Below, in pieces: positions 1 through 47,053 of a stretch of DNA of 47,053 nt. The notes under the pieces were generated by a model. The model saw only the letters and a program-made list of their open reading frames with translations, had not been told where the DNA came from and searched no databases. Source of the stretch: a virus. Where the stretch lies: IMG/VR virus record IMGVR_UViG_3300010430_006897, positions 1 to 47,053 of that record, one strand, 5' to 3'. The translations under genes and the position numbers were made by a program. Position 1 is the stretch's first letter. Each line of letters begins with the position of its first letter.

Positions 1-252
1 TCATCGGCACGTCCGCGCCTGCTCTCGCATCACGGCATAGTCGCTCAGCATCTCCTCGATCGCCGATCCCTCGGGCAGCAGGGCAACCTCATCGGCCGCC
101 CGCGCCTGGAACTCCCTGCTGTGCTCGACGACTGGCGGGCACGCCCCTGGCCCGCTACCGTCAGAACCGACCGTCGCGCAGCCGCTCAGCAAGATCGCTG
201 CGATTGCGAGGGCGACGCGCCGCGGCCTCCAGCATCTGGCGTTGGACATCAT
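1..252 (-). CDS. o-spanin-like outer-membrane lipoprotein (Rz1-like)
   Basis: A lipoprotein signal is visible at the N-terminus: a basic stretch, a hydrophobic helix and the lipobox LLSGC, with Cys as the acylated residue. The mature part is short (about 58 aa) and has two more Cys (PGACPP and the C-terminal TCR). The reading frame extends to a TTG at 273, but the double ATG at 252/249 follows the purine-rich GGGAGAAGG and is the better start. The gene begins inside the preceding small membrane gene in another frame, the arrangement known for lambda Rz/Rz1. With that partner it would fuse the inner and outer membranes at the last step of lysis. The role is inferred from architecture and position; residues do not identify it alone. 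Confidence 0.72.
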   Translation of the reverse strand: MMSNARCWRPRRVALAIAAILLSGCATVGSDGSGPGACPPVVEHSREFQARAADEVALLPEGSAIEEMLSDYAVMREQARTCR

Positions 253-418
253 TGGCCTTCTCCCTGGTCTCAAGGCGTTCGGCGAGGCGTCCTGCTCGCT
301 CCCCGGAGCGCCGAAGCGAAAACAGGAACAGGAGCACTGCCAGCGCGATGGCTCCGCAGCGCAGCGCCGCCCGCCCCCAAGGGCTGGCGGCGATCCCGGT
401 GAGAAGTGCGGCGATCAC
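161..418 (-). CDS. i-spanin-like inner-membrane protein (Rz-like)
   Basis: An 85-aa protein starts with GTG at 418 inside a GTGA overlap with the endolysin stop. Residues about 18-35 form a single hydrophobic segment (GAIALAVLLFLFSL). A charged, heptad-like helix rich in R, E and L follows (SGERAGRLAERLETREK). One N-terminal membrane anchor plus a periplasmic coiled coil is the i-spanin layout. The lipoprotein gene is nested in its 3' half, which strengthens the pairing. It should act in the inner membrane after the endolysin has cut peptidoglycan. No holin with two or more membrane segments is obvious nearby, so a holin-like role for this protein cannot be excluded. Confidence 0.68.
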   Translation of the reverse strand: MIAALLTGIAASPWGRAALRCGAIALAVLLFLFSLRRSGERAGRLAERLETREKANDVQRQMLEAAARRPRNRSDLAERLRDGRF

Positions 419-1089
419 CGCCGCCCCCGCTTCCAGTCGTCGAGGCGGGCATAGATGGTGACCGCGATGCCGCCGAGGGCGACCGCGATGAACACCCAGC
501 GCAGGGTGTCGAGATACGGCACGAGCGGCAGGATTGCGGATTGGGTCTCGGCTAGGACGCTCTGCGCCACCTCGACCCCGGCTGCGCCCAGCGTCGCCAC
601 ACCGGCCGCGCCGCCGCCCTTCATCGTGCGGCTGTCGGCCAGGACCTCGCGCGCATGCGGGGTTTCGGCAGCGAAGGGCACCGCCCGGACCGGGAAGCGC
701 TGGCCCCACTGACGCGCCGGCCCGAGATCGATGTGCATGAAGCCCGAGCGCGGATAGAACCCGAAGCCGAGGAACCCGACCTCGCGCGCCGCCGCCTCGA
801 AGATGACCGGGTCGTGGTTCGTCATGGCGATATCGAAGGCGGCGCCGTCGAGATGCTTGGACCGGGTCGCGCCGCCGACGGTCCGGTTGTGCTCGGGGCT
901 GCGATAGGCCGAGCGGACGATCAGCGGCTTCCCAAGCCGGTCGCGCAGCGCCTGCAGCTTGTCGAGGGCGAGTTCGTTGACCAGCAGCTTGCCCGTCCCT
1001 CGGCAGGCGATCTCGGCCGGGCTGAAGTTCGGCCAGCGCCAGCCGCTCTCGGGTACGTCGCGCCAATGGCGGTGGAAGGTCGTCGTCAT
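415..1089 (-). CDS. M15A-family peptidase, phage endolysin with C-terminal membrane helix
   Basis: The protein (224 aa) contains the M15 D-Ala-D-Ala peptidase signature: SAYRSPEHN, then SKHLDGAAFDI (zinc ligands His and Asp), then GFMHIDLG (third zinc ligand His). It would cleave peptide cross-links of peptidoglycan during lysis. Beyond the catalytic domain (about 1-130), a Gly/Ala-rich stretch leads to a predicted membrane helix (WVFIAVALGGIAVTIYA) near the C-terminus, so it may be tethered or released by membrane depolarisation. The start at 1089 is chosen over the upstream one at 1122 because GGAGGA lies six bases before it. It heads the lysis cassette and overlaps the i-spanin gene by four bases. 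Confidence 0.9.
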   Translation of the reverse strand: MTTTFHRHWRDVPESGWRWPNFSPAEIACRGTGKLLVNELALDKLQALRDRLGKPLIVRSAYRSPEHNRTVGGATRSKHLDGAAFDIAMTNHDPVIFEAAAREVGFLGFGFYPRSGFMHIDLGPARQWGQRFPVRAVPFAAETPHAREVLADSRTMKGGGAAGVATLGAAGVEVAQSVLAETQSAILPLVPYLDTLRWVFIAVALGGIAVTIYARLDDWKRGRR

Positions 1090-1100
1090 GGGGGTCCTCC

Positions 1101-1130
1101 GAAACGAAGAAACCCGCCTCAAGGGCGGGT
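1101..1130 (-). terminator. Rho-independent terminator between tail and lysis genes
   Basis: Read on the minus strand, a perfect 7-bp stem (ACCCGCC / GGCGGGT, bases 1112-1118 and 1124-1130) with a 5-base loop is followed by the T-rich run TTCTTCGTTT. It sits after the DUF6127-like gene and directly upstream of the endolysin ribosome binding site. It should reduce read-through from the tail operon into the lysis genes. Confidence 0.75.
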
Positions 1131-1162
1131 ACGGTTGGGGCGATCGATGGGGTGGTGAGCGG

Positions 1163-1453
1163 CTACGGACCGCCGCCGAAGATCTTCAGCTTGATGGCGA
1201 TGCCCGCCAACAGCGCCAGCATGACGCCGGTGGTGATCATGCGGACGGCGGTCTGCATGGCGGTACGGCGCACCAGCCGGATGCAGTCCACCAGGGAACG
1301 CAGATCGCGGATGTCGAGCGCGGCCTCGTCGCCGTCGAGCCCGACATCGGCGAGCGCCCGCTTGGCGCCCTCTTCCGCCGCGCAGGCCAGGATTTCTTCG
1401 AACTCGTGGTCCGGCATGCGCACGAAGCCCTCGTCGCTGCGGGGCGGCGTCAT
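1163..1453 (-). CDS. DUF6127-like small phage protein with membrane helix
   Basis: A 96-aa protein. The N-terminal half is acidic and helical (EEILACAAEEGAKRALADVG), followed by DIRDLRSLVDCIRLVRRTA and a C-terminal hydrophobic helix (TTGVMLALLAGIAI) ending KLKIFGGG. The layout matches small proteins (DUF6127 type, recognised from memory) between the tail fibre and lysis genes of alphaproteobacterial prophages. A holin or lysis-regulating role would fit a single C-terminal membrane segment and this position, but is inference. Its start overlaps the upstream fibre gene as ATGA. A terminator follows it. Confidence 0.7.
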   Translation of the reverse strand: MTPPRSDEGFVRMPDHEFEEILACAAEEGAKRALADVGLDGDEAALDIRDLRSLVDCIRLVRRTAMQTAVRMITTGVMLALLAGIAIKLKIFGGGP

Positions 1454-2445
1454 GTCGAGACGATCCCGACCTCGGCCGGGAGGGCGCCGGTGGTCCAGCC
1501 GCTGCCGCTGCTCGGGTCGGTCTCCCAGGTCGAATAGAGCGGCGTCGGCGCATCGGCGGACGGTGTCCCGGGCGTGGCATCGTAGTCGGTCGCGCCGATC
1601 CTCAGGAACCCGGCGGCGCCGGTCGGCCCGGAGGTCCCGGCCTGCGCGATCTGCTTGACGTGAACGGCGGCGAGCGCCGAGGGCGCGGCCGGTCCGGTCG
1701 GCCCCGCCAGCGAGAACGACAGCCGCTGGCCGACGACGTCGCTCGCGACCCGGGTGGCGATGTCGTTGTCCTTCAGGGCGTCGATCCCGCCCGACATGGC
1801 GTTATGGGTGCCGACCAGGTCCGGGGTGCGGCGCACGAAACGCCGGCCGATGGTCGAAACGCCATCCAGCACCGCGATGTGAGCGTAGTACCAGGTGTGC
1901 ACGCCGTGGTGATCGAAGAGATACTGGTTCTTCCAGGTGCAGCGGACCGGCCGGCCCTTGCCGCCTGTGTTCGGTGCGGCGGCGCTGCTCTGCAGGATGC
2001 CGTCGATGTAGAACTCGATGGTGATGTCCGTGTCGACGGCGATGCGCACATCGACCCAGTAGGCCTGACCGGTGGCCGCGATGAACGAGGAGGCGCCGTC
2101 CACCGTCGTGTCGCCGAACGCCTTGGCATGGTACTTCTCGTCATCGCGCTCCGTCCGCACCTGTGCGACCAGCGCATCGCTTGCATCGTAGAACTCCAGG
2201 AAGCTGCCATCGGCGCCCATTACGTGCGCGTTGTAGGATGGGGCGCGATAGTGGAACCCGAGCCAGACATCGCCGGTCGGGGCGGCCCAGGCCGCCGAGA
2301 ACGGGACGGACGCCCAGTTGTTCGAACTGATACGGACGCAGTTGACGTCGAGTTCGGGGTCGAAGCCCGCGGCATCGGTGCTGATGCGGCCGGAGATACC
2401 GGCTAGGTCGGTCTCCTGGTGACCGAGATGGAGGACGTAACTCAT
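1450..2445 (-). CDS. tail fibre / receptor-binding protein with lectin-like N-terminal domain
   Basis: A 331-aa protein. Residues about 1-200 look like a concanavalin/laminin-G type beta-sandwich: alternating strands with aromatic and polar residues, and the phrase YWVDVRIAVDTDITIEFYID, typical of LamG-like phage adhesins. The C-terminal third is Gly/Ala/Pro/Thr rich with collagen-like GPTGPAAP and SGPTGAAG segments and ends in a compact domain containing LYSTWETDPSSGSGW. It follows the tail-tip gene with an ATGA overlap, the usual place for the adhesin that binds the host surface. The receptor cannot be deduced. Confidence 0.72.
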   Translation of the reverse strand: MSYVLHLGHQETDLAGISGRISTDAAGFDPELDVNCVRISSNNWASVPFSAAWAAPTGDVWLGFHYRAPSYNAHVMGADGSFLEFYDASDALVAQVRTERDDEKYHAKAFGDTTVDGASSFIAATGQAYWVDVRIAVDTDITIEFYIDGILQSSAAAPNTGGKGRPVRCTWKNQYLFDHHGVHTWYYAHIAVLDGVSTIGRRFVRRTPDLVGTHNAMSGGIDALKDNDIATRVASDVVGQRLSFSLAGPTGPAAPSALAAVHVKQIAQAGTSGPTGAAGFLRIGATDYDATPGTPSADAPTPLYSTWETDPSSGSGWTTGALPAEVGIVST

Positions 2446-5400
2446 GGGATCACCTCGATGTAGAGTTCTGCGGATGCGGTGCTGAGACGGGCGCTGGCGC
2501 CGCCGTGTTCATGGAAGGTCTCGGCGACGGGGATCGAGAGGCGCGCCTCGCCGCCGAGGGCGAGCCAGGCTTCGGCGCTCGGGACGGTCAGTCGGGCCGC
2601 CCCGCCGAGATCGAGGAAGAGACTGGCCTCGGTCGTGGTGAGCGCACCGGCGCCGCCCCGATCCTCGAAGATCTGCGTCAGGGCGACGGTCAGCAGCGCG
2701 CCGCCGCCGAACTCGGTCCAGGCGGAAGCCTCGGCGATCTTGATGCCGTCCGGCATGAAGAGCCGGACCGAGCGCGCGGTCCAGGCCTCGTAGGTCTGGG
2801 CGCCGACCAGGCGCCGCGCCTGGACCCGGACGTCGAGATGCTTCGTGCCGGAGGGTGCATCGAGCAGCGGCACGTCTTCCTTGTTGAGGGTGAAGGCGGT
2901 GCCGGCGCCGGCGTCGAGTACCGCCGCGGGTGGATCGAGCGCGAGGTCGGTGTCGGGATCGACCCAGCGGATCTCGACGACATAGGCGACACCCGGCTCG
3001 GGGCCGATGTCGGGGGCGGTGTAGGCGTCGAAGACCGGGCTCGTCTGGGCGAGCCGGTCGCGATGGGCCCAGGTCAGATCGATCGGCCCCTGGTTCAGCA
3101 AGTTCGGGTTGACGAGCGAGAGACCGCCGGCGCGGAGATCGCCCGGTGGCAGCGGCCGGATGGCGCGGCTGGCCAGCGTCACACGGTCCTCCGGCGCCTC
3201 AGCCAGCGGCAGGATGCCGAACCCGGTCTCCGGCAACATTTTTGCGCCGACCTCCTCGCCGGCGGCGAAGCGCGCCTCGGAGGCGTTGGCAAGCTCCTGC
3301 CAGAACAGGATCGGGGTGCCGGCGGCATGGGCGCGCGGCACCGTGTCGAGGCAACCCCGGCCGACCGTCAGCGTGTCTGCCGCTACGCCGTCGATACGCA
3401 CGAACTCGTCGCCGAGCGCGGCGAGCGTGCCGATGGTCACGTCCGCGAGGCCGGTCCAGTCGCTGACGGGAAGATCGCGCTCGGCCGGGTCGTCGGTCAC
3501 GTCGGCGGCCAAGATCGCGGAAGGCACGAACTCGGACGCCCCTTCGAGCGCATAGCCCTGACCGGCATCGGTCCAGACCTGCGCCGACAGCGCGTCGGAG
3601 GACGGTCGTTCGCCCGCGGCGACAAGCGCGCCGGCATCGGGATCCTCGTCGAGCAGCGCATCGGCCTGAGCATGGCCAAGCTCCTGGACGAGCAGCCAGT
3701 ACGGCGCTTCCGCGACCCAGCGCCGGGCGAGCGGCTGCGGTGGCACGATGAGATCGCCCGGATCACCGGTGTCGCCGCCGACGAGGGCAGTCTCGCCCAA
3801 GGCGAAGACATCCTCGGCGATCTTCAGCCGGATGCCGTTGGCGCGGCCGTCGCCATGATCCATCTCGACCACGCGGACGATCACCCCATCGAGCCCCCGG
3901 GTCGGGCTGACCAGCCGGATCACGTCGCCGGGCTCGAGTTCGGCGCCGGCCCGGTTGACCGCGATCTCGCCGGTCAGGATCGGCGCTGAGAGGGCGCGGA
4001 GATCGCGTTCGGCGACGCGGACAGCGAGGCTCTCGAAGCGGATGCCGGAATAGTCGACCGTGGCGCCGACCATCTGGCCCATCAACTGCACCTGCGCCGT
4101 GTCGGTGACGCTGACCGAGCCTGTGCGGTCGGTGCGGACGTCGGTGAAGCGCACCGTGACGCTGTTGACGAGATCGGCGGCCTCACGCCGGCCGAGTTCG
4201 CCCCAGTCGACGACATTGGTCTCGTCGAAGACCGACAGGGTGTCGGGATCGTAGTCGGCGCGGATCAGCCGCAGCTCCCAGCGCCCGGACCGGCGGTCGA
4301 CGTAGAGAAAGGCGTCGATGTGCTTCAGCACCTCGGCCAGGAAGTCCTCGATCGTGGACTCCTGCTGCCAGAGCAGCGAGAGCCCGAAGCCCTCGGCGAA
4401 GAGCGCATCGGCCGCCGCCGTGAAGCTCGGGCCGATGTCGGCGTCGTTGTGGCCGAGCCCCCAGTCGGCATTGGTCAGGCATTCGCGGACGATATGGGCC
4501 GGGTTCATGTCCGGCCCGTCACCGAAGGCCGCGCGCAGCGAGGCGACGAGCACGTCCGGATCGCCGGGCGGCACCACCGGCACCCCATCGACGGGCGTGT
4601 TGTCAAGCTGGCCGGTCGCGCTCGTGTCCGAGAGCGCGATGTTGAAGGCGAAGACGTCGACCGCGGAGATCCCCGCCAGCGTCGCCTTGGCGGTCTCGAG
4701 GGTCGAGGCCGGGCTCGGTTCGCCATCGGTCACGAAGATCAGCAGCCGGCGCTTCGAACCGCTGCCTGCGAAGAAGCCGGCCGCCTCGCTGACGGCCGCG
4801 CCGTAGTCGGTGCCGCCGCTCGTCGTGCTCGGGAGCGCATCGACCCAGGCCTTGAGCGCGTCGTAGTCGGCGGCCGCCGCATTCCGCCGGGTGATGCTGC
4901 CAGTGACGCCGGAATTGTAGGTCAGGATGTGGAGATCGTTCGGCTCGGCCGCGTTTGCGCCGATCTCGGCGACGAGCGTCGAGACGGCAACTCGCTGCGC
5001 CGCCATGCGCGTGCCGGACATCGAACCCGAGGCGTCCATGGCGATGTAGATCGCGGCGTCGCCGATCCGGGCCTCGGGCACGATCTGGGCCTTCTCGGGA
5101 TACCATTGCTGCACCCCGTCCCCGGCCTTCAGGATCCGGGTCAGCCGCACCGACCAGGGCTTCAGATAGGGATTGAGCCCGAGATAGACCTGCCGCAGCA
5201 CCAGCGAGCAGAGCCCGCGATAGCCGGGCACGTCCGCCCCCGCCCTGGCAGCGAGGTAGTCGTTCTGCCCCTGGTCGGGTGCACCCATCAGGACGTCGAT
5301 GTCGCCGACGATGCCGCCCTCGCGGCTGTCGCCACCGAAGAGGCTCGGCTTGTCGATTCGGATCCGGCCGCCGGCGGCGCCAGCCCCGGCGCCCTGCGTG

Positions 5401-5855
5401 CCCGTGGCAGTCCCACCGCTCGCGGCCTCCTTCACGGTCACGCTCTGGGCGGCGAAGGCCGTGCTCTTCGGCGTCACCAGCCAGGTGGTGATGTCGTTGT
5501 CGCCATCGAAGCGGATCGACTGGACGGTCACGGTGAGCGTCACGCCGTCCGTTCCGAGTTCGAGCTCGTAGCCCGCGCCGAGCCGGATCCCGGAAAGACT
5601 GCCGGGAAACCGGACATAGGCCACGTCTTCCTCGGCGCCGCCCGCGATGGCCGACATGCCGGCAACGGTGCCGAAGCTCGCCTGCGCGCCGACGCCGGCG
5701 CCCTGCGTGACGACGGTGCCGGCGCCGATCGACCATGCGGTTCGGTCGTCGACCCGAATCTCGCGGATCGCGTCGACCGGGCCGTGACAGAGCGCGAGAT
5801 GGGCGCCAAGCGAATAGCGGTAGCCGACGGTCTGGGCCTTGGAGCTACCGCCCAT
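2442..5855 (-). CDS. tail-tip / host-specificity protein (J/TipJ-like) with inserted VWA domain
   Basis: An 1137-aa tail-tip protein. The core is of the GTA/lambda J type: GLNPYLKPWSVRLTRIL near residue 226, DMNPAHIVRECLTNADWG near 449, then a hub domain (ESTIEDFLAEVLKHIDAFL) and an FN3-like C-terminal part. Between the two core landmarks, about residues 266-447 (bases 4515-5060), is a complete von Willebrand A domain. Its MIDAS residues are all present: DASGS (274-278), the Thr of SGGTDYG (349) and the Asp of FVTDGEPS (377). The last 96 residues are tandem beta-type repeats. It should form the distal tail tip and contact the host. Starts and stops overlap both neighbours. Confidence 0.88.
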   Translation of the reverse strand: MGGSSKAQTVGYRYSLGAHLALCHGPVDAIREIRVDDRTAWSIGAGTVVTQGAGVGAQASFGTVAGMSAIAGGAEEDVAYVRFPGSLSGIRLGAGYELELGTDGVTLTVTVQSIRFDGDNDITTWLVTPKSTAFAAQSVTVKEAASGGTATGTQGAGAGAAGGRIRIDKPSLFGGDSREGGIVGDIDVLMGAPDQGQNDYLAARAGADVPGYRGLCSLVLRQVYLGLNPYLKPWSVRLTRILKAGDGVQQWYPEKAQIVPEARIGDAAIYIAMDASGSMSGTRMAAQRVAVSTLVAEIGANAAEPNDLHILTYNSGVTGSITRRNAAAADYDALKAWVDALPSTTSGGTDYGAAVSEAAGFFAGSGSKRRLLIFVTDGEPSPASTLETAKATLAGISAVDVFAFNIALSDTSATGQLDNTPVDGVPVVPPGDPDVLVASLRAAFGDGPDMNPAHIVRECLTNADWGLGHNDADIGPSFTAAADALFAEGFGLSLLWQQESTIEDFLAEVLKHIDAFLYVDRRSGRWELRLIRADYDPDTLSVFDETNVVDWGELGRREAADLVNSVTVRFTDVRTDRTGSVSVTDTAQVQLMGQMVGATVDYSGIRFESLAVRVAERDLRALSAPILTGEIAVNRAGAELEPGDVIRLVSPTRGLDGVIVRVVEMDHGDGRANGIRLKIAEDVFALGETALVGGDTGDPGDLIVPPQPLARRWVAEAPYWLLVQELGHAQADALLDEDPDAGALVAAGERPSSDALSAQVWTDAGQGYALEGASEFVPSAILAADVTDDPAERDLPVSDWTGLADVTIGTLAALGDEFVRIDGVAADTLTVGRGCLDTVPRAHAAGTPILFWQELANASEARFAAGEEVGAKMLPETGFGILPLAEAPEDRVTLASRAIRPLPPGDLRAGGLSLVNPNLLNQGPIDLTWAHRDRLAQTSPVFDAYTAPDIGPEPGVAYVVEIRWVDPDTDLALDPPAAVLDAGAGTAFTLNKEDVPLLDAPSGTKHLDVRVQARRLVGAQTYEAWTARSVRLFMPDGIKIAEASAWTEFGGGALLTVALTQIFEDRGGAGALTTTEASLFLDLGGAARLTVPSAEAWLALGGEARLSIPVAETFHEHGGASARLSTASAELYIEVIP
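2445..2732 (-). repeat. C-terminal tandem repeats of the tail-tip protein
   Basis: The last 96 codons encode about five degenerate units of 18-20 residues with the pattern A-E-x-[WF]-x-x-x-G-G-x-A-x-L-[ST]: EASAWTEFGGGALL, TQIFEDRGGAGALT, EASLFLDLGGAARLT, AEAWLALGGEARLS, AETFHEHGGASARLS. The final unit is partial (ASAELYIEV). A short beta-repeat or trimerising stalk is plausible. Confidence 0.75.
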
Positions 5856-6075
5856 CGGCTGCCTCCCGTTCCTCGCGGGGGTCGCACCCCTCGCGCTCCT
5901 GCGCGATGGCGATCACGCGGAAGGCCAGCGCGTCGCCGGTCGCCGCGAGCCGCTCGGCCGCGATGCCGTTGGCCAAAAAGTCCTGCCAGTCGAGCCCGTG
6001 CCGGCGGAACCACGAGCGGGCACCGCCGAAGCAGAGCTTTGCGGCGCGGATGTCCTTCGCGTAGACGCGGGTCAC
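5845..6075 (-). CDS. small tail-tip associated protein
   Basis: A 76-aa protein starting with GTG at 6075 in a GTGA overlap with the preceding gene. Its 3' end overlaps the tail-tip gene start by 11 bases. The sequence VTRVYAKDIRAAKLCFGGAR, then WFRRHGLDWQDFLANGI, is soluble and basic with no catalytic signature. In Rhodobacter-type tails this position, between hub and tip, holds a cell-wall peptidase or small tail-tip proteins. This one is too short to be a peptidase. It is probably a tail-tip assembly factor; the function is unknown. Confidence 0.72.
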   Translation of the reverse strand: MTRVYAKDIRAAKLCFGGARSWFRRHGLDWQDFLANGIAAERLAATGDALAFRVIAIAQEREGCDPREEREAADGR

Positions 6076-6320
6076 TTCTTGCTGCCCTTCTTGCGGATCG
6101 GATCGACGCGGAGATCGCCGGCCCAGACGACGTTGGGCCCGCGGAGCAGCACGGTGCCGAAGACGACCGGGATCGGCCGGCCTTCCTCGGCGGTCGGCAG
6201 GTCGAAGTCGTCGAGACCGGCGGCTTTCGGGACCTCGGTCTTGGGGCGCGGTGTCAGCGCATAGGAGATCGCCGTCAGCACCAGGCTGATGACGATCTGG
6301 ATCACGAAGTTCCAGACCAT
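6072..6320 (-). CDS. short tail-tip protein with N-terminal hydrophobic segment
   Basis: An 82-aa protein. Residues 1-22 are hydrophobic (FVIQIVISLVLTAISYAL). The rest contains GRPIPVVFGTVLLRGPNVVW, which resembles the conserved N-terminal segment of tail-tip proteins (IPVVYG.....NVVW). It may be the detached N-terminal piece of such a protein, with the remainder encoded two genes on. It is coupled to the next gene by GTGA. No good Shine-Dalgarno sequence precedes its ATG. That may be because the DMT transporter insertion replaced its natural upstream neighbour. Confidence 0.75.
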   Translation of the reverse strand: MVWNFVIQIVISLVLTAISYALTPRPKTEVPKAAGLDDFDLPTAEEGRPIPVVFGTVLLRGPNVVWAGDLRVDPIRKKGSKK

Positions 6321-6347
6321 GGGCGGGGCTCAAGGAGTTTGGGCGGA

Positions 6348-6473
6348 TCAGACGATTGTGGTGCCGCCGAGGGGATTGCGGCCGAGGACGTCGGGGAAGC
6401 CGCCGAAGTCCGAGAGGTCACCGAACTTGGCGCTGCAGGTGTCGCGGCGCTGATCGCGGCCCGGGGCGACCTC
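6348..6473 (-). pseudogene. remnant 3' end of a DUF2163-type hub gene
   Basis: This stretch encodes 41 residues and a stop that match the C-terminus of the intact hub protein at 7513-8361: 28 of 41 residues are identical, including RRDTCSAKF, FGGFP and GRNP. The conserved Cys of APGCD has become Arg. The DNA also shares a 20-base identical block (6430-6449 and 7595-7614). Weaker similarity may extend upstream to about 6530. No start codon or N-terminal domain is present. It lies just upstream of the native downstream tail gene and marks the left edge of the transporter insertion. Confidence 0.82.
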
Positions 6474-6563
6474 GACCACGGGAACGAGATGTCGCAAACG
6501 AGGCATCGGAATCCCGTCTTGCGGGTTACCGTCCAGGCCGAGAGCCGCTGACCGGAGCCCGCG

Positions 6564-7481
6564 ATGACCTCGATCGACCAACCGACAGCCGTCTCGCAGA
6601 CGCAGAGGCACGGCGTTCTCTTCGTCTTCGCCGCCGGCGTGCTATGGTCCACGGTCGGACTCGGCATCCGGATGATCGAGGACGCGCTGGTCTGGCAGAT
6701 CCTGCTCTACCGCTCGATCAGCCTGACACTGTTTCTGTATCTGGTGCTGCGCCTGCGGTCCGGCGAAAGCCCCTTCGCGCAGGTCCGTCGCACCGGGTTG
6801 CCGGCCGTCGTCGCGGCGCTGTCGCTGGTGGCGGCCTATTCCGGCGGGATCTACGCTATTCAGGCCACCTCCGTCGCGAACGCGATGCTGCTCTTCGCGA
6901 CCGCGCCCTTCATGGCAGCGGTCCTCGGCTGGATCGTGTTGCGCGAGCCGGTGCGCCGCGCCACATGGATCGCCATCGCCGTCGCCATCGGCGGCATCGC
7001 CATCATGGTCGCCGACAAGTCCGGCAGCGTGGCGCTCCTTGGCAGCCTTGCCGCCCTCGGCTCGGCCCTCGGCTTCGCCGTCTTCACGGTGGCGCTTCGC
7101 TGGGGCAAGTCAGGAGAGATGCTGCCCTCGGTCTTCCTCTCGGGGATCTTCGCCATCGTCATCACTTTCGGCATCTGTCTGTCGCTCGACCTGCCCGTGC
7201 TGCTCACCGCCCGGGACAGCGCCATCGCCATGAGCATGGGCGTCTTCCAGGTCGGCGCGGGCCTCATACTCTACACGCTCGGATCGCGCAGCCTGCCGGC
7301 CGCCGAACTCGCTCTCCTGTCGCTCGCCGAAGTGCTGCTCGGCCCCCTCTGGGTCTGGCTCTTCCTCGGCGAGACCGCCACCGTCAATACACTGGTCGGC
7401 GGCGCGGTCTTGCTCGCCGCCATCGTGTGGAATGCGCTGTCCGGCAAGCGCCGGAAGCCGCCACCGATCACGAGCCCCTGA
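6564..7481 (+). CDS. DMT-superfamily (EamA) transporter, cargo gene in tail operon
   Basis: A 305-aa integral membrane protein with about ten hydrophobic segments arranged as two EamA repeats. The first starts FVFAAGVLWSTVGLGIRMI and ends AVAIGGIAIMVADKSG. The second starts LLGSLAALGSALGFAVF and ends GGAVLLAAIVWNALSG. The signature E-P of the fourth helix region (WIVLREPVRRATW, WVWLFLGETATV) is present. EamA proteins export small metabolites such as amino acids; the substrate is not predictable. GGAG lies six bases before the ATG. It is the only plus-strand gene among the tail genes, faces against the operon, and lies between two copies of a hub-gene 3' end. It is a moron-type cargo rather than a virion gene. 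Confidence 0.9.
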   Translation: MTSIDQPTAVSQTQRHGVLFVFAAGVLWSTVGLGIRMIEDALVWQILLYRSISLTLFLYLVLRLRSGESPFAQVRRTGLPAVVAALSLVAAYSGGIYAIQATSVANAMLLFATAPFMAAVLGWIVLREPVRRATWIAIAVAIGGIAIMVADKSGSVALLGSLAALGSALGFAVFTVALRWGKSGEMLPSVFLSGIFAIVITFGICLSLDLPVLLTARDSAIAMSMGVFQVGAGLILYTLGSRSLPAAELALLSLAEVLLGPLWVWLFLGETATVNTLVGGAVLLAAIVWNALSGKRRKPPPITSP

Positions 7482-7512
7482 GCCGGGGGTCGGGCCGGCC
7501 CACGCCATCGTC

Positions 7513-8361
7513 TCAAACGATGCTGGAGCCGCCGAAGGGATTTCTGCCGGGGATCAGGGGAAAACCCCCGAAATTCAGCAGGTTGGCGAACTTCGCGCTG
7601 CAGGTGTCGCGGCGAAGATCGCAGCCCGGAGCGATCTCGACGGCCGCGACCACCTCCGGATCGTCGATGGCGGCTTCCAGCTCCGGCAGGCGACCGGCGA
7701 GGGTGAGTGTGTCGCCGGCATGGCCGGTGATGAAGGCCGGCAGACCGGCATGGCGGAGCACGCCGCCGCGATACCAGCCATCGGGCTGCAGCGCCGCCTC
7801 GGGGACGGTGACCTGCAGGCCTGTCCTGGCCGTCGCGGTGCCTGGCACCAGGAAGCCCTCGATGTCGAGCCGGCAGCCGCGGCCGTAGAGCGCGTGGCGG
7901 CAGAGCCGCTGGTACTTCGCCCGCACCCCTTCGCGGCGCATGGCAGTGAACAGCGACTCGCAGCGGAGCACGATCCGGGCGCCGTCGGTGCGGGCCGAAA
8001 CGACCCGGCCCTTCCAGTGCGCGACCACCTCGGCCGGCACCTGCTCATGGCCGCGGTAGATCGTCAGCGTGGTCACTCGCCGCCCGCGCGGACCGAGCCA
8101 GCGCCGGGCGAAGGTGTCCGAGATCGGGAAGGTCACCGAGAGATCGACGCGGCGCGGATCGCTGCTCTGCACGACGGAGCCGTGGCTGACCGGTGAGGCC
8201 GTCCAGACCAGATCCTCCGTCTCGTCGGCGATGGCACCCATGGGCGAGACCCAATCCGAGGCGCGGCTGGTGAAACGCCAGACCGTCGCCTCCTCGGTGA
8301 AGAGATAGAGGAAATAGGGCCGCCCCTCGGAGGTCGCGGCTTCGAGCGCGTCGTAGGTCAT
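7513..8361 (-). CDS. DUF2163 / BR0599-type tail hub protein
   Basis: A 282-aa protein beginning MTYDALEAATSEGRPYFLY, an N-terminus typical of DUF2163 phage proteins. The C-terminus has the family Cys pattern: RLCRHALYGRGC, then APGCDLRRDTCSAKF and NFGGFPLIPGRNPF. In gene transfer agents the homologue (gp13) is a hub protein with a metal or Fe-S centre linking the distal tail to the tip. The start at 8361 is set by an ATGA overlap with the upstream gene; the longer open frame to 8745 is not coding. Its position after the distal-tail gene matches that order. The transporter cargo lies immediately downstream. Confidence 0.85.
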   Translation of the reverse strand: MTYDALEAATSEGRPYFLYLFTEEATVWRFTSRASDWVSPMGAIADETEDLVWTASPVSHGSVVQSSDPRRVDLSVTFPISDTFARRWLGPRGRRVTTLTIYRGHEQVPAEVVAHWKGRVVSARTDGARIVLRCESLFTAMRREGVRAKYQRLCRHALYGRGCRLDIEGFLVPGTATARTGLQVTVPEAALQPDGWYRGGVLRHAGLPAFITGHAGDTLTLAGRLPELEAAIDDPEVVAAVEIAPGCDLRRDTCSAKFANLLNFGGFPLIPGRNPFGGSSIV

Positions 8362-9482
8362 CCTGGGACCTCGATGACGGTGACCGACATTTCGGTCCGG
8401 GTGGCGGAGTGTTCGAGTTCGACCCGGTCGGCATCGAGCCGGACCTTCGTCAGGAAGTGCACTGGAGTCCCGAGCGGCACGGCGACACCAGGCGCGGCGA
8501 TCTCGAGCCGGTACCCGAGCGCATCGAAGACGGCGCCAGTGATCTCGCGGAAGACCGGACCGGCAGGCAGATCGACCATGACGTGCCGGCCGACATAAGC
8601 GGTGAGATCGGCGATGGGCGCCACGGCCATGGACGTGTCCGAGGCCGCGACCGGCGCCTGCAGCACCAACTCGCGACCCCAGGTCGGCAGCCAGAACGCA
8701 CGCTGCCGGCCACGGAGCGACATGAGCCACTGCCGCCGCGTCCATCGCGCGGTGGGGCCGTGATCGACCAGCGTGAGGCTGGAGCGGCGCTGCAGGTGGT
8801 CGCGCACGGGCTCAATGACCAGCGGACCAAACCCGTTGTCGACGATGTCGACGGTCCGGGCCATGCTCTCCGAGAGCGGCTGGCGCAGCACCGTCGGCTC
8901 GGTGACGACGTCGAGCCCCTGGTGGCCCGGGTACGGCGATGTGCCGGCGCTCGCCGCATCGGTCAGTGTGAAGGTCGCGGTGACCGTCCCGAGCCCCTGG
9001 CGGCGGCGCGTGACTTCGACCGGCGCGGTCAGCTGGCCGGTGCGCACCGGCGCCACCAGCGCCTTCGACACCGCGATGCCGACCGGGCTCGCCAGTTCCA
9101 GGCGGTCCGGGAAGACTTCTGCGATCTCGATCGTGTGGGCCTCTCCACCATCGATCGCGACGATGCCGTGCCCGGGTCCGCGCCAGTCGCCGAGACCGGT
9201 GTCCATGGGGATGACGGTGTCCGTGTCGGCAAGATCGACGCCCGGCCGCATGGTCATCGACCAGAGCGGCACCAGCCAGCTGTCCGTCAGCCCGGCCCGC
9301 GCCAGCTCCGTCGCCCGCGCGATCCCGGCCGCATCGAGGACATGGGTGTAGCTCAGGATCTCCCGCGGTGCCGGGCGGAGTGCGATCCGCTGTTCCGCCG
9401 CGCGGGCGGCGAGCACGTCCGTGCGCCATTCCAGCACCTCCTCGATGGGCTGGCGGACCGGATAGGGCCACAGCCTAGGCAT
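8358..9482 (-). CDS. distal tail-like structural protein
   Basis: A 374-aa protein with no membrane segment and a beta-rich composition. It starts MPRLWPYPVRQPIEEVLEWRT, a pattern (WP..P...I.E.LEW.TDVL) shared by phage proteins that follow the tape measure in alphaproteobacterial prophages. There it stands in place of the DUF2460 distal tail protein of gene transfer agents. It overlaps the tape measure stop by eight bases and the hub gene by four. A role as tail-end adaptor is inferred mainly from gene order. Confidence 0.72.
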   Translation of the reverse strand: MPRLWPYPVRQPIEEVLEWRTDVLAARAAEQRIALRPAPREILSYTHVLDAAGIARATELARAGLTDSWLVPLWSMTMRPGVDLADTDTVIPMDTGLGDWRGPGHGIVAIDGGEAHTIEIAEVFPDRLELASPVGIAVSKALVAPVRTGQLTAPVEVTRRRQGLGTVTATFTLTDAASAGTSPYPGHQGLDVVTEPTVLRQPLSESMARTVDIVDNGFGPLVIEPVRDHLQRRSSLTLVDHGPTARWTRRQWLMSLRGRQRAFWLPTWGRELVLQAPVAASDTSMAVAPIADLTAYVGRHVMVDLPAGPVFREITGAVFDALGYRLEIAAPGVAVPLGTPVHFLTKVRLDADRVELEHSATRTEMSVTVIEVPG

Positions 9483-11796
9483 CGAAGGCGCCCCGATTGC
9501 GGCGGATGACGTTGACGATCGCGCGCTCGCCGGCTGGTGTCGCGAGATAGTCGCCGACCACGGAAGGATCGAGCACGTTGATGATCCGGGTCGCGGGCGG
9601 CGGTGGCGCCTCGGTCCGTGCCTCGACCCCGAGCCGGCCTCCGGCGCCGCGCCGGAGCGGCAGGATCGCTTCCGGCCCGGCCTCGCCCATCAGCCCGATG
9701 CCGCGGGCGAACGGGAAGACCGTCGGGCGATCGACGATGCCGCCCCCGAATACCCCACCGCGGGCGAAGGCCGCGACCTCGCCAGCCCGGTCGAAGATCC
9801 CACCGCGGGCATAGAGCCCGCCCGTGCCGGGTCCGATAACCGCCGGGATCGGCGATGCGCCGCCCAACCCGAAGAGCCCGCCGATCGCGCTGCCAAGGAC
9901 ACCGAGAAGCGAGCCGAAGATCCCGCCACTGCCGCCGGACCCGCCGGAGAGCGCACGCACCAGCGCGTCCTCGATCGGCTTGAAGGCCTGGTCGATCAGC
10001 CGGTTCGCAAGGTTTTTGGCGATCCCGGCCACGGCCGTCGAAAAAGTCCGCCAACTGAGCTCGCCCGAGCGCAGCGCGTCCTTGATCGGACCGGTGATGT
10101 CCTCGGCGATCCCCTGGGCGATCTCCTTGGTCTTGTCGATCGCGGCCCCGGCCGTCTCCCAGGAGCGTTTCGCGACGTTGGCGGCGTCATCGAGCGCCGC
10201 GCCGGTGCGCTTCGCGGCGCCCGTCGTCTTGTCGAGGGCCGCATCGGGCGACCCGCCGCCCGGCGTGGTCAGCGCCGAATTGAACCGCTCGGCCGCCGCC
10301 GTCGCGGTGGTGAGTGCTGCGTCCGCCTCGGTGCCGGCCGCAGCCACCGCGTCCTTCAGCGCCTTGATCGAGGCGAGCGGCGCCACGGCGTCCGCGGCGG
10401 CCTGGCGTGCCGAGGCGGCGAACCCGTCGGCATGCGCTCTCGCGGCGTCGGCGGCCGAGGCCATCTCGTAATAGGACGAACCCGCCCGGATCGCGGCGTT
10501 GCTGACCGCCAGCATGGTGTCTTCCATGCCGGGGATGCCGGAGAGACCGCCGGCGATCCCGTGCAGGAAGTCGGCCCACTTCTTCTGGAGCGTGGTGATG
10601 ACCCGGAGCCAGCCGGTCTCGATGGTCGCCCAGACCGATTGCAGAGCCAGGCCGAGCGACTGGCCGCCGAGCTTGATCCGCTCCCAGACCTCAACGGCGA
10701 CATCCTTCAGGAGACCCATCGCCGCGCCGAACCCGCCGGTCGCCGCAACCAACTGGCCGAACTGGTAGATCAGTTCCCCCGCGCCGACGATCAGCGCGCC
10801 GAAGCCGGTCCGGATCAGCGCGCCGCGCAGCACGACCAGCGCCGTCGCAAGACCCCTGACCGAGACTGCGGCGGCGAGCAGTCCCGCGACCCAGCGCCCG
10901 GCCATGAAGCCGGCGAAGGCCGCGGCATAGCTCGCAAGCCGGCCGAGATTGCCGATCAGCGCGTCGATGGCCGTGCGCAGGATGCCACCCTCGGAGGCGA
11001 GGGCGACGAAGGTCCGGGCCAGCAACTCGACCGCGGGCGCCGCGGCGACGGCGATGCGGTTCCGGAGCCCCTCGAAGACCAGCGACAGGGTACCGAGCGA
11101 GGCCTGCGTGCGCCGGAGCGACTCCAGCGCCGTGCCGTCGAGGACCGCGCCGAGATCGGCCGCCTGTGCGCCGAGCCGTGCCATCTCCGTTCCGCCATTC
11201 CTGAGAAGCGGCAGCAGGCGTGTCGCGTCCGAGGCCATGGCCTCGAGATAGAAGGTCATCTCCTGCTGGCCGAGCCCGGCACGCTCCAACGTGTCGACAT
11301 AGAGCTGCAGCGCCTCGGGCCCCGACAGCTTCGCGAACATGTCGGCCGTGACGCCGACGCGCGGCGCCACCTTCTCGAAGAAGTCGGCCATCGGCCCGCC
11401 GCCGGTCTGCAGGAAATCGCCGACCCGGTCGTTCACGTCCTTGAGGATGTCGGCGAGCTTGTCCTGCTCGATGCCGACGGTGCGCGACGCGGCCGACCAG
11501 CGCTGGAAGGTCTCGGGCGCGGTGTTGGCGACCTGGGCGAACTGGCGGATCTCGGCGCCGGCTGCCACGGTGGTGCGAACGATCAGCCCGAGCGAGGCGG
11601 TCGCGGCCGCAGCAGCCGCCGCCATCGCCACCTTGGCACGCCGCGCGAAACCCGCGAGCCGCGCGTTCGCCGCTTCCATCTCGCGGCTCAGACGGCCGAA
11701 CCCGCGCTTGCCGGCCTCGCCAACGCCTTCCAGTTCGGCGCGCACCTGTCGCCCGCCGACTGCGGCGAGTCGGACGCTAACGCGTTTCTCGGCCAT
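9475..11796 (-). CDS. tail tape measure protein
   Basis: A 773-aa protein with the usual tape-measure composition: Ala-rich helices throughout, an N-terminal coiled segment (RLSREMEAANARLAGFARRA), central hydrophobic stretches (residues about 270-370) and a Gly-rich hydrophobic region near 640 (GSLLGVLGSAIGGLFGLGG). Near the C-terminus is the phrase LMGEAGPEAILPLRRGAGG, a hallmark of phage tape measure proteins. It sets tail length and may enter the host membrane during ejection. By the usual proportion of about 1.5 angstrom per residue, a tail slightly over 100 nm would be expected. It starts inside the last codons of the chaperone T frame. Confidence 0.92.
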   Translation of the reverse strand: MAEKRVSVRLAAVGGRQVRAELEGVGEAGKRGFGRLSREMEAANARLAGFARRAKVAMAAAAAAATASLGLIVRTTVAAGAEIRQFAQVANTAPETFQRWSAASRTVGIEQDKLADILKDVNDRVGDFLQTGGGPMADFFEKVAPRVGVTADMFAKLSGPEALQLYVDTLERAGLGQQEMTFYLEAMASDATRLLPLLRNGGTEMARLGAQAADLGAVLDGTALESLRRTQASLGTLSLVFEGLRNRIAVAAAPAVELLARTFVALASEGGILRTAIDALIGNLGRLASYAAAFAGFMAGRWVAGLLAAAVSVRGLATALVVLRGALIRTGFGALIVGAGELIYQFGQLVAATGGFGAAMGLLKDVAVEVWERIKLGGQSLGLALQSVWATIETGWLRVITTLQKKWADFLHGIAGGLSGIPGMEDTMLAVSNAAIRAGSSYYEMASAADAARAHADGFAASARQAAADAVAPLASIKALKDAVAAAGTEADAALTTATAAAERFNSALTTPGGGSPDAALDKTTGAAKRTGAALDDAANVAKRSWETAGAAIDKTKEIAQGIAEDITGPIKDALRSGELSWRTFSTAVAGIAKNLANRLIDQAFKPIEDALVRALSGGSGGSGGIFGSLLGVLGSAIGGLFGLGGASPIPAVIGPGTGGLYARGGIFDRAGEVAAFARGGVFGGGIVDRPTVFPFARGIGLMGEAGPEAILPLRRGAGGRLGVEARTEAPPPPATRIINVLDPSVVGDYLATPAGERAIVNVIRRNRGAFDA

Positions 11797-12109
11797 GCGA
11801 GGCTTCCATCCGTTCGTTGAGCTTCTCGACCATCACCGCCTCGACGACGGGCAGGAGCTCGGCCGCGGCAGGGGGCGGAACGCCGAGGGCGTCGGCGAGC
11901 GAGAGCGCTGCGGTCAGGTCCCAGCCGATCACCGCGCCGGGCACCGCCCGCAGTTGACCGCCCAAGCGGCCGACCAGGTCCCAGACCTGCCAGCCTTCAT
12001 GGGTGAGCGGCCGACTCAGCCGCGCCGGGCAGTCAGAGCAGACGCTCAGGCAGGACTGGCAGTACCGGTCGCCCCCGCCGAAGGACCAGTCGGCGAGAGC
12101 GCGGAGGCG
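11777..12109 (-). CDS. tail assembly chaperone, second frame (T part of a -1 frameshift G-T fusion)
   Basis: This frame is open from the slippery site at 12115-12109 to the stop at 11777 and adds about 110 residues to the preceding protein. It has no ATG of its own before 11777. The only nominal start is a TTG at 11965 without a ribosome site, and the conserved-looking sequence begins well upstream of that. Key residues: RYCQSCLSVCSDCPARL, a C-x2-C-x3-C-x2-C cluster that could bind zinc, then THEGWQVWDLVGRLGGQLR and a helical C-terminus rich in A, E and L. Read as a fusion with the upstream gene, the product is about 225 aa. In lambda the equivalent gpGT holds the tail tube on the tape measure during assembly. 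Confidence 0.8.
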   Translation of the reverse strand, partial: RLRALADWSFGGGDRYCQSCLSVCSDCPARLSRPLTHEGWQVWDLVGRLGGQLRAVPGAVIGWDLTAALSLADALGVPPPAAAELLPVVEAVMVEKLNERMEASHGRETR

Positions 12110-12453
12110 TTTTTTTCCTGCTCCAGCAGGAGACCCTTCGAGACGTAGGTCAGCTGGAAGGCCTCGAAGATCGGCCAGACGTCGAGCAGCGCGTCGACCG
12201 CCTCGGGGCTCGGGTCGATCGCATTGCCGTCCGCATCGCCCACACCCTCCCAGGCGAGCACTGCCCGTCGCGCCAACGCCCTGGCGAAGGCCACGGCGCG
12301 TTCCTCGTCGGAGGCATCCTCGGGCACGGCCTCAACAGCCGGATCGCTGCGCGTCGCCACCATCAGCGCGGTGGTCAGCGGGCGCAGTTGCACCCGGACG
12401 CCGGAAACGAGATCATGCCAGTGCGGCGCGTTGGTCAGATCGAGCGTCAGCAT
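12046..12453 (-). CDS. tail assembly chaperone (G-like)
   Basis: A 135-aa acidic, mostly helical protein: MLTLDLTNAPHWHDLVSGVR, then ALARRAVLAWEGVGDADGN and FQLTYVSKGLLLEQEKNAS. Its place between the tail tube and tape measure genes and the slippery heptamer near its 3' end identify it as the G-type chaperone. The start at 12453 overlaps the tube stop by one base (TGATG); the longer frame to 12528 is not used. Most ribosomes should end at 12046. A minority shift back one base at 12115-12109 and continue to 11777. Confidence 0.85.
   Translation of the reverse strand: MLTLDLTNAPHWHDLVSGVRVQLRPLTTALMVATRSDPAVEAVPEDASDEERAVAFARALARRAVLAWEGVGDADGNAIDPSPEAVDALLDVWPIFEAFQLTYVSKGLLLEQEKNASALSPTGPSAGATGTASPA
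12109..12115 (-). other. -1 ribosomal frameshift slippery heptamer A AAA AAC
   Basis: On the minus strand the codons are CAG GAA AAA AAC GCC. The last A of GAA, AAA and AAC form A-AAA-AAC, in exact register with the zero frame of the chaperone gene (start 12453; CAG is codon 112). Slipping back one base puts the ribosome in the frame that stays open to 11777. A stimulatory structure downstream was not resolved by eye. Confidence 0.85.
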
Positions 12454-13391
12454 CAGTAGGTCTCCACGTCGTTCACGAGGGTTGCGGTGCACATACGGCC
12501 GACCACGCTGTCGCGCGCGGCCTGCCAATCGAAGGTCGCCTGAACGCCCTGCGGCCCGGAGATCTCGATGCGCGGTCGCGGCAGGTAGACGGCGTGCACC
12601 GTGAAGGTGAAGCTCTCGCCGGACGGCAGCGCATAGCCGAACTCGAGCTCGCAGGGATCGCCATTGATCGCCTGCGTCACCAGTGTGCTGTCGGCAAAGC
12701 GCACCTCGATCGAGCCGGTCAGCGCCGCGATGGACGGGTCCGCGCCATCGATCCGGCCGTCCGAGCGGATGGTCTCGATCCGGTCGAGGTTGTTGGCGTA
12801 GGTGATGTCGGCCGAGACCACGTTGCCGAGGGCCAGGCTGTTCCGAGTGATGGACCCGTTGAAATGGCCGAACCGCTTCAGCTCCAGCGATGCGGGCGTG
12901 CCGGCGCCGGTGGTCGTCCCCACCGTCTCACCCTGCGCCACCAGTCGGGCCGTGGCGGTCAGCAGGCCCGAGCGCTGCATCTGCCAGGTCAGCTGGTCGA
13001 GCACGCAGCCGGAATACATCGCGTAGCGCGGCACCTCCGGCATGCCGGTCTCGATGGAGAGGCTGGGCAGCGCCCAGGCCCCCGACTGGAACTCGTGCGT
13101 CCACGGGCCCGTGCCGGTCGTGGTTGGATCACCAAAGGCCGCCTTTAGCCAGAACCCGAACGCCTCGGCGTCGAGCGGCACGACGACGTCGCCGTCCGCG
13201 GTCACCGCGTCCTTGATCGGCGCAAGCGGATCGCGGCCGTAGCCGAGCAGCTCCGAGTTCAGGAGCGGCTGCTCGGCGCCGAGCGTCGTGCTGGCAAACG
13301 GCATCTTCGTGAAGCCGCTCGCGGGCGGCGTTCCATAGGTCGTCTCGAATGCAAGCGCCATCAGCGCCCGCGCCCCCTGGGCTCGTGCCAT
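12453..13391 (-). CDS. major tail tube protein
   Basis: A 312-aa protein starting MARAQGARALMALAFETTYGT, typical of tail tube proteins of long-tailed phages, with repeated short beta-strand segments such as FGFWLKAAFGDPTTTG and SIETGMPEVPRYAMYSGC. The C-terminal part (SGESFTFTVHAVYLPRPRIE) could be an additional surface beta domain. GAGGAG lies eight to nine bases before the ATG, one of the best ribosome sites in the operon, as expected for an abundant virion protein. It lies between the tail terminator and chaperone genes. Confidence 0.86.
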   Translation of the reverse strand: MARAQGARALMALAFETTYGTPPASGFTKMPFASTTLGAEQPLLNSELLGYGRDPLAPIKDAVTADGDVVVPLDAEAFGFWLKAAFGDPTTTGTGPWTHEFQSGAWALPSLSIETGMPEVPRYAMYSGCVLDQLTWQMQRSGLLTATARLVAQGETVGTTTGAGTPASLELKRFGHFNGSITRNSLALGNVVSADITYANNLDRIETIRSDGRIDGADPSIAALTGSIEVRFADSTLVTQAINGDPCELEFGYALPSGESFTFTVHAVYLPRPRIEISGPQGVQATFDWQAARDSVVGRMCTATLVNDVETY

Positions 13392-13415
13392 GGTGTTCTC
13401 CTCGGGTTGTCGGGA

Positions 13416-13835
13416 TCAGCCGAGCGGATCGGCCGTGGAATAGTGCAGCACGACCGGAATCACGGCGGCCTTGAGGCTCGCTGCGCCCTCTACGGCCAAG
13501 TCCACGGGGCGCGGCGCTTCCGCCTCGACCCAGTCGCAGAGCCCGCCCAGCGTGCGGTCGGCGGCGAGTGCAGTGCCGATGCTGGCGGTCAGCGTGTCGA
13601 AATCGGCGTCACGATCCGCGCCCTGCACGACCGCCTCGATCTCGGCGCGGTGCTGGTAGTGGTAGCGCAGGGGCGACAGCGTCACCTCCGGCTCACCCGG
13701 CTCGCCGTCGCGCAGGATCAGCAGGCCCTCAGCTGGGACGCGCTCGGGCAGCACGTCACCGCGCAGGGCGGTTGCCGGTAGCGCCGAGAGCCGCGCGTGC
13801 AGCGCGGCGAGGATGGTTTCACGAGGGCTGGGCAT
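13416..13835 (-). CDS. tail terminator / tail completion protein
   Basis: A 139-aa protein starting MPSPRETILAALHARLSALP and containing LSPLRYHYQHRAEIEAVVQG and CDWVEAEAPRPV. Tail terminator proteins (lambda gpU type) have this size and an N-terminal helix of the form R..I..AL...L. It precedes the tail tube gene by 24 bases, the standard order. Its upstream neighbour in the phage plan, the DUF6441 gene, is now separated from it by an 1.1-kb plus-strand cassette. Its expression must therefore pass through antisense DNA or use a local promoter. Confidence 0.75.
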   Translation of the reverse strand: MPSPRETILAALHARLSALPATALRGDVLPERVPAEGLLILRDGEPGEPEVTLSPLRYHYQHRAEIEAVVQGADRDADFDTLTASIGTALAADRTLGGLCDWVEAEAPRPVDLAVEGAASLKAAVIPVVLHYSTADPLG

Positions 13836-13846
13836 TCCGTCCCATC

Positions 13847-13917
13847 ATTCACAGGTGTCGGCACCGTGTTGACAGCATCACTCAGCCAGCCTATATTCAC
13901 AGGTGTCCGCACCATGT
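13847..13917 (+). promoter_or_regulatory. strong sigma70-type promoter framed by two operator repeats
   Basis: The -35 box TTGACA (13869-13874) and the -10 box TATATT (13892-13897) are 17 bases apart. A 23-base direct repeat occurs at 13847-13869 and 13895-13917 with 21 of 23 bases identical (ATTCACAGGTGTC, then GCACC, then TGT). Each copy contains the dyad GGTG-N4-CACC. One copy ends on the -35 box and the other covers the -10 box and start site, a layout that allows repression. The ribbon-helix-helix protein encoded next is the obvious candidate binder. Confidence 0.8.
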
Positions 13918-13927
13918 GAGAGAAGCA

Positions 13928-14461
13928 ATGGCTACCGAAAACACAACACGCGTTTCATTTCGTCTGAAGACAGACGTCTTTGATCTCGTTCAGAAGCTCT
14001 CGGCCGAAGCTGGCTTGGATCCGTCCGCTTTCATGCAGAGAGCGCTGGAACGTGCTGTCTACGACCATCTTCCGCCGGAAAGGCAAAAGGAGCTCGACAA
14101 CATGGAGACTCTTTACAGCGCTGCGCAACGCAAAGCTCGCGATGTATTCGATGCCGGGCGCTTCGATGAACACTTCACTCTAACGGTTTTCCGCGAGCTC
14201 ATGTCCGACGCGAAGACACGCCATCTGTACGAGCAAGTCATTGAGGCTGACGCATATACCGACGGCGCGCCAAAGAAGACCCCGCTCAATATGTATCTCG
14301 GCTGGTACATCAAGAACGCGATCAATGCCCAGCCGTTGCTGGATGACGCTGGGAAGCCGCGCCGCGCGTTCGTCAAGGGCGAGCCAATCAAAAGCTACAC
14401 CTTGCTCCAAAGTTCAGCGACTTGTGCGTCTGATTTGGCTCCAACCGCGCAGGAGGTTTGA
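13928..14461 (+). CDS. ribbon-helix-helix protein, first gene of a cargo pair
   Basis: A 177-aa protein. The N-terminal 45 residues look like a ribbon-helix-helix DNA-binding domain: TRVSFRLKTDVFDLVQKLS, then LDPSAFMQRALERAVYDHL. The rest (DNMETLYSAAQRKARDVFD, then DAKTRHLYEQVIEADAYT and MYLGWYIKNAINAQPLLDD) is helical and not recognised. It is encoded on the plus strand against the tail operon and is lower in GC than its neighbours. The start at 13928 follows GAGAGAAG and lies just after a strong promoter. It probably represses its own promoter through the paired repeats. Antitoxin-like organisation is inferred, not shown. Confidence 0.7.
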   Translation: MATENTTRVSFRLKTDVFDLVQKLSAEAGLDPSAFMQRALERAVYDHLPPERQKELDNMETLYSAAQRKARDVFDAGRFDEHFTLTVFRELMSDAKTRHLYEQVIEADAYTDGAPKKTPLNMYLGWYIKNAINAQPLLDDAGKPRRAFVKGEPIKSYTLLQSSATCASDLAPTAQEV

Positions 14462-14464
14462 GTG

Positions 14465-14944
14465 ATGAGCGATCACGCAAAGATCCTTGCTTCTATCGCA
14501 GGTTCAACCGATGCCGATCAGCTGCGACGCTTTCGTGAGAACGCACAGAGGATGGGCGTCACGGCTGTCGCTGATGCGGCATTCAGACGATTGATCGAGG
14601 TCCTTCCCGATCAGGCGCCGGGAAGCATTGAACATGACTTCTGGATGACGATTCACGCCTTTGAGGAGGTTCTTCGTGACGAGCGCGGAAAGACGGTTCG
14701 CCTCTCCAGAACTCGACAGAAGATCGGCCGGGTCGGGGTCAAGCAGACCCTTATTGACTTTGCTACGAGCAAAGCTCCCACTGATGGCTTCAACATGCTG
14801 ATCGAACGAGGTCTCCCTGAACTGACCGGAGAAGCTCTCGTCCTAAAACACAGCGAGTCTTTTGATCCAGAAGTTCAATCAGCAGCTAGGCAGCGCTTGG
14901 AGGATGCGGGAGTAGACATCACCAAGCTCCAATCGATCTGGTAG
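14465..14944 (+). CDS. uncharacterised protein, second gene of the cargo pair
   Basis: A 159-aa soluble protein with no family I can name. It is mostly helical: DADQLRRFRENAQRMGVTAV, then IEHDFWMTIHAFEEVLRDER, then PTDGFNMLIERGLPELTGEA, which reads as a repeated helical scaffold. No nuclease, kinase or acetyltransferase motif is seen. ATG 14465 is eight bases after AGGAGG; a GTG at 14462 is also possible. It starts three bases after the ribbon-helix-helix stop, so the two form a dicistronic unit. It ends 15 bases before the stop of the convergent DUF6441 gene. A toxin, exclusion or regulatory role is possible and untested. Confidence 0.65.
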   Translation: MSDHAKILASIAGSTDADQLRRFRENAQRMGVTAVADAAFRRLIEVLPDQAPGSIEHDFWMTIHAFEEVLRDERGKTVRLSRTRQKIGRVGVKQTLIDFATSKAPTDGFNMLIERGLPELTGEALVLKHSESFDPEVQSAARQRLEDAGVDITKLQSIW

Positions 14945-14959
14945 TCTTTTTCAAACCAT

Positions 14960-15589
14960 TTAGATCCGTTCCTCCACCCAATTCGCCACGATCAGCCCCG
15001 GCACGCTGTCCAACGCCCGGTCGGCATCCCTTGCCAAATCCAGCCGCTTTGGCAGCTTGACCTGCGGCACCAGCAGGAAGATCGGCGCGGTGACCTTGCC
15101 GCGTCCGGTCTTCGAGCGTGACTCGACCGCCTGGCCTTTCGTGTTCAGCCGCCCCTCCGCCACAAGCAGGCTCGGGCCGGTGCGGCGGTAGACGAAGCGC
15201 AGGCGAAGACCGCGTCGCCGTTCCCATTCGCCGGGCGTGATCCTGCCGCCGCGCAGGGATTTGCCTGCGGCGGGTAGCGGGATCGCCAGCCAGAACCCGT
15301 TCTTCGAGCGGATCAGCGGCCTCGTGTCATGCGCGCCGACGATGACCGGCGCCTTCGACCAGACCAGTGCTGCCGCGTCCAGGCTCTCGCCCGATCTCGG
15401 GAAGTTCTGGCTCCGGATCGAGTTGGCCAGCCGGGGCCCGAGCCCCGCGCCAGTGATCTGCAGCCTCCACGCCGTCTTCAGCCCGGTCCCGGCCTCGCGC
15501 ATGGCAGCGGTGACGGCGCGTTCGCCCGCAGCGACTTCGGCCGCCATCATCGCAACGATGTCGGGATCGATGTCGAGCTTCAGTTTCAC
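14960..15589 (-). CDS. DUF6441-type head-tail / tail completion protein
   Basis: A 209-aa protein with KTAWRLQITGAGLGPRLANS near residue 40 and a C-terminus PGLIVANWVEERI. The phrase AWR.QI..AGLG.RLA is the signature I associate with DUF6441 proteins of alphaproteobacterial phages, which take the position of HK97 gp10-like connectors. It overlaps the preceding joiner by ATGA. Its 3' end faces the plus-strand cargo pair. The exact virion role is inferred from order. Confidence 0.75.
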   Translation of the reverse strand: MKLKLDIDPDIVAMMAAEVAAGERAVTAAMREAGTGLKTAWRLQITGAGLGPRLANSIRSQNFPRSGESLDAAALVWSKAPVIVGAHDTRPLIRSKNGFWLAIPLPAAGKSLRGGRITPGEWERRRGLRLRFVYRRTGPSLLVAEGRLNTKGQAVESRSKTGRGKVTAPIFLLVPQVKLPKRLDLARDADRALDSVPGLIVANWVEERI

Positions 15590-15897
15590 GCGGGCCTCAG
15601 ATCGACGGTCCAGACCAGCCGCTCGCGGTCACGAATGGGCTCGCCTTGGATCAGGAAGGCGTCCCCGCCGATCTCGATACGGTCACCGGGGCGCGGGTTC
15701 GCCACCTCGGCCACGCGCAGGTCGATCCGGGTGGTTTCTGACCAGAGCCGGGCGTCGCCGAAGTCGGTGACGGCGTCCGCGCGCCGGGCGACGGCACGCA
15801 CCAGAACGGGCGCGCCGCCATCGGCGATATAGACCGCGTCCCGGCCGATGTTCGGGTCGGCGAAGAGCGCACCAACGGCGGCGGCGAAGGCGCTCAT
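15586..15897 (-). CDS. head-tail joining protein
   Basis: A 103-aa protein: MSAFAAAVGALFADPNIGRD, then AVYIADGGAPVLVRAVARR and WTVDLRPA at the end. This resembles head-tail joining proteins of long-tailed phages (short beta-barrel type, with a start of the form F......LF.DPN.G.DA.Y). The start at 15897 overlaps the stop of the decoration gene by one base (TGATG). The longer open frame to 16386 runs antisense-like through neighbouring genes and is not used. The next gene overlaps by ATGA. Confidence 0.78.
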   Translation of the reverse strand: MSAFAAAVGALFADPNIGRDAVYIADGGAPVLVRAVARRADAVTDFGDARLWSETTRIDLRVAEVANPRPGDRIEIGGDAFLIQGEPIRDRERLVWTVDLRPA

Positions 15898-16232
15898 CAG
15901 AACGTCGCGTTCAGGCGCACCCGACCGATGGTGTCGCCCGCGCCGCTCGCCACCGCCTCGACGGCCACGCCGATGAGCGTGTTGTCGGTCGCGACCGTCG
16001 TGCATCGCTTGTTGGTGTCGTCCCAATAGACCCTGGCGCCGACGGTCCAGGCCTGGGAGCCGATCTTGGTCAGGTCGAACACGCCGACGAGCCCTGCCTC
16101 GACGGGCTCGCCGAGGGCGGCCGCCCCGGCGGCAATGCCGAAGATGGAGCCGACGAGCAGGCCATCGCCGGAGACGACGGCATAGGGCGCGGTCAGGGTG
16201 ATTGTGTTGCCGGGCTGGACGTAGGTTTTCAT
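15897..16232 (-). CDS. DUF2190 capsid decoration protein
   Basis: A 111-aa protein: MKTYVQPGNTITLTAPYAVV, then GDGLLVGSIFGIAAGAAALG and AWTVGARVYWDDTNKRCTTV. The combination PG.......P..V.SGD...VG...G.A and VYWD...... is diagnostic for DUF2190, small proteins that stud or cement the capsid (sometimes mislabelled RecA-like). Placement immediately after the capsid gene is usual, but here an HNH gene has come between them. It has a beta-sandwich composition and no membrane segment. Confidence 0.87.
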   Translation of the reverse strand: MKTYVQPGNTITLTAPYAVVSGDGLLVGSIFGIAAGAAALGEPVEAGLVGVFDLTKIGSQAWTVGARVYWDDTNKRCTTVATDNTLIGVAVEAVASGAGDTIGRVRLNATF

Positions 16233-16247
16233 GGGGAGGGTCCTTTC

Positions 16248-16820
16248 TCAGACGCGCTGATTGGTCAGGTGTTTTCGGATGCGGCCCGTCTTCAGGGCGG
16301 CGACGTGGCTGACGGTGACGCCGAACGCCCCGGCCACCTCCCGGCGGGAGAACCCCGCGCCGAGGCAGTCGAGCATCCGGCTGCATTGATGATCGGTTAG
16401 GCGAGAGAGGTGCGAGCGGTCGCCGCAGGGCATCGTGCCATGGTCGCGCTTGTGCTCAATGTTCTCACGCTGCGTGACGTAGGCGAGGTTTTCGACCCGG
16501 TTGTTGGACTTGTCGCCGTCGAGATGGGCGACGACCAACCCCTCCGGTCGCGACCCGAGGAACGTGGTCGCGACCAGAATGTGCAAGGCGATCCGCTGGC
16601 GGCTGCCTGCCGTTTCGCGGACCAGCGTATGGTGCAGATAGCCTTCGGGGTCGCGCCACGGCTGGCGCAGCGCCCAGTCGTGGCGTTCCAGCCAGCGAGA
16701 GCACGCACCACGAGGGATCCTGCCCTTGCGGTGCGCGCTCCAGACCCGGCCGGTCCGGTCGATGTGGTATCCGGGGAAACCGGGGATCGGCACCGCGCCC
16801 TGTCGATCATCGATCGTCAT
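16248..16820 (-). CDS. HNH homing-type endonuclease with NUMOD4 and HTH
   Basis: A 190-aa protein with three recognisable parts: a NUMOD4 motif (IPGFPGYHIDRTGRVWS, residues 12-28), an HNH nuclease core (VVAHLDGDKSNNRVENLAYV, residues about 95-115) and a C-terminal helix-turn-helix (SRREVAGAFGVTVSHVAALK). Such proteins cut a specific DNA site and promote spread of their own gene. It sits between the capsid and decoration genes, a frequent site for free-standing homing endonucleases. It does not disrupt either neighbour: 15 bases separate it from each side. No intron was seen in the adjacent capsid gene. Confidence 0.88.
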   Translation of the reverse strand: MTIDDRQGAVPIPGFPGYHIDRTGRVWSAHRKGRIPRGACSRWLERHDWALRQPWRDPEGYLHHTLVRETAGSRQRIALHILVATTFLGSRPEGLVVAHLDGDKSNNRVENLAYVTQRENIEHKRDHGTMPCGDRSHLSRLTDHQCSRMLDCLGAGFSRREVAGAFGVTVSHVAALKTGRIRKHLTNQRV

Positions 16821-16835
16821 GGGAGCCAGCCGGAC

Positions 16836-18887
16836 CTACGCCCCAGGATTTTTGTAGAGTCCGCGCCAGTCGATGGCCTTGGCGCCGAAGTCGAGGCGGC
16901 ACTTGATCTCGACGCCGTCGACATCGAAGCCGTTGCGCGTCTCGATGTAGGCGCCCTGCTGGCCCTCGAGATAGGCGTACTCGATGGTGTCGATCTGGTT
17001 CGGGCTGGCCGCCAGGTACCAGGCGGTTTCGCTGGCGGCGTCGAGCCGGGGCTCGCTGATCGGCGCCAGCGTACGGATCGACTGCGGCACCACGCTGGAC
17101 GTCGCGGCGGGCACCAGGTTCTGTGCCACCAGCTGTTCGGCCTTCAGCTCCAGCGAGGCGGGCACGATCAGGAAGGCGGGGCGGACGTTCAGTACCGTCT
17201 TCTTGTCGAGCCCGGTCTGCTTGGCCATCGCCGCGCGGGCCGCCCCCACCGCCTCCACGACCAGCGCCGCACCGGTGCCCGCAAGGTTCTTGTGGCTGGT
17301 GTGGAACAGGGCGTTGCCATCGGCCATCGCCGGGTTGGCGGTGATGATGCCCCAGACCACGTCCGACTCCAGCTGCGCGATGGAGTTGCCGTACATCGCC
17401 GGGATCCGGGTGAAGGCGTCGAGATCGTCGTTGATCAGCGTCTGGCGGGTGATCGCGACCACCCGGCCATAGGTCTTGACCTTGTAGCTCTCCTTGCTCT
17501 CGCCGAGCGTGCCCCGCTTGAACTCGCCGCTCTCGCCGACTTCCAGCAGCTGCGGCGCCTCCCCCAGCTGCACTCGGTGCATCGCCTTGAAGTCGGTGGC
17601 GAGCACCTGACGGCAGAACAGCATGAAGGTGCGGGGATAGGCCTCGTAGGCCTGCCGCAGCGTCTTGTTGGTGACCGCCGACAGGATCTCGGGGAAGTCC
17701 GATGTGGAATGCAGCGCCCGCGTCGCCACCTCGTCGCGCGAGAGGCCGCGCGTGTTCACTCCGGCATTGCCGAGGCTCTCGCGAGCCAGTTCCAGAAGCG
17801 TCATGCCGCGGTATTGGCGCGCGGCGTCCTCCAGCTGGAACAGCGTCGGGCTGTAACGGTGCAGCAGCGCGTTCGCCACGGCATCGCGACGGGTGATGCG
17901 CTCGTCCCTGCCTCCGAGGGGCACGGAGACATGGGGGAAGGTCCGGGTCTCGTCCGACTTTGCCGCGACCTGGTCGAGGATCAGGCGGCGGGACTCGTCG
18001 ACGCTGACGCCGCGCTTCACCAGATCCTCGGCGAAGCCGCGCTCGAGGTTCAGGCGGCCCGCCAGATCGTAGATGGTGGAGACGCGGTCGCGCTCGGCTT
18101 CGCGGGCGCGGGTCGCGACGGCTTCGGTGTCGGGCGCGCTGGTCTGGGCGGTATGGGGCAGTGCCCGGGTTTCGCTGGCGGCGACCTTCGGGTCGGGCGC
18201 AGCCGCTTTCGGCTCGGTCATGGTTGTGTCCTCGGTTTCGACCGGCTCGGTCGGCGGGGTGGTGGCGGGTGCGGCGTCGCTCGCCGGGGTTTGGGTCTTG
18301 TCCGTCATCGGGGATGCTCCTTGCTCTTTGGGGGCGTCCCGGCGGTGGAGGACGCAGTCGTGAAGGGGATGCTGGGCGCGGAAACCGGCGGCGGGGTCGG
18401 CCCCGACCGCGACGGCGGAAACCTCGAACGGCGTCCAGTCCACCGCCCGCCAAAGCTCTCGGGCGGCCTCGGGCTTCGAGACCTCGAAGCGGTGGACCTG
18501 GTAGCCGATGGAGACCGCGCGGATGTGGCCTGCCTGAATGTCGCGCCAGATCGGCTCGACATCGGCGCGCTCGCTGATCCGCACCAGCGCGATGCCGCGG
18601 CCGTTCTCGATCCGGGCCGAGCCCGGCACGACCGAGCCGATCACCGCGTCGAGCGTGTCGAGCTCGTGCACCTTCAGAAACGGCGCGCCCGCGTTCAGCC
18701 GGTCGAGACGGACATGGGCCGGGTCGAGGCTCAGTTCCTCGTCATAGGGCTCGCCGAAGAAGGTCGCGCGGCGGACGCGGGCCCCGGCCGACCAGACCAC
18801 CTCGACGGTGCGGGTGTCGGCGTCGGCGGTGTTCGGCGCAAGCTCCGCCGACCGGCGCATGGCCGGCAGTTCGATCATCGTGTCCAT
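16836..18887 (-). CDS. prohead protease / major capsid protein fusion
   Basis: A 683-aa protein. Residues 1-170 are an HK97/S78-type prohead protease: His74 in LKVHELDTLDAVIGS, Ser126 in IRAVSIGYQV and the acidic WTPFEVSAVAVGADP. Residues about 190-250 are a low-complexity linker rich in T, P, A and E (scaffold-like), then a helical delta-type region. Residues about 320-683 form a major capsid domain of the Mu-like type (KTLRQAYEAYPRTFMLFCRQ, NALFHTSHKNLAGTG, then GVEIKCRLDFGAKAIDWRG). The protease would release itself and the scaffold during maturation. An internal start with a perfect ribosome site occurs at codon 194. Confidence 0.9.
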   Translation of the reverse strand: MDTMIELPAMRRSAELAPNTADADTRTVEVVWSAGARVRRATFFGEPYDEELSLDPAHVRLDRLNAGAPFLKVHELDTLDAVIGSVVPGSARIENGRGIALVRISERADVEPIWRDIQAGHIRAVSIGYQVHRFEVSKPEAARELWRAVDWTPFEVSAVAVGADPAAGFRAQHPLHDCVLHRRDAPKEQGASPMTDKTQTPASDAAPATTPPTEPVETEDTTMTEPKAAAPDPKVAASETRALPHTAQTSAPDTEAVATRAREAERDRVSTIYDLAGRLNLERGFAEDLVKRGVSVDESRRLILDQVAAKSDETRTFPHVSVPLGGRDERITRRDAVANALLHRYSPTLFQLEDAARQYRGMTLLELARESLGNAGVNTRGLSRDEVATRALHSTSDFPEILSAVTNKTLRQAYEAYPRTFMLFCRQVLATDFKAMHRVQLGEAPQLLEVGESGEFKRGTLGESKESYKVKTYGRVVAITRQTLINDDLDAFTRIPAMYGNSIAQLESDVVWGIITANPAMADGNALFHTSHKNLAGTGAALVVEAVGAARAAMAKQTGLDKKTVLNVRPAFLIVPASLELKAEQLVAQNLVPAATSSVVPQSIRTLAPISEPRLDAASETAWYLAASPNQIDTIEYAYLEGQQGAYIETRNGFDVDGVEIKCRLDFGAKAIDWRGLYKNPGA
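18306..18322 (-). promoter_or_regulatory. internal ribosome binding site and start for a nested scaffold-capsid product
   Basis: On the minus strand AAGGAG (18322-18317) is followed by eight bases and ATG (18308-18306), in frame with the fusion gene. Translation from here would give a 490-aa protein (Met194 to the end) with the linker and capsid but without the protease. The outer gene's own start has only a weak AGGA. Confidence 0.65.
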
Positions 18888-18892
18888 GAAGG

Positions 18893-20446
18893 TCAGTCCT
18901 GTTGGTCGGCCTGCGCCGGTTCGGTTTCCGCGTCGGCGGAGGGGTCATCGGCCGGTTCGTCTGCATCCGGATCGGTGGCCGGATCGCTGGTCTGCGCGCT
19001 GCCGGTCTTGGTGACGCGGCGCGGGTCGCTGTCGAGTACCAGCCCCAGCGCATCGAGCTTGGCATTGGTCGCCGCGATTTCGGCCAGTACGGCGTCGGGA
19101 TTGCGGCCCTGCCGGGCGATCACCTCGGCCAGCGTCATGGTGCCCGAGCGGATCGACAGCAGGTTCGCCATCGCGTCCTTCTGCGGATCGACCGCCTCGA
19201 ACTTCGGCGGCGACCATTCGACCGGTACAATCGGCGACGGGATCTGCCCCGCCGCCCATGCGGCCTCGGTGAACCAGCGCCAGCTAGGGGCGCAGAACAT
19301 CGGGATGAACAGCTGCCATTGGACGGCGTCGATCTGGCGGCGGAATTCCACCAGCCCCGCCCGGATCGAGGAATAGTTCACCTGGGAGAGGTCCCCGGTC
19401 AGCAACTCGTAGGGCACCCGGAAGCCCGCCGAGATCGTGTGCAGGCTGGCCCGCTTGTATTCGCCATAGCCGCCGGTGGCGGCGGGCTGGTTGAACCGGA
19501 TGTCCTTGCCGCCCCGGGCATAGGCGATCAGCCCCGGCTCGAACTGCTCCACCCGGTTGCCGTCGGCATCGACCACGGACGGCGCGATGCCCTGTTGCGC
19601 CTCATCATCGCCGAAGACGATGGCGGTCACGCAGGCCTCGGTCTTCTTGCGGACCAGTTCGGCCACTTCATAGTCGTCGAGATCGCGCAAGCTGCGGATC
19701 ACCGGCGCGCCCCAGGGAACGCCGCGCGCCTGCGTACGCTGCTTTTCATAGACGTGGGCGATCTCGGTCGCCGGGACCGGACGGCTCTGCAGGGCGTTCT
19801 GCAGCGCGTCATAGGCATCGCCCGGATGCTCGGCGTGCAGCCAATAGGCCCGGCGCTTGCCGACCGGGTCGAACTCGATCCCTTGGACGAGGCGACCTGC
19901 ACCGAGTGCGCCGGATTTCGTGGCGTCAAGGAAATCCGCCTCCAGCACCTGCAATTGCAGCGGCACCGGCAGACCGTCGCTCGCGCGCCGCAGGCGGCGA
20001 CGCACCAGGACCTCGCCCGCCTCGACCATCTCGCGGCAGATCAGCGTCTGCAGGCCATAGAAGTCGAGCTGGCCGTCAGCATCGGCCGTGTCCGACCATT
20101 GCGCAAAGAGCGCATCGACCTTGCGGTCCAGTTTGTCATTGCCGCTGGCGGCGCGCGGCATGATGCCTGCGCCTACGATGTTGTTGACCAACACCGCCAC
20201 GGCCTTCGCCGCATGCGGGTTGTTGCGCACCAAATCGCGCATCCGGTCGCGCAAGAGCGCCCCGGCGACGCCAACCTCAGTGTCGGCCGAGGTGCCTGGC
20301 GCGCGCCAGCCTTCGGTGCGCCGCCCCTTCGCGGCACCATCGTAGCCCCGCGTCAGGGTTTCAAACGCCTGCCTTGCAAGTACGCGGCGGGCCGCCGTGC
20401 GTGGCGCAACAGAGGCTATGGCATGGTCAAACCAGTTGGCCGACAT
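18893..20446 (-). CDS. portal protein, lambda gpB family
   Basis: A 517-aa protein. The core contains NNPHAAKAVAVLVNNIVGAG (residues about 74-93), VLEADFLDATKSG, EKQRTQARGVPWGAPVIRSL and the clip/stem region VPYELLTGDLSQVNYSSIRA. The last is a strong lambda-family portal motif. The C-terminal 40 residues are acidic and disordered (PDADEPADDPSADAETEP). Twelve copies form the DNA gate at one capsid vertex and dock the terminase. It starts on the stop of the gpW-like gene and ends five bases before the capsid fusion start. Confidence 0.93.
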   Translation of the reverse strand: MSANWFDHAIASVAPRTAARRVLARQAFETLTRGYDGAAKGRRTEGWRAPGTSADTEVGVAGALLRDRMRDLVRNNPHAAKAVAVLVNNIVGAGIMPRAASGNDKLDRKVDALFAQWSDTADADGQLDFYGLQTLICREMVEAGEVLVRRRLRRASDGLPVPLQLQVLEADFLDATKSGALGAGRLVQGIEFDPVGKRRAYWLHAEHPGDAYDALQNALQSRPVPATEIAHVYEKQRTQARGVPWGAPVIRSLRDLDDYEVAELVRKKTEACVTAIVFGDDEAQQGIAPSVVDADGNRVEQFEPGLIAYARGGKDIRFNQPAATGGYGEYKRASLHTISAGFRVPYELLTGDLSQVNYSSIRAGLVEFRRQIDAVQWQLFIPMFCAPSWRWFTEAAWAAGQIPSPIVPVEWSPPKFEAVDPQKDAMANLLSIRSGTMTLAEVIARQGRNPDAVLAEIAATNAKLDALGLVLDSDPRRVTKTGSAQTSDPATDPDADEPADDPSADAETEPAQADQQD

Positions 20447-20655
20447 CAGCGGTCCCCGCGCGAAAAGCCCGCGAGACCAGCGACCGGCAATGGCCGTGTC
20501 GTGCCCGCGATGTCCCGTTCGATGGTGCGGATGCGCGCCAGCAGATCCTCGGCCGAGCCATAATCCACCGACTTTCCATCATAGCTGACCCGGGTCGTGC
20601 CGCTGGCATAGGCGCGGCGCAGCGCCGACAGCTCGGTTTCGGTCCAGTCCGCCAT
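20446..20655 (-). CDS. gpW-like head-tail joining protein
   Basis: A 69-aa protein from ATG 20655: MADWTETELSALRRAYASGT, then TRVSYDGKSVDYGSAEDLLA. This is the compact gpW fold signature (E...L..A...G...V.Y.G..V.Y.....L). A GTG at 20667 in the same frame is a less likely start. It lies two bases after the terminase stop and overlaps the portal start by one base. In lambda, gpW stabilises packaged DNA and joins head and tail; the gene order terminase-gpW-portal is conserved. Confidence 0.88.
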   Translation of the reverse strand: MADWTETELSALRRAYASGTTRVSYDGKSVDYGSAEDLLARIRTIERDIAGTTRPLPVAGLAGFSRGDR

Positions 20656-20657
20656 GT

Positions 20658-22646
20658 TCAAAACCACCCTCCACGCCGTCCGAGCCAGTCGGACCTGCGT
20701 TTGCCTTGCGACGTCTGCGCTTGCCTGTTGATCTGCCCTGCCGGATCTGCAGAGGCATCAGCGACCCCAAGCTGATCCTCGAGGTCACGCCATTTTTCGT
20801 CCGTCCAACGATCCGCGCCCGCGATCCAGGCAGCGGCTCGCGCATAGACGCGGCAGTCCAGCGCCTCGTTGCGTTCACGCAGCTTCTGCCATTCCAGCCG
20901 GGCAAAGCCGCGCTTCGTACGCACGGTGACCAGCTGCTCGGCCACGAACTGCTTCAGCCATTCGTTTTCGACCCAATGCGGCAAATGCACCGTGCCGGGT
21001 GAGAACGCCGCACCATTGGCCATGTCCTCCTCGGTCGGTCGTTCCAGCCGCAGGAAGCGATAGGTCTCGGCCTTGAAGGTCGACACCGCCACGGTCCAGA
21101 GCCGGGCCCCGCGGCGCAGACGTTTGCCGCCCTCGGTCGCGTCCACATAAGTCGGCCCCGACACCGGGCTTGCCCGGTTGAACCCTTCCACGCCCTTTAC
21201 TGGCGATACCTGTGCGAACCCTTGAGCCCGCGACCAACCGTAAACCGCCGGGGCCTCGTAGCCGGTATCGATAGCAAGCCGCGCGATCTTCAGATGCGCG
21301 CCGCGCTCGTGCGGCCACGTTCGACCGAGCAGGTCGGTCAACTCACCCCAAGCCTCATGCCGGTCGGGCCCGCCCTCGATCACGATGTGATCGACGAGCC
21401 AGCTTTCCAGCCCTCGTCCCCAGGCCCAGACATCGACCTCGATCCGGTCCTTCTGCACGTCGGCCCCGGCCGTCAGGAACAACCCGCCCGCCGGGACAAT
21501 GCCCGGTTTCCAACGTTCTCGCTGGTCGTAGAGCCGCTGCCAGTCAGGGGCTTCGCCGGTCTCGACCCATGTCTCGCCGAGGATCGTGTTCCGGAACGCC
21601 TTGATCGCCTCGTCCGACCCCTGCGCCGCATCCCACGCCCGCACGATCCGCTCCCAGCTGAGCCAGCCGATGGGCGAATAGAGCGCCGAGAGGTGGTACC
21701 CAACCGTATTGGGATCAGACGCCGTGGCGGTCGCCCGCCATTCGCCCGCTTCCAGCATGGCCGTCTTGTGGTGTTCCGCGATGGGCGTGTCGCAGCCCTC
21801 GCAGTGATATTCCGCTGACTCTGGCTGTCCCTTCTCCCAGCGCAGACGGTCGAACTTCAGCCACTGCATCGCGCCGCAATGCGGACATGGCACGAAGAAC
21901 CGGCGTTGATCGCTGGCATCAAAGTCCCGTTCGATCCGGCTCATCCCCCGAATGGTCGGCGTCGAGACGAGGAAAACCTTGCGCCGATGCGCGAAGGTCA
22001 GCGACCGTGCCTCGGCCAGCGTGACCGGATCACCTTCCTCGTCGGCCGAGGCCGGATAGGCATCGACCTCGTCCAGAAAGATGTAGCGCGCCGGGGTGGA
22101 GCGCAGGCCGACCGCCGAGTTGGCCCCGGTCATGATCAGGATGCCGCCCGCGAACTCCTTCGACAACATCGTGTTACCCGCGTCGCGCGAGCGCGCCGGT
22201 TTGACCCGCTCCCGCAGTTCCGGGCTTTCATCGATCAGCGGATCGATCCGCTGCCTCGAATTTCGCTTCGCCAGTTCCACCGTCGGCTGGACCGCGAGCA
22301 TCGGGCCCGGCGCCTGGTGGATCGCGAACCCTATCCAGTTGTTGCCCGCCTCGGTCGCACCGACCTGAGCTGCCTTCATGAACACGATCCGCTGTGTCGG
22401 ATCACCGGGTGAGAGCCGATCCATGATCTCGCCCATGTAGGGCGTGCGCGCCGTGCGATACCGGCCCGGCTCGGCCGATGCTCGACCGGACAACATCCGG
22501 TGCCGATCCGCCCATTGCGAGACCGTCAGATCCGGGTCCGGTGTGAGGCCTTCGCTCCAGGCGCGCAGGATTTCAGCCGCACCCTCGAAATCCTCATCTG
22601 AGATCAGGTTTGACCTCGGCAAGATCGTCGAGCTGGGCACGGACAT
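20658..22646 (-). CDS. terminase large subunit, GpA family
   Basis: A 662-aa packaging motor. The N-terminal ATPase has the deviant Walker A of this family (KAAQVGATEA, residues 91-100) and Walker B with catalytic acid (YIFLDEVDAY). A four-Cys zinc ribbon follows (CPHCG, then CEGCD). The nuclease half shows acidic clusters GADVQKDRIEVDVWAWG and LAIDTGYEAPAVYG. It cuts concatemers and pumps DNA into the procapsid. GpA-type terminases usually produce cohesive ends, so a cos site should exist near the small terminase gene. The ATG at 22646 is well inside the small-subunit gene (53-base overlap). Confidence 0.95.
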   Translation of the reverse strand: MSVPSSTILPRSNLISDEDFEGAAEILRAWSEGLTPDPDLTVSQWADRHRMLSGRASAEPGRYRTARTPYMGEIMDRLSPGDPTQRIVFMKAAQVGATEAGNNWIGFAIHQAPGPMLAVQPTVELAKRNSRQRIDPLIDESPELRERVKPARSRDAGNTMLSKEFAGGILIMTGANSAVGLRSTPARYIFLDEVDAYPASADEEGDPVTLAEARSLTFAHRRKVFLVSTPTIRGMSRIERDFDASDQRRFFVPCPHCGAMQWLKFDRLRWEKGQPESAEYHCEGCDTPIAEHHKTAMLEAGEWRATATASDPNTVGYHLSALYSPIGWLSWERIVRAWDAAQGSDEAIKAFRNTILGETWVETGEAPDWQRLYDQRERWKPGIVPAGGLFLTAGADVQKDRIEVDVWAWGRGLESWLVDHIVIEGGPDRHEAWGELTDLLGRTWPHERGAHLKIARLAIDTGYEAPAVYGWSRAQGFAQVSPVKGVEGFNRASPVSGPTYVDATEGGKRLRRGARLWTVAVSTFKAETYRFLRLERPTEEDMANGAAFSPGTVHLPHWVENEWLKQFVAEQLVTVRTKRGFARLEWQKLRERNEALDCRVYARAAAWIAGADRWTDEKWRDLEDQLGVADASADPAGQINRQAQTSQGKRRSDWLGRRGGWF

Positions 22647-23154
22647 GTTTCTCCAGCACCTTCTGCATTGCGGCGGGCTCGACGCCCAGATCAGCCGCCA
22701 TCAGCGCAGCCGCACGCGCAGGCCAATTCACCCAGACATCGCGCTCCTGACGCGCCAGCCGAAACACCAGAGACAGCGCGCGGGCGCGGTCGATCAACTC
22801 GCCTTTCAGTTTTTGCAGCCGCAGGCGGCGCTCCTGCGCTTTCAGTATTTCGTTCGCCGTCTTGGCCTGCAGGAACGTCGTGCCGCCGCCCACCGGCGGT
22901 GCGGACATCCCTTGTTCGCGCAGCGTTTCGCCCACGGCCGAGACCGCGGCCTCAGAGACGGGTTTGAGCTTCGGCTTCGAGGCCTTGCGCGTTTTCGACG
23001 GATCGGTCGCCTGCGCACGCAACGCATCGCTGGCCTCTGCGTCGATGCTGCCATCGCTGTGCAACACCAGCCGTCCCGTGCTCTTGGCCTTCTGGACCGC
23101 CCCGCGTGAGAGGCCGATGCGGGCGGCATACTGGCGCTCGCTCAGACCCTCCAT
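22594..23154 (-). CDS. terminase small subunit (Nu1-like)
   Basis: A 186-aa protein. The N-terminal winged-helix begins LSERQYAARIGLSRGAVQKA and would bind the packaging site. The middle is basic and flexible (KTRKASKPKLKPVSEAA). The C-terminal half is helical (TANEILKAQERRLRLQKLKG, then WPARAAALMAADLGVEP) for oligomerisation and contact with the large subunit. The start at 23154 follows AGAGG six bases upstream; the longer frame to 23214 lacks this. It runs into the large-subunit gene with a 53-base overlap. Confidence 0.88.
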   Translation of the reverse strand: MEGLSERQYAARIGLSRGAVQKAKSTGRLVLHSDGSIDAEASDALRAQATDPSKTRKASKPKLKPVSEAAVSAVGETLREQGMSAPPVGGGTTFLQAKTANEILKAQERRLRLQKLKGELIDRARALSLVFRLARQERDVWVNWPARAAALMAADLGVEPAAMQKVLEKHVRAQLDDLAEVKPDLR

Positions 23155-23164
23155 GACGCGCCTC

Positions 23165-23563
23165 TTAGATCGGGTAGCGGAACCAGGCTGTGACCGTTCC
23201 ACCATTCGTATCAACGCCGCCGATCACGGTGCGGAAACCGACGACATCTCCGGCCGTAAAGGCAACGGGCGATTGGGCAAAATCCGTGAAGGCCCGGTCC
23301 CCGGACGTGATCTCAACGCTGCGGCCAGAGCTTGCGCCGTTCTGGCGGACTTCGACCTCGGCGTGACCCGTGCCTTCAATGACCAGACCGATCGCGAACA
23401 GCTCGCAATCGAAGGGCACAAATACGCCGACACCAGAGGGCGACTCGTTGCCGTTTCCGAAGGACCACTCGAAGACACCGCTGCTGAGATCGGCCCCTTC
23501 CTCGGCCCAGATGCAGAACACGCCGAAGCGCGGCGCCGCCGCCGGGATATGATGCCCCGTCAC
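23165..23563 (-). CDS. putative beta-sandwich structural protein
   Basis: A 132-aa protein of alternating strands: FGVFCIWAEEGADLSSG, then FEWSFGNGNESPSGVGVF, GHAEVEVRQNGASSGRSVEI and VTAWFRYPI. The W-S-F-G-N-G phrase followed by a jelly-roll-like strand pattern is seen in phage fibre or capsid-surface modules. No catalytic residues are evident. It overlaps the preceding small gene by ATGA and ends ten bases before the small terminase start. A virion surface role is inferred. Confidence 0.65.
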   Translation of the reverse strand: MTGHHIPAAAPRFGVFCIWAEEGADLSSGVFEWSFGNGNESPSGVGVFVPFDCELFAIGLVIEGTGHAEVEVRQNGASSGRSVEITSGDRAFTDFAQSPVAFTAGDVVGFRTVIGGVDTNGGTVTAWFRYPI

Positions 23564-23808
23564 AGCAGGTCCCCGGTGGCGATCAGCTTGGCGATCTGGT
23601 GCTGGGCCGCCCGCGCATAACAGGAGGCGCTGCCTTCATAGGTGACGCAGGTCCCGCGATTGACCTGATGCGCGGGCGCGTCAGGGGTGTTGGGGATCGT
23701 ATCCGCGAAATGCACAAGCACCGCTTGATTGGTTTCAGCCTCGACCATCAGAGGGCCCTGACCGATCTCCTGCCAATCGGCTGTCAGCTGGTAGCGGCGT
23801 GTCGGCAT
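23560..23808 (-). CDS. small structural-type protein, first gene of the late operon
   Basis: An 82-aa protein: MPTRRYQLTADWQEIGQGPL, then MVEAETNQAVLVHFADTIPN and YARAAQHQIAKLIATGDLL. It looks like a single beta domain of the kind found as short collar or fibre-base proteins (Q.TA.W..IG.GP...E.......V..AD..P). ATG 23808 is nine bases after AAGGA; a TTG at 23817 has no space for one. It heads the block of minus-strand morphogenesis genes, next to a divergent promoter region. Confidence 0.65.
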   Translation of the reverse strand: MPTRRYQLTADWQEIGQGPLMVEAETNQAVLVHFADTIPNTPDAPAHQVNRGTCVTYEGSASCYARAAQHQIAKLIATGDLL

Positions 23809-23920
23809 GATCGACAATCCTTACATAAAGCACTGATATTGCTTTGATTAAACTGGATAAGCACCGGCGACAGAGCGAAGCTGCTTACATCGAAACGATG
23901 CACCCGAAGGAGCCGCCACG
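23809..23920. promoter_or_regulatory. divergent intergenic region between late genes and a plus-strand operon
   Basis: This AT-richer gap separates oppositely oriented operons and must hold promoters for at least one of them. It contains a perfect inverted repeat CATCG-AAA-CGATG at 23888-23900, a possible operator or start-proximal hairpin. I could not fix -35/-10 pairs with confidence on either strand. Confidence 0.45.
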
Positions 23921-24226
23921 ATGACCCGCCTGAACCCGCAGACAACGCCCCGCCAAGAACTTCACGCCGAGAAGGCACGCCGCAGTGAGACCGGTTCCGC
24001 CACCGGTTCGAGGAACCGGTCGAACGAGGCAGCTTTGAACGCTTTCATCGGCAAGAAGGCCGAGATCGACGAGATGCTCGCCCGGCTCCAGAGCCTCAGC
24101 GACGATCATTTCAACTGCCATCCCGACGAGATCGGCTGGGCCACCGTTGGCAGCCTCGAGCACTACGCCAGCCTGCTGAAGCGCATCACCGACAGCGCCT
24201 TCGGCGAAGGCGAATACGCGGAGTGA
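23921..24226 (+). CDS. conserved hypothetical, first gene of a three-gene operon
   Basis: A 101-aa protein: a basic disordered N-terminus (RQELHAEKARRSETGSATGS), then a helical part EAALNAFIGKKAEIDEMLAR and DDHFNCHPDEIGWATVGSLE. No named family comes to mind. It starts after AAGGAG with eight bases spacing. The next gene overlaps its stop (GTGA) or starts six bases later. The block through 25032 is transcribed away from the late genes and ends in a terminator. Confidence 0.7.
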   Translation: MTRLNPQTTPRQELHAEKARRSETGSATGSRNRSNEAALNAFIGKKAEIDEMLARLQSLSDDHFNCHPDEIGWATVGSLEHYASLLKRITDSAFGEGEYAE

Positions 24227-24231
24227 GCCCG

Positions 24232-24420
24232 ATGATCAGCACCCTTGCAGAGCGCTACAACCGCGCGGCCACCCGCCTCATGCCGCACATGGGCAGCGAC
24301 CTTCAGGTCGACCCGAGCATCAACACCGCGAGCGAGATCGACGAAATCGTGTTTCGCCGCAGCGAATATCTCGGCGGCATGGCGGCCGTCCTGCTTGCCC
24401 TGATCACGCGCGACGACTGA
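24232..24420 (+). CDS. conserved hypothetical small protein
   Basis: A 62-aa protein from ATG 24232 (MISTLAERYNRAATRLMPHM), ending EYLGGMAAVLLALITRDD with a mildly hydrophobic helix. A GTG at 24223 would overlap the upstream stop as GTGA and add three residues, so either start is possible. It is acidic and helical. Function unknown. Its place is between two genes of the same short operon. Confidence 0.62.
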   Translation: MISTLAERYNRAATRLMPHMGSDLQVDPSINTASEIDEIVFRRSEYLGGMAAVLLALITRDD

Positions 24421-24440
24421 GCCATCGCACGTCGGTCCCG

Positions 24441-24459
24441 GCCCGCCCAAATGGCGGGC
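24441..24459. repeat. inverted repeat in the gap before the DUF3489 gene
   Basis: GCCCGCC (24441-24447) and GGCGGGC (24453-24459) form a perfect 7-bp stem with the loop CAAAT. No T-run follows, so it is more likely an RNA-processing or attenuating hairpin between the second and third genes than a full terminator. Confidence 0.5.
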
Positions 24460-24510
24460 TCGCCTCGGTAGAAGCCACGCATACCGCGCGGCGGAGCCAC
24501 GGAGGCAAAC

Positions 24511-25032
24511 ATGACCAAACTCACCGACACCCAAGCCATCATTCTCAGCGCCGCAGCCCAACGCGACGGCCATATCGCCTTGCCGCTGCCCGACAGCCTG
24601 CGCGGCGGGGCCGCCGCCAAGGTGGTTGGTGCAATGTGCGCCAAAGGCCTCATCGAAGAGGTCGAGGCCGATATGCGCAACGGCGAGCCCGTCTGGCGCG
24701 AAACCGGCGACGGTCACGGCATCACGCTGGTCGCGACCGACGCAGGCCTCGCCGCCATCGGCATCGAAACTAACAGCGAGGAAGTCAAACCGACCGAGGA
24801 TGCAGCACCCAAGACCCCCACGCCGCGCGAGGGCACCAAGCAGGCCACCCTCATCGCCATGTTGCGCGCGCCAGACGGCGCAACCATCGCGGAAATCATG
24901 GCCGTAACCGGATGGCAGTCACACACGGTGCGCGGCGCGATGTCCGGCACGCTCAAGAAAAAGCTCGGGCTCGAAGTGACCTCGGAGAAGGTCGAGGATC
25001 GGGGCCGCGTTTACAAACTGCCCGCCGCCTGA
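24511..25032 (+). CDS. DUF3489-domain protein with winged-helix-like repeats
   Basis: A 173-aa protein. The N-terminal half (LTDTQAIILSAAAQRDGHIA, then LVATDAGLAAIGIE) and the C-terminal half (GTKQATLIAMLRAPDGATIA, EIMAVTGWQSHTVRGAMSG, LKKKLGLEVTSEKVEDRGRV) each resemble a winged helix-turn-helix. The latter is the DUF3489 signature. DNA binding is likely; the target is unknown. CGGAGG lies before the ATG. A clear terminator follows, so this is the last gene of the small plus-strand operon. Confidence 0.82.
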   Translation: MTKLTDTQAIILSAAAQRDGHIALPLPDSLRGGAAAKVVGAMCAKGLIEEVEADMRNGEPVWRETGDGHGITLVATDAGLAAIGIETNSEEVKPTEDAAPKTPTPREGTKQATLIAMLRAPDGATIAEIMAVTGWQSHTVRGAMSGTLKKKLGLEVTSEKVEDRGRVYKLPAA

Positions 25033-25056
25033 CGCTCAGGGTCCAACACACAGATG

Positions 25057-25088
25057 ACCGCCGTCCCGCTGGGGCGGCGGTTTCATTG
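25057..25088 (+). terminator. Rho-independent terminator of the 23921-25032 operon
   Basis: An 11-bp stem (ACCGCCGTCCC, loop GCT, GGGGCGGCGGT; one G-U pair; 25057-25081) is followed by TTTCATT. It separates the plus-strand operon from the convergent gene ending at 25091. Confidence 0.75.
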
Positions 25089-25090
25089 CG

Positions 25091-25864
25091 TCACAAAGAA
25101 ACGTTCCAGTATTCGAGCACTTTCTGAACTTCATCCCTAGGATAATGCGGGCCAGCAGATGTCAGATCCTTGCGAATGGCAGTCTTCCTGCGGTCCGCTG
25201 ACGTCTTGATCCGCGCCGAGAACTTGGCAGTCCCCATCGGAAGCGAATTTCGATCCTGTCTTGGCCAGCTGCTGGGATAGGCGTCCCAATCGGCCCATTC
25301 CTCGACTTGATCCGCGATGTCCGCAACATCGTCATGGTCGCAGGACCAGCCATAGAGATGGTGCGCACAAACACGAAGCATCATCTTCACTTCGGTCATT
25401 ACGTCGGTGAATGCCTTCAATGGCGTCGGCAGCAAGACCATGTTCGCTACGCATGAAAATAAGCGTCGATCCTGAACCACAGCGTTGCTGACCTGATAAG
25501 CGGCATCATCAACACCCCAGATATGGCAGCATGACCAATTCGGCCGTTCTGTTGCCCGCAGCCCCAAAGCCAGTGTCAGCGCCTTGTTCGCGTGCGTGTT
25601 GCCTTCGGATTTGTGAATGCTAACGCCCGTCTGACGATTGCGGTTCATCTGCGGCTCGGACCAATTTGCCTTGTAGAACAAGCCACGCCGCGCATGCTCC
25701 GGATACCAGACAGGCAGATATCCGAAAGTATTTGGATCGACCCATCTCGCAGTGCGCTCGATCAGTCCCATTACATCCCTCAGGCTCAGCTCTTGCCGCA
25801 GAGCTTCCAGGCCATCTGGAAGCAACTCCTGATCAGTCTTTTCCCCGTCTGGTTTCTTCAACAA
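25091..25864 (-). CDS. uncharacterised protein with HNH-like motif, possible nuclease
   Basis: A 257-aa protein. The central part shows NTHANKALTLALGL, then NWSCCHIWGVDD, then DRRLFSCVANMVLLPTPLKA. A His-rich turn followed some 20 residues later by N-hydrophobic-LLP is how the beta-beta-alpha metal core of some HNH restriction enzymes looks, but zinc or metal ligands cannot be assigned confidently. A second Cys/His cluster follows (RVCAHHLYGWSCDHDD). The nominal start is TTG 25864. The frame stays open upstream to 25913 with coding-like sequence, so the real start is uncertain. GC is lower than its neighbours. It lies near two methyltransferase genes on the same strand. Confidence 0.55.
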   Translation of the reverse strand: MLKKPDGEKTDQELLPDGLEALRQELSLRDVMGLIERTARWVDPNTFGYLPVWYPEHARRGLFYKANWSEPQMNRNRQTGVSIHKSEGNTHANKALTLALGLRATERPNWSCCHIWGVDDAAYQVSNAVVQDRRLFSCVANMVLLPTPLKAFTDVMTEVKMMLRVCAHHLYGWSCDHDDVADIADQVEEWADWDAYPSSWPRQDRNSLPMGTAKFSARIKTSADRRKTAIRKDLTSAGPHYPRDEVQKVLEYWNVSL

Positions 25865-25989
25865 ATCAGTCTCGATCCGGTTTCGCTTCGGGCCGACAAA
25901 ACCGGCGGTTACTCAAAGGTGACATTTTTTAAACAATACGATCTTAATGAGTTAGCGACAACACAGAAGCAATACCGCGTGAATGCAGG

Positions 25990-26226
25990 CTATTGCGGAC
26001 GCCTCTTTGCCGACGCAACACGAAGTGCCTCGAACACCCGCCGCAGCGCGAAGGATCGGGCGATGCTCACCAAAGTGAAGATCGCGCCCATTTTCAGGTT
26101 CTGCGCCAGTGTCGTGTGCAACCCGAAGATCGGAAAGATCAGGATCTGCGTGGCGACTGCGACGCCGTAGCCGACAAGCACATTGGCGACGGCCTCGGCA
26201 AGCGACATGAGGCGTGACTGTTTCAT
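25990..26226 (-). CDS. DUF7220-like small membrane protein
   Basis: A 78-aa protein: MKQSRLMSLAEAVANVLVGY, then two hydrophobic stretches (GVAVATQILIFPIFGL and KMGAIFTLVSIARSFALRR). The opening QSR.MSL.EA.ANV..GY is highly characteristic of a small phage family that I recall as DUF7220. It probably sits in the inner membrane with both ends inside. Its role is unknown; an exclusion or holin function is only speculation. It follows the C5-methyltransferase gene by 12 bases, so co-transcription is likely. Confidence 0.78.
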   Translation of the reverse strand: MKQSRLMSLAEAVANVLVGYGVAVATQILIFPIFGLHTTLAQNLKMGAIFTLVSIARSFALRRVFEALRVASAKRRPQ

Positions 26227-26238
26227 ACCGGCCCCTCT

Positions 26239-27414
26239 TCAGCCATCGGCCAGTAATTCAGCTGCGAGAGTTCGCAGCGCATGCGCGGCAACCAGTGGGA
26301 CCACGCCGTTTCCACAGAGCCGAAGGCGGTCCACCCGATGGGCCAGCCCATCAGCGCCTCGACGAATGCTGGGTTCAGCGTCCGGCGCGGTTCGGAGGTA
26401 TCGCACCCAGCCATCGGCGTCACCAGGACCTGGCGGCCAAGCAGGCCGTTCACCGGCGTGTTCGCCAAGCTCGTCGCCCCATCCTTGTGATCGCGCGCTG
26501 TCGGCGTCATCCACATCTGGCTGGCGTTCGTCAGATCGGCCGATTTGCGATTGCCCGCGCTCGGCTTGTTGCCGTCGGTCGCCATGGGTGTCGGCCAATC
26601 CCGGGCCATCCCGTCCAGACCCTTCTCGTGTTTCCGGGCACCGCCCCGGCTGCGGAAGCTGTCGGTCTGCGGCGTCGGCCACATGGCGGCCGAGGTCGCC
26701 AGGTTCATTCCGTGCTTGCCCGCCGACTGCGATGGCGTCGGCTTCGTCTGCCGGTTCTCGTTGGCGCTCGCCCGTGGCGTCGGCCAGAGCTGCAGCATCT
26801 CCGTCCGGTTCCCGCCGCTCGAGCGGGTCCCGGAGCAGGCGCGCGGGGTCGGCCAGTTGGTGGCCTTCCCGATGGGCAAGGATGAAGAGCCGCTCGCGCT
26901 TGTGGGGCGCACCGACTTCCGCCGCCGTGAAGAGGCCTGCCGCAAGGCGGTAGCCCATGCCGACCAGTCCTCCGGCGACTTCGGGGAAGCCGAGGCGGAG
27001 ATGATGGGCGACATTCTCGAGGAAGACGAAGGGCGGCTCGACCTCGCCAATGATCCGCGCGACATGGGGCCAGAGGTGGCGCGGGTCGTCCGCGCCCCGG
27101 CGTTTGCCCGCGACAGAGAACGGCTGGCACGGATAGCCCGCAGTGACGATGTCCACCGCGCCGCGCCACGGGCGGCCGTCGAAGCTGGCAACATCGTCCC
27201 AGACAGGCGCTGGATCCAGGGCCGCCTCTTCCATCCGTGCCACGAGAATGGCCGCGGCGTAGGTTTCCCGTTCGATATGGCCCACAGTTCGATAGCCGGG
27301 CAAAGCGATGGTGAGCCCGAGGTCCAGCCCGCCTGCACCGGAACAGAGCGAGAGGCCGAACAGGTCTCCGGCTCCGAAAGCGCGTCCGGAGGGATGTAAA
27401 GCCAGGTCATGCAT
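26239..27414 (-). CDS. C5-cytosine DNA methyltransferase
   Basis: A 391-aa protein. C5-methyltransferase motifs are clear: motif I LSLCSGAGGLDLGL (21-34), motif IV TAGYPCQPFSVAGKR with nucleophile Cys96, motif VI FLENV (131-135), motif VIII GAPHKRERLFILA (168-180) and motif X LCGNGVVPLVAAHA near the end. It transfers a methyl group to C5 of cytosine, probably protecting phage DNA. The region about 185-340 is low-complexity (repeated ADA/ADG, R, E and Q). The same DNA in another frame encodes phage-methylase-like sequence, so the true course of the target-recognition region is uncertain. A compensated frame change should be considered. The next gene upstream ends four bases before its ATG. Confidence 0.82.
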   Translation of the reverse strand: MHDLALHPSGRAFGAGDLFGLSLCSGAGGLDLGLTIALPGYRTVGHIERETYAAAILVARMEEAALDPAPVWDDVASFDGRPWRGAVDIVTAGYPCQPFSVAGKRRGADDPRHLWPHVARIIGEVEPPFVFLENVAHHLRLGFPEVAGGLVGMGYRLAAGLFTAAEVGAPHKRERLFILAHREGHQLADPARLLRDPLERREPDGDAAALADATGERQREPADEADAIAVGGQARNEPGDLGRHVADAADRQLPQPGRCPETREGSGRDGPGLADTHGDRRQQAERGQSQIGRSDERQPDVDDADSARSQGWGDELGEHAGERPAWPPGPGDADGWVRYLRTAPDAEPSIRRGADGLAHRVDRLRLCGNGVVPLVAAHALRTLAAELLADG

Positions 27415-27418
27415 CGCC

Positions 27419-28672
27419 TCAGCGTGGGTTGGCCGTCAGATCGGCGAAACTCTCGCCGGTCCTGTCCAGCACGGCCTCTTGGCCGGTGAACTGTTGCCAG
27501 CGCTGCACGGCGACATCGACATAGGCCGGGTTCAATTCGATCCCGAAGCACACACGGCCCGTGGTCTCTGCCGCGATCAGCGTGGTGCCCGATCCCATGA
27601 AGGGCTCGTAGACCGCCTGGCCCGGGCTGGAATTGTTTAGGATCGGCCGACGCATGCATTCGACGGGTTTCTGGGTCCCGTGCACGGTTTCCGCGTCCTG
27701 ATCCTTGTTGGCGATCTGCCACAGCGTGGTCTGCTTGCGGTCGCCCGCCCAATGGCCCTTGCCGGTCTTTTTAACGGCGTAGAGGCAGGGTTCGTGCTGC
27801 CAATGATAGTCACCGCGGCTCAACACCAGGCGATCCTTGGCCCATATGATCTGGGACCGGATGTTGAATCCGGAGGCCTCGAGGCTTTCCGCGACTGTCG
27901 TCGCATGCAGCGCGCCATGCCAGACATAAGCGACGTCACCCGGGAATAGCGCCCAGGCCTCGCGCCAGTCAGCGCGGTCGTCATTCAGCACCTTGCCGGT
28001 CCGCTTGGTGGCGGCAGCGCCTGCCTTGTTGCGCCAGCCAGGATCATATTCGACGCCGTAAGGCGGGTCTGTCACCATCAGCAGCGGTGTCACATCGCCG
28101 AGCAGACGCTCGACATCGGTGGCCACCGTCGCGTCTCCGCACAGCAACCGATGCTTGCCAAGCACCCAGAGATCGCCGGGGCGGCTGATCGGGGTCTCGG
28201 TGGCCTCCGGAACGTCGTCCTCGCCTTCTCGGGACGCGGCCTCGGTGTCGACATCTCCGGCCAACAACTCCTCAAGTTCAGCATCCTCGAATCCGATGAG
28301 CGACAAGTCGTAGTCCGCAGCCAGCAGGTCGTTCAGCTCGGCTGACAGCAGTGCCTCATCCCAGGTTCCGAGTTCTGTCAGCTTGTTGTCCGCGATCCGA
28401 TAGGCCCGGCGTTGCGCCTCGGTCAGGTGTCCCAGCACAATCACTGGGGCCTCGGTCAGCCCCAGCTGCGTGGCGGCCAGCACACGGCCATGTCCCGCGA
28501 TCAACTCGCCATCGTCGGCGACCAGGCACGGAACCGTCCAGCCGAACTCCGCCATGCTGGCAGCGATCTTCGCGACCTGATCCGCGCCATGCGCCTTTGC
28601 GTTCTTCGCATAGGGCTGGAGCTTGGCCAGCGGCCACATCTCGATCGCATCCGGGGCAAAGCTCAGGGTCAT
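27419..28672 (-). CDS. ParB-domain DNA methyltransferase (DPPY type)
   Basis: A 417-aa protein. Residues about 8-130 form a ParB/sulfiredoxin-like domain (LAKLQPYAKNAKAHGADQV, then ELIAGHGRVLAATQLGL). Residues 165-400 form an amino-methyltransferase with DPPYG (202-206) and, later, FMGSGTTLIAAE. The order catalytic motif then SAM motif marks the beta class (N6-adenine or N4-cytosine). Phages often encode this fusion as an orphan methylase that protects their DNA or influences packaging. The specificity is unknown. No restriction partner is attached, unless the unknown gene at 25091 is one. Confidence 0.92.
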   Translation of the reverse strand: MTLSFAPDAIEMWPLAKLQPYAKNAKAHGADQVAKIAASMAEFGWTVPCLVADDGELIAGHGRVLAATQLGLTEAPVIVLGHLTEAQRRAYRIADNKLTELGTWDEALLSAELNDLLAADYDLSLIGFEDAELEELLAGDVDTEAASREGEDDVPEATETPISRPGDLWVLGKHRLLCGDATVATDVERLLGDVTPLLMVTDPPYGVEYDPGWRNKAGAAATKRTGKVLNDDRADWREAWALFPGDVAYVWHGALHATTVAESLEASGFNIRSQIIWAKDRLVLSRGDYHWQHEPCLYAVKKTGKGHWAGDRKQTTLWQIANKDQDAETVHGTQKPVECMRRPILNNSSPGQAVYEPFMGSGTTLIAAETTGRVCFGIELNPAYVDVAVQRWQQFTGQEAVLDRTGESFADLTANPR

Positions 28673-29008
28673 GCGGGTCGGTTCGCCTCAATCGGGTGGA
28701 CTCCGGACACCGGCAGCCAGCCTGGACTCCCCAAGGGGTCCAGCGGCCACCGGGCATAACCGGTGCCAAAGGTTTGTTTTGTTGTAGTTTTCAGCGGATC
28801 GAGGGTGGATGCCTGCTAGGGGTGGCTTCCCAAAAAACCGGCCCTGTCGCTAGCGATATTGCGCGCTTCGCCCGCCCGTATACGTTTCGGGCCAGGAAGG
28901 ACCCGCGAACGCGCTTTGCGACCGCCTCGCGCACCTCGCGAACTTACCAGTCACATACCGGCCGGATCGCAAAAGTGTCTGGAAGAAAATTGTGCGGCGG
29001 CCGAAGCA
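28673..29008. other. 336-base gap with two hairpins, no gene seen
   Basis: No convincing coding sequence on either strand. Near the methyltransferase start are two inverted repeats: CTGGAC/GTCCAG arms with CCCC-AA-GGGG at 28722-28743, and CACCGG/CCGGTG with a 6-base loop at 28748-28765. A T-rich run (28771-28791) follows on the plus strand. On the minus strand these would lie in the 5' leader of the ParB-methyltransferase transcript. The rest has no feature I can support. Confidence 0.45.
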
Positions 29009-29473
29009 TCAAAGTGCCGGGTCGTCAGCACGCGCAAGATCGATGACCTGTTGCATGGAGAGTCGCGGATTGATCCGGCGGTTGTTCAAGCGATGAGAGA
29101 TCAGGCAAAGCCCATAGACCCAGTGGTGATGGGCAGACGCGCGCTGCAGACCGACCGTCCGGCAGATCTCGCGCCAACGATACCCATAGGCCCGCAGCCA
29201 GACGATCTTGCCGTCTTGCGGCTCGAGCCCCGCGGTCCAGGTCAGTGTTTCTTCCATCCTGCTGATGGATTGCGGCGATGGAAGTACGCGCATCTTCCTC
29301 GGCTCTTGCCCGACCTTGTCCGCGAAACTGTGAACGATCTCTGGCCAGGTGCTGAAGTACCCTAGGATACGTAGCTCCGGCAGCCGTTTGAGCACGAAGG
29401 CCGCCTCGGATAACCGGGCTTCGACCAGTCCCGCGGACCAGACCACGCTGTGCGACTTCGCTTGTGCGTTCAT
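29009..29473 (-). CDS. DUF6362-family protein
   Basis: A 154-aa protein: VVWSAGLVEARLSEAAFVLK, then ISRMEETLTWTAGLEPQDGK, IVWLRAYGYRWREICRTVGL and a helix-turn-helix-like stretch RASAHHHWVYGLCLISHRLN. The S-R-M-E-E and W.RA.G.RW..IC patterns are those I recall for DUF6362. The C-terminal part resembles sigma region 4 or a terminase-like HTH, so DNA binding is likely. It overlaps the RuvC-like gene by ATGA and is probably co-transcribed with the replication genes upstream. Confidence 0.8.
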   Translation of the reverse strand: MNAQAKSHSVVWSAGLVEARLSEAAFVLKRLPELRILGYFSTWPEIVHSFADKVGQEPRKMRVLPSPQSISRMEETLTWTAGLEPQDGKIVWLRAYGYRWREICRTVGLQRASAHHHWVYGLCLISHRLNNRRINPRLSMQQVIDLARADDPAL

Positions 29474-30093
29474 CGCGGTCCGCCTTTCGCGTCGAGAGCC
29501 CAGAGAAGAAGCGCAAGCGCGTCGGCCTCGTTGTCATCCTCTGGAGAAAAGCCACGCTGCCGGATCGCTTCGATCATGGCGGCCTTGTTCGCGTTGCCCT
29601 TGCCGGTGGCAAATCGTTTGATGGTGCCCACGGGCACGCCCTCGTAGGGGATGCCGCGCAACTCCGCCCATGCGGTGAGCGTGGCCATGAGCCCGCCATA
29701 GACGTGGCTTGCATCGGTGCCGGCGTGTCGGCGGACTTCCTCGAACCAGATTGCGGAAATAGGCCCTGAAAGCCTGTCGAGTTCAGTGATCCAGTTGGTG
29801 AAGCGCAAGTATCGCATGCCGCCACCGTCGAAGCGTCGTGGACGAAAACACGCGGTTCCGCTGACGATCAGCCCGTCCGCGCCGCGCAATGCCCAGCCGG
29901 TCGCCGTGCCGAGATCGAGGGCGAGCACGGGATGGGGCAGCGCATCTTCAGCCCGCGATCTCAGGTCGCTGGCGGGTGTGACGGGTGTGACGGTTTGTTT
30001 GGTAACTCCGTTACGGACGCGCGTATGCGCGCGCGTGACGGTTATATGGGTATGACCCGTCACATCCGTCGCGGTCTCTGATTTTATTGACAT
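29470..30093 (-). CDS. RuvC-like Holliday junction resolvase
   Basis: A 207-aa protein with the RNase H fold of phage RuvC enzymes: Asp60 in VLALDLGTATGWAL, an acidic pair in SAIWFEEVRRH (118-119), and EDDNEADALALLLWA near the C-terminus, giving the DEDD-type metal site. It would resolve branched DNA before packaging. The first 48 residues are unusual, with V-T repeats (VTKQTVTPVTPASD) encoded by a cluster of GTGACGG repeats. An internal start near residue 45 would give a normal-length resolvase. It lies three bases after the primase stop. Confidence 0.87.
   Translation of the reverse strand: MSIKSETATDVTGHTHITVTRAHTRVRNGVTKQTVTPVTPASDLRSRAEDALPHPVLALDLGTATGWALRGADGLIVSGTACFRPRRFDGGGMRYLRFTNWITELDRLSGPISAIWFEEVRRHAGTDASHVYGGLMATLTAWAELRGIPYEGVPVGTIKRFATGKGNANKAAMIEAIRQRGFSPEDDNEADALALLLWALDAKGGPR
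29976..30063. repeat. cluster of GTGACGG repeats near the start of the resolvase gene
   Basis: GTGTGACGG occurs in tandem at 29976-29984 and 29985-29993. GTGACGG recurs at 30035-30041 and, inverted, at 30057-30063; the last two could pair as a stem. An alternating GC/CG tract (about 30017-30036) lies between. It could be an iteron-like or regulatory cluster, or simply reflect V-T-rich coding. Confidence 0.55.
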
Positions 30094-30096
30094 TTT

Positions 30097-32454
30097 TCAA
30101 CTCCGATCAAATAGGTCATCATCGCTGTCGCAAACCCTGATCCCCTGGAATCCACGCGCGCTTCGCGTGTTGCGTTTCTCGAACCCACGGGCGCCGAGAT
30201 TCTCAGAGAAGCGCTTCATCGACCCGGCGTACTCGCCGTTGGCCTCTGCCCAGGACTTCCAACTGGCAAAGAGCGCGCTCGAACCAGTCCAGTGCGATGG
30301 GCCGGTCTGGCATCGTTCCTCGATCCAGCGTCCGAGCGCGTCCTCGGCCTCGAAATAGTCCTCGGTCGCCGCCATCACCGCCTCGGGCGGGCGCAACCCG
30401 GTCTCCTGCCATTCGAGGCAACCGCGTAGCGCCCAGGCAAGGATGCCGTCCCGCTCGGCCAGCAGACGGTCAGGCAGGCGGCGGTCACGCTTGGCGGGCG
30501 GGATCGTCACCGTGAAGGGAATCATGTGAAGCCGTCGGCGCATCGCCTCGTCGACATTGCGGATCGAAGGTTTGTGGTTGCCGACGATCAACAGCTTGAA
30601 TTGCGGAATGAACTCGAAGAAATCCTGACGCATGAAGCGGGCGGTGATCTTGTCGCCGCCCGTCAGGGCCTTGAGCTTGCTCTCAGCCCAACGGCTGCCC
30701 TGTTCGGTCTCGATCGACGTTACGATCCGCGCGCCGCGCAGACCCGCCATGTCGGTGGGATGGCGGTCGCCGTGAGTTGCCATGAACATGTCCATCGCGG
30801 CGACGGTGGCGTAGTCGCCCATGATTTCCGTCAGGGTGTTGGCGAAGACAGACTTGCCGTTCGCGCCGGTGCCATAGAGGAAGAAGAGCGCATGCTCGGT
30901 CGTCACGCCGGTCAGACAGTATCCGGCCATTCGGCGCAGATAGGCCTGCAACTCCTTGTCTCCGCCGGTTACGGTGTCGAGGAATGCCTCCCAAGTCGGG
31001 CACGCATCTTTTGTCGATGCCTCCGCGATCTTCGTCATGAAGAGTTCCGGGTCGTGCAGGGCGCAAGCGCCCGTCCGGAGATCGATCACGCCATTGGGGG
31101 TATTCAACAGCCAGGGATCACGGTCCCAAATCTCGGTGGTACAGGCATGACGGCGGTCGCTGCGGGCAAGGCGTTCCACCGCAGAGACGGTCGAAGCGGT
31201 CGACAGCTTGGTGCGCACGCGCGCTGAAGGTGCTCGAACCGCCGCGTTCCGACACACCTGCCTTGCGAGATCGAAGGCCTGCAACGTCTCTTCGCGTCGC
31301 CAGACACTGCCGGTCCATGTGAGCCATTGGCCCCAGCCGGCGACATATCGCCATTGCTCTGAATGGGCTGATGCGAATTGCGCCGCCAGCGCGTCTTCGG
31401 TGAAACGGACCGGTATGGGTCCGTCGCCATCGTCTCCGCCACCCGCTTGCTCCGCATCCATTTCGGCATCGTCGATGTCGCCATTGCGGCTCTGGTCGCG
31501 CTTCCACAGGCGTTCGGATTCGGCGCGCAGGCGATCCTCCGTCCATGGCGGGTCAATACGCGCGAGATTGTACGCCTTGATCTCGTCCCAAGACTTTGCT
31601 GGCGTGACATGGCCTTCGCGGCAGCGCCGGATCCAGTATCCGATGACCCGTGAAAGCGCATCGAAACGGGTTGTCCCGTCAACGCCTCCCTCGCGGACAG
31701 GCTTGCCGAAGAGCTCTGGCACCGTTCCCCGCAAGGGCGTCGCGCCATTGAAGTCGAGTGGATCTGGCTGCACCCCCTCCATCGGAGGCATGGCGATGAC
31801 CGCCTCGATCAGATCGGCGAGGTCGTGGTCAACGGCGGCATGGGCGAGAATTTCGACGAGGCGGCGCTGCCCGGATTTGGCATGTACGGAACCGGCAACG
31901 CGGATCGGCTGATGGGCGGAGCGAAATGCCGGATCACCGCCGACCTTGGCGGCAATCATTTGTCGTGCGCGGCACACCCGGGCAATGTCCTCGTCTTCCG
32001 CTGGTTCGGTGAGCCGCCAATAGAGGTGCAACTTGCGGATGCCGTCGGCCGTCACCCCACCTGATGCCACGACCAGCGTGGCCTTGCCGAGGTGGCGTTC
32101 GAGGTGCGCACGCTTGGCGTCGATGTCACCATGATCGAGATCGACGAGCACAACCTGTGTCTGAACAATGTGCTCGGCCCGCGCATCGACCGGTGCGGCA
32201 ACGGTGCCCGGCACCACAAAGAGAGCCATGCCAGCCGAGGCCGCCCAATCCGCCTGCTGCGCTAGACGCCCAGCGAGATCATCTTCCGTAGGCAGGAACG
32301 GCGTATGCGGCGGAGCGTCAGCGCTGCCTTTCTCCGCAAGCGCGCGAATTGGAGCGAGATGATCGCAATATCCGAAGACGACATCGGTATAGGTCGCGAT
32401 CATAGCCGGGTCAGGCGCAACCGCGGCCACGGGTTCCACGCTGCTATCGCTCAT
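30097..32454 (-). CDS. primase / SF3 helicase (D5-like) replication protein
   Basis: A 785-aa protein. The N-terminal half has a primase-polymerase-like region: VVLVDLDHGD (102-111) and GGVTADGIRKLHLYW (132-146). The D5-N region holds NTPNGVIDLRTG (451-462). The SF3 helicase has Walker A LYGTGANGKS (526-535), an acidic Walker B-like element in VTSIETEQGSRW and a sensor region KLLIVGNHKPSIR. It would unwind and prime phage DNA at its origin. The start at 32454 is set by ATGA overlap with the nuclease gene; the frame continues to 32490 but that start is inferior. Confidence 0.93.
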   Translation of the reverse strand: MSDSSVEPVAAVAPDPAMIATYTDVVFGYCDHLAPIRALAEKGSADAPPHTPFLPTEDDLAGRLAQQADWAASAGMALFVVPGTVAAPVDARAEHIVQTQVVLVDLDHGDIDAKRAHLERHLGKATLVVASGGVTADGIRKLHLYWRLTEPAEDEDIARVCRARQMIAAKVGGDPAFRSAHQPIRVAGSVHAKSGQRRLVEILAHAAVDHDLADLIEAVIAMPPMEGVQPDPLDFNGATPLRGTVPELFGKPVREGGVDGTTRFDALSRVIGYWIRRCREGHVTPAKSWDEIKAYNLARIDPPWTEDRLRAESERLWKRDQSRNGDIDDAEMDAEQAGGGDDGDGPIPVRFTEDALAAQFASAHSEQWRYVAGWGQWLTWTGSVWRREETLQAFDLARQVCRNAAVRAPSARVRTKLSTASTVSAVERLARSDRRHACTTEIWDRDPWLLNTPNGVIDLRTGACALHDPELFMTKIAEASTKDACPTWEAFLDTVTGGDKELQAYLRRMAGYCLTGVTTEHALFFLYGTGANGKSVFANTLTEIMGDYATVAAMDMFMATHGDRHPTDMAGLRGARIVTSIETEQGSRWAESKLKALTGGDKITARFMRQDFFEFIPQFKLLIVGNHKPSIRNVDEAMRRRLHMIPFTVTIPPAKRDRRLPDRLLAERDGILAWALRGCLEWQETGLRPPEAVMAATEDYFEAEDALGRWIEERCQTGPSHWTGSSALFASWKSWAEANGEYAGSMKRFSENLGARGFEKRNTRSARGFQGIRVCDSDDDLFDRS

Positions 32455-33197
32455 TCCCAGCACCTCGCTTTCCAGTCGCAGAAACGGCATTGGAAATGCT
32501 CGGAATCCTCTGTGTGCCGGGGCAGTAGTTCTCCGGCATCACAGGCGCGCAGAATTCGAACGGCCTTGTCGCTTGCGGCCTGGGCGCGCTCGGCGTCGAA
32601 GGGGACCAGTTCGTGCCATATCTCGCAGGTGTCCTTGTTGATCGCGGTGAACAACGCGGACGCTTCCGTCAGCCCCAAATAGGCCTGGTAGAGCGCAATT
32701 TGGGCCGCATAGACGGGCTTGGCTTTGACAACGCCCCGTTTCGCAATCTCGCGCCAGTTCTTTGCGTTTGCGGACTTGCACTCCCACAACGCCGGCACCG
32801 CCATTCCGTTCGGCGCCGCGACGACGACGCCATCGGCATGTCCCTGAAGGCGCCCGCCCGCGACTTCGAAACCGAACTGCTCGCCATGGCGATTGCGGGT
32901 CCTGAGATCGAACCCCGCCTTGCGAAGCCAGTCGATTGCCAAGTCTTCGAGAACATGCCCAAGCGCAAAAATCCGCAGCGTCTGACCCGAGAACCCGGAG
33001 CCCTCGTCCTTCGGCACCTTCAAGTACTCGTATTGCAGCCGACGCTGACAGGCATCGCCGAGTCGGCTGCCGCCCAGATAGTCCCGAGTCGGCCCCGTGG
33101 CCTGCTCTGCAACAAGGGCATGATCAATCAGTACGTTAACGCCATCGGCAAAAGTGGGCTTCTTTTCCCGGTGATTGAAGTCGAGGAGCGCTGTCAT
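32451..33197 (-). CDS. PD-(D/E)XK exonuclease with probable Fe-S cluster (Cas4/RecB-like)
   Basis: A 248-aa protein. The nuclease core reads GHADGVVVA (Asp122) and LWECKSAN (Glu139, Lys141). Cys50 (GDACQRRLQYEYL) and three Cys at the C-terminus (FQCRFCDWKARCWE, at 237, 240 and 246) reproduce the 4Fe-4S layout of Cas4/AddB nucleases. It probably resects DNA ends for phage recombination. It is coupled to the primase gene by ATGA and to the preceding small gene by TGATG. No cas genes or CRISPR array occur in the window, so a CRISPR role is unlikely. Confidence 0.88.
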   Translation of the reverse strand: MTALLDFNHREKKPTFADGVNVLIDHALVAEQATGPTRDYLGGSRLGDACQRRLQYEYLKVPKDEGSGFSGQTLRIFALGHVLEDLAIDWLRKAGFDLRTRNRHGEQFGFEVAGGRLQGHADGVVVAAPNGMAVPALWECKSANAKNWREIAKRGVVKAKPVYAAQIALYQAYLGLTEASALFTAINKDTCEIWHELVPFDAERAQAASDKAVRILRACDAGELLPRHTEDSEHFQCRFCDWKARCWE

Positions 33198-33403
33198 CAG
33201 AAGGGCACCTCGGGGTCCGGCCGAGGGGCATTCGCCAACATCCCCTCCTGAAAACCGTCAACAGCGGCTTCGGCGAGCTTTGCTGCCTGATCGGCAGAAA
33301 GTTCGTTGAAGCGGGTCGTCCAGCCGATCTCGGCCATCAGTTCGCCCATGAACCGCATGGCGACCTTCAAGGCTTCCTGTTCGCGCTCATCGGGATCAAT
33401 CAC
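33197..33403 (-). CDS. DUF6511-like small protein
   Basis: A 68-aa acidic helical protein starting with GTG 33403, six bases after GAGG: IDPDEREQEALKVAMRFMGE, then LMAEIGWTTRFNELSADQAA and KLAEAAVDGFQEGM. I recall this pattern (MAEIGW....L......L.E.AV.GFQ.AM) as DUF6511, a small phage protein preceding replication genes. Function unknown. It is the first gene of the minus-strand replication operon, facing a divergent cassette. Confidence 0.72.
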   Translation of the reverse strand: MIDPDEREQEALKVAMRFMGELMAEIGWTTRFNELSADQAAKLAEAAVDGFQEGMLANAPRPDPEVPF

Positions 33404-33570
33404 CGCACACCTCAGTGCGAAGTGCCTGCGACCAGAAAAAGCGAATGGTGCCGCGCCGGGCGCGATCAGAGATGTCGATCATGGGGGAAAGCTCCAGCTG
33501 CCACTGTCACATACCGGCAAGCCGCTCTGGCTGTCGGATGAGGCATACGGAACTTATCGTGAACACAACC

Positions 33571-33625
33571 TTGTGGTGTGGCGTCGGAATGCCTAAATTC
33601 CCGAGTCAAAGATAATTCTCGGGAA
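33571..33625 (+). promoter_or_regulatory. putative promoter and inverted repeat before the two-gene cassette
   Basis: A weak sigma70-like pair, TTGTGG (33571-33576) and TAAATT (33594-33599), is 17 bases apart. A perfect 8-bp inverted repeat, TTCCCGAG (33598-33605) and CTCGGGAA (33618-33625), begins on the -10 box and ends nine bases before the ATG at 33634. It could be an operator or an RNA hairpin controlling translation. The rest of the 230-base gap (33404-33633) shows nothing else certain. Confidence 0.55.
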
Positions 33626-33633
33626 CCCCCGCA

Positions 33634-34833
33634 ATGGCATCATTCAACCCGCGCGTATTTACAAACCCAGACGGTCTCAAGAAGATCTCCAATGTCCATT
33701 TGGTTGCATTGCTGGACAAATGGCGAAATTACTTTGCGGGGCGCAATGTCGAGATTCCTTCGGACGCACAGACGGCATTTCCGCATGACGATCTTGCTGC
33801 CGCGCTGATGACATATGACGAGGAAATGCCGCTCGCTCTAATGAACGGCCTTTACTACATTGATGAGGCCGCTTCGAACGAAACGCTTGACGACTTGCTC
33901 GATCGCGCACGCGAAGCGAGCATCTCCATAGAAAGCAATGGCGATCTGACCCCTGCCGACGTTGCAGTTCAGATCTGGCTTGCCAACCCCGACCTTCTGG
34001 AAGAGCGGCACATGAAGGCAATGGTCTTCAAAAAGACTGCTTTCCTTCAATTCCCCGGGCGGTCGGCAACGAGCCTGACACTTCCCGCCATTTCAGATCA
34101 GCAACTTGCCGCGATGGCAACGGCCATGGACCCATGGTTCGAGAACAAGCAACGTGGCCGAGGAACACGGATGTTTGCTTTTCCGCGCCCGGACGAAAAC
34201 AAGGTTTGGCTGTTGGTGCGGCACGGCATGCCGATGACCCGCGAAGGCAAACATGAAGACAACGGTGAGGCTGGCGTCGCCTTTTATCGGCCGCAAAAGC
34301 ACGACGTGCTGATATATGACGCAACAAACGACGTGTTGGCGATCAACGCCCAAAGCAAGGGTGAGCGGACCCTCTATCGTGAAACAATTGGCGCAACGAT
34401 TTTCGGCAAGAAGAGCTATTTCGGAGATGGTTCGGTTTTCACGCTTGCGCCGATCCGGCGGGAGGGGCCGAAAATTCAGGATTGCGATGGCATCGATGGG
34501 ATTAATCGGGTCAGGCTGACCGAGGTCGTGCGTGTGATCCCCGGCGATCCCGCCATCGTCGACATCAAGAAATCCACCGACCTGTTCAAGGCCTTCGGCG
34601 ACCGTTGGAGCACGTTGCTCGATCGCGGACGCTTCACCTCGGCAAAGTTCAGCTTCGTCTTCGAAGGTTCCAGCAAGCCCCGCAGTGTCACGATCCGCGA
34701 AGACTCAACAAAATATGACCGCGACTCTGATGCGATGCTGGTTGAGCAATGGCTTCGCACTGCGGGGTTCTATGATATCGAACGCGAAACCGATGTGATC
34801 GACGACAATGACGCGCCTGTGGCAGCTGCTTGA
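33634..34833 (+). CDS. uncharacterised protein, first gene of a two-gene cassette
   Basis: A 399-aa soluble protein that I cannot assign. Landmarks: MASFNPRVFTNPDGLKKISN and LVALLDKWRNYF at the start, DLTPADVAVQIWLANPDLLE (residues about 107-126), QRGRGTRMFAFPRPDENKVW and LLVRHGMPMTREGKHEDNG, then VAFYRPQKHDVLIYD and RTLYRETIGATIFG. The H-G-x-P-x-x-R-E-G-x-x-x-D-G segment is likely conserved but matches no catalytic motif that I know. It is on the plus strand against the replication operon and has lower GC. The second gene starts 26 bases before its stop. Possible roles are anti-phage defence, superinfection exclusion or regulation; none is shown. Confidence 0.62.
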   Translation: MASFNPRVFTNPDGLKKISNVHLVALLDKWRNYFAGRNVEIPSDAQTAFPHDDLAAALMTYDEEMPLALMNGLYYIDEAASNETLDDLLDRAREASISIESNGDLTPADVAVQIWLANPDLLEERHMKAMVFKKTAFLQFPGRSATSLTLPAISDQQLAAMATAMDPWFENKQRGRGTRMFAFPRPDENKVWLLVRHGMPMTREGKHEDNGEAGVAFYRPQKHDVLIYDATNDVLAINAQSKGERTLYRETIGATIFGKKSYFGDGSVFTLAPIRREGPKIQDCDGIDGINRVRLTEVVRVIPGDPAIVDIKKSTDLFKAFGDRWSTLLDRGRFTSAKFSFVFEGSSKPRSVTIREDSTKYDRDSDAMLVEQWLRTAGFYDIERETDVIDDNDAPVAAA

Positions 34834-35908
34834 CGAAATCAGCGGGGCAGCGATGTCCCGGCAAGAATGGATCGAAGAACTCCGCGGCGGCTGGGAGAAG
34901 TACGACCCCTACCTTCGTGAAACTGTCCGAAGTGCGAAGGATCTCGCGTGCCCCAAATCCGGCGGAGAGGGTTGCGCCCGCCAGATTATCAAGTTGGTAG
35001 ATGGATCGCTCAGGGTCGAGTGCGGGGATGCGCAGAGCCGGTGCAAGACAACCTCGTTGACCGACCAGGACATCATCATTCACGAGCTGGACCGCGACAG
35101 CCTCGTCAACCAGATCGCCCAGGCATTGAATCTGCGCGCGCAGCAACAGTCGGTGTCGCGGGAGGCTGTCATATCGGTCGGGCGCTACGAGATTGCTGCA
35201 GGCCGAGGGTTCCCTGTTTTCCTTGGGCTATCCTCAATCATTGCACCTCTCGATCTCGCCAATTTGAAGCCGGTCATGGATGTGACGGGGCCATGTGTGC
35301 TGCTGGTTCCAACCAGAACGACGCTCAGCCACCAACTCAAGGGCCATGTTGAAGTTGGAGGTGTTTCTGTAATGGCGCTCGAAGACGTCGTTGTTCTCGA
35401 CCAGCAGGGCCGGCTTTCCGCGGCGCTTCCTCCGGAGCAGTTGTTTTCGCCCCAGATTGACGCAATCGGTGGGCGCTTCATTGAATTGGAGTCTGGACCC
35501 AAGATCATGCTTCCGAGCGGAACCAAATGGGAGCAGGTGCGCATCGATTTTGCGGAACTGGATATCATCCGGCTCACCGTAGGTGGAACCAGTCACCGCC
35601 TTGGCCCCGACGATCTCGGGTTGAAGAACGCAAAGAACCAAAAACCGAAAGCGGCATGGGTCTTTCTGCGTTCATTGGCAGAGTTGCGCGGGCGTTTGAA
35701 CCGCAGGGGCGGCAATGAGTCAGACCGTCGGCGGATCGGCAAACAGAAAGAGGCAGCTTCGAAAGCGCTTCGTGCCCTTACAGGGCTCGCCGAAGATCCA
35801 ATTGTCGTGGACGGTGACGAATACGTCGCCTGCTATGTGACAAATGCTGACGATCTCCAGCAGGGCAAACAGGGCCAGCGCCAACGAAATTTCGTCGAGC
35901 CTCGCTGA
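34808..35908 (+). CDS. uncharacterised protein with Cys cluster, second gene of the cassette
   Basis: A 366-aa protein starting MTRLWQLLDEISGAAMSRQE. An internal ATG at 34853 is an alternative start; neither has a strong ribosome site. Residues about 45-80 contain four Cys as CPKSGGEGC and ECGDAQSRC (C-x7-C and C-x6-C), a probable zinc ribbon. The middle (GRGFPVFLGLSSIIAPLDLA, then CVLLVPTRTTLS) resembles an alpha/beta domain. The C-terminus is basic and could include a helix-turn-helix (ELRGRLNRRGGNESDRRRIG). Nucleic-acid sensing or binding is plausible. A strong terminator follows 25 bases after the stop, closing the cassette. Confidence 0.62.
   Translation: MTRLWQLLDEISGAAMSRQEWIEELRGGWEKYDPYLRETVRSAKDLACPKSGGEGCARQIIKLVDGSLRVECGDAQSRCKTTSLTDQDIIIHELDRDSLVNQIAQALNLRAQQQSVSREAVISVGRYEIAAGRGFPVFLGLSSIIAPLDLANLKPVMDVTGPCVLLVPTRTTLSHQLKGHVEVGGVSVMALEDVVVLDQQGRLSAALPPEQLFSPQIDAIGGRFIELESGPKIMLPSGTKWEQVRIDFAELDIIRLTVGGTSHRLGPDDLGLKNAKNQKPKAAWVFLRSLAELRGRLNRRGGNESDRRRIGKQKEAASKALRALTGLAEDPIVVDGDEYVACYVTNADDLQQGKQGQRQRNFVEPR
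35884..35895. repeat. palindrome with CGAAATTTCG core, copy 1
   Basis: ACGAAATTTCGT is a perfect 12-base palindrome within the last codons of the second cassette gene. A closely similar one lies 119 bases on at 36003-36014, and the flanks also match (CCA before, AGCC after). Confidence 0.6.
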
Positions 35909-35933
35909 AAAAAACTGAAAAAAATCGCATCGC

Positions 35934-35972
35934 AAAACCGCTGAAGACTCTGGGTCTTCGGCGGTTTTTCTT
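35934..35972 (+). terminator. strong Rho-independent terminator after the two-gene cassette
   Basis: A 15-bp stem with one G-U pair (AAAACCGCTGAAGAC at 35934-35948, loop TCTGG, GTCTTCGGCGGTTTT at 35954-35968) is followed by TCTTTG. An A-rich stretch precedes it, so it might also work on the other strand. It isolates the cassette from the early operon that starts at 36068. Confidence 0.9.
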
Positions 35973-36002
35973 TGTTCCAAAGCCACTCCCACCGCCGTCC
36001 CA

Positions 36003-36014
36003 GCGAAATTTCGC
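36003..36014. repeat. palindrome with CGAAATTTCG core, copy 2
   Basis: GCGAAATTTCGC is a perfect 12-base palindrome 54 bases before the sigma-like gene start. With copy 1 at 35884-35895 it brackets the terminator. It could be an operator for early-gene control or mark a recombination boundary. Confidence 0.6.
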
Positions 36015-36067
36015 CGGAGCCGGGTACTCGGGCCGCGTGCCCGTCCACCTGGACGAAGGCGAAAACC

Positions 36068-36673
36068 ATGGAGCAGCTTCAACAGCTTACCAACCCCACT
36101 AAACGTATTTCCCGCAATATCCGCTTTCGCGCAGCCCGTCTGGCGCGCTCTGGCGCGGTGCCGGGTCTCGACGCAGACGACATCGAGCAGGAATTGCGTC
36201 TCGACCTGATCAGGCGGGCCAGCCGCTTTGATCCAGCGAAATCTTCCTTCGACACATTCGCGGACCGGATCATCACGAACCGGATCGCGACGCTGGCAAG
36301 CAGCACGAAGGCCATGCGCGCCGAGCGTGCGATGCAATCGATCCATGCGCCCGCCGGTGACGATGATGGAGGGTTGGCCCTTTCCGACATTTTGCCGGAA
36401 GCCGCGGCGTTGGACCCTGTCGACGAGTTTTCGCTGAAACACGGCCCGGGCTTGAAAGGGGATGTGGGCAAGCTGCTCTCCGCACTGTGCCCGACAACCC
36501 GGCAGGTCGCAATCGCGGTCAGCCACCTCAGCATCTCCGAAACGGCGCGCGCACTCGGGCTGCACCGAAGCACCGTTTACGAGCGTCTCGGCGTGATCCG
36601 CAAAACGGCCAGGGAACTGGGACTCGACGGGTATTTCGAAGCCGTCCCGACAGTTGGGGCCGCCCGCCGGTAA
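36068..36673 (+). CDS. sigma-70-like / ECF-type factor, first gene of the early operon
   Basis: A 201-aa protein. Region 2-like sequence appears near residues 20-85 (LARSGAVPGLDADDIEQELR, then FDPAKSSFDTFADRIITNRI). Region 4-like HTH lies at about 155-190 (LSISETARALGLHRSTVYER). ATG 36068 follows GAAGG. Such short sigma-like proteins head early or middle operons in many prophages. It may direct host RNA polymerase to phage promoters or act as a simple HTH regulator; the promoter specificity is unknown. It is transcribed in the same direction as the recombination genes. Confidence 0.75.
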   Translation: MEQLQQLTNPTKRISRNIRFRAARLARSGAVPGLDADDIEQELRLDLIRRASRFDPAKSSFDTFADRIITNRIATLASSTKAMRAERAMQSIHAPAGDDDGGLALSDILPEAAALDPVDEFSLKHGPGLKGDVGKLLSALCPTTRQVAIAVSHLSISETARALGLHRSTVYERLGVIRKTARELGLDGYFEAVPTVGAARR

Positions 36674-36826
36674 GTAACGGCAAGCACCCAATCAAATTCA
36701 TGCCGGGCCTTCGGGCGAATGCAAAACCCTTTGGGAAACACCCCGACCGCGAGCTCCAAGGCGGCGTCGGGCCCGGCAGTTGTCACCTCGCGACGATCCT
36801 TGGGCAAGACGGAAAGGAGCATGGAG

Positions 36827-37117
36827 ATGTTCACCAACCCTCTGAAAAAACTGCGCCAGTCCACCTGGCTGAGCGCGATACCCGTCACGGTCGCGGTGCC
36901 CGCCATCGGCGACCGCCCGGCGCGCACGGTCGCCATTGAGCGTGCCACGATCGACGATATCGCCTTCGCGCTGCTGCCGTTGAACCGGGAGCGTTCTGTG
37001 CTCACCCAGACGATCGTTGCGCTTGAAGAGATCACGTCGATGGCCCGCAAACAGGGCGCGGCTGGTACGGACATTGCCGTCTCGGCTGCCGCCCGCGAAT
37101 TGGAGGCACGCAAATGA
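36827..37117 (+). CDS. conserved hypothetical protein of the early operon
   Basis: A 96-aa protein: MFTNPLKKLRQSTWLSAIPV, then TVAVPAIGDRPARTVAIERA and LPLNRERSVLTQTIVALEEI. The ATG at 36827 is preferred to the one at 36821 because AAGGAG is seven bases before it. Basic N-terminus, helical C-terminus. Function unknown. It overlaps the Sak4-like gene by four bases, so translation is probably coupled. The gap 36674-36826 upstream holds no gene. Confidence 0.68.
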   Translation: MFTNPLKKLRQSTWLSAIPVTVAVPAIGDRPARTVAIERATIDDIAFALLPLNRERSVLTQTIVALEEITSMARKQGAAGTDIAVSAAARELEARK

Positions 37118-38010
37118 GCGCGCCTTTCCAACCCGCCCCGTTGAAGATCATCACCGCCGACGAACGCCTGAAAGAAGCACGCGGCATCAAGGGCGTCCTC
37201 ACCGGCATTTCCGGGATCGGCAAAACCAGCCAGCTTTGGACGCTGGATCCGGAACGGACACTGTTTCTGAATCTCGAGGCAGGCGAACTGGCGGTACAGG
37301 GCTGGCCCGGAGACGAGGTCCGGATCCGGGACTGGGAACGGGCCCGCGATCTCGCCTGTTGGATTGGCGGTCCCAATCCCGCGATGCGCGAGGATCAGCC
37401 CTATAGCCAGGGCGATTATGACCGCGTACGCGCGGCCTTCGGTGATCCCGCCGTACTGGACAAGTACGACACGGTGTTCGTCGACAGCATCTCGGTCGCC
37501 TCCCGCATCTGCATGCAGTGGTGCAAAGGCCAGCCTCAGGCGCAGTCGGATCGTAGTGGCAAGCTCGATTTGCGTGGCGCCTACGGCCTGCTCGGTCAGG
37601 AAATGATCGGCTGGCTCACACACCTGCAGCACACGCCGCGCAAGAACATCTGGCTGGTCGGCCTCCTCGACCGAAAGATCGACGACTTCGGCAAACCGTT
37701 TTTCGCGATGCAAATCGAAGGCTCGAAGACGGGCCTCGAACTACCCGGCATTGTCGACGAGGTCATTACGCTCGCCGAGATCCGCCCCCAGGAGGGCGAG
37801 CCTTACCGGGCGTTCGTCTGCACCACCATCAACGATTTCGGCTTTCCCGCGAAAGACCGCAGTGGCCGGCTCTCAATGATCGAGCAGGCGCATCTCGGAC
37901 GCCTCATGGCGAAGATCCGTGATGGCGCGGGGACGACCGCCAATTCCGGCCTCGACTTCGATCTGCCGCAAGCGGCGGCCCAGCCGAATTCCCCGACGAA
38001 AGGAGCATAA
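37114..38010 (+). CDS. Sak4-like RecA-fold ATPase
   Basis: A 298-aa protein with Walker A GISGIGKTS (31-39), Walker B-like YDTVFVDSIS (about 120-129) and a RecA-like core that continues to QIEGSKTGLELPGIVDEVIT. The size and sequence resemble phage Sak4/AAA_24 ATPases, which anneal or pair single strands and usually work with an SSB encoded next to them. Here an SSB-like gene follows after four bases. Together with the helicase at 38653 they form a phage recombination set. Confidence 0.85.
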   Translation: MSAPFQPAPLKIITADERLKEARGIKGVLTGISGIGKTSQLWTLDPERTLFLNLEAGELAVQGWPGDEVRIRDWERARDLACWIGGPNPAMREDQPYSQGDYDRVRAAFGDPAVLDKYDTVFVDSISVASRICMQWCKGQPQAQSDRSGKLDLRGAYGLLGQEMIGWLTHLQHTPRKNIWLVGLLDRKIDDFGKPFFAMQIEGSKTGLELPGIVDEVITLAEIRPQEGEPYRAFVCTTINDFGFPAKDRSGRLSMIEQAHLGRLMAKIRDGAGTTANSGLDFDLPQAAAQPNSPTKGA

Positions 38011-38014
38011 ACCA

Positions 38015-38641
38015 ATGGCAGACAACATGGATTTCAACGGTGCCGACAGCCAGGACGCCGCACTCGACCTCATCCCCGCAAACACCTTGGTCAAGGTCGG
38101 CCTGACGATCCGCCCAGGGGGTGCCGGCCCAGAGGGCTGGCTCACCCAAAGCCGCACGAGCGCGGCGCTTTATCTCAACACCGAAGCTGTCGTCCTCGAT
38201 GGCCAGTATGCGCGCCGCCGGATCTACACCCGTATCGGTTTCAAGGGAAAAAGCGTCAACGAACGCGGTGAGGATACCTACGCCAACCGTGGCCGCGCCC
38301 TGATCCGAGGCATTCTGGAATCCGCGCGTGGCATCAAGGCCAGCGATCAATCGGAAGCTGCGCGGGCCGCGCGTATGATCCGAAGCCTCGGAGACCTGAG
38401 CGGCATCGACTTCGTCGCCAAGATCGGGGTCGAAAAGGACCGCGACAATCCCGAAGACGCAGGGCGCAACGTGATCAAGGCCGCCATTGGCCCAGACAAT
38501 GGGCAATACCTGACCGTGATGGGCTCCGCGCCGATGCCTCCAACCGCAGCGTCTGTGCCGCCAGCCAATTCTGGCGCTGTCGCGGAACAGCCTGGCTCGC
38601 CCGTGCCTGCCTCGGGCGGCGCACCTTTCTGGGCGCGCTGA
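38015..38641 (+). CDS. SSB-like single-stranded DNA-binding protein (by context)
   Basis: A 208-aa protein. The first 140 residues are beta-rich (NTLVKVGLTIRPGGAGPEGW, then LYLNTEAVVLDGQYARRRIY, DLSGIDFVAKIGVEKDRDN). The last 45 are Pro/Ala/Ser-rich and disordered, ending GGAPFWAR. An OB-like body plus flexible tail and a final hydrophobic tip recall SSB, and the gene follows the Sak4-like ATPase. Sequence alone does not prove it. AAGGAG precedes the ATG. It is followed by the helicase gene after 11 bases. Confidence 0.65.
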   Translation: MADNMDFNGADSQDAALDLIPANTLVKVGLTIRPGGAGPEGWLTQSRTSAALYLNTEAVVLDGQYARRRIYTRIGFKGKSVNERGEDTYANRGRALIRGILESARGIKASDQSEAARAARMIRSLGDLSGIDFVAKIGVEKDRDNPEDAGRNVIKAAIGPDNGQYLTVMGSAPMPPTAASVPPANSGAVAEQPGSPVPASGGAPFWAR

Positions 38642-38652
38642 GGGAGACCATC

Positions 38653-40335
38653 ATGATCCCTCGTGACTATCAGCGGGCAGCCGTCGACGCTGCCCATGAC
38701 CGCACGGCCGCGCACGGCAATACCATGCTCGTGCTTCCGACCGGAGCCGGGAAGACGGCCATCGCCGGGTTCTTTGTCGGTGAACAGGCCGAAAGGGACC
38801 GCGACGCCAAGATTCTGGTGCTTCAACATACGGATGAGCTCATCGAGCAAAACCGCTCCGCTATCGGCGGCATCTCCGGGCTGGGCACCTCGGTTGTCAA
38901 GGCAGAGCAGGATTGCTGGGATGGCAACGTCGTCTTCGGCAGTGTGCAGACGCTTGCCCGAGAAAACCGGCGCAAGCCCATGCCGGAACTGAGCCACATC
39001 GTGATCGACGAGTGCCACCGTGCAGCCGCCGGAAGCTACCAGGCAATCCTCGATCACGCGCGGGACATCAGCCCAGGAGTGAAATTACTCGGGCTTTCGG
39101 CCACCCCGGGGCGCGGCGATGGCCGGTCCTTGCGCAAGACCTTCAGCAATGTCGGATACCATCTGCGCATCGGCACGCTCATTGCGCGCGGCCTGCTTGT
39201 CCCGCCCCGGACCTTCACCGTCGATCTCGGGATCGACGACGAGCTCTCCGGCATCGACAGCACCGCCGGTGATTTCGACATGCGACAGGCCGACAAGGTC
39301 CTCAATCGCTCGGTGCTCAACGAGACCGTGGTCGAGCATTGGAAGGACAAGGCAGCAGATCGGCGCAGCATCTTCTTCTGCTCGACGGTCGATCACGCCG
39401 AAGCGGTGGCGGTCGCGTTTCGTGCGGAAGGGGTCATTGCCGAGCCGATAACCGGCGACATGCCAGCCAAGGCCCGCGCCGATCTCATCGCCCGGTTTGA
39501 CCGCGGCGAGGTCCAGGTGCTCACGAATTGCATGGTCCTGACCGAGGGTTTCGACAGTCAGCCTGTGGGCTGCATCGGCATCCTGCGCCCCATGCTTCAC
39601 AAGGGGACGTTCATCCAGGCCGTCGGCCGCGGACTGCGCCGGGTCGACCCCGAGCGCTTCCCCGGCATCGTCAAAACGGATTGCGTCGTGCTGGACTTCG
39701 CGGGTGCCGCGCTCCGCCACGGCTCTCTTGAGCAGGACATCGCCCTCGATGAGGATGAAACGCCGCCTGGCGAGCAACCCTGGAAGACCTGTCCATCCTG
39801 TGACGCGGAACTCCCGCTTGGCGCCTCCGTTTGTGATTTCTGTGGGCATGTCTTCACGCGCGACATCGGCGAAAAGCGACTGCTGACCACGTTCGAGATG
39901 ACCGAAGTCGATCTTCTGGATCGCTCGCCATTTTCCTGGTGCGATCTCCATGGCGACGGCCAGGCGCTCATGGCCAGCGGTTTTCAGGGGTGGGCCGGTG
40001 TTTTCCATGACGGGACACTGTGGCACGCGCTCGGTCACCCCAAGAGCAACCCGATCCGCACGCTGGCTGTAGGGACGCGTGTGCAGGCGCTTGCTGCGGC
40101 CGACGACTTCCTGCGCGCCACGGAAACGTCCAGCGCCTCAGCCAAGAGCAAGCGTTGGCTCAATGACCCGGCCAGTATGCGGCAGATCGAACTGCTGCAC
40201 CGCGCGGGTTTCGAAGCCAGCGGTATGGATTTCGGGCTCTCGAAATATGCGGCCAACTGCCAGCTCAACTTCCGCTGGAACCGGTCCGCCATCCGAGCCG
40301 CTGTTCTGCGCGATCTGAAGCGAAGCGCCGCATGA
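38653..40335 (+). CDS. SF2 DEAD/DEAH-type helicase (RadD-like) with zinc ribbon
   Basis: A 560-aa protein. Motif I PTGAGKT (29-35), motif II DECH (120-123), motif III SATPGR, motif VI QAVGRGLRR, then a four-Cys zinc ribbon (CPSCD and CDFCGHV) and a C-terminal domain. This is the layout of RadD/YejH-type helicases. It would remodel recombination intermediates or replication forks. It continues the recombination set after the Sak4-like and SSB-like genes. Its stop overlaps the next small gene by ATGA. Confidence 0.92.
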   Translation: MIPRDYQRAAVDAAHDRTAAHGNTMLVLPTGAGKTAIAGFFVGEQAERDRDAKILVLQHTDELIEQNRSAIGGISGLGTSVVKAEQDCWDGNVVFGSVQTLARENRRKPMPELSHIVIDECHRAAAGSYQAILDHARDISPGVKLLGLSATPGRGDGRSLRKTFSNVGYHLRIGTLIARGLLVPPRTFTVDLGIDDELSGIDSTAGDFDMRQADKVLNRSVLNETVVEHWKDKAADRRSIFFCSTVDHAEAVAVAFRAEGVIAEPITGDMPAKARADLIARFDRGEVQVLTNCMVLTEGFDSQPVGCIGILRPMLHKGTFIQAVGRGLRRVDPERFPGIVKTDCVVLDFAGAALRHGSLEQDIALDEDETPPGEQPWKTCPSCDAELPLGASVCDFCGHVFTRDIGEKRLLTTFEMTEVDLLDRSPFSWCDLHGDGQALMASGFQGWAGVFHDGTLWHALGHPKSNPIRTLAVGTRVQALAAADDFLRATETSSASAKSKRWLNDPASMRQIELLHRAGFEASGMDFGLSKYAANCQLNFRWNRSAIRAAVLRDLKRSAA

Positions 40336-40535
40336 AACGGCCTAACCCCTTGCCTCCAGACCACATGTCGCCCGCAGAACGCCGCGCCGAGCTATGCGGC
40401 CTGTTGGCTCTTGGGCTGGTGCGGTTGCGGATGCGCGATCGAGCGGAAGTATCTGACGAAATTGGAGAAAGTAGCCTACACTATCCGACCGACGAATGGC
40501 GTCATGCAACTCCAACTCAACGGAGAAATGCATGA
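40332..40535 (+). CDS. small conserved protein of the recombinase module
   Basis: A 67-aa basic protein: MKRPNPLPPDHMSPAERRAE, then LCGLLALGLVRLRMRDRAEV and SSLHYPTDEWRHATPTQRRN. I recall near-identical small ORFs (M.PAERRAELC..LALGL.RLR) just before DUF2924 and serine recombinase genes in Rhodobacterales. Its role is unknown. ATGA overlaps join it to both the helicase and the DUF2924 gene. Confidence 0.78.
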   Translation: MKRPNPLPPDHMSPAERRAELCGLLALGLVRLRMRDRAEVSDEIGESSLHYPTDEWRHATPTQRRNA

Positions 40536-40984
40536 CCAAACAAGATCCTATTCCCGCCCGCCTCGCCGCGCTCAAGACCATGTCGACGCCAGACCTCAAG
40601 CAACAATGGCGCGACCTGTTCGACAGCGAGCCGCCGCCGTTCAATCGACGCTACCTCGAAAGCCGGTTGGCGTACCGCATCCAGGAACTGGCCTATGGCG
40701 GCCTGAAACCGGAAACCGTGAAACGGCTGGAAACTCTCGGCGAGCAACTCGATGGCGGTGACCGCAAGAAAAGCCGCATCCGCGCTGACCTGACGCCCAT
40801 CGTCGGGACGAGGTTGATCCGTGAATGGCAAGGCGTCGAACACGTTGTCACCGTCACCGCCGATGGCTTTGACTGGCAGGGGCGGCCCTACAAGTCGCTG
40901 TCCGCCATTGCCCGCGCCATCACCGGCACACGCTGGAATGGCTGGGTGTTCTTCGGGCTGAAAAACCATCGGAGGGGCGCATGA
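40532..40984 (+). CDS. DUF2924 protein
   Basis: A 150-aa protein with MSTPDLKQQWRDLFDSEPPP, then RRYLESRLAYRIQELAYGGL and GTRLIREWQGVEHVVTVTAD, GFDWQGRPYKSLSAIARAIT, WNGWVFFGL. The C-terminal part is the DUF2924 signature (W.G..H.V.V...GF...G..Y.SLS.IA..ITG.....W.FFGL). These proteins nearly always precede a serine recombinase and are presumed to help it choose or direct recombination; that is unproven. ATG 40532 follows CGGAG. ATGA overlaps both neighbours. Confidence 0.9.
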   Translation: MTKQDPIPARLAALKTMSTPDLKQQWRDLFDSEPPPFNRRYLESRLAYRIQELAYGGLKPETVKRLETLGEQLDGGDRKKSRIRADLTPIVGTRLIREWQGVEHVVTVTADGFDWQGRPYKSLSAIARAITGTRWNGWVFFGLKNHRRGA

Positions 40985-42291
40985 CCAAACCAATTGTCCG
41001 GAAACTACGCTGTGCGATCTACACGCGCAAATCCTCCGAGGAAGGGCTCGAGCAGGAATTCAACTCGCTCCACGCCCAAAGAGAGGCCTGCGAGGCGTAC
41101 ATCGCCAGCCAGCGATCCGAGGGTTGGGTGCTGGTCCGCGATCAATATGACGACGGTGGGATCTCCGGCGGCACGCTCGACCGTGCCGGACTGCAGCGGC
41201 TAACGGCGGACATTGAGGACGGGCTTGTCGACGTGGTCGTTGTCTACAAGATCGACCGCCTCAGCCGCTCGCTCGCCGACTTCGCCAAGCTGGTCGAGGT
41301 GTTCGACCGGAACGGCGTGACCTTCGTCTCGGTGACGCAGAGCTTCAACACGACCACGTCGATGGGGCGGTTGACGCTGAACATTCTGCTGTCCTTCGCC
41401 CAGTTCGAGCGCGAGGTGACGGCCGAACGCATCCGCGACAAGGTTGCGGCCAGCCGGAAGAAGGGGATGTGGATGGGAGGCGTCCCGCCCTACGGCTACC
41501 GGGTCGAGAACCGAAAGCTGGTTATCGACGACGAGCGCGCCGAACACGTCCGCTGGATCTTCGCACGGTTCCTTGAGATCGGGTCGGGCACGGAACTGGT
41601 GCGGGAGGTTGCCAAACGCGGCATCCGCACGCCGCGCGGCAACCGGATCGACAAGAAATACCTGTATCGCCTGCTGAACAACCGCGCCTACATCGGTGAG
41701 GCGGTCCACAAGGGCGACAGCTATCCCGGCGAGCATGACGCCATCATCGACAGAAGTGTCTGGGACAAGGTCCACGCCATTCTGACCGAAAGCCCCCGCA
41801 AGCGCGCCGCGCGCACTCGCGCCGACACGCCCGCGCTGCTGAAAGGGTTGCTCTTCGGCCCAGATGGTGCGGCGTTCTCGCCGACACACACACGCAAGGG
41901 CGGCAAGCTTTACCGGTACTATGTCAGTCAGACAGTTCTGAAGCACGGCGCTGGATCGTGTCCCGTGGGCCGCGTCCCCGCTGGCGAAATAGAAGTGGCA
42001 GTCATCGACCAGCTCCGCGCTGTGTTCCGTCAGCCCGAGATCGTGGCCGGGACATGGAAGGCGGCACGCGCCAATGCCGACGACATCACCGAGGAAGACG
42101 CCCGCGCGGCCCTGCAGCAATTCGATCCGCTGTGGGACGAACTCTTCCCCGCTGAGCAGGCGCGCATCGTGGCGTTGCTGGTCGAGCGCGTCGACATCGG
42201 CACGGATGGGCTAAACGTGCGGCTGCGCCTCGACGGCCTCAATGGCCTTGCGCGCGAGATGCTTGCAGGCGGCATCGAGGCGGCAGCATGA
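40981..42291 (+). CDS. serine recombinase (resolvase/invertase N-terminal, recombinase domain), likely integrase
   Basis: A 436-aa protein. The N-terminal catalytic domain shows AIYTRKSSEEG with the nucleophile Ser18, VVYKIDRLSRS and SFAQFEREVTAERIRD. The recombinase domain follows (GGVPPYGYRVENRKLVIDD, YLYRLLNNRAYIGEAVHKG), then a zinc-ribbon-like segment with only one clear Cys, and a short helical C-terminus. At 436 aa it is shorter than typical large phage serine integrases. It is probably the enzyme that integrates and excises this element. It overlaps the DUF2924 and HTH genes by ATGA, so it is expressed with the early genes. Confidence 0.9.
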   Translation: MTKPIVRKLRCAIYTRKSSEEGLEQEFNSLHAQREACEAYIASQRSEGWVLVRDQYDDGGISGGTLDRAGLQRLTADIEDGLVDVVVVYKIDRLSRSLADFAKLVEVFDRNGVTFVSVTQSFNTTTSMGRLTLNILLSFAQFEREVTAERIRDKVAASRKKGMWMGGVPPYGYRVENRKLVIDDERAEHVRWIFARFLEIGSGTELVREVAKRGIRTPRGNRIDKKYLYRLLNNRAYIGEAVHKGDSYPGEHDAIIDRSVWDKVHAILTESPRKRAARTRADTPALLKGLLFGPDGAAFSPTHTRKGGKLYRYYVSQTVLKHGAGSCPVGRVPAGEIEVAVIDQLRAVFRQPEIVAGTWKAARANADDITEEDARAALQQFDPLWDELFPAEQARIVALLVERVDIGTDGLNVRLRLDGLNGLAREMLAGGIEAAA

Positions 42292-42686
42292 CCAGCAGGA
42301 CGCCAATCCCGGATACCGTAACGCTGCACGTGCCATTCCGCGTCGTGAAGCGCGGTGGGCGAAAGGAGATACAGCTGCCCGAGGGCGTCAAGCAACCGCG
42401 CCGGACCGACAGCACACTGGTCAAGGCGCTTGCCCGTGCGTTCCGTTGGAAGAGGTTGCTGGAGTCGGGCGAGTTTGCAACCATCGCCGAACTATCCGAG
42501 CGCGAGGGGATCGCTCCCTCCTACATGACGCGCGTCCTGCGACTTACGCTGCTCCCGCCCGACATCGTAGAGGCGATCTTGGACGGGAAGCAAGGGCTGG
42601 AGGTGACACTGGCGCGCGCGCTCGAGCCGTTTCCTATGGCGTGGGAGGAGCAGCGCCAGCACTTCCAGACAGTTACTGACCATTGA
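42288..42686 (+). CDS. KorB/ParB-like HTH protein of the recombinase module
   Basis: A 132-aa protein. A helix-turn-helix is clear at residues about 62-100: FATIAELSEREGIAPSYMTR, then VLRLTLLPPDIVEAILDG, with WEEQRQHF at the C-terminus. This resembles the KorB-type HTH and is common directly after DUF2924-recombinase pairs. It could act as a recombination directionality factor or regulator; neither is shown. It ends the early operon. Confidence 0.8.
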   Translation: MTSRTPIPDTVTLHVPFRVVKRGGRKEIQLPEGVKQPRRTDSTLVKALARAFRWKRLLESGEFATIAELSEREGIAPSYMTRVLRLTLLPPDIVEAILDGKQGLEVTLARALEPFPMAWEEQRQHFQTVTDH

Positions 42687-42714
42687 ACTCCATCCAAAAA
42701 GTCCGCGCGAGGGG

Positions 42715-42749
42715 TTGATTGGCTATATGCGTATAGTTTATATACCCAT
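42715..42749 (+). promoter_or_regulatory. promoter with overlapping palindromic operator of the WYL regulator
   Basis: A -35 box TTGATT (42715-42720) and TTATAT or TATATA (from 42738 or 42739) are 17-18 bases apart. Across the -10 lies an imperfect palindrome with 9-base arms and a 5-base centre: ATGCGTATA (42727-42735), GTTTA, TATACCCAT (42741-42749), 8 of 9 positions paired. The overlap predicts repression by the protein encoded next, as known for BrxR/CapW regulators. Confidence 0.72.
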
Positions 42750-42803
42750 CATCAAACGATTCTGGTGGACGATCTCGCTCCACCTGCTCAACGAGGACCT
42801 GAT

Positions 42804-43661
42804 ATGCGCTGGGGTGTCGAAAAACGATTGGAGTTCATTGAATTCCGCCTCTTTTGGGAGGGCGGCATCAATCGTGCCGATATCGTAGACCAGTTCGGCG
42901 TATCCGTGCCCCAAGCCTCCAAGGACCTGACACTCTACGAGGATAAGGCGCCGGGAAATCTGATCTACGACAAGAGCGCCAAGCGTTACAAAGCGGCAGA
43001 CGATTTCAAGCCAGTATTCATGCAGCCCAATGCATCCGCGTACCTCGCTCATCTGCGCGAGACTAACGGAGGAGCGTCTGGTGTGACCGAAGCCTGGCTT
43101 GCATCGGCGCCGGAGCATGATGCCCTGCCTATTCCGAACCGGCGCGTGGAGCCCGAAGTCCTTCGCGATGTACTCAAAACCGTAAGAGAAGGGCATTCCA
43201 TCGAGGTCTTCTACCAGTCCATGAGCGCCAAGAAGCCCACCCCTGAGTGGAGGCGGATTTCTCCCCACGCCCTCGGCAATGACGGACTGCGGTGGCATGT
43301 TCGTGCCTTCTGTCACATCGACCACAAGTTCAAAGACTTCATCCTCTCGCGATGCGTGAAGACCCGAAAGCATGCGCTATCTGGCGCGTCTGCGAATGAC
43401 GACAAGCTTTGGCATGATCGCTTCGCGGTAGCGCTCGCACCGAATCCAGCCCTGAGCGAGAGCCAGCGGTCGATAATCGCGCAAGACTATGAAATGACGA
43501 ACGGGCGCTCCGAAGTTATGGTACGGAAGGCGCTGCTCTACTACTTCTTGAAGCGTCTCCGTCTGGATGTCGCAGACAAGCTGGACAACCCCCACGAGGT
43601 CCCGGTCGTGGTCGCCAACCGAGCTGCCTTTGACGCCGCTCTTGCGGAGGCGATGGCATGA
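42804..43661 (+). CDS. WYL-domain transcriptional regulator (BrxR/CapW-like)
   Basis: A 285-aa protein in three parts. N-terminal winged helix (RLEFIEFRLFWEGGINRADI, then VDQFGVSVPQASKDLTLYED); central WYL-like domain (EGHSIEVFYQSMSAKKPTPE, WRRISPHALGNDGLRWHVRA, FCHIDHKFKDFILSRCVKT); C-terminal extension (VRKALLYYFLKRLRLDVADK). These are hallmarks of BrxR/CapW repressors that control anti-phage operons and may sense nucleic acid or nucleotide through the WYL domain. ATG 42804 follows GAGGA; the GTG at 42765 is worse. It overlaps the hsdR gene by ATGA, so they are co-transcribed. Confidence 0.87.
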   Translation: MRWGVEKRLEFIEFRLFWEGGINRADIVDQFGVSVPQASKDLTLYEDKAPGNLIYDKSAKRYKAADDFKPVFMQPNASAYLAHLRETNGGASGVTEAWLASAPEHDALPIPNRRVEPEVLRDVLKTVREGHSIEVFYQSMSAKKPTPEWRRISPHALGNDGLRWHVRAFCHIDHKFKDFILSRCVKTRKHALSGASANDDKLWHDRFAVALAPNPALSESQRSIIAQDYEMTNGRSEVMVRKALLYYFLKRLRLDVADKLDNPHEVPVVVANRAAFDAALAEAMA

Positions 43662-46600
43662 AATCGCTCAACTTCGAATTACTACGTCAGGGCTGGCCTG
43701 AACTTGCTGGTCTTGGCGCGTTTGCAGAGTCGTATGCTCACGCTGACCCAGCAAGCGCACTCGTCAAGCTTCGCCTTTTCGCGGAGAACCTGACAAAGGA
43801 TATCTATCGCGAGCTCCGGCTGCCAAAGCCGGACCTGCCCACGTTTGTTGATCTCTTGAAGAACGACGCCTTTATCGCGATCACACCAAAGGTTGTACTC
43901 GACAAACTTCATGCGTTGCGGATGCACGGCAATAAAGCCGCGCATGGCGAGCCCGTAAGGAGCCAACACGCGCTATGGCTGCTCAAAGAGGCACACGATC
44001 TGGCCCGCTGGATGTGTGTCAGATACGGGCAAGCGAAAGCAGACCAGCTTCCGGCCTTCCAGCAACCGGCTATTCCGGGCCAGGTAGAGGAACGGGAACG
44101 GCGACAAGTCCTCGAAAAACTCGCGGCTCAGGAAGCGCAGATGGATGCGTTGCTTTCGGAGCTCGAAGAAGAGCGCTCGAAAGCAACTGCGGCCCAGAAG
44201 GAAGCGGCTGAGCTCAAACAGCTTGCAAGCTCGGCACAGGCTGCGGCCGATGAGCTTCAATTTAGTGAGGCAGAAACCCGGACACGGCTCATCGACAGCA
44301 TGCTGGCGAGTGTCGGCTGGGATATCGCAGAGGGTGTCAAAAGCACGGCTCAGGTCGGCAAGGAAGTCGAGGTTGACGGCCAACCCACGACCACAGGCAC
44401 TGGTTACGCCGACTACGTGCTTTGGGATGACAATGGGAACCCGCTTGCCGTTATCGAGGCGAAAAAGACCTCTGTCGATGCGGAACTCGGTCGTCACCAG
44501 GCGAAGCTTTATGCAGATAGCCTCAACAAGAGGTTTGGTCACCGCCCGGTCATCTTCTACACAAATGGCTTCGACATCTGGATTTGGGACGATGCCCAGG
44601 ACTTCCCACCACGGAAGCTCTACGGCTTCTACTCGAAAGACAGCCTTCAGCATCTGGCCAACTATCAACGCCATCAAAAGAAGCCCCTCGATACAGTCGA
44701 GATCAGCGAACAGATCGTTGATCGCCTGTATCAGCTCGAAGCGATCAAGCGGGTTTCGGAGCGGTTCTCCCAGAAGCACCGTCGGGCACTCGTGGTGCAA
44801 GCTACGGGTACAGGCAAAACGCGCGTTGCGATCGCTCTAACTGACCTTCTGATAAGGGCCGGTTGGGTCAAGCGGGTCTTGTTCCTCTGTGACAGGAAGG
44901 AACTTCGAAAGCAGGCTAAGAACGCCTTCAACGATTTCCTTTCCGAGCCCACCCGGATCATCACTTCGCGCGTCAAGACGAATGCCAATGAGCGCGTCTT
45001 CCTCGCGACCTATCCCGCGATGCAAAAGGTCTTTCAGTCGTTCGACCCCGGCTTCTTCGACCTCATCATCGCTGATGAGTCCCATCGGAGCATTTACAAC
45101 GTCTACGGAGACATCTTTCACTATTTCGATTGTCATCAAGTCGGGCTGACCGCGACCCCGGTCGACTTCGTCACTCGCAACACCTTCCGTCTCTTTGGAT
45201 GCGAGGGACAGCTTCCGACGTCGAATTATGATCTCGAACAGGCGGTACAGGCAGGCTACCTGACCCCCTTCGAGGTCTATGAGCACACGACCCAGTTTCT
45301 CCGCGACGGCATCACCCTCGACGGCCTTTCTCCTCAGCAGATTCAGGAACTGGAAGACCAGGGAGAGGACCCGGCACAGTATGACTTCTCTTCGGAACAG
45401 ATCGACAAGGTCATCTACAATAAGGATACAAACCGCACGATCCTGAGAAACCTTATGGAAAACGGGATCAAGGATGCAACGGGGCAGATTCTTGGAAAGA
45501 CCATCGTATTCGCGCGCAACCACCAACATGCGATGCTGATGCGCCAGATCTTCGACGAAATGTATCCGCAGTACGCCGGCAAATTTTGCCAGGTGATCGA
45601 CAACTATGACCCCCGAGCCGAGCAACTGATCGACGACTTCAAGGGTGAAGGCACCAACAACGATCTGACCATCGCGATCTCGGTCGACATGCTCGACACC
45701 GGGATCGACATACCCGAAATCGTGAACCTTGTTTTCGCAAGGCCAGTCAAATCGCCCGTAAAGTTCTGGCAAATGATCGGCCGCGGTACGCGTCTCTGTC
45801 CAGACCTCTTCGGACCAGGCCAAAACAAGAGCGTGTTTCGCATCTTCGACCATTGGGGCAACTTTGCCCGCTTCGAGATGGGCTATCGACCCGCCGAACC
45901 CACGCAGAGCAAGCCGCTTGCCCAGCTGGTCTTCGAGGAGCGGCTGAACGTTGCCGATGTCGCCCTTCAGAAGAGCGAGATCGCGGCCTTCGACACCGCC
46001 ATCGGACTTGTCGAGCAAGACATAAACGCCTTGCCGGAGGAGTCGATCGCGGTTCGAGAGAAATGGAAGGAAAAGCGCGCGCTATCACGCCCCGAGGTCT
46101 TGAAGGCGTTCGCCCCGGCGACCGTCGCCAGACTACGCCAAGAAATCGCACCGCTGATGCAGTGGCGGAACATCCGTGGCTTCGGCGACGCTCTTTCGCT
46201 CGATCTTCTCATTGCTCGCATGCAGATCGCGGTGCTGCGTGGCTCAGGTGAGATTGCTGACCTGAAAATCGAGCTCCTTGACCGACTTTCATCCCTCCAG
46301 ATGCACCTGAACCCGGTCCGCGAGAAGGCGGAAATCATCAAGCGCGTGAAGTCGGATGCGTTCTGGAAGGATGTAACTGTCGCTGACCTTGAGGACGCGC
46401 GTCTCCAGCTTCGCGAGATTATGCATCACCGGGCGAAGGGTGGCTCGCAGAGCGTTCCTCCAAAAGTGGTCGATATCACCGAGGATGCCAGTCAGATGCA
46501 TCTGGCACGTCGGTCTGCGACCCTGAAATCCGTCGACATGAAGGCCTATCAACAGATCGTCGAGGCGGAGCTTAAGAAGCACTTCGAGACCAATCCAGTC

Positions 46601-47053
46601 TTGAAGAAGGTCCGTGCCGGTGAAGCCGTGTCCGACCGAGAAATAGACTCGCTCGTGTCTCTCATACTCACCCAGCATCCGGATGTGCGCCGAGAGCACC
46701 TTGAGGAGTTCTTTAGCGAGACCGCCGGTCCGCTATATCTCGCCATCCGCATGATCGTTGGGATGGACTCCGAGGCGGTGCGGGAAAAGTTCACAACCTT
46801 TGTCCAAAAGCATCCAAAGCTGAGCGCAAAGCAGACACGCTTTCTCGCGCTCCTGCAAAACCACATCGCGCGCTACGGCACGATTGAGGTTGAACGGCTC
46901 TATGACGACCCCTTCACCGTGGTCGATGCCGACGGACCGGACGGCGTGTTCGAGGACGAAGCCGACATTGCCGATCTCATCAACATCGTGCGCTCCTTCG
47001 GCACCGAGGTCGAAGAGCGCGAAGACGAAAACCCGAACGAGAGGAAACAATAA
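43658..47053 (+). CDS. hsdR: type I restriction enzyme R subunit (HsdR) with N-terminal DUF4145 region
   Basis: An 1131-aa protein. Residues 1-115 resemble DUF4145 (LHALRMHGNKAAHGEPV). A coiled coil spans about 145-200. The nuclease has Asp252 (TGYADYVLWDD) and VIEAKKTS (Glu267, Lys269). The SF2 motor has VQATGTGKTRVA (motif I), DESHRSIY (motif II), GLTATPVD (motif III) and QMIGRGTRLCPD (motif VI). A helical C-terminal part follows. It translocates and cuts unmodified DNA when joined with HsdM and HsdS. Those genes are not in the window but would be expected just downstream. The gene is complete: the stop ends at the last base. Confidence 0.95.
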   Translation: MKSLNFELLRQGWPELAGLGAFAESYAHADPASALVKLRLFAENLTKDIYRELRLPKPDLPTFVDLLKNDAFIAITPKVVLDKLHALRMHGNKAAHGEPVRSQHALWLLKEAHDLARWMCVRYGQAKADQLPAFQQPAIPGQVEERERRQVLEKLAAQEAQMDALLSELEEERSKATAAQKEAAELKQLASSAQAAADELQFSEAETRTRLIDSMLASVGWDIAEGVKSTAQVGKEVEVDGQPTTTGTGYADYVLWDDNGNPLAVIEAKKTSVDAELGRHQAKLYADSLNKRFGHRPVIFYTNGFDIWIWDDAQDFPPRKLYGFYSKDSLQHLANYQRHQKKPLDTVEISEQIVDRLYQLEAIKRVSERFSQKHRRALVVQATGTGKTRVAIALTDLLIRAGWVKRVLFLCDRKELRKQAKNAFNDFLSEPTRIITSRVKTNANERVFLATYPAMQKVFQSFDPGFFDLIIADESHRSIYNVYGDIFHYFDCHQVGLTATPVDFVTRNTFRLFGCEGQLPTSNYDLEQAVQAGYLTPFEVYEHTTQFLRDGITLDGLSPQQIQELEDQGEDPAQYDFSSEQIDKVIYNKDTNRTILRNLMENGIKDATGQILGKTIVFARNHQHAMLMRQIFDEMYPQYAGKFCQVIDNYDPRAEQLIDDFKGEGTNNDLTIAISVDMLDTGIDIPEIVNLVFARPVKSPVKFWQMIGRGTRLCPDLFGPGQNKSVFRIFDHWGNFARFEMGYRPAEPTQSKPLAQLVFEERLNVADVALQKSEIAAFDTAIGLVEQDINALPEESIAVREKWKEKRALSRPEVLKAFAPATVARLRQEIAPLMQWRNIRGFGDALSLDLLIARMQIAVLRGSGEIADLKIELLDRLSSLQMHLNPVREKAEIIKRVKSDAFWKDVTVADLEDARLQLREIMHHRAKGGSQSVPPKVVDITEDASQMHLARRSATLKSVDMKAYQQIVEAELKKHFETNPVLKKVRAGEAVSDREIDSLVSLILTQHPDVRREHLEEFFSETAGPLYLAIRMIVGMDSEAVREKFTTFVQKHPKLSAKQTRFLALLQNHIARYGTIEVERLYDDPFTVVDADGPDGVFEDEADIADLINIVRSFGTEVEEREDENPNERKQ

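Follow-up and report, generated by a model that had tools for sequence, protein, structure and literature searches.

The two overlapping genes P1 and P2 constitute a fixed core part of a phage lineage and not inserted cargo, and they occur in it as an allelic cassette that is exchanged as a unit. The window analyzed here is a whole IMG/VR virus record of 47,053 bp, in which P1 (33634-34833, + strand, 399 aa) and P2 (34808-35908, + strand, 366 aa) overlap by 26 bp. The reading we favor, as plausible though still short of probable, is that the pair would serve as an SOS-linked switch module, similar to an immunity region and built on a DNA clamp of the RdgC/Rex fold, in a temperate alphaproteobacterial phage.

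Much of what the sequence-only reading had described still stands. The two overlapping ORFs of 399 and 366 aa are in place, their GC is lower (0.55 and 0.58 for P1 and P2 against 0.61-0.65 in the neighbors), and they belong to no known family, with zero matches at E<=1 in Pfam, PADLOC, PHROGs, and NCBIfam. Searches with single proteins and early alignments turned up no homologue in plasmids, in phage records, or in GTDB species genomes; GTDB was queried with short exact patterns, which makes that result weak evidence of absence. To the left of the pair, DUF6511, a PDDEXK nuclease, and a D5-type primase-helicase are transcribed leftward, and to its right the sigma-70-like gene S (36068-36673, + strand; Sigma70_r2, E 1e-8), located 3' of the pair, is followed rightward by AAA_24, a DEAD helicase, and then DUF2924, a serine recombinase, a WYL regulator, and HsdR. 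The pair had been placed opposite to the replication operon, which is correct for the leftward D5 primase/PDDEXK operon, from which it diverges, but not for the sigma/AAA_24/DEAD genes, with which it is co-directional.

Relatives with the same gene order came from scanning with P2 first and with a P1 alignment afterwards, the P2 alignment being too divergent for a scan of the collection. For an unbiased test of empty sites, the neighboring PDDEXK gene was used as query and contigs having 900 bp or more on the relevant side were considered; P1 was at the same position in all 58 of these related virus contigs, and no empty site lacking P1 was seen among them. P2 came next on the same strand in 144/144 P1 loci fetched with at least 400 bp downstream, and S was present in 130/132 with at least 2 kb downstream, both counts including more than once those contigs that were fetched by several scans. 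In the most distant relatives (L187, L193, and L196), a divergent DUF2924/recombinase adjoins the pair, and L196 has its S elsewhere; therefore, P1-P2 is the stable unit. The earlier proposal of an insertion thus has no empty site to lean on, and that of accessory defense cargo in a prophage fares no better, given the core status of the pair, the lack of any match to it at E<=1 among the PADLOC models of known anti-phage defense systems, and a context in the relatives of phage early genes or a phage recombinase instead of the suggested defense islands. What does hold, as the pair travels together, is the notion of a self-contained transcription unit of two uncatalogued genes, that is, an undescribed module.

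Across 51 distinct loci, the median pairwise identity was 84% for PDDEXK, 52% for P1, 35% for P2, and 51% for S, and the rank correlation of distances (rho) reached 0.80 for P1-P2 and 0.65 for PDDEXK-S against 0.24 for P1-S. S as a member of the co-varying module was consequently rejected, since it tracks the backbone and is not part of the cassette. The window and L032 share 95% identity in PDDEXK and 93% in S versus 46% in P1 and 34% in P2. At the left breakpoint, an identity of about 90% is reduced to about 50% over a stretch of some 60-120 bp ahead of P1, and it recovers at the right breakpoint, which coincides with the terminator or the end of P2; such sharp breakpoints were seen in four close pairs (window/L032, L034/L035, L057/L063, and L061/L084), together with the mirror pattern of a common cassette in different backbones (L034/L057 and L040/L097). 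Because P1-P2 diverge this sharply between phages whose adjoining genes are about 95% identical, we conclude that the two are swapped together as an allelic cassette. At a threshold of 70% identity there are 10 types of P1, three of them within one backbone clade, and the changes of P1 type required amount to 9 on the P2 tree, which is the minimum, compared with 19 on the PDDEXK tree and 18 on the S tree, where part of the excess may reflect poor resolution among near-identical backbones. Such sharp and matched two-gene exchange at one site offers a natural experiment on the compatibility between related prophages.

Within types, dN/dS was 0.095 for P1, 0.19 for P2, and 0.10 for PDDEXK; P1 is under purifying selection (dN/dS about 0.1), and these low values imply that both genes of the pair are in use. 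Strong within-type purifying selection, together with allelic diversity and an early position, would also suit a pair engaged in counter-defense or host take-over through binding to a variable host complex for DNA repair or defense, with allele swaps tracking hosts; however, no known inhibitor was matched and no pointer to a specific host target emerged, and we consider such a role very improbable.

Copies of CCA(A/G)CGAAATTTCG(T/C)CG occur both in the 3' end of P2 (35881-35897) and in the leader of S (36000-36016); they flank the terminator close to the right boundary of the cassette and are possibly a recombination joint. As a genome-wide operator, CGAAATTTCG was rejected, with just two exact copies (P2 end and S leader) and a one-mismatch count not above chance.

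The AlphaFold2 model of P1, a new family, was built from 28 sequences (pLDDT 83.3, pTM 0.71) and found RdgC (2owl) as its best Foldseek match in the PDB (E 3e-6, probability 1.0). All eleven PDB matches at E<=0.001 were either RdgC (three chains) or, within kinetochore complexes, CENP-N or the equivalent yeast protein, and among the fifteen BFVD viral models at the same threshold those named for a function were RdgC, recombination-associated protein, or exonuclease. The 2owl match gave a TM of just 0.35-0.43 over the whole chain, and with TM-scores of 0.3-0.4 and an rmsd near 8 A it is the domains that match and not the entire chain. By sequence, P1 had no match to the RdgC profile PF04381 at E<=10, and hhalign of the P1 family against 12 RdgCs returned a probability of 1.8%. 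On account of this domain-only match and the lack of a sequence-profile relation, we term P1 an RdgC-fold protein and not RdgC, the link being predicted by fold and absent by sequence. The sequence-only reading had named clear homology to a phage replication family already known as a refutation, and such homology is present by fold (RdgC) but not by sequence. Lambda RexA has been described as sharing a single structural class with RdgC and with Iml3/Chl4 of the kinetochore, DNA binding being common to the members studied (PMC11077077), and P1 would add a sequence-unrelated branch to this RdgC/RexA/CENP-N fold class.

This spontaneously raises the thought of an RdgC-like accessory of replication or recombination, in which P1 would encircle or coat DNA and limit RecA or host nucleases in lytic replication, P2 would be its loader or targeting partner, and the two would form an SOS-induced early lytic pair. 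Apart from the predicted fold class, this explanation draws on the D5-type primase/helicase, PDDEXK nuclease, AAA_24, and DEAD helicase nearby, on the SOS box upstream of the pair, on classical RdgC genes being common in phages (445 records, e.g., adjoining SSB in LKA5), and on the ability of RdgC to lower RecA activity and LexA cleavage (reviewed in PMC11077077). Nevertheless, the adjoining replication genes are not swapped with the cassette, a conserved RecA does not account for 10 allelic types, the pair is separated from the rightward operon by its own terminator, and P1 bears no sequence relation to RdgC; we place this explanation on the unlikely side, while still taking it seriously. Compared with RdgC (PF04381) and its phage homologues, P1 shares the location in a phage replication/recombination region and the best fold match in both PDB and viral models, but its N terminus is longer by about 135 residues, which are mostly helical, and it is always paired with P2. 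In the RdgC-histone operons of Bacillus and Halobacteria (PMC11390915), a multidomain winged-helix protein likewise comes after an RdgC-like one, although no histone gene lies beside P1-P2 and the RdgC-histone partner has a transmembrane domain. A replication initiator with an origin inside the cassette was rejected as well, as no iterons were found.

In P2, the cysteines of the four-Cys ribbon proposed earlier, which lies N-terminally, were confirmed and are conserved in 37 sequences (C48, C72, and C79 invariant, C56 at least 90% conserved). In the AF2 model (pLDDT 83.8, pTM 0.67), the N-terminal part is rich in beta structure, the middle is alpha/beta, and the C-terminal end forms a beta-helix-helix-hairpin that appears winged-helix-like. 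The tail, described before as basic and possibly HTH, is indeed basic (net charge +8 in the C-terminal 97 residues), whereas the winged helix is suggested by the shape of the model, Foldseek against the PDB giving P2 no fold match at E<=0.001 and the winged helix no statistical support. No membrane segment is present in P2, with a maximal 19-residue hydropathy of 1.54 and a soluble alpha/beta model.

These features of P2 weigh on an exclusion or defense role of the Rex type, in which P1 would sense DNA intermediates of a superinfecting phage, P2 would be the effector, and alleles would differ in the phages excluded. Lambda RexA-RexB is also a two-gene unit between divergent early promoters in an immunity region, RexA has the RdgC fold (PMC11077077), RexAB-type prophage defense has been shown in P. 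putida (PMC11077077, PMC12894663), and an arms race would fit the diversity of the exchanged alleles. However, P2 with its ribbon and winged-helix-like end looks DNA-binding and soluble, unlike the membrane protein RexB, the pair is never absent, unlike cargo, PADLOC yields no match, and no CI repressor gene adjoins the pair; furthermore, RexA is not among the best fold matches listed for P1 in the PDB, and P1 has no sequence match to it. The exclusion claim of the sequence-only reading is thereby helped indirectly, through a fold that P1 shares with RexA, and hurt by a P2 that does not resemble RexB, and we regard it as doubtful.

Upstream of P1, the block TCACATACCGG-N13-CTGTCGG fits a leftward promoter and is its sole complete match within the window. 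We infer here the leftward early promoter PL (33508-33537, - strand; -35 CCGACA at 33537-33532, -10 TATGTG at 33513-33508), which alignment and sequences show to be kept in most relatives, including the distant L187, L193, and L196. Next to it lies GAAC-N7-GAAC (33550-33564), an alphaproteobacterial LexA box by consensus and hence a putative LexA/SOS site, alphaproteobacterial LexA sites being GTTCN7GTTC and GAACN7GAAC (PMC3091678; for the Caulobacter consensus, see PMC12700426). One such motif in a 47-kb window is unremarkable and its positional conservation carries the weight: it occurs upstream in 33/38 non-redundant relatives versus 0.3 expected from shuffles, with 0-2 for other spacings, and is missing in the remaining five, L032 and L004 among them. 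The candidate box sits between two putative divergent early promoters, upstream of both -35 elements and not over them.

For P1-P2 itself, a promoter can be suggested only tentatively at 33571-33599 (+ strand; -35 TTGTGG at 33571-33576, 17 bp, -10 TAAATT at 33594-33599), where CTTG is conserved in most relatives and a consensus promoter scan gave no sigma-70 match. Of the weak promoter of its own with an 8-bp inverted repeat over the -10, as previously described, the repeat does exist (33598-33625), but it starts at the end of the putative promoter and extends downstream, and it is specific to this cassette type. With no second copy, and none in other upstream regions or cassette types, it was rejected as an operator with further copies, and no palindromic operator common within or between cassette types was found. 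The predicted terminator after P2 proved to be a strong one (35934-35968, + strand; 16-bp stem and T tail, folding z-score -6.4), conserved as a hairpin in relatives.

Ahead of S there is also a structured leader (36004-36070), a conserved three-part stem in which TTTCGCC, the outer strand, is base-paired to GGCGAAA next to the start codon. In this stem, 92% of cells are paired versus at most 43% when slid, and nine cells, from few lineages, show changes on both sides; Rfam gave no match to the leader.

In lambda, imm regions are exchanged as blocks. Like a lambdoid immunity region, P1-P2 lies between divergent early operons and is exchanged as a block. We favor the SOS-linked switch or immunity module because of this lambda-like place and imm-like exchange, the RexA/RdgC-fold protein, the LexA site, and the lack of a recognizable CI-type repressor, with no HTH_3 over the cut-off and no S24 in the window or in the relatives tested, several of these records being fragments. 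In such a module, P2 would read DNA via its ribbon and winged helix, probably inside the cassette at its own promoter region, P1 would clamp or bridge DNA with P2, and together they would set the firing of the flanking early promoters. LexA at the candidate box would couple the module to DNA damage, and RecA activation would release the P1-P2 unit and shift the prophage towards the lytic state; alternatively, P1 may restrain RecA as RdgC does, so that the lytic shift is damped. On this view, compatibility groups would be set by the matched P1-P2 alleles, much as they are by the imm regions of lambdoid phages.

Some of the evidence speaks against the switch. PL and the S leader are unchanged when the cassette type changes, whereas the operators of a classic repressor at the flanking promoters should change with the allele, and therefore any operator must sit inside the cassette. 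The position of the LexA box off the -35 elements, its absence in five relatives, and the lack of a shared palindromic operator are further points against it. As for precedents, RexA of the RdgC-fold class biases the lambda switch (PMC11077077), and phage GIL01 uses LexA directly, with an accessory protein (PMC4551915), and both GIL01 and the SOS-linked antirepressors (PMC3121763) bring host LexA/SOS into prophage regulation, as the putative LexA site would for P1-P2, although hosts and proteins differ.

Going one step further, and rather unlikely in our estimate, is a new prophage immunity that dispenses with a CI-type repressor, in which host LexA, an allelic RdgC-fold clamp, and a ribbon/winged-helix partner would control divergent early promoters and swappable P1-P2 alleles would define immunity groups across the WO-related lineage. 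The conserved LexA box would explain how prophages related to Wolbachia phage WO sense DNA damage without a recognizable CI repressor. With the switch module, genes so far free of function in a widespread prophage lineage gain a testable role.

The terminase and AAA_24 genes indicate an alphaproteobacterial phage with Rhodobacter phages, Wolbachia phage WO, and AcaML1 as relatives, which points to an alphaproteobacterial host for the window. TerL (20658-22646), AAA_24 (37114-38010), and the sigma gene tie the lineage to WO, with identities of about 50% for the terminase and about 53% for AAA_24. P1 and P2 were absent from the WO and AcaML1 stretches checked; in that of WO, sigma was present without the pair.

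Additionally, the region 42765-47053 (+ strand), adjoining the serine recombinase, holds the WYL-domain regulator and then a type I restriction HsdR running off the record end; it is likely the true defense cargo, and HsdM- and HsdS-like ORFs were read by eye at a comparable place in L187. An EamA/DMT-type transporter gene (6564-7481, + strand, E 7e-23), encoded opposite to the tail genes, is likely a moron. Two more ORFs of low GC (0.55) lack a Pfam match (14462-14944, + strand, and 25091-25864, - strand), and two adjoining ORFs at 26239-28672 (- strand) were read by eye as a C5 cytosine methyltransferase and a ParB-N/DNA methyltransferase.
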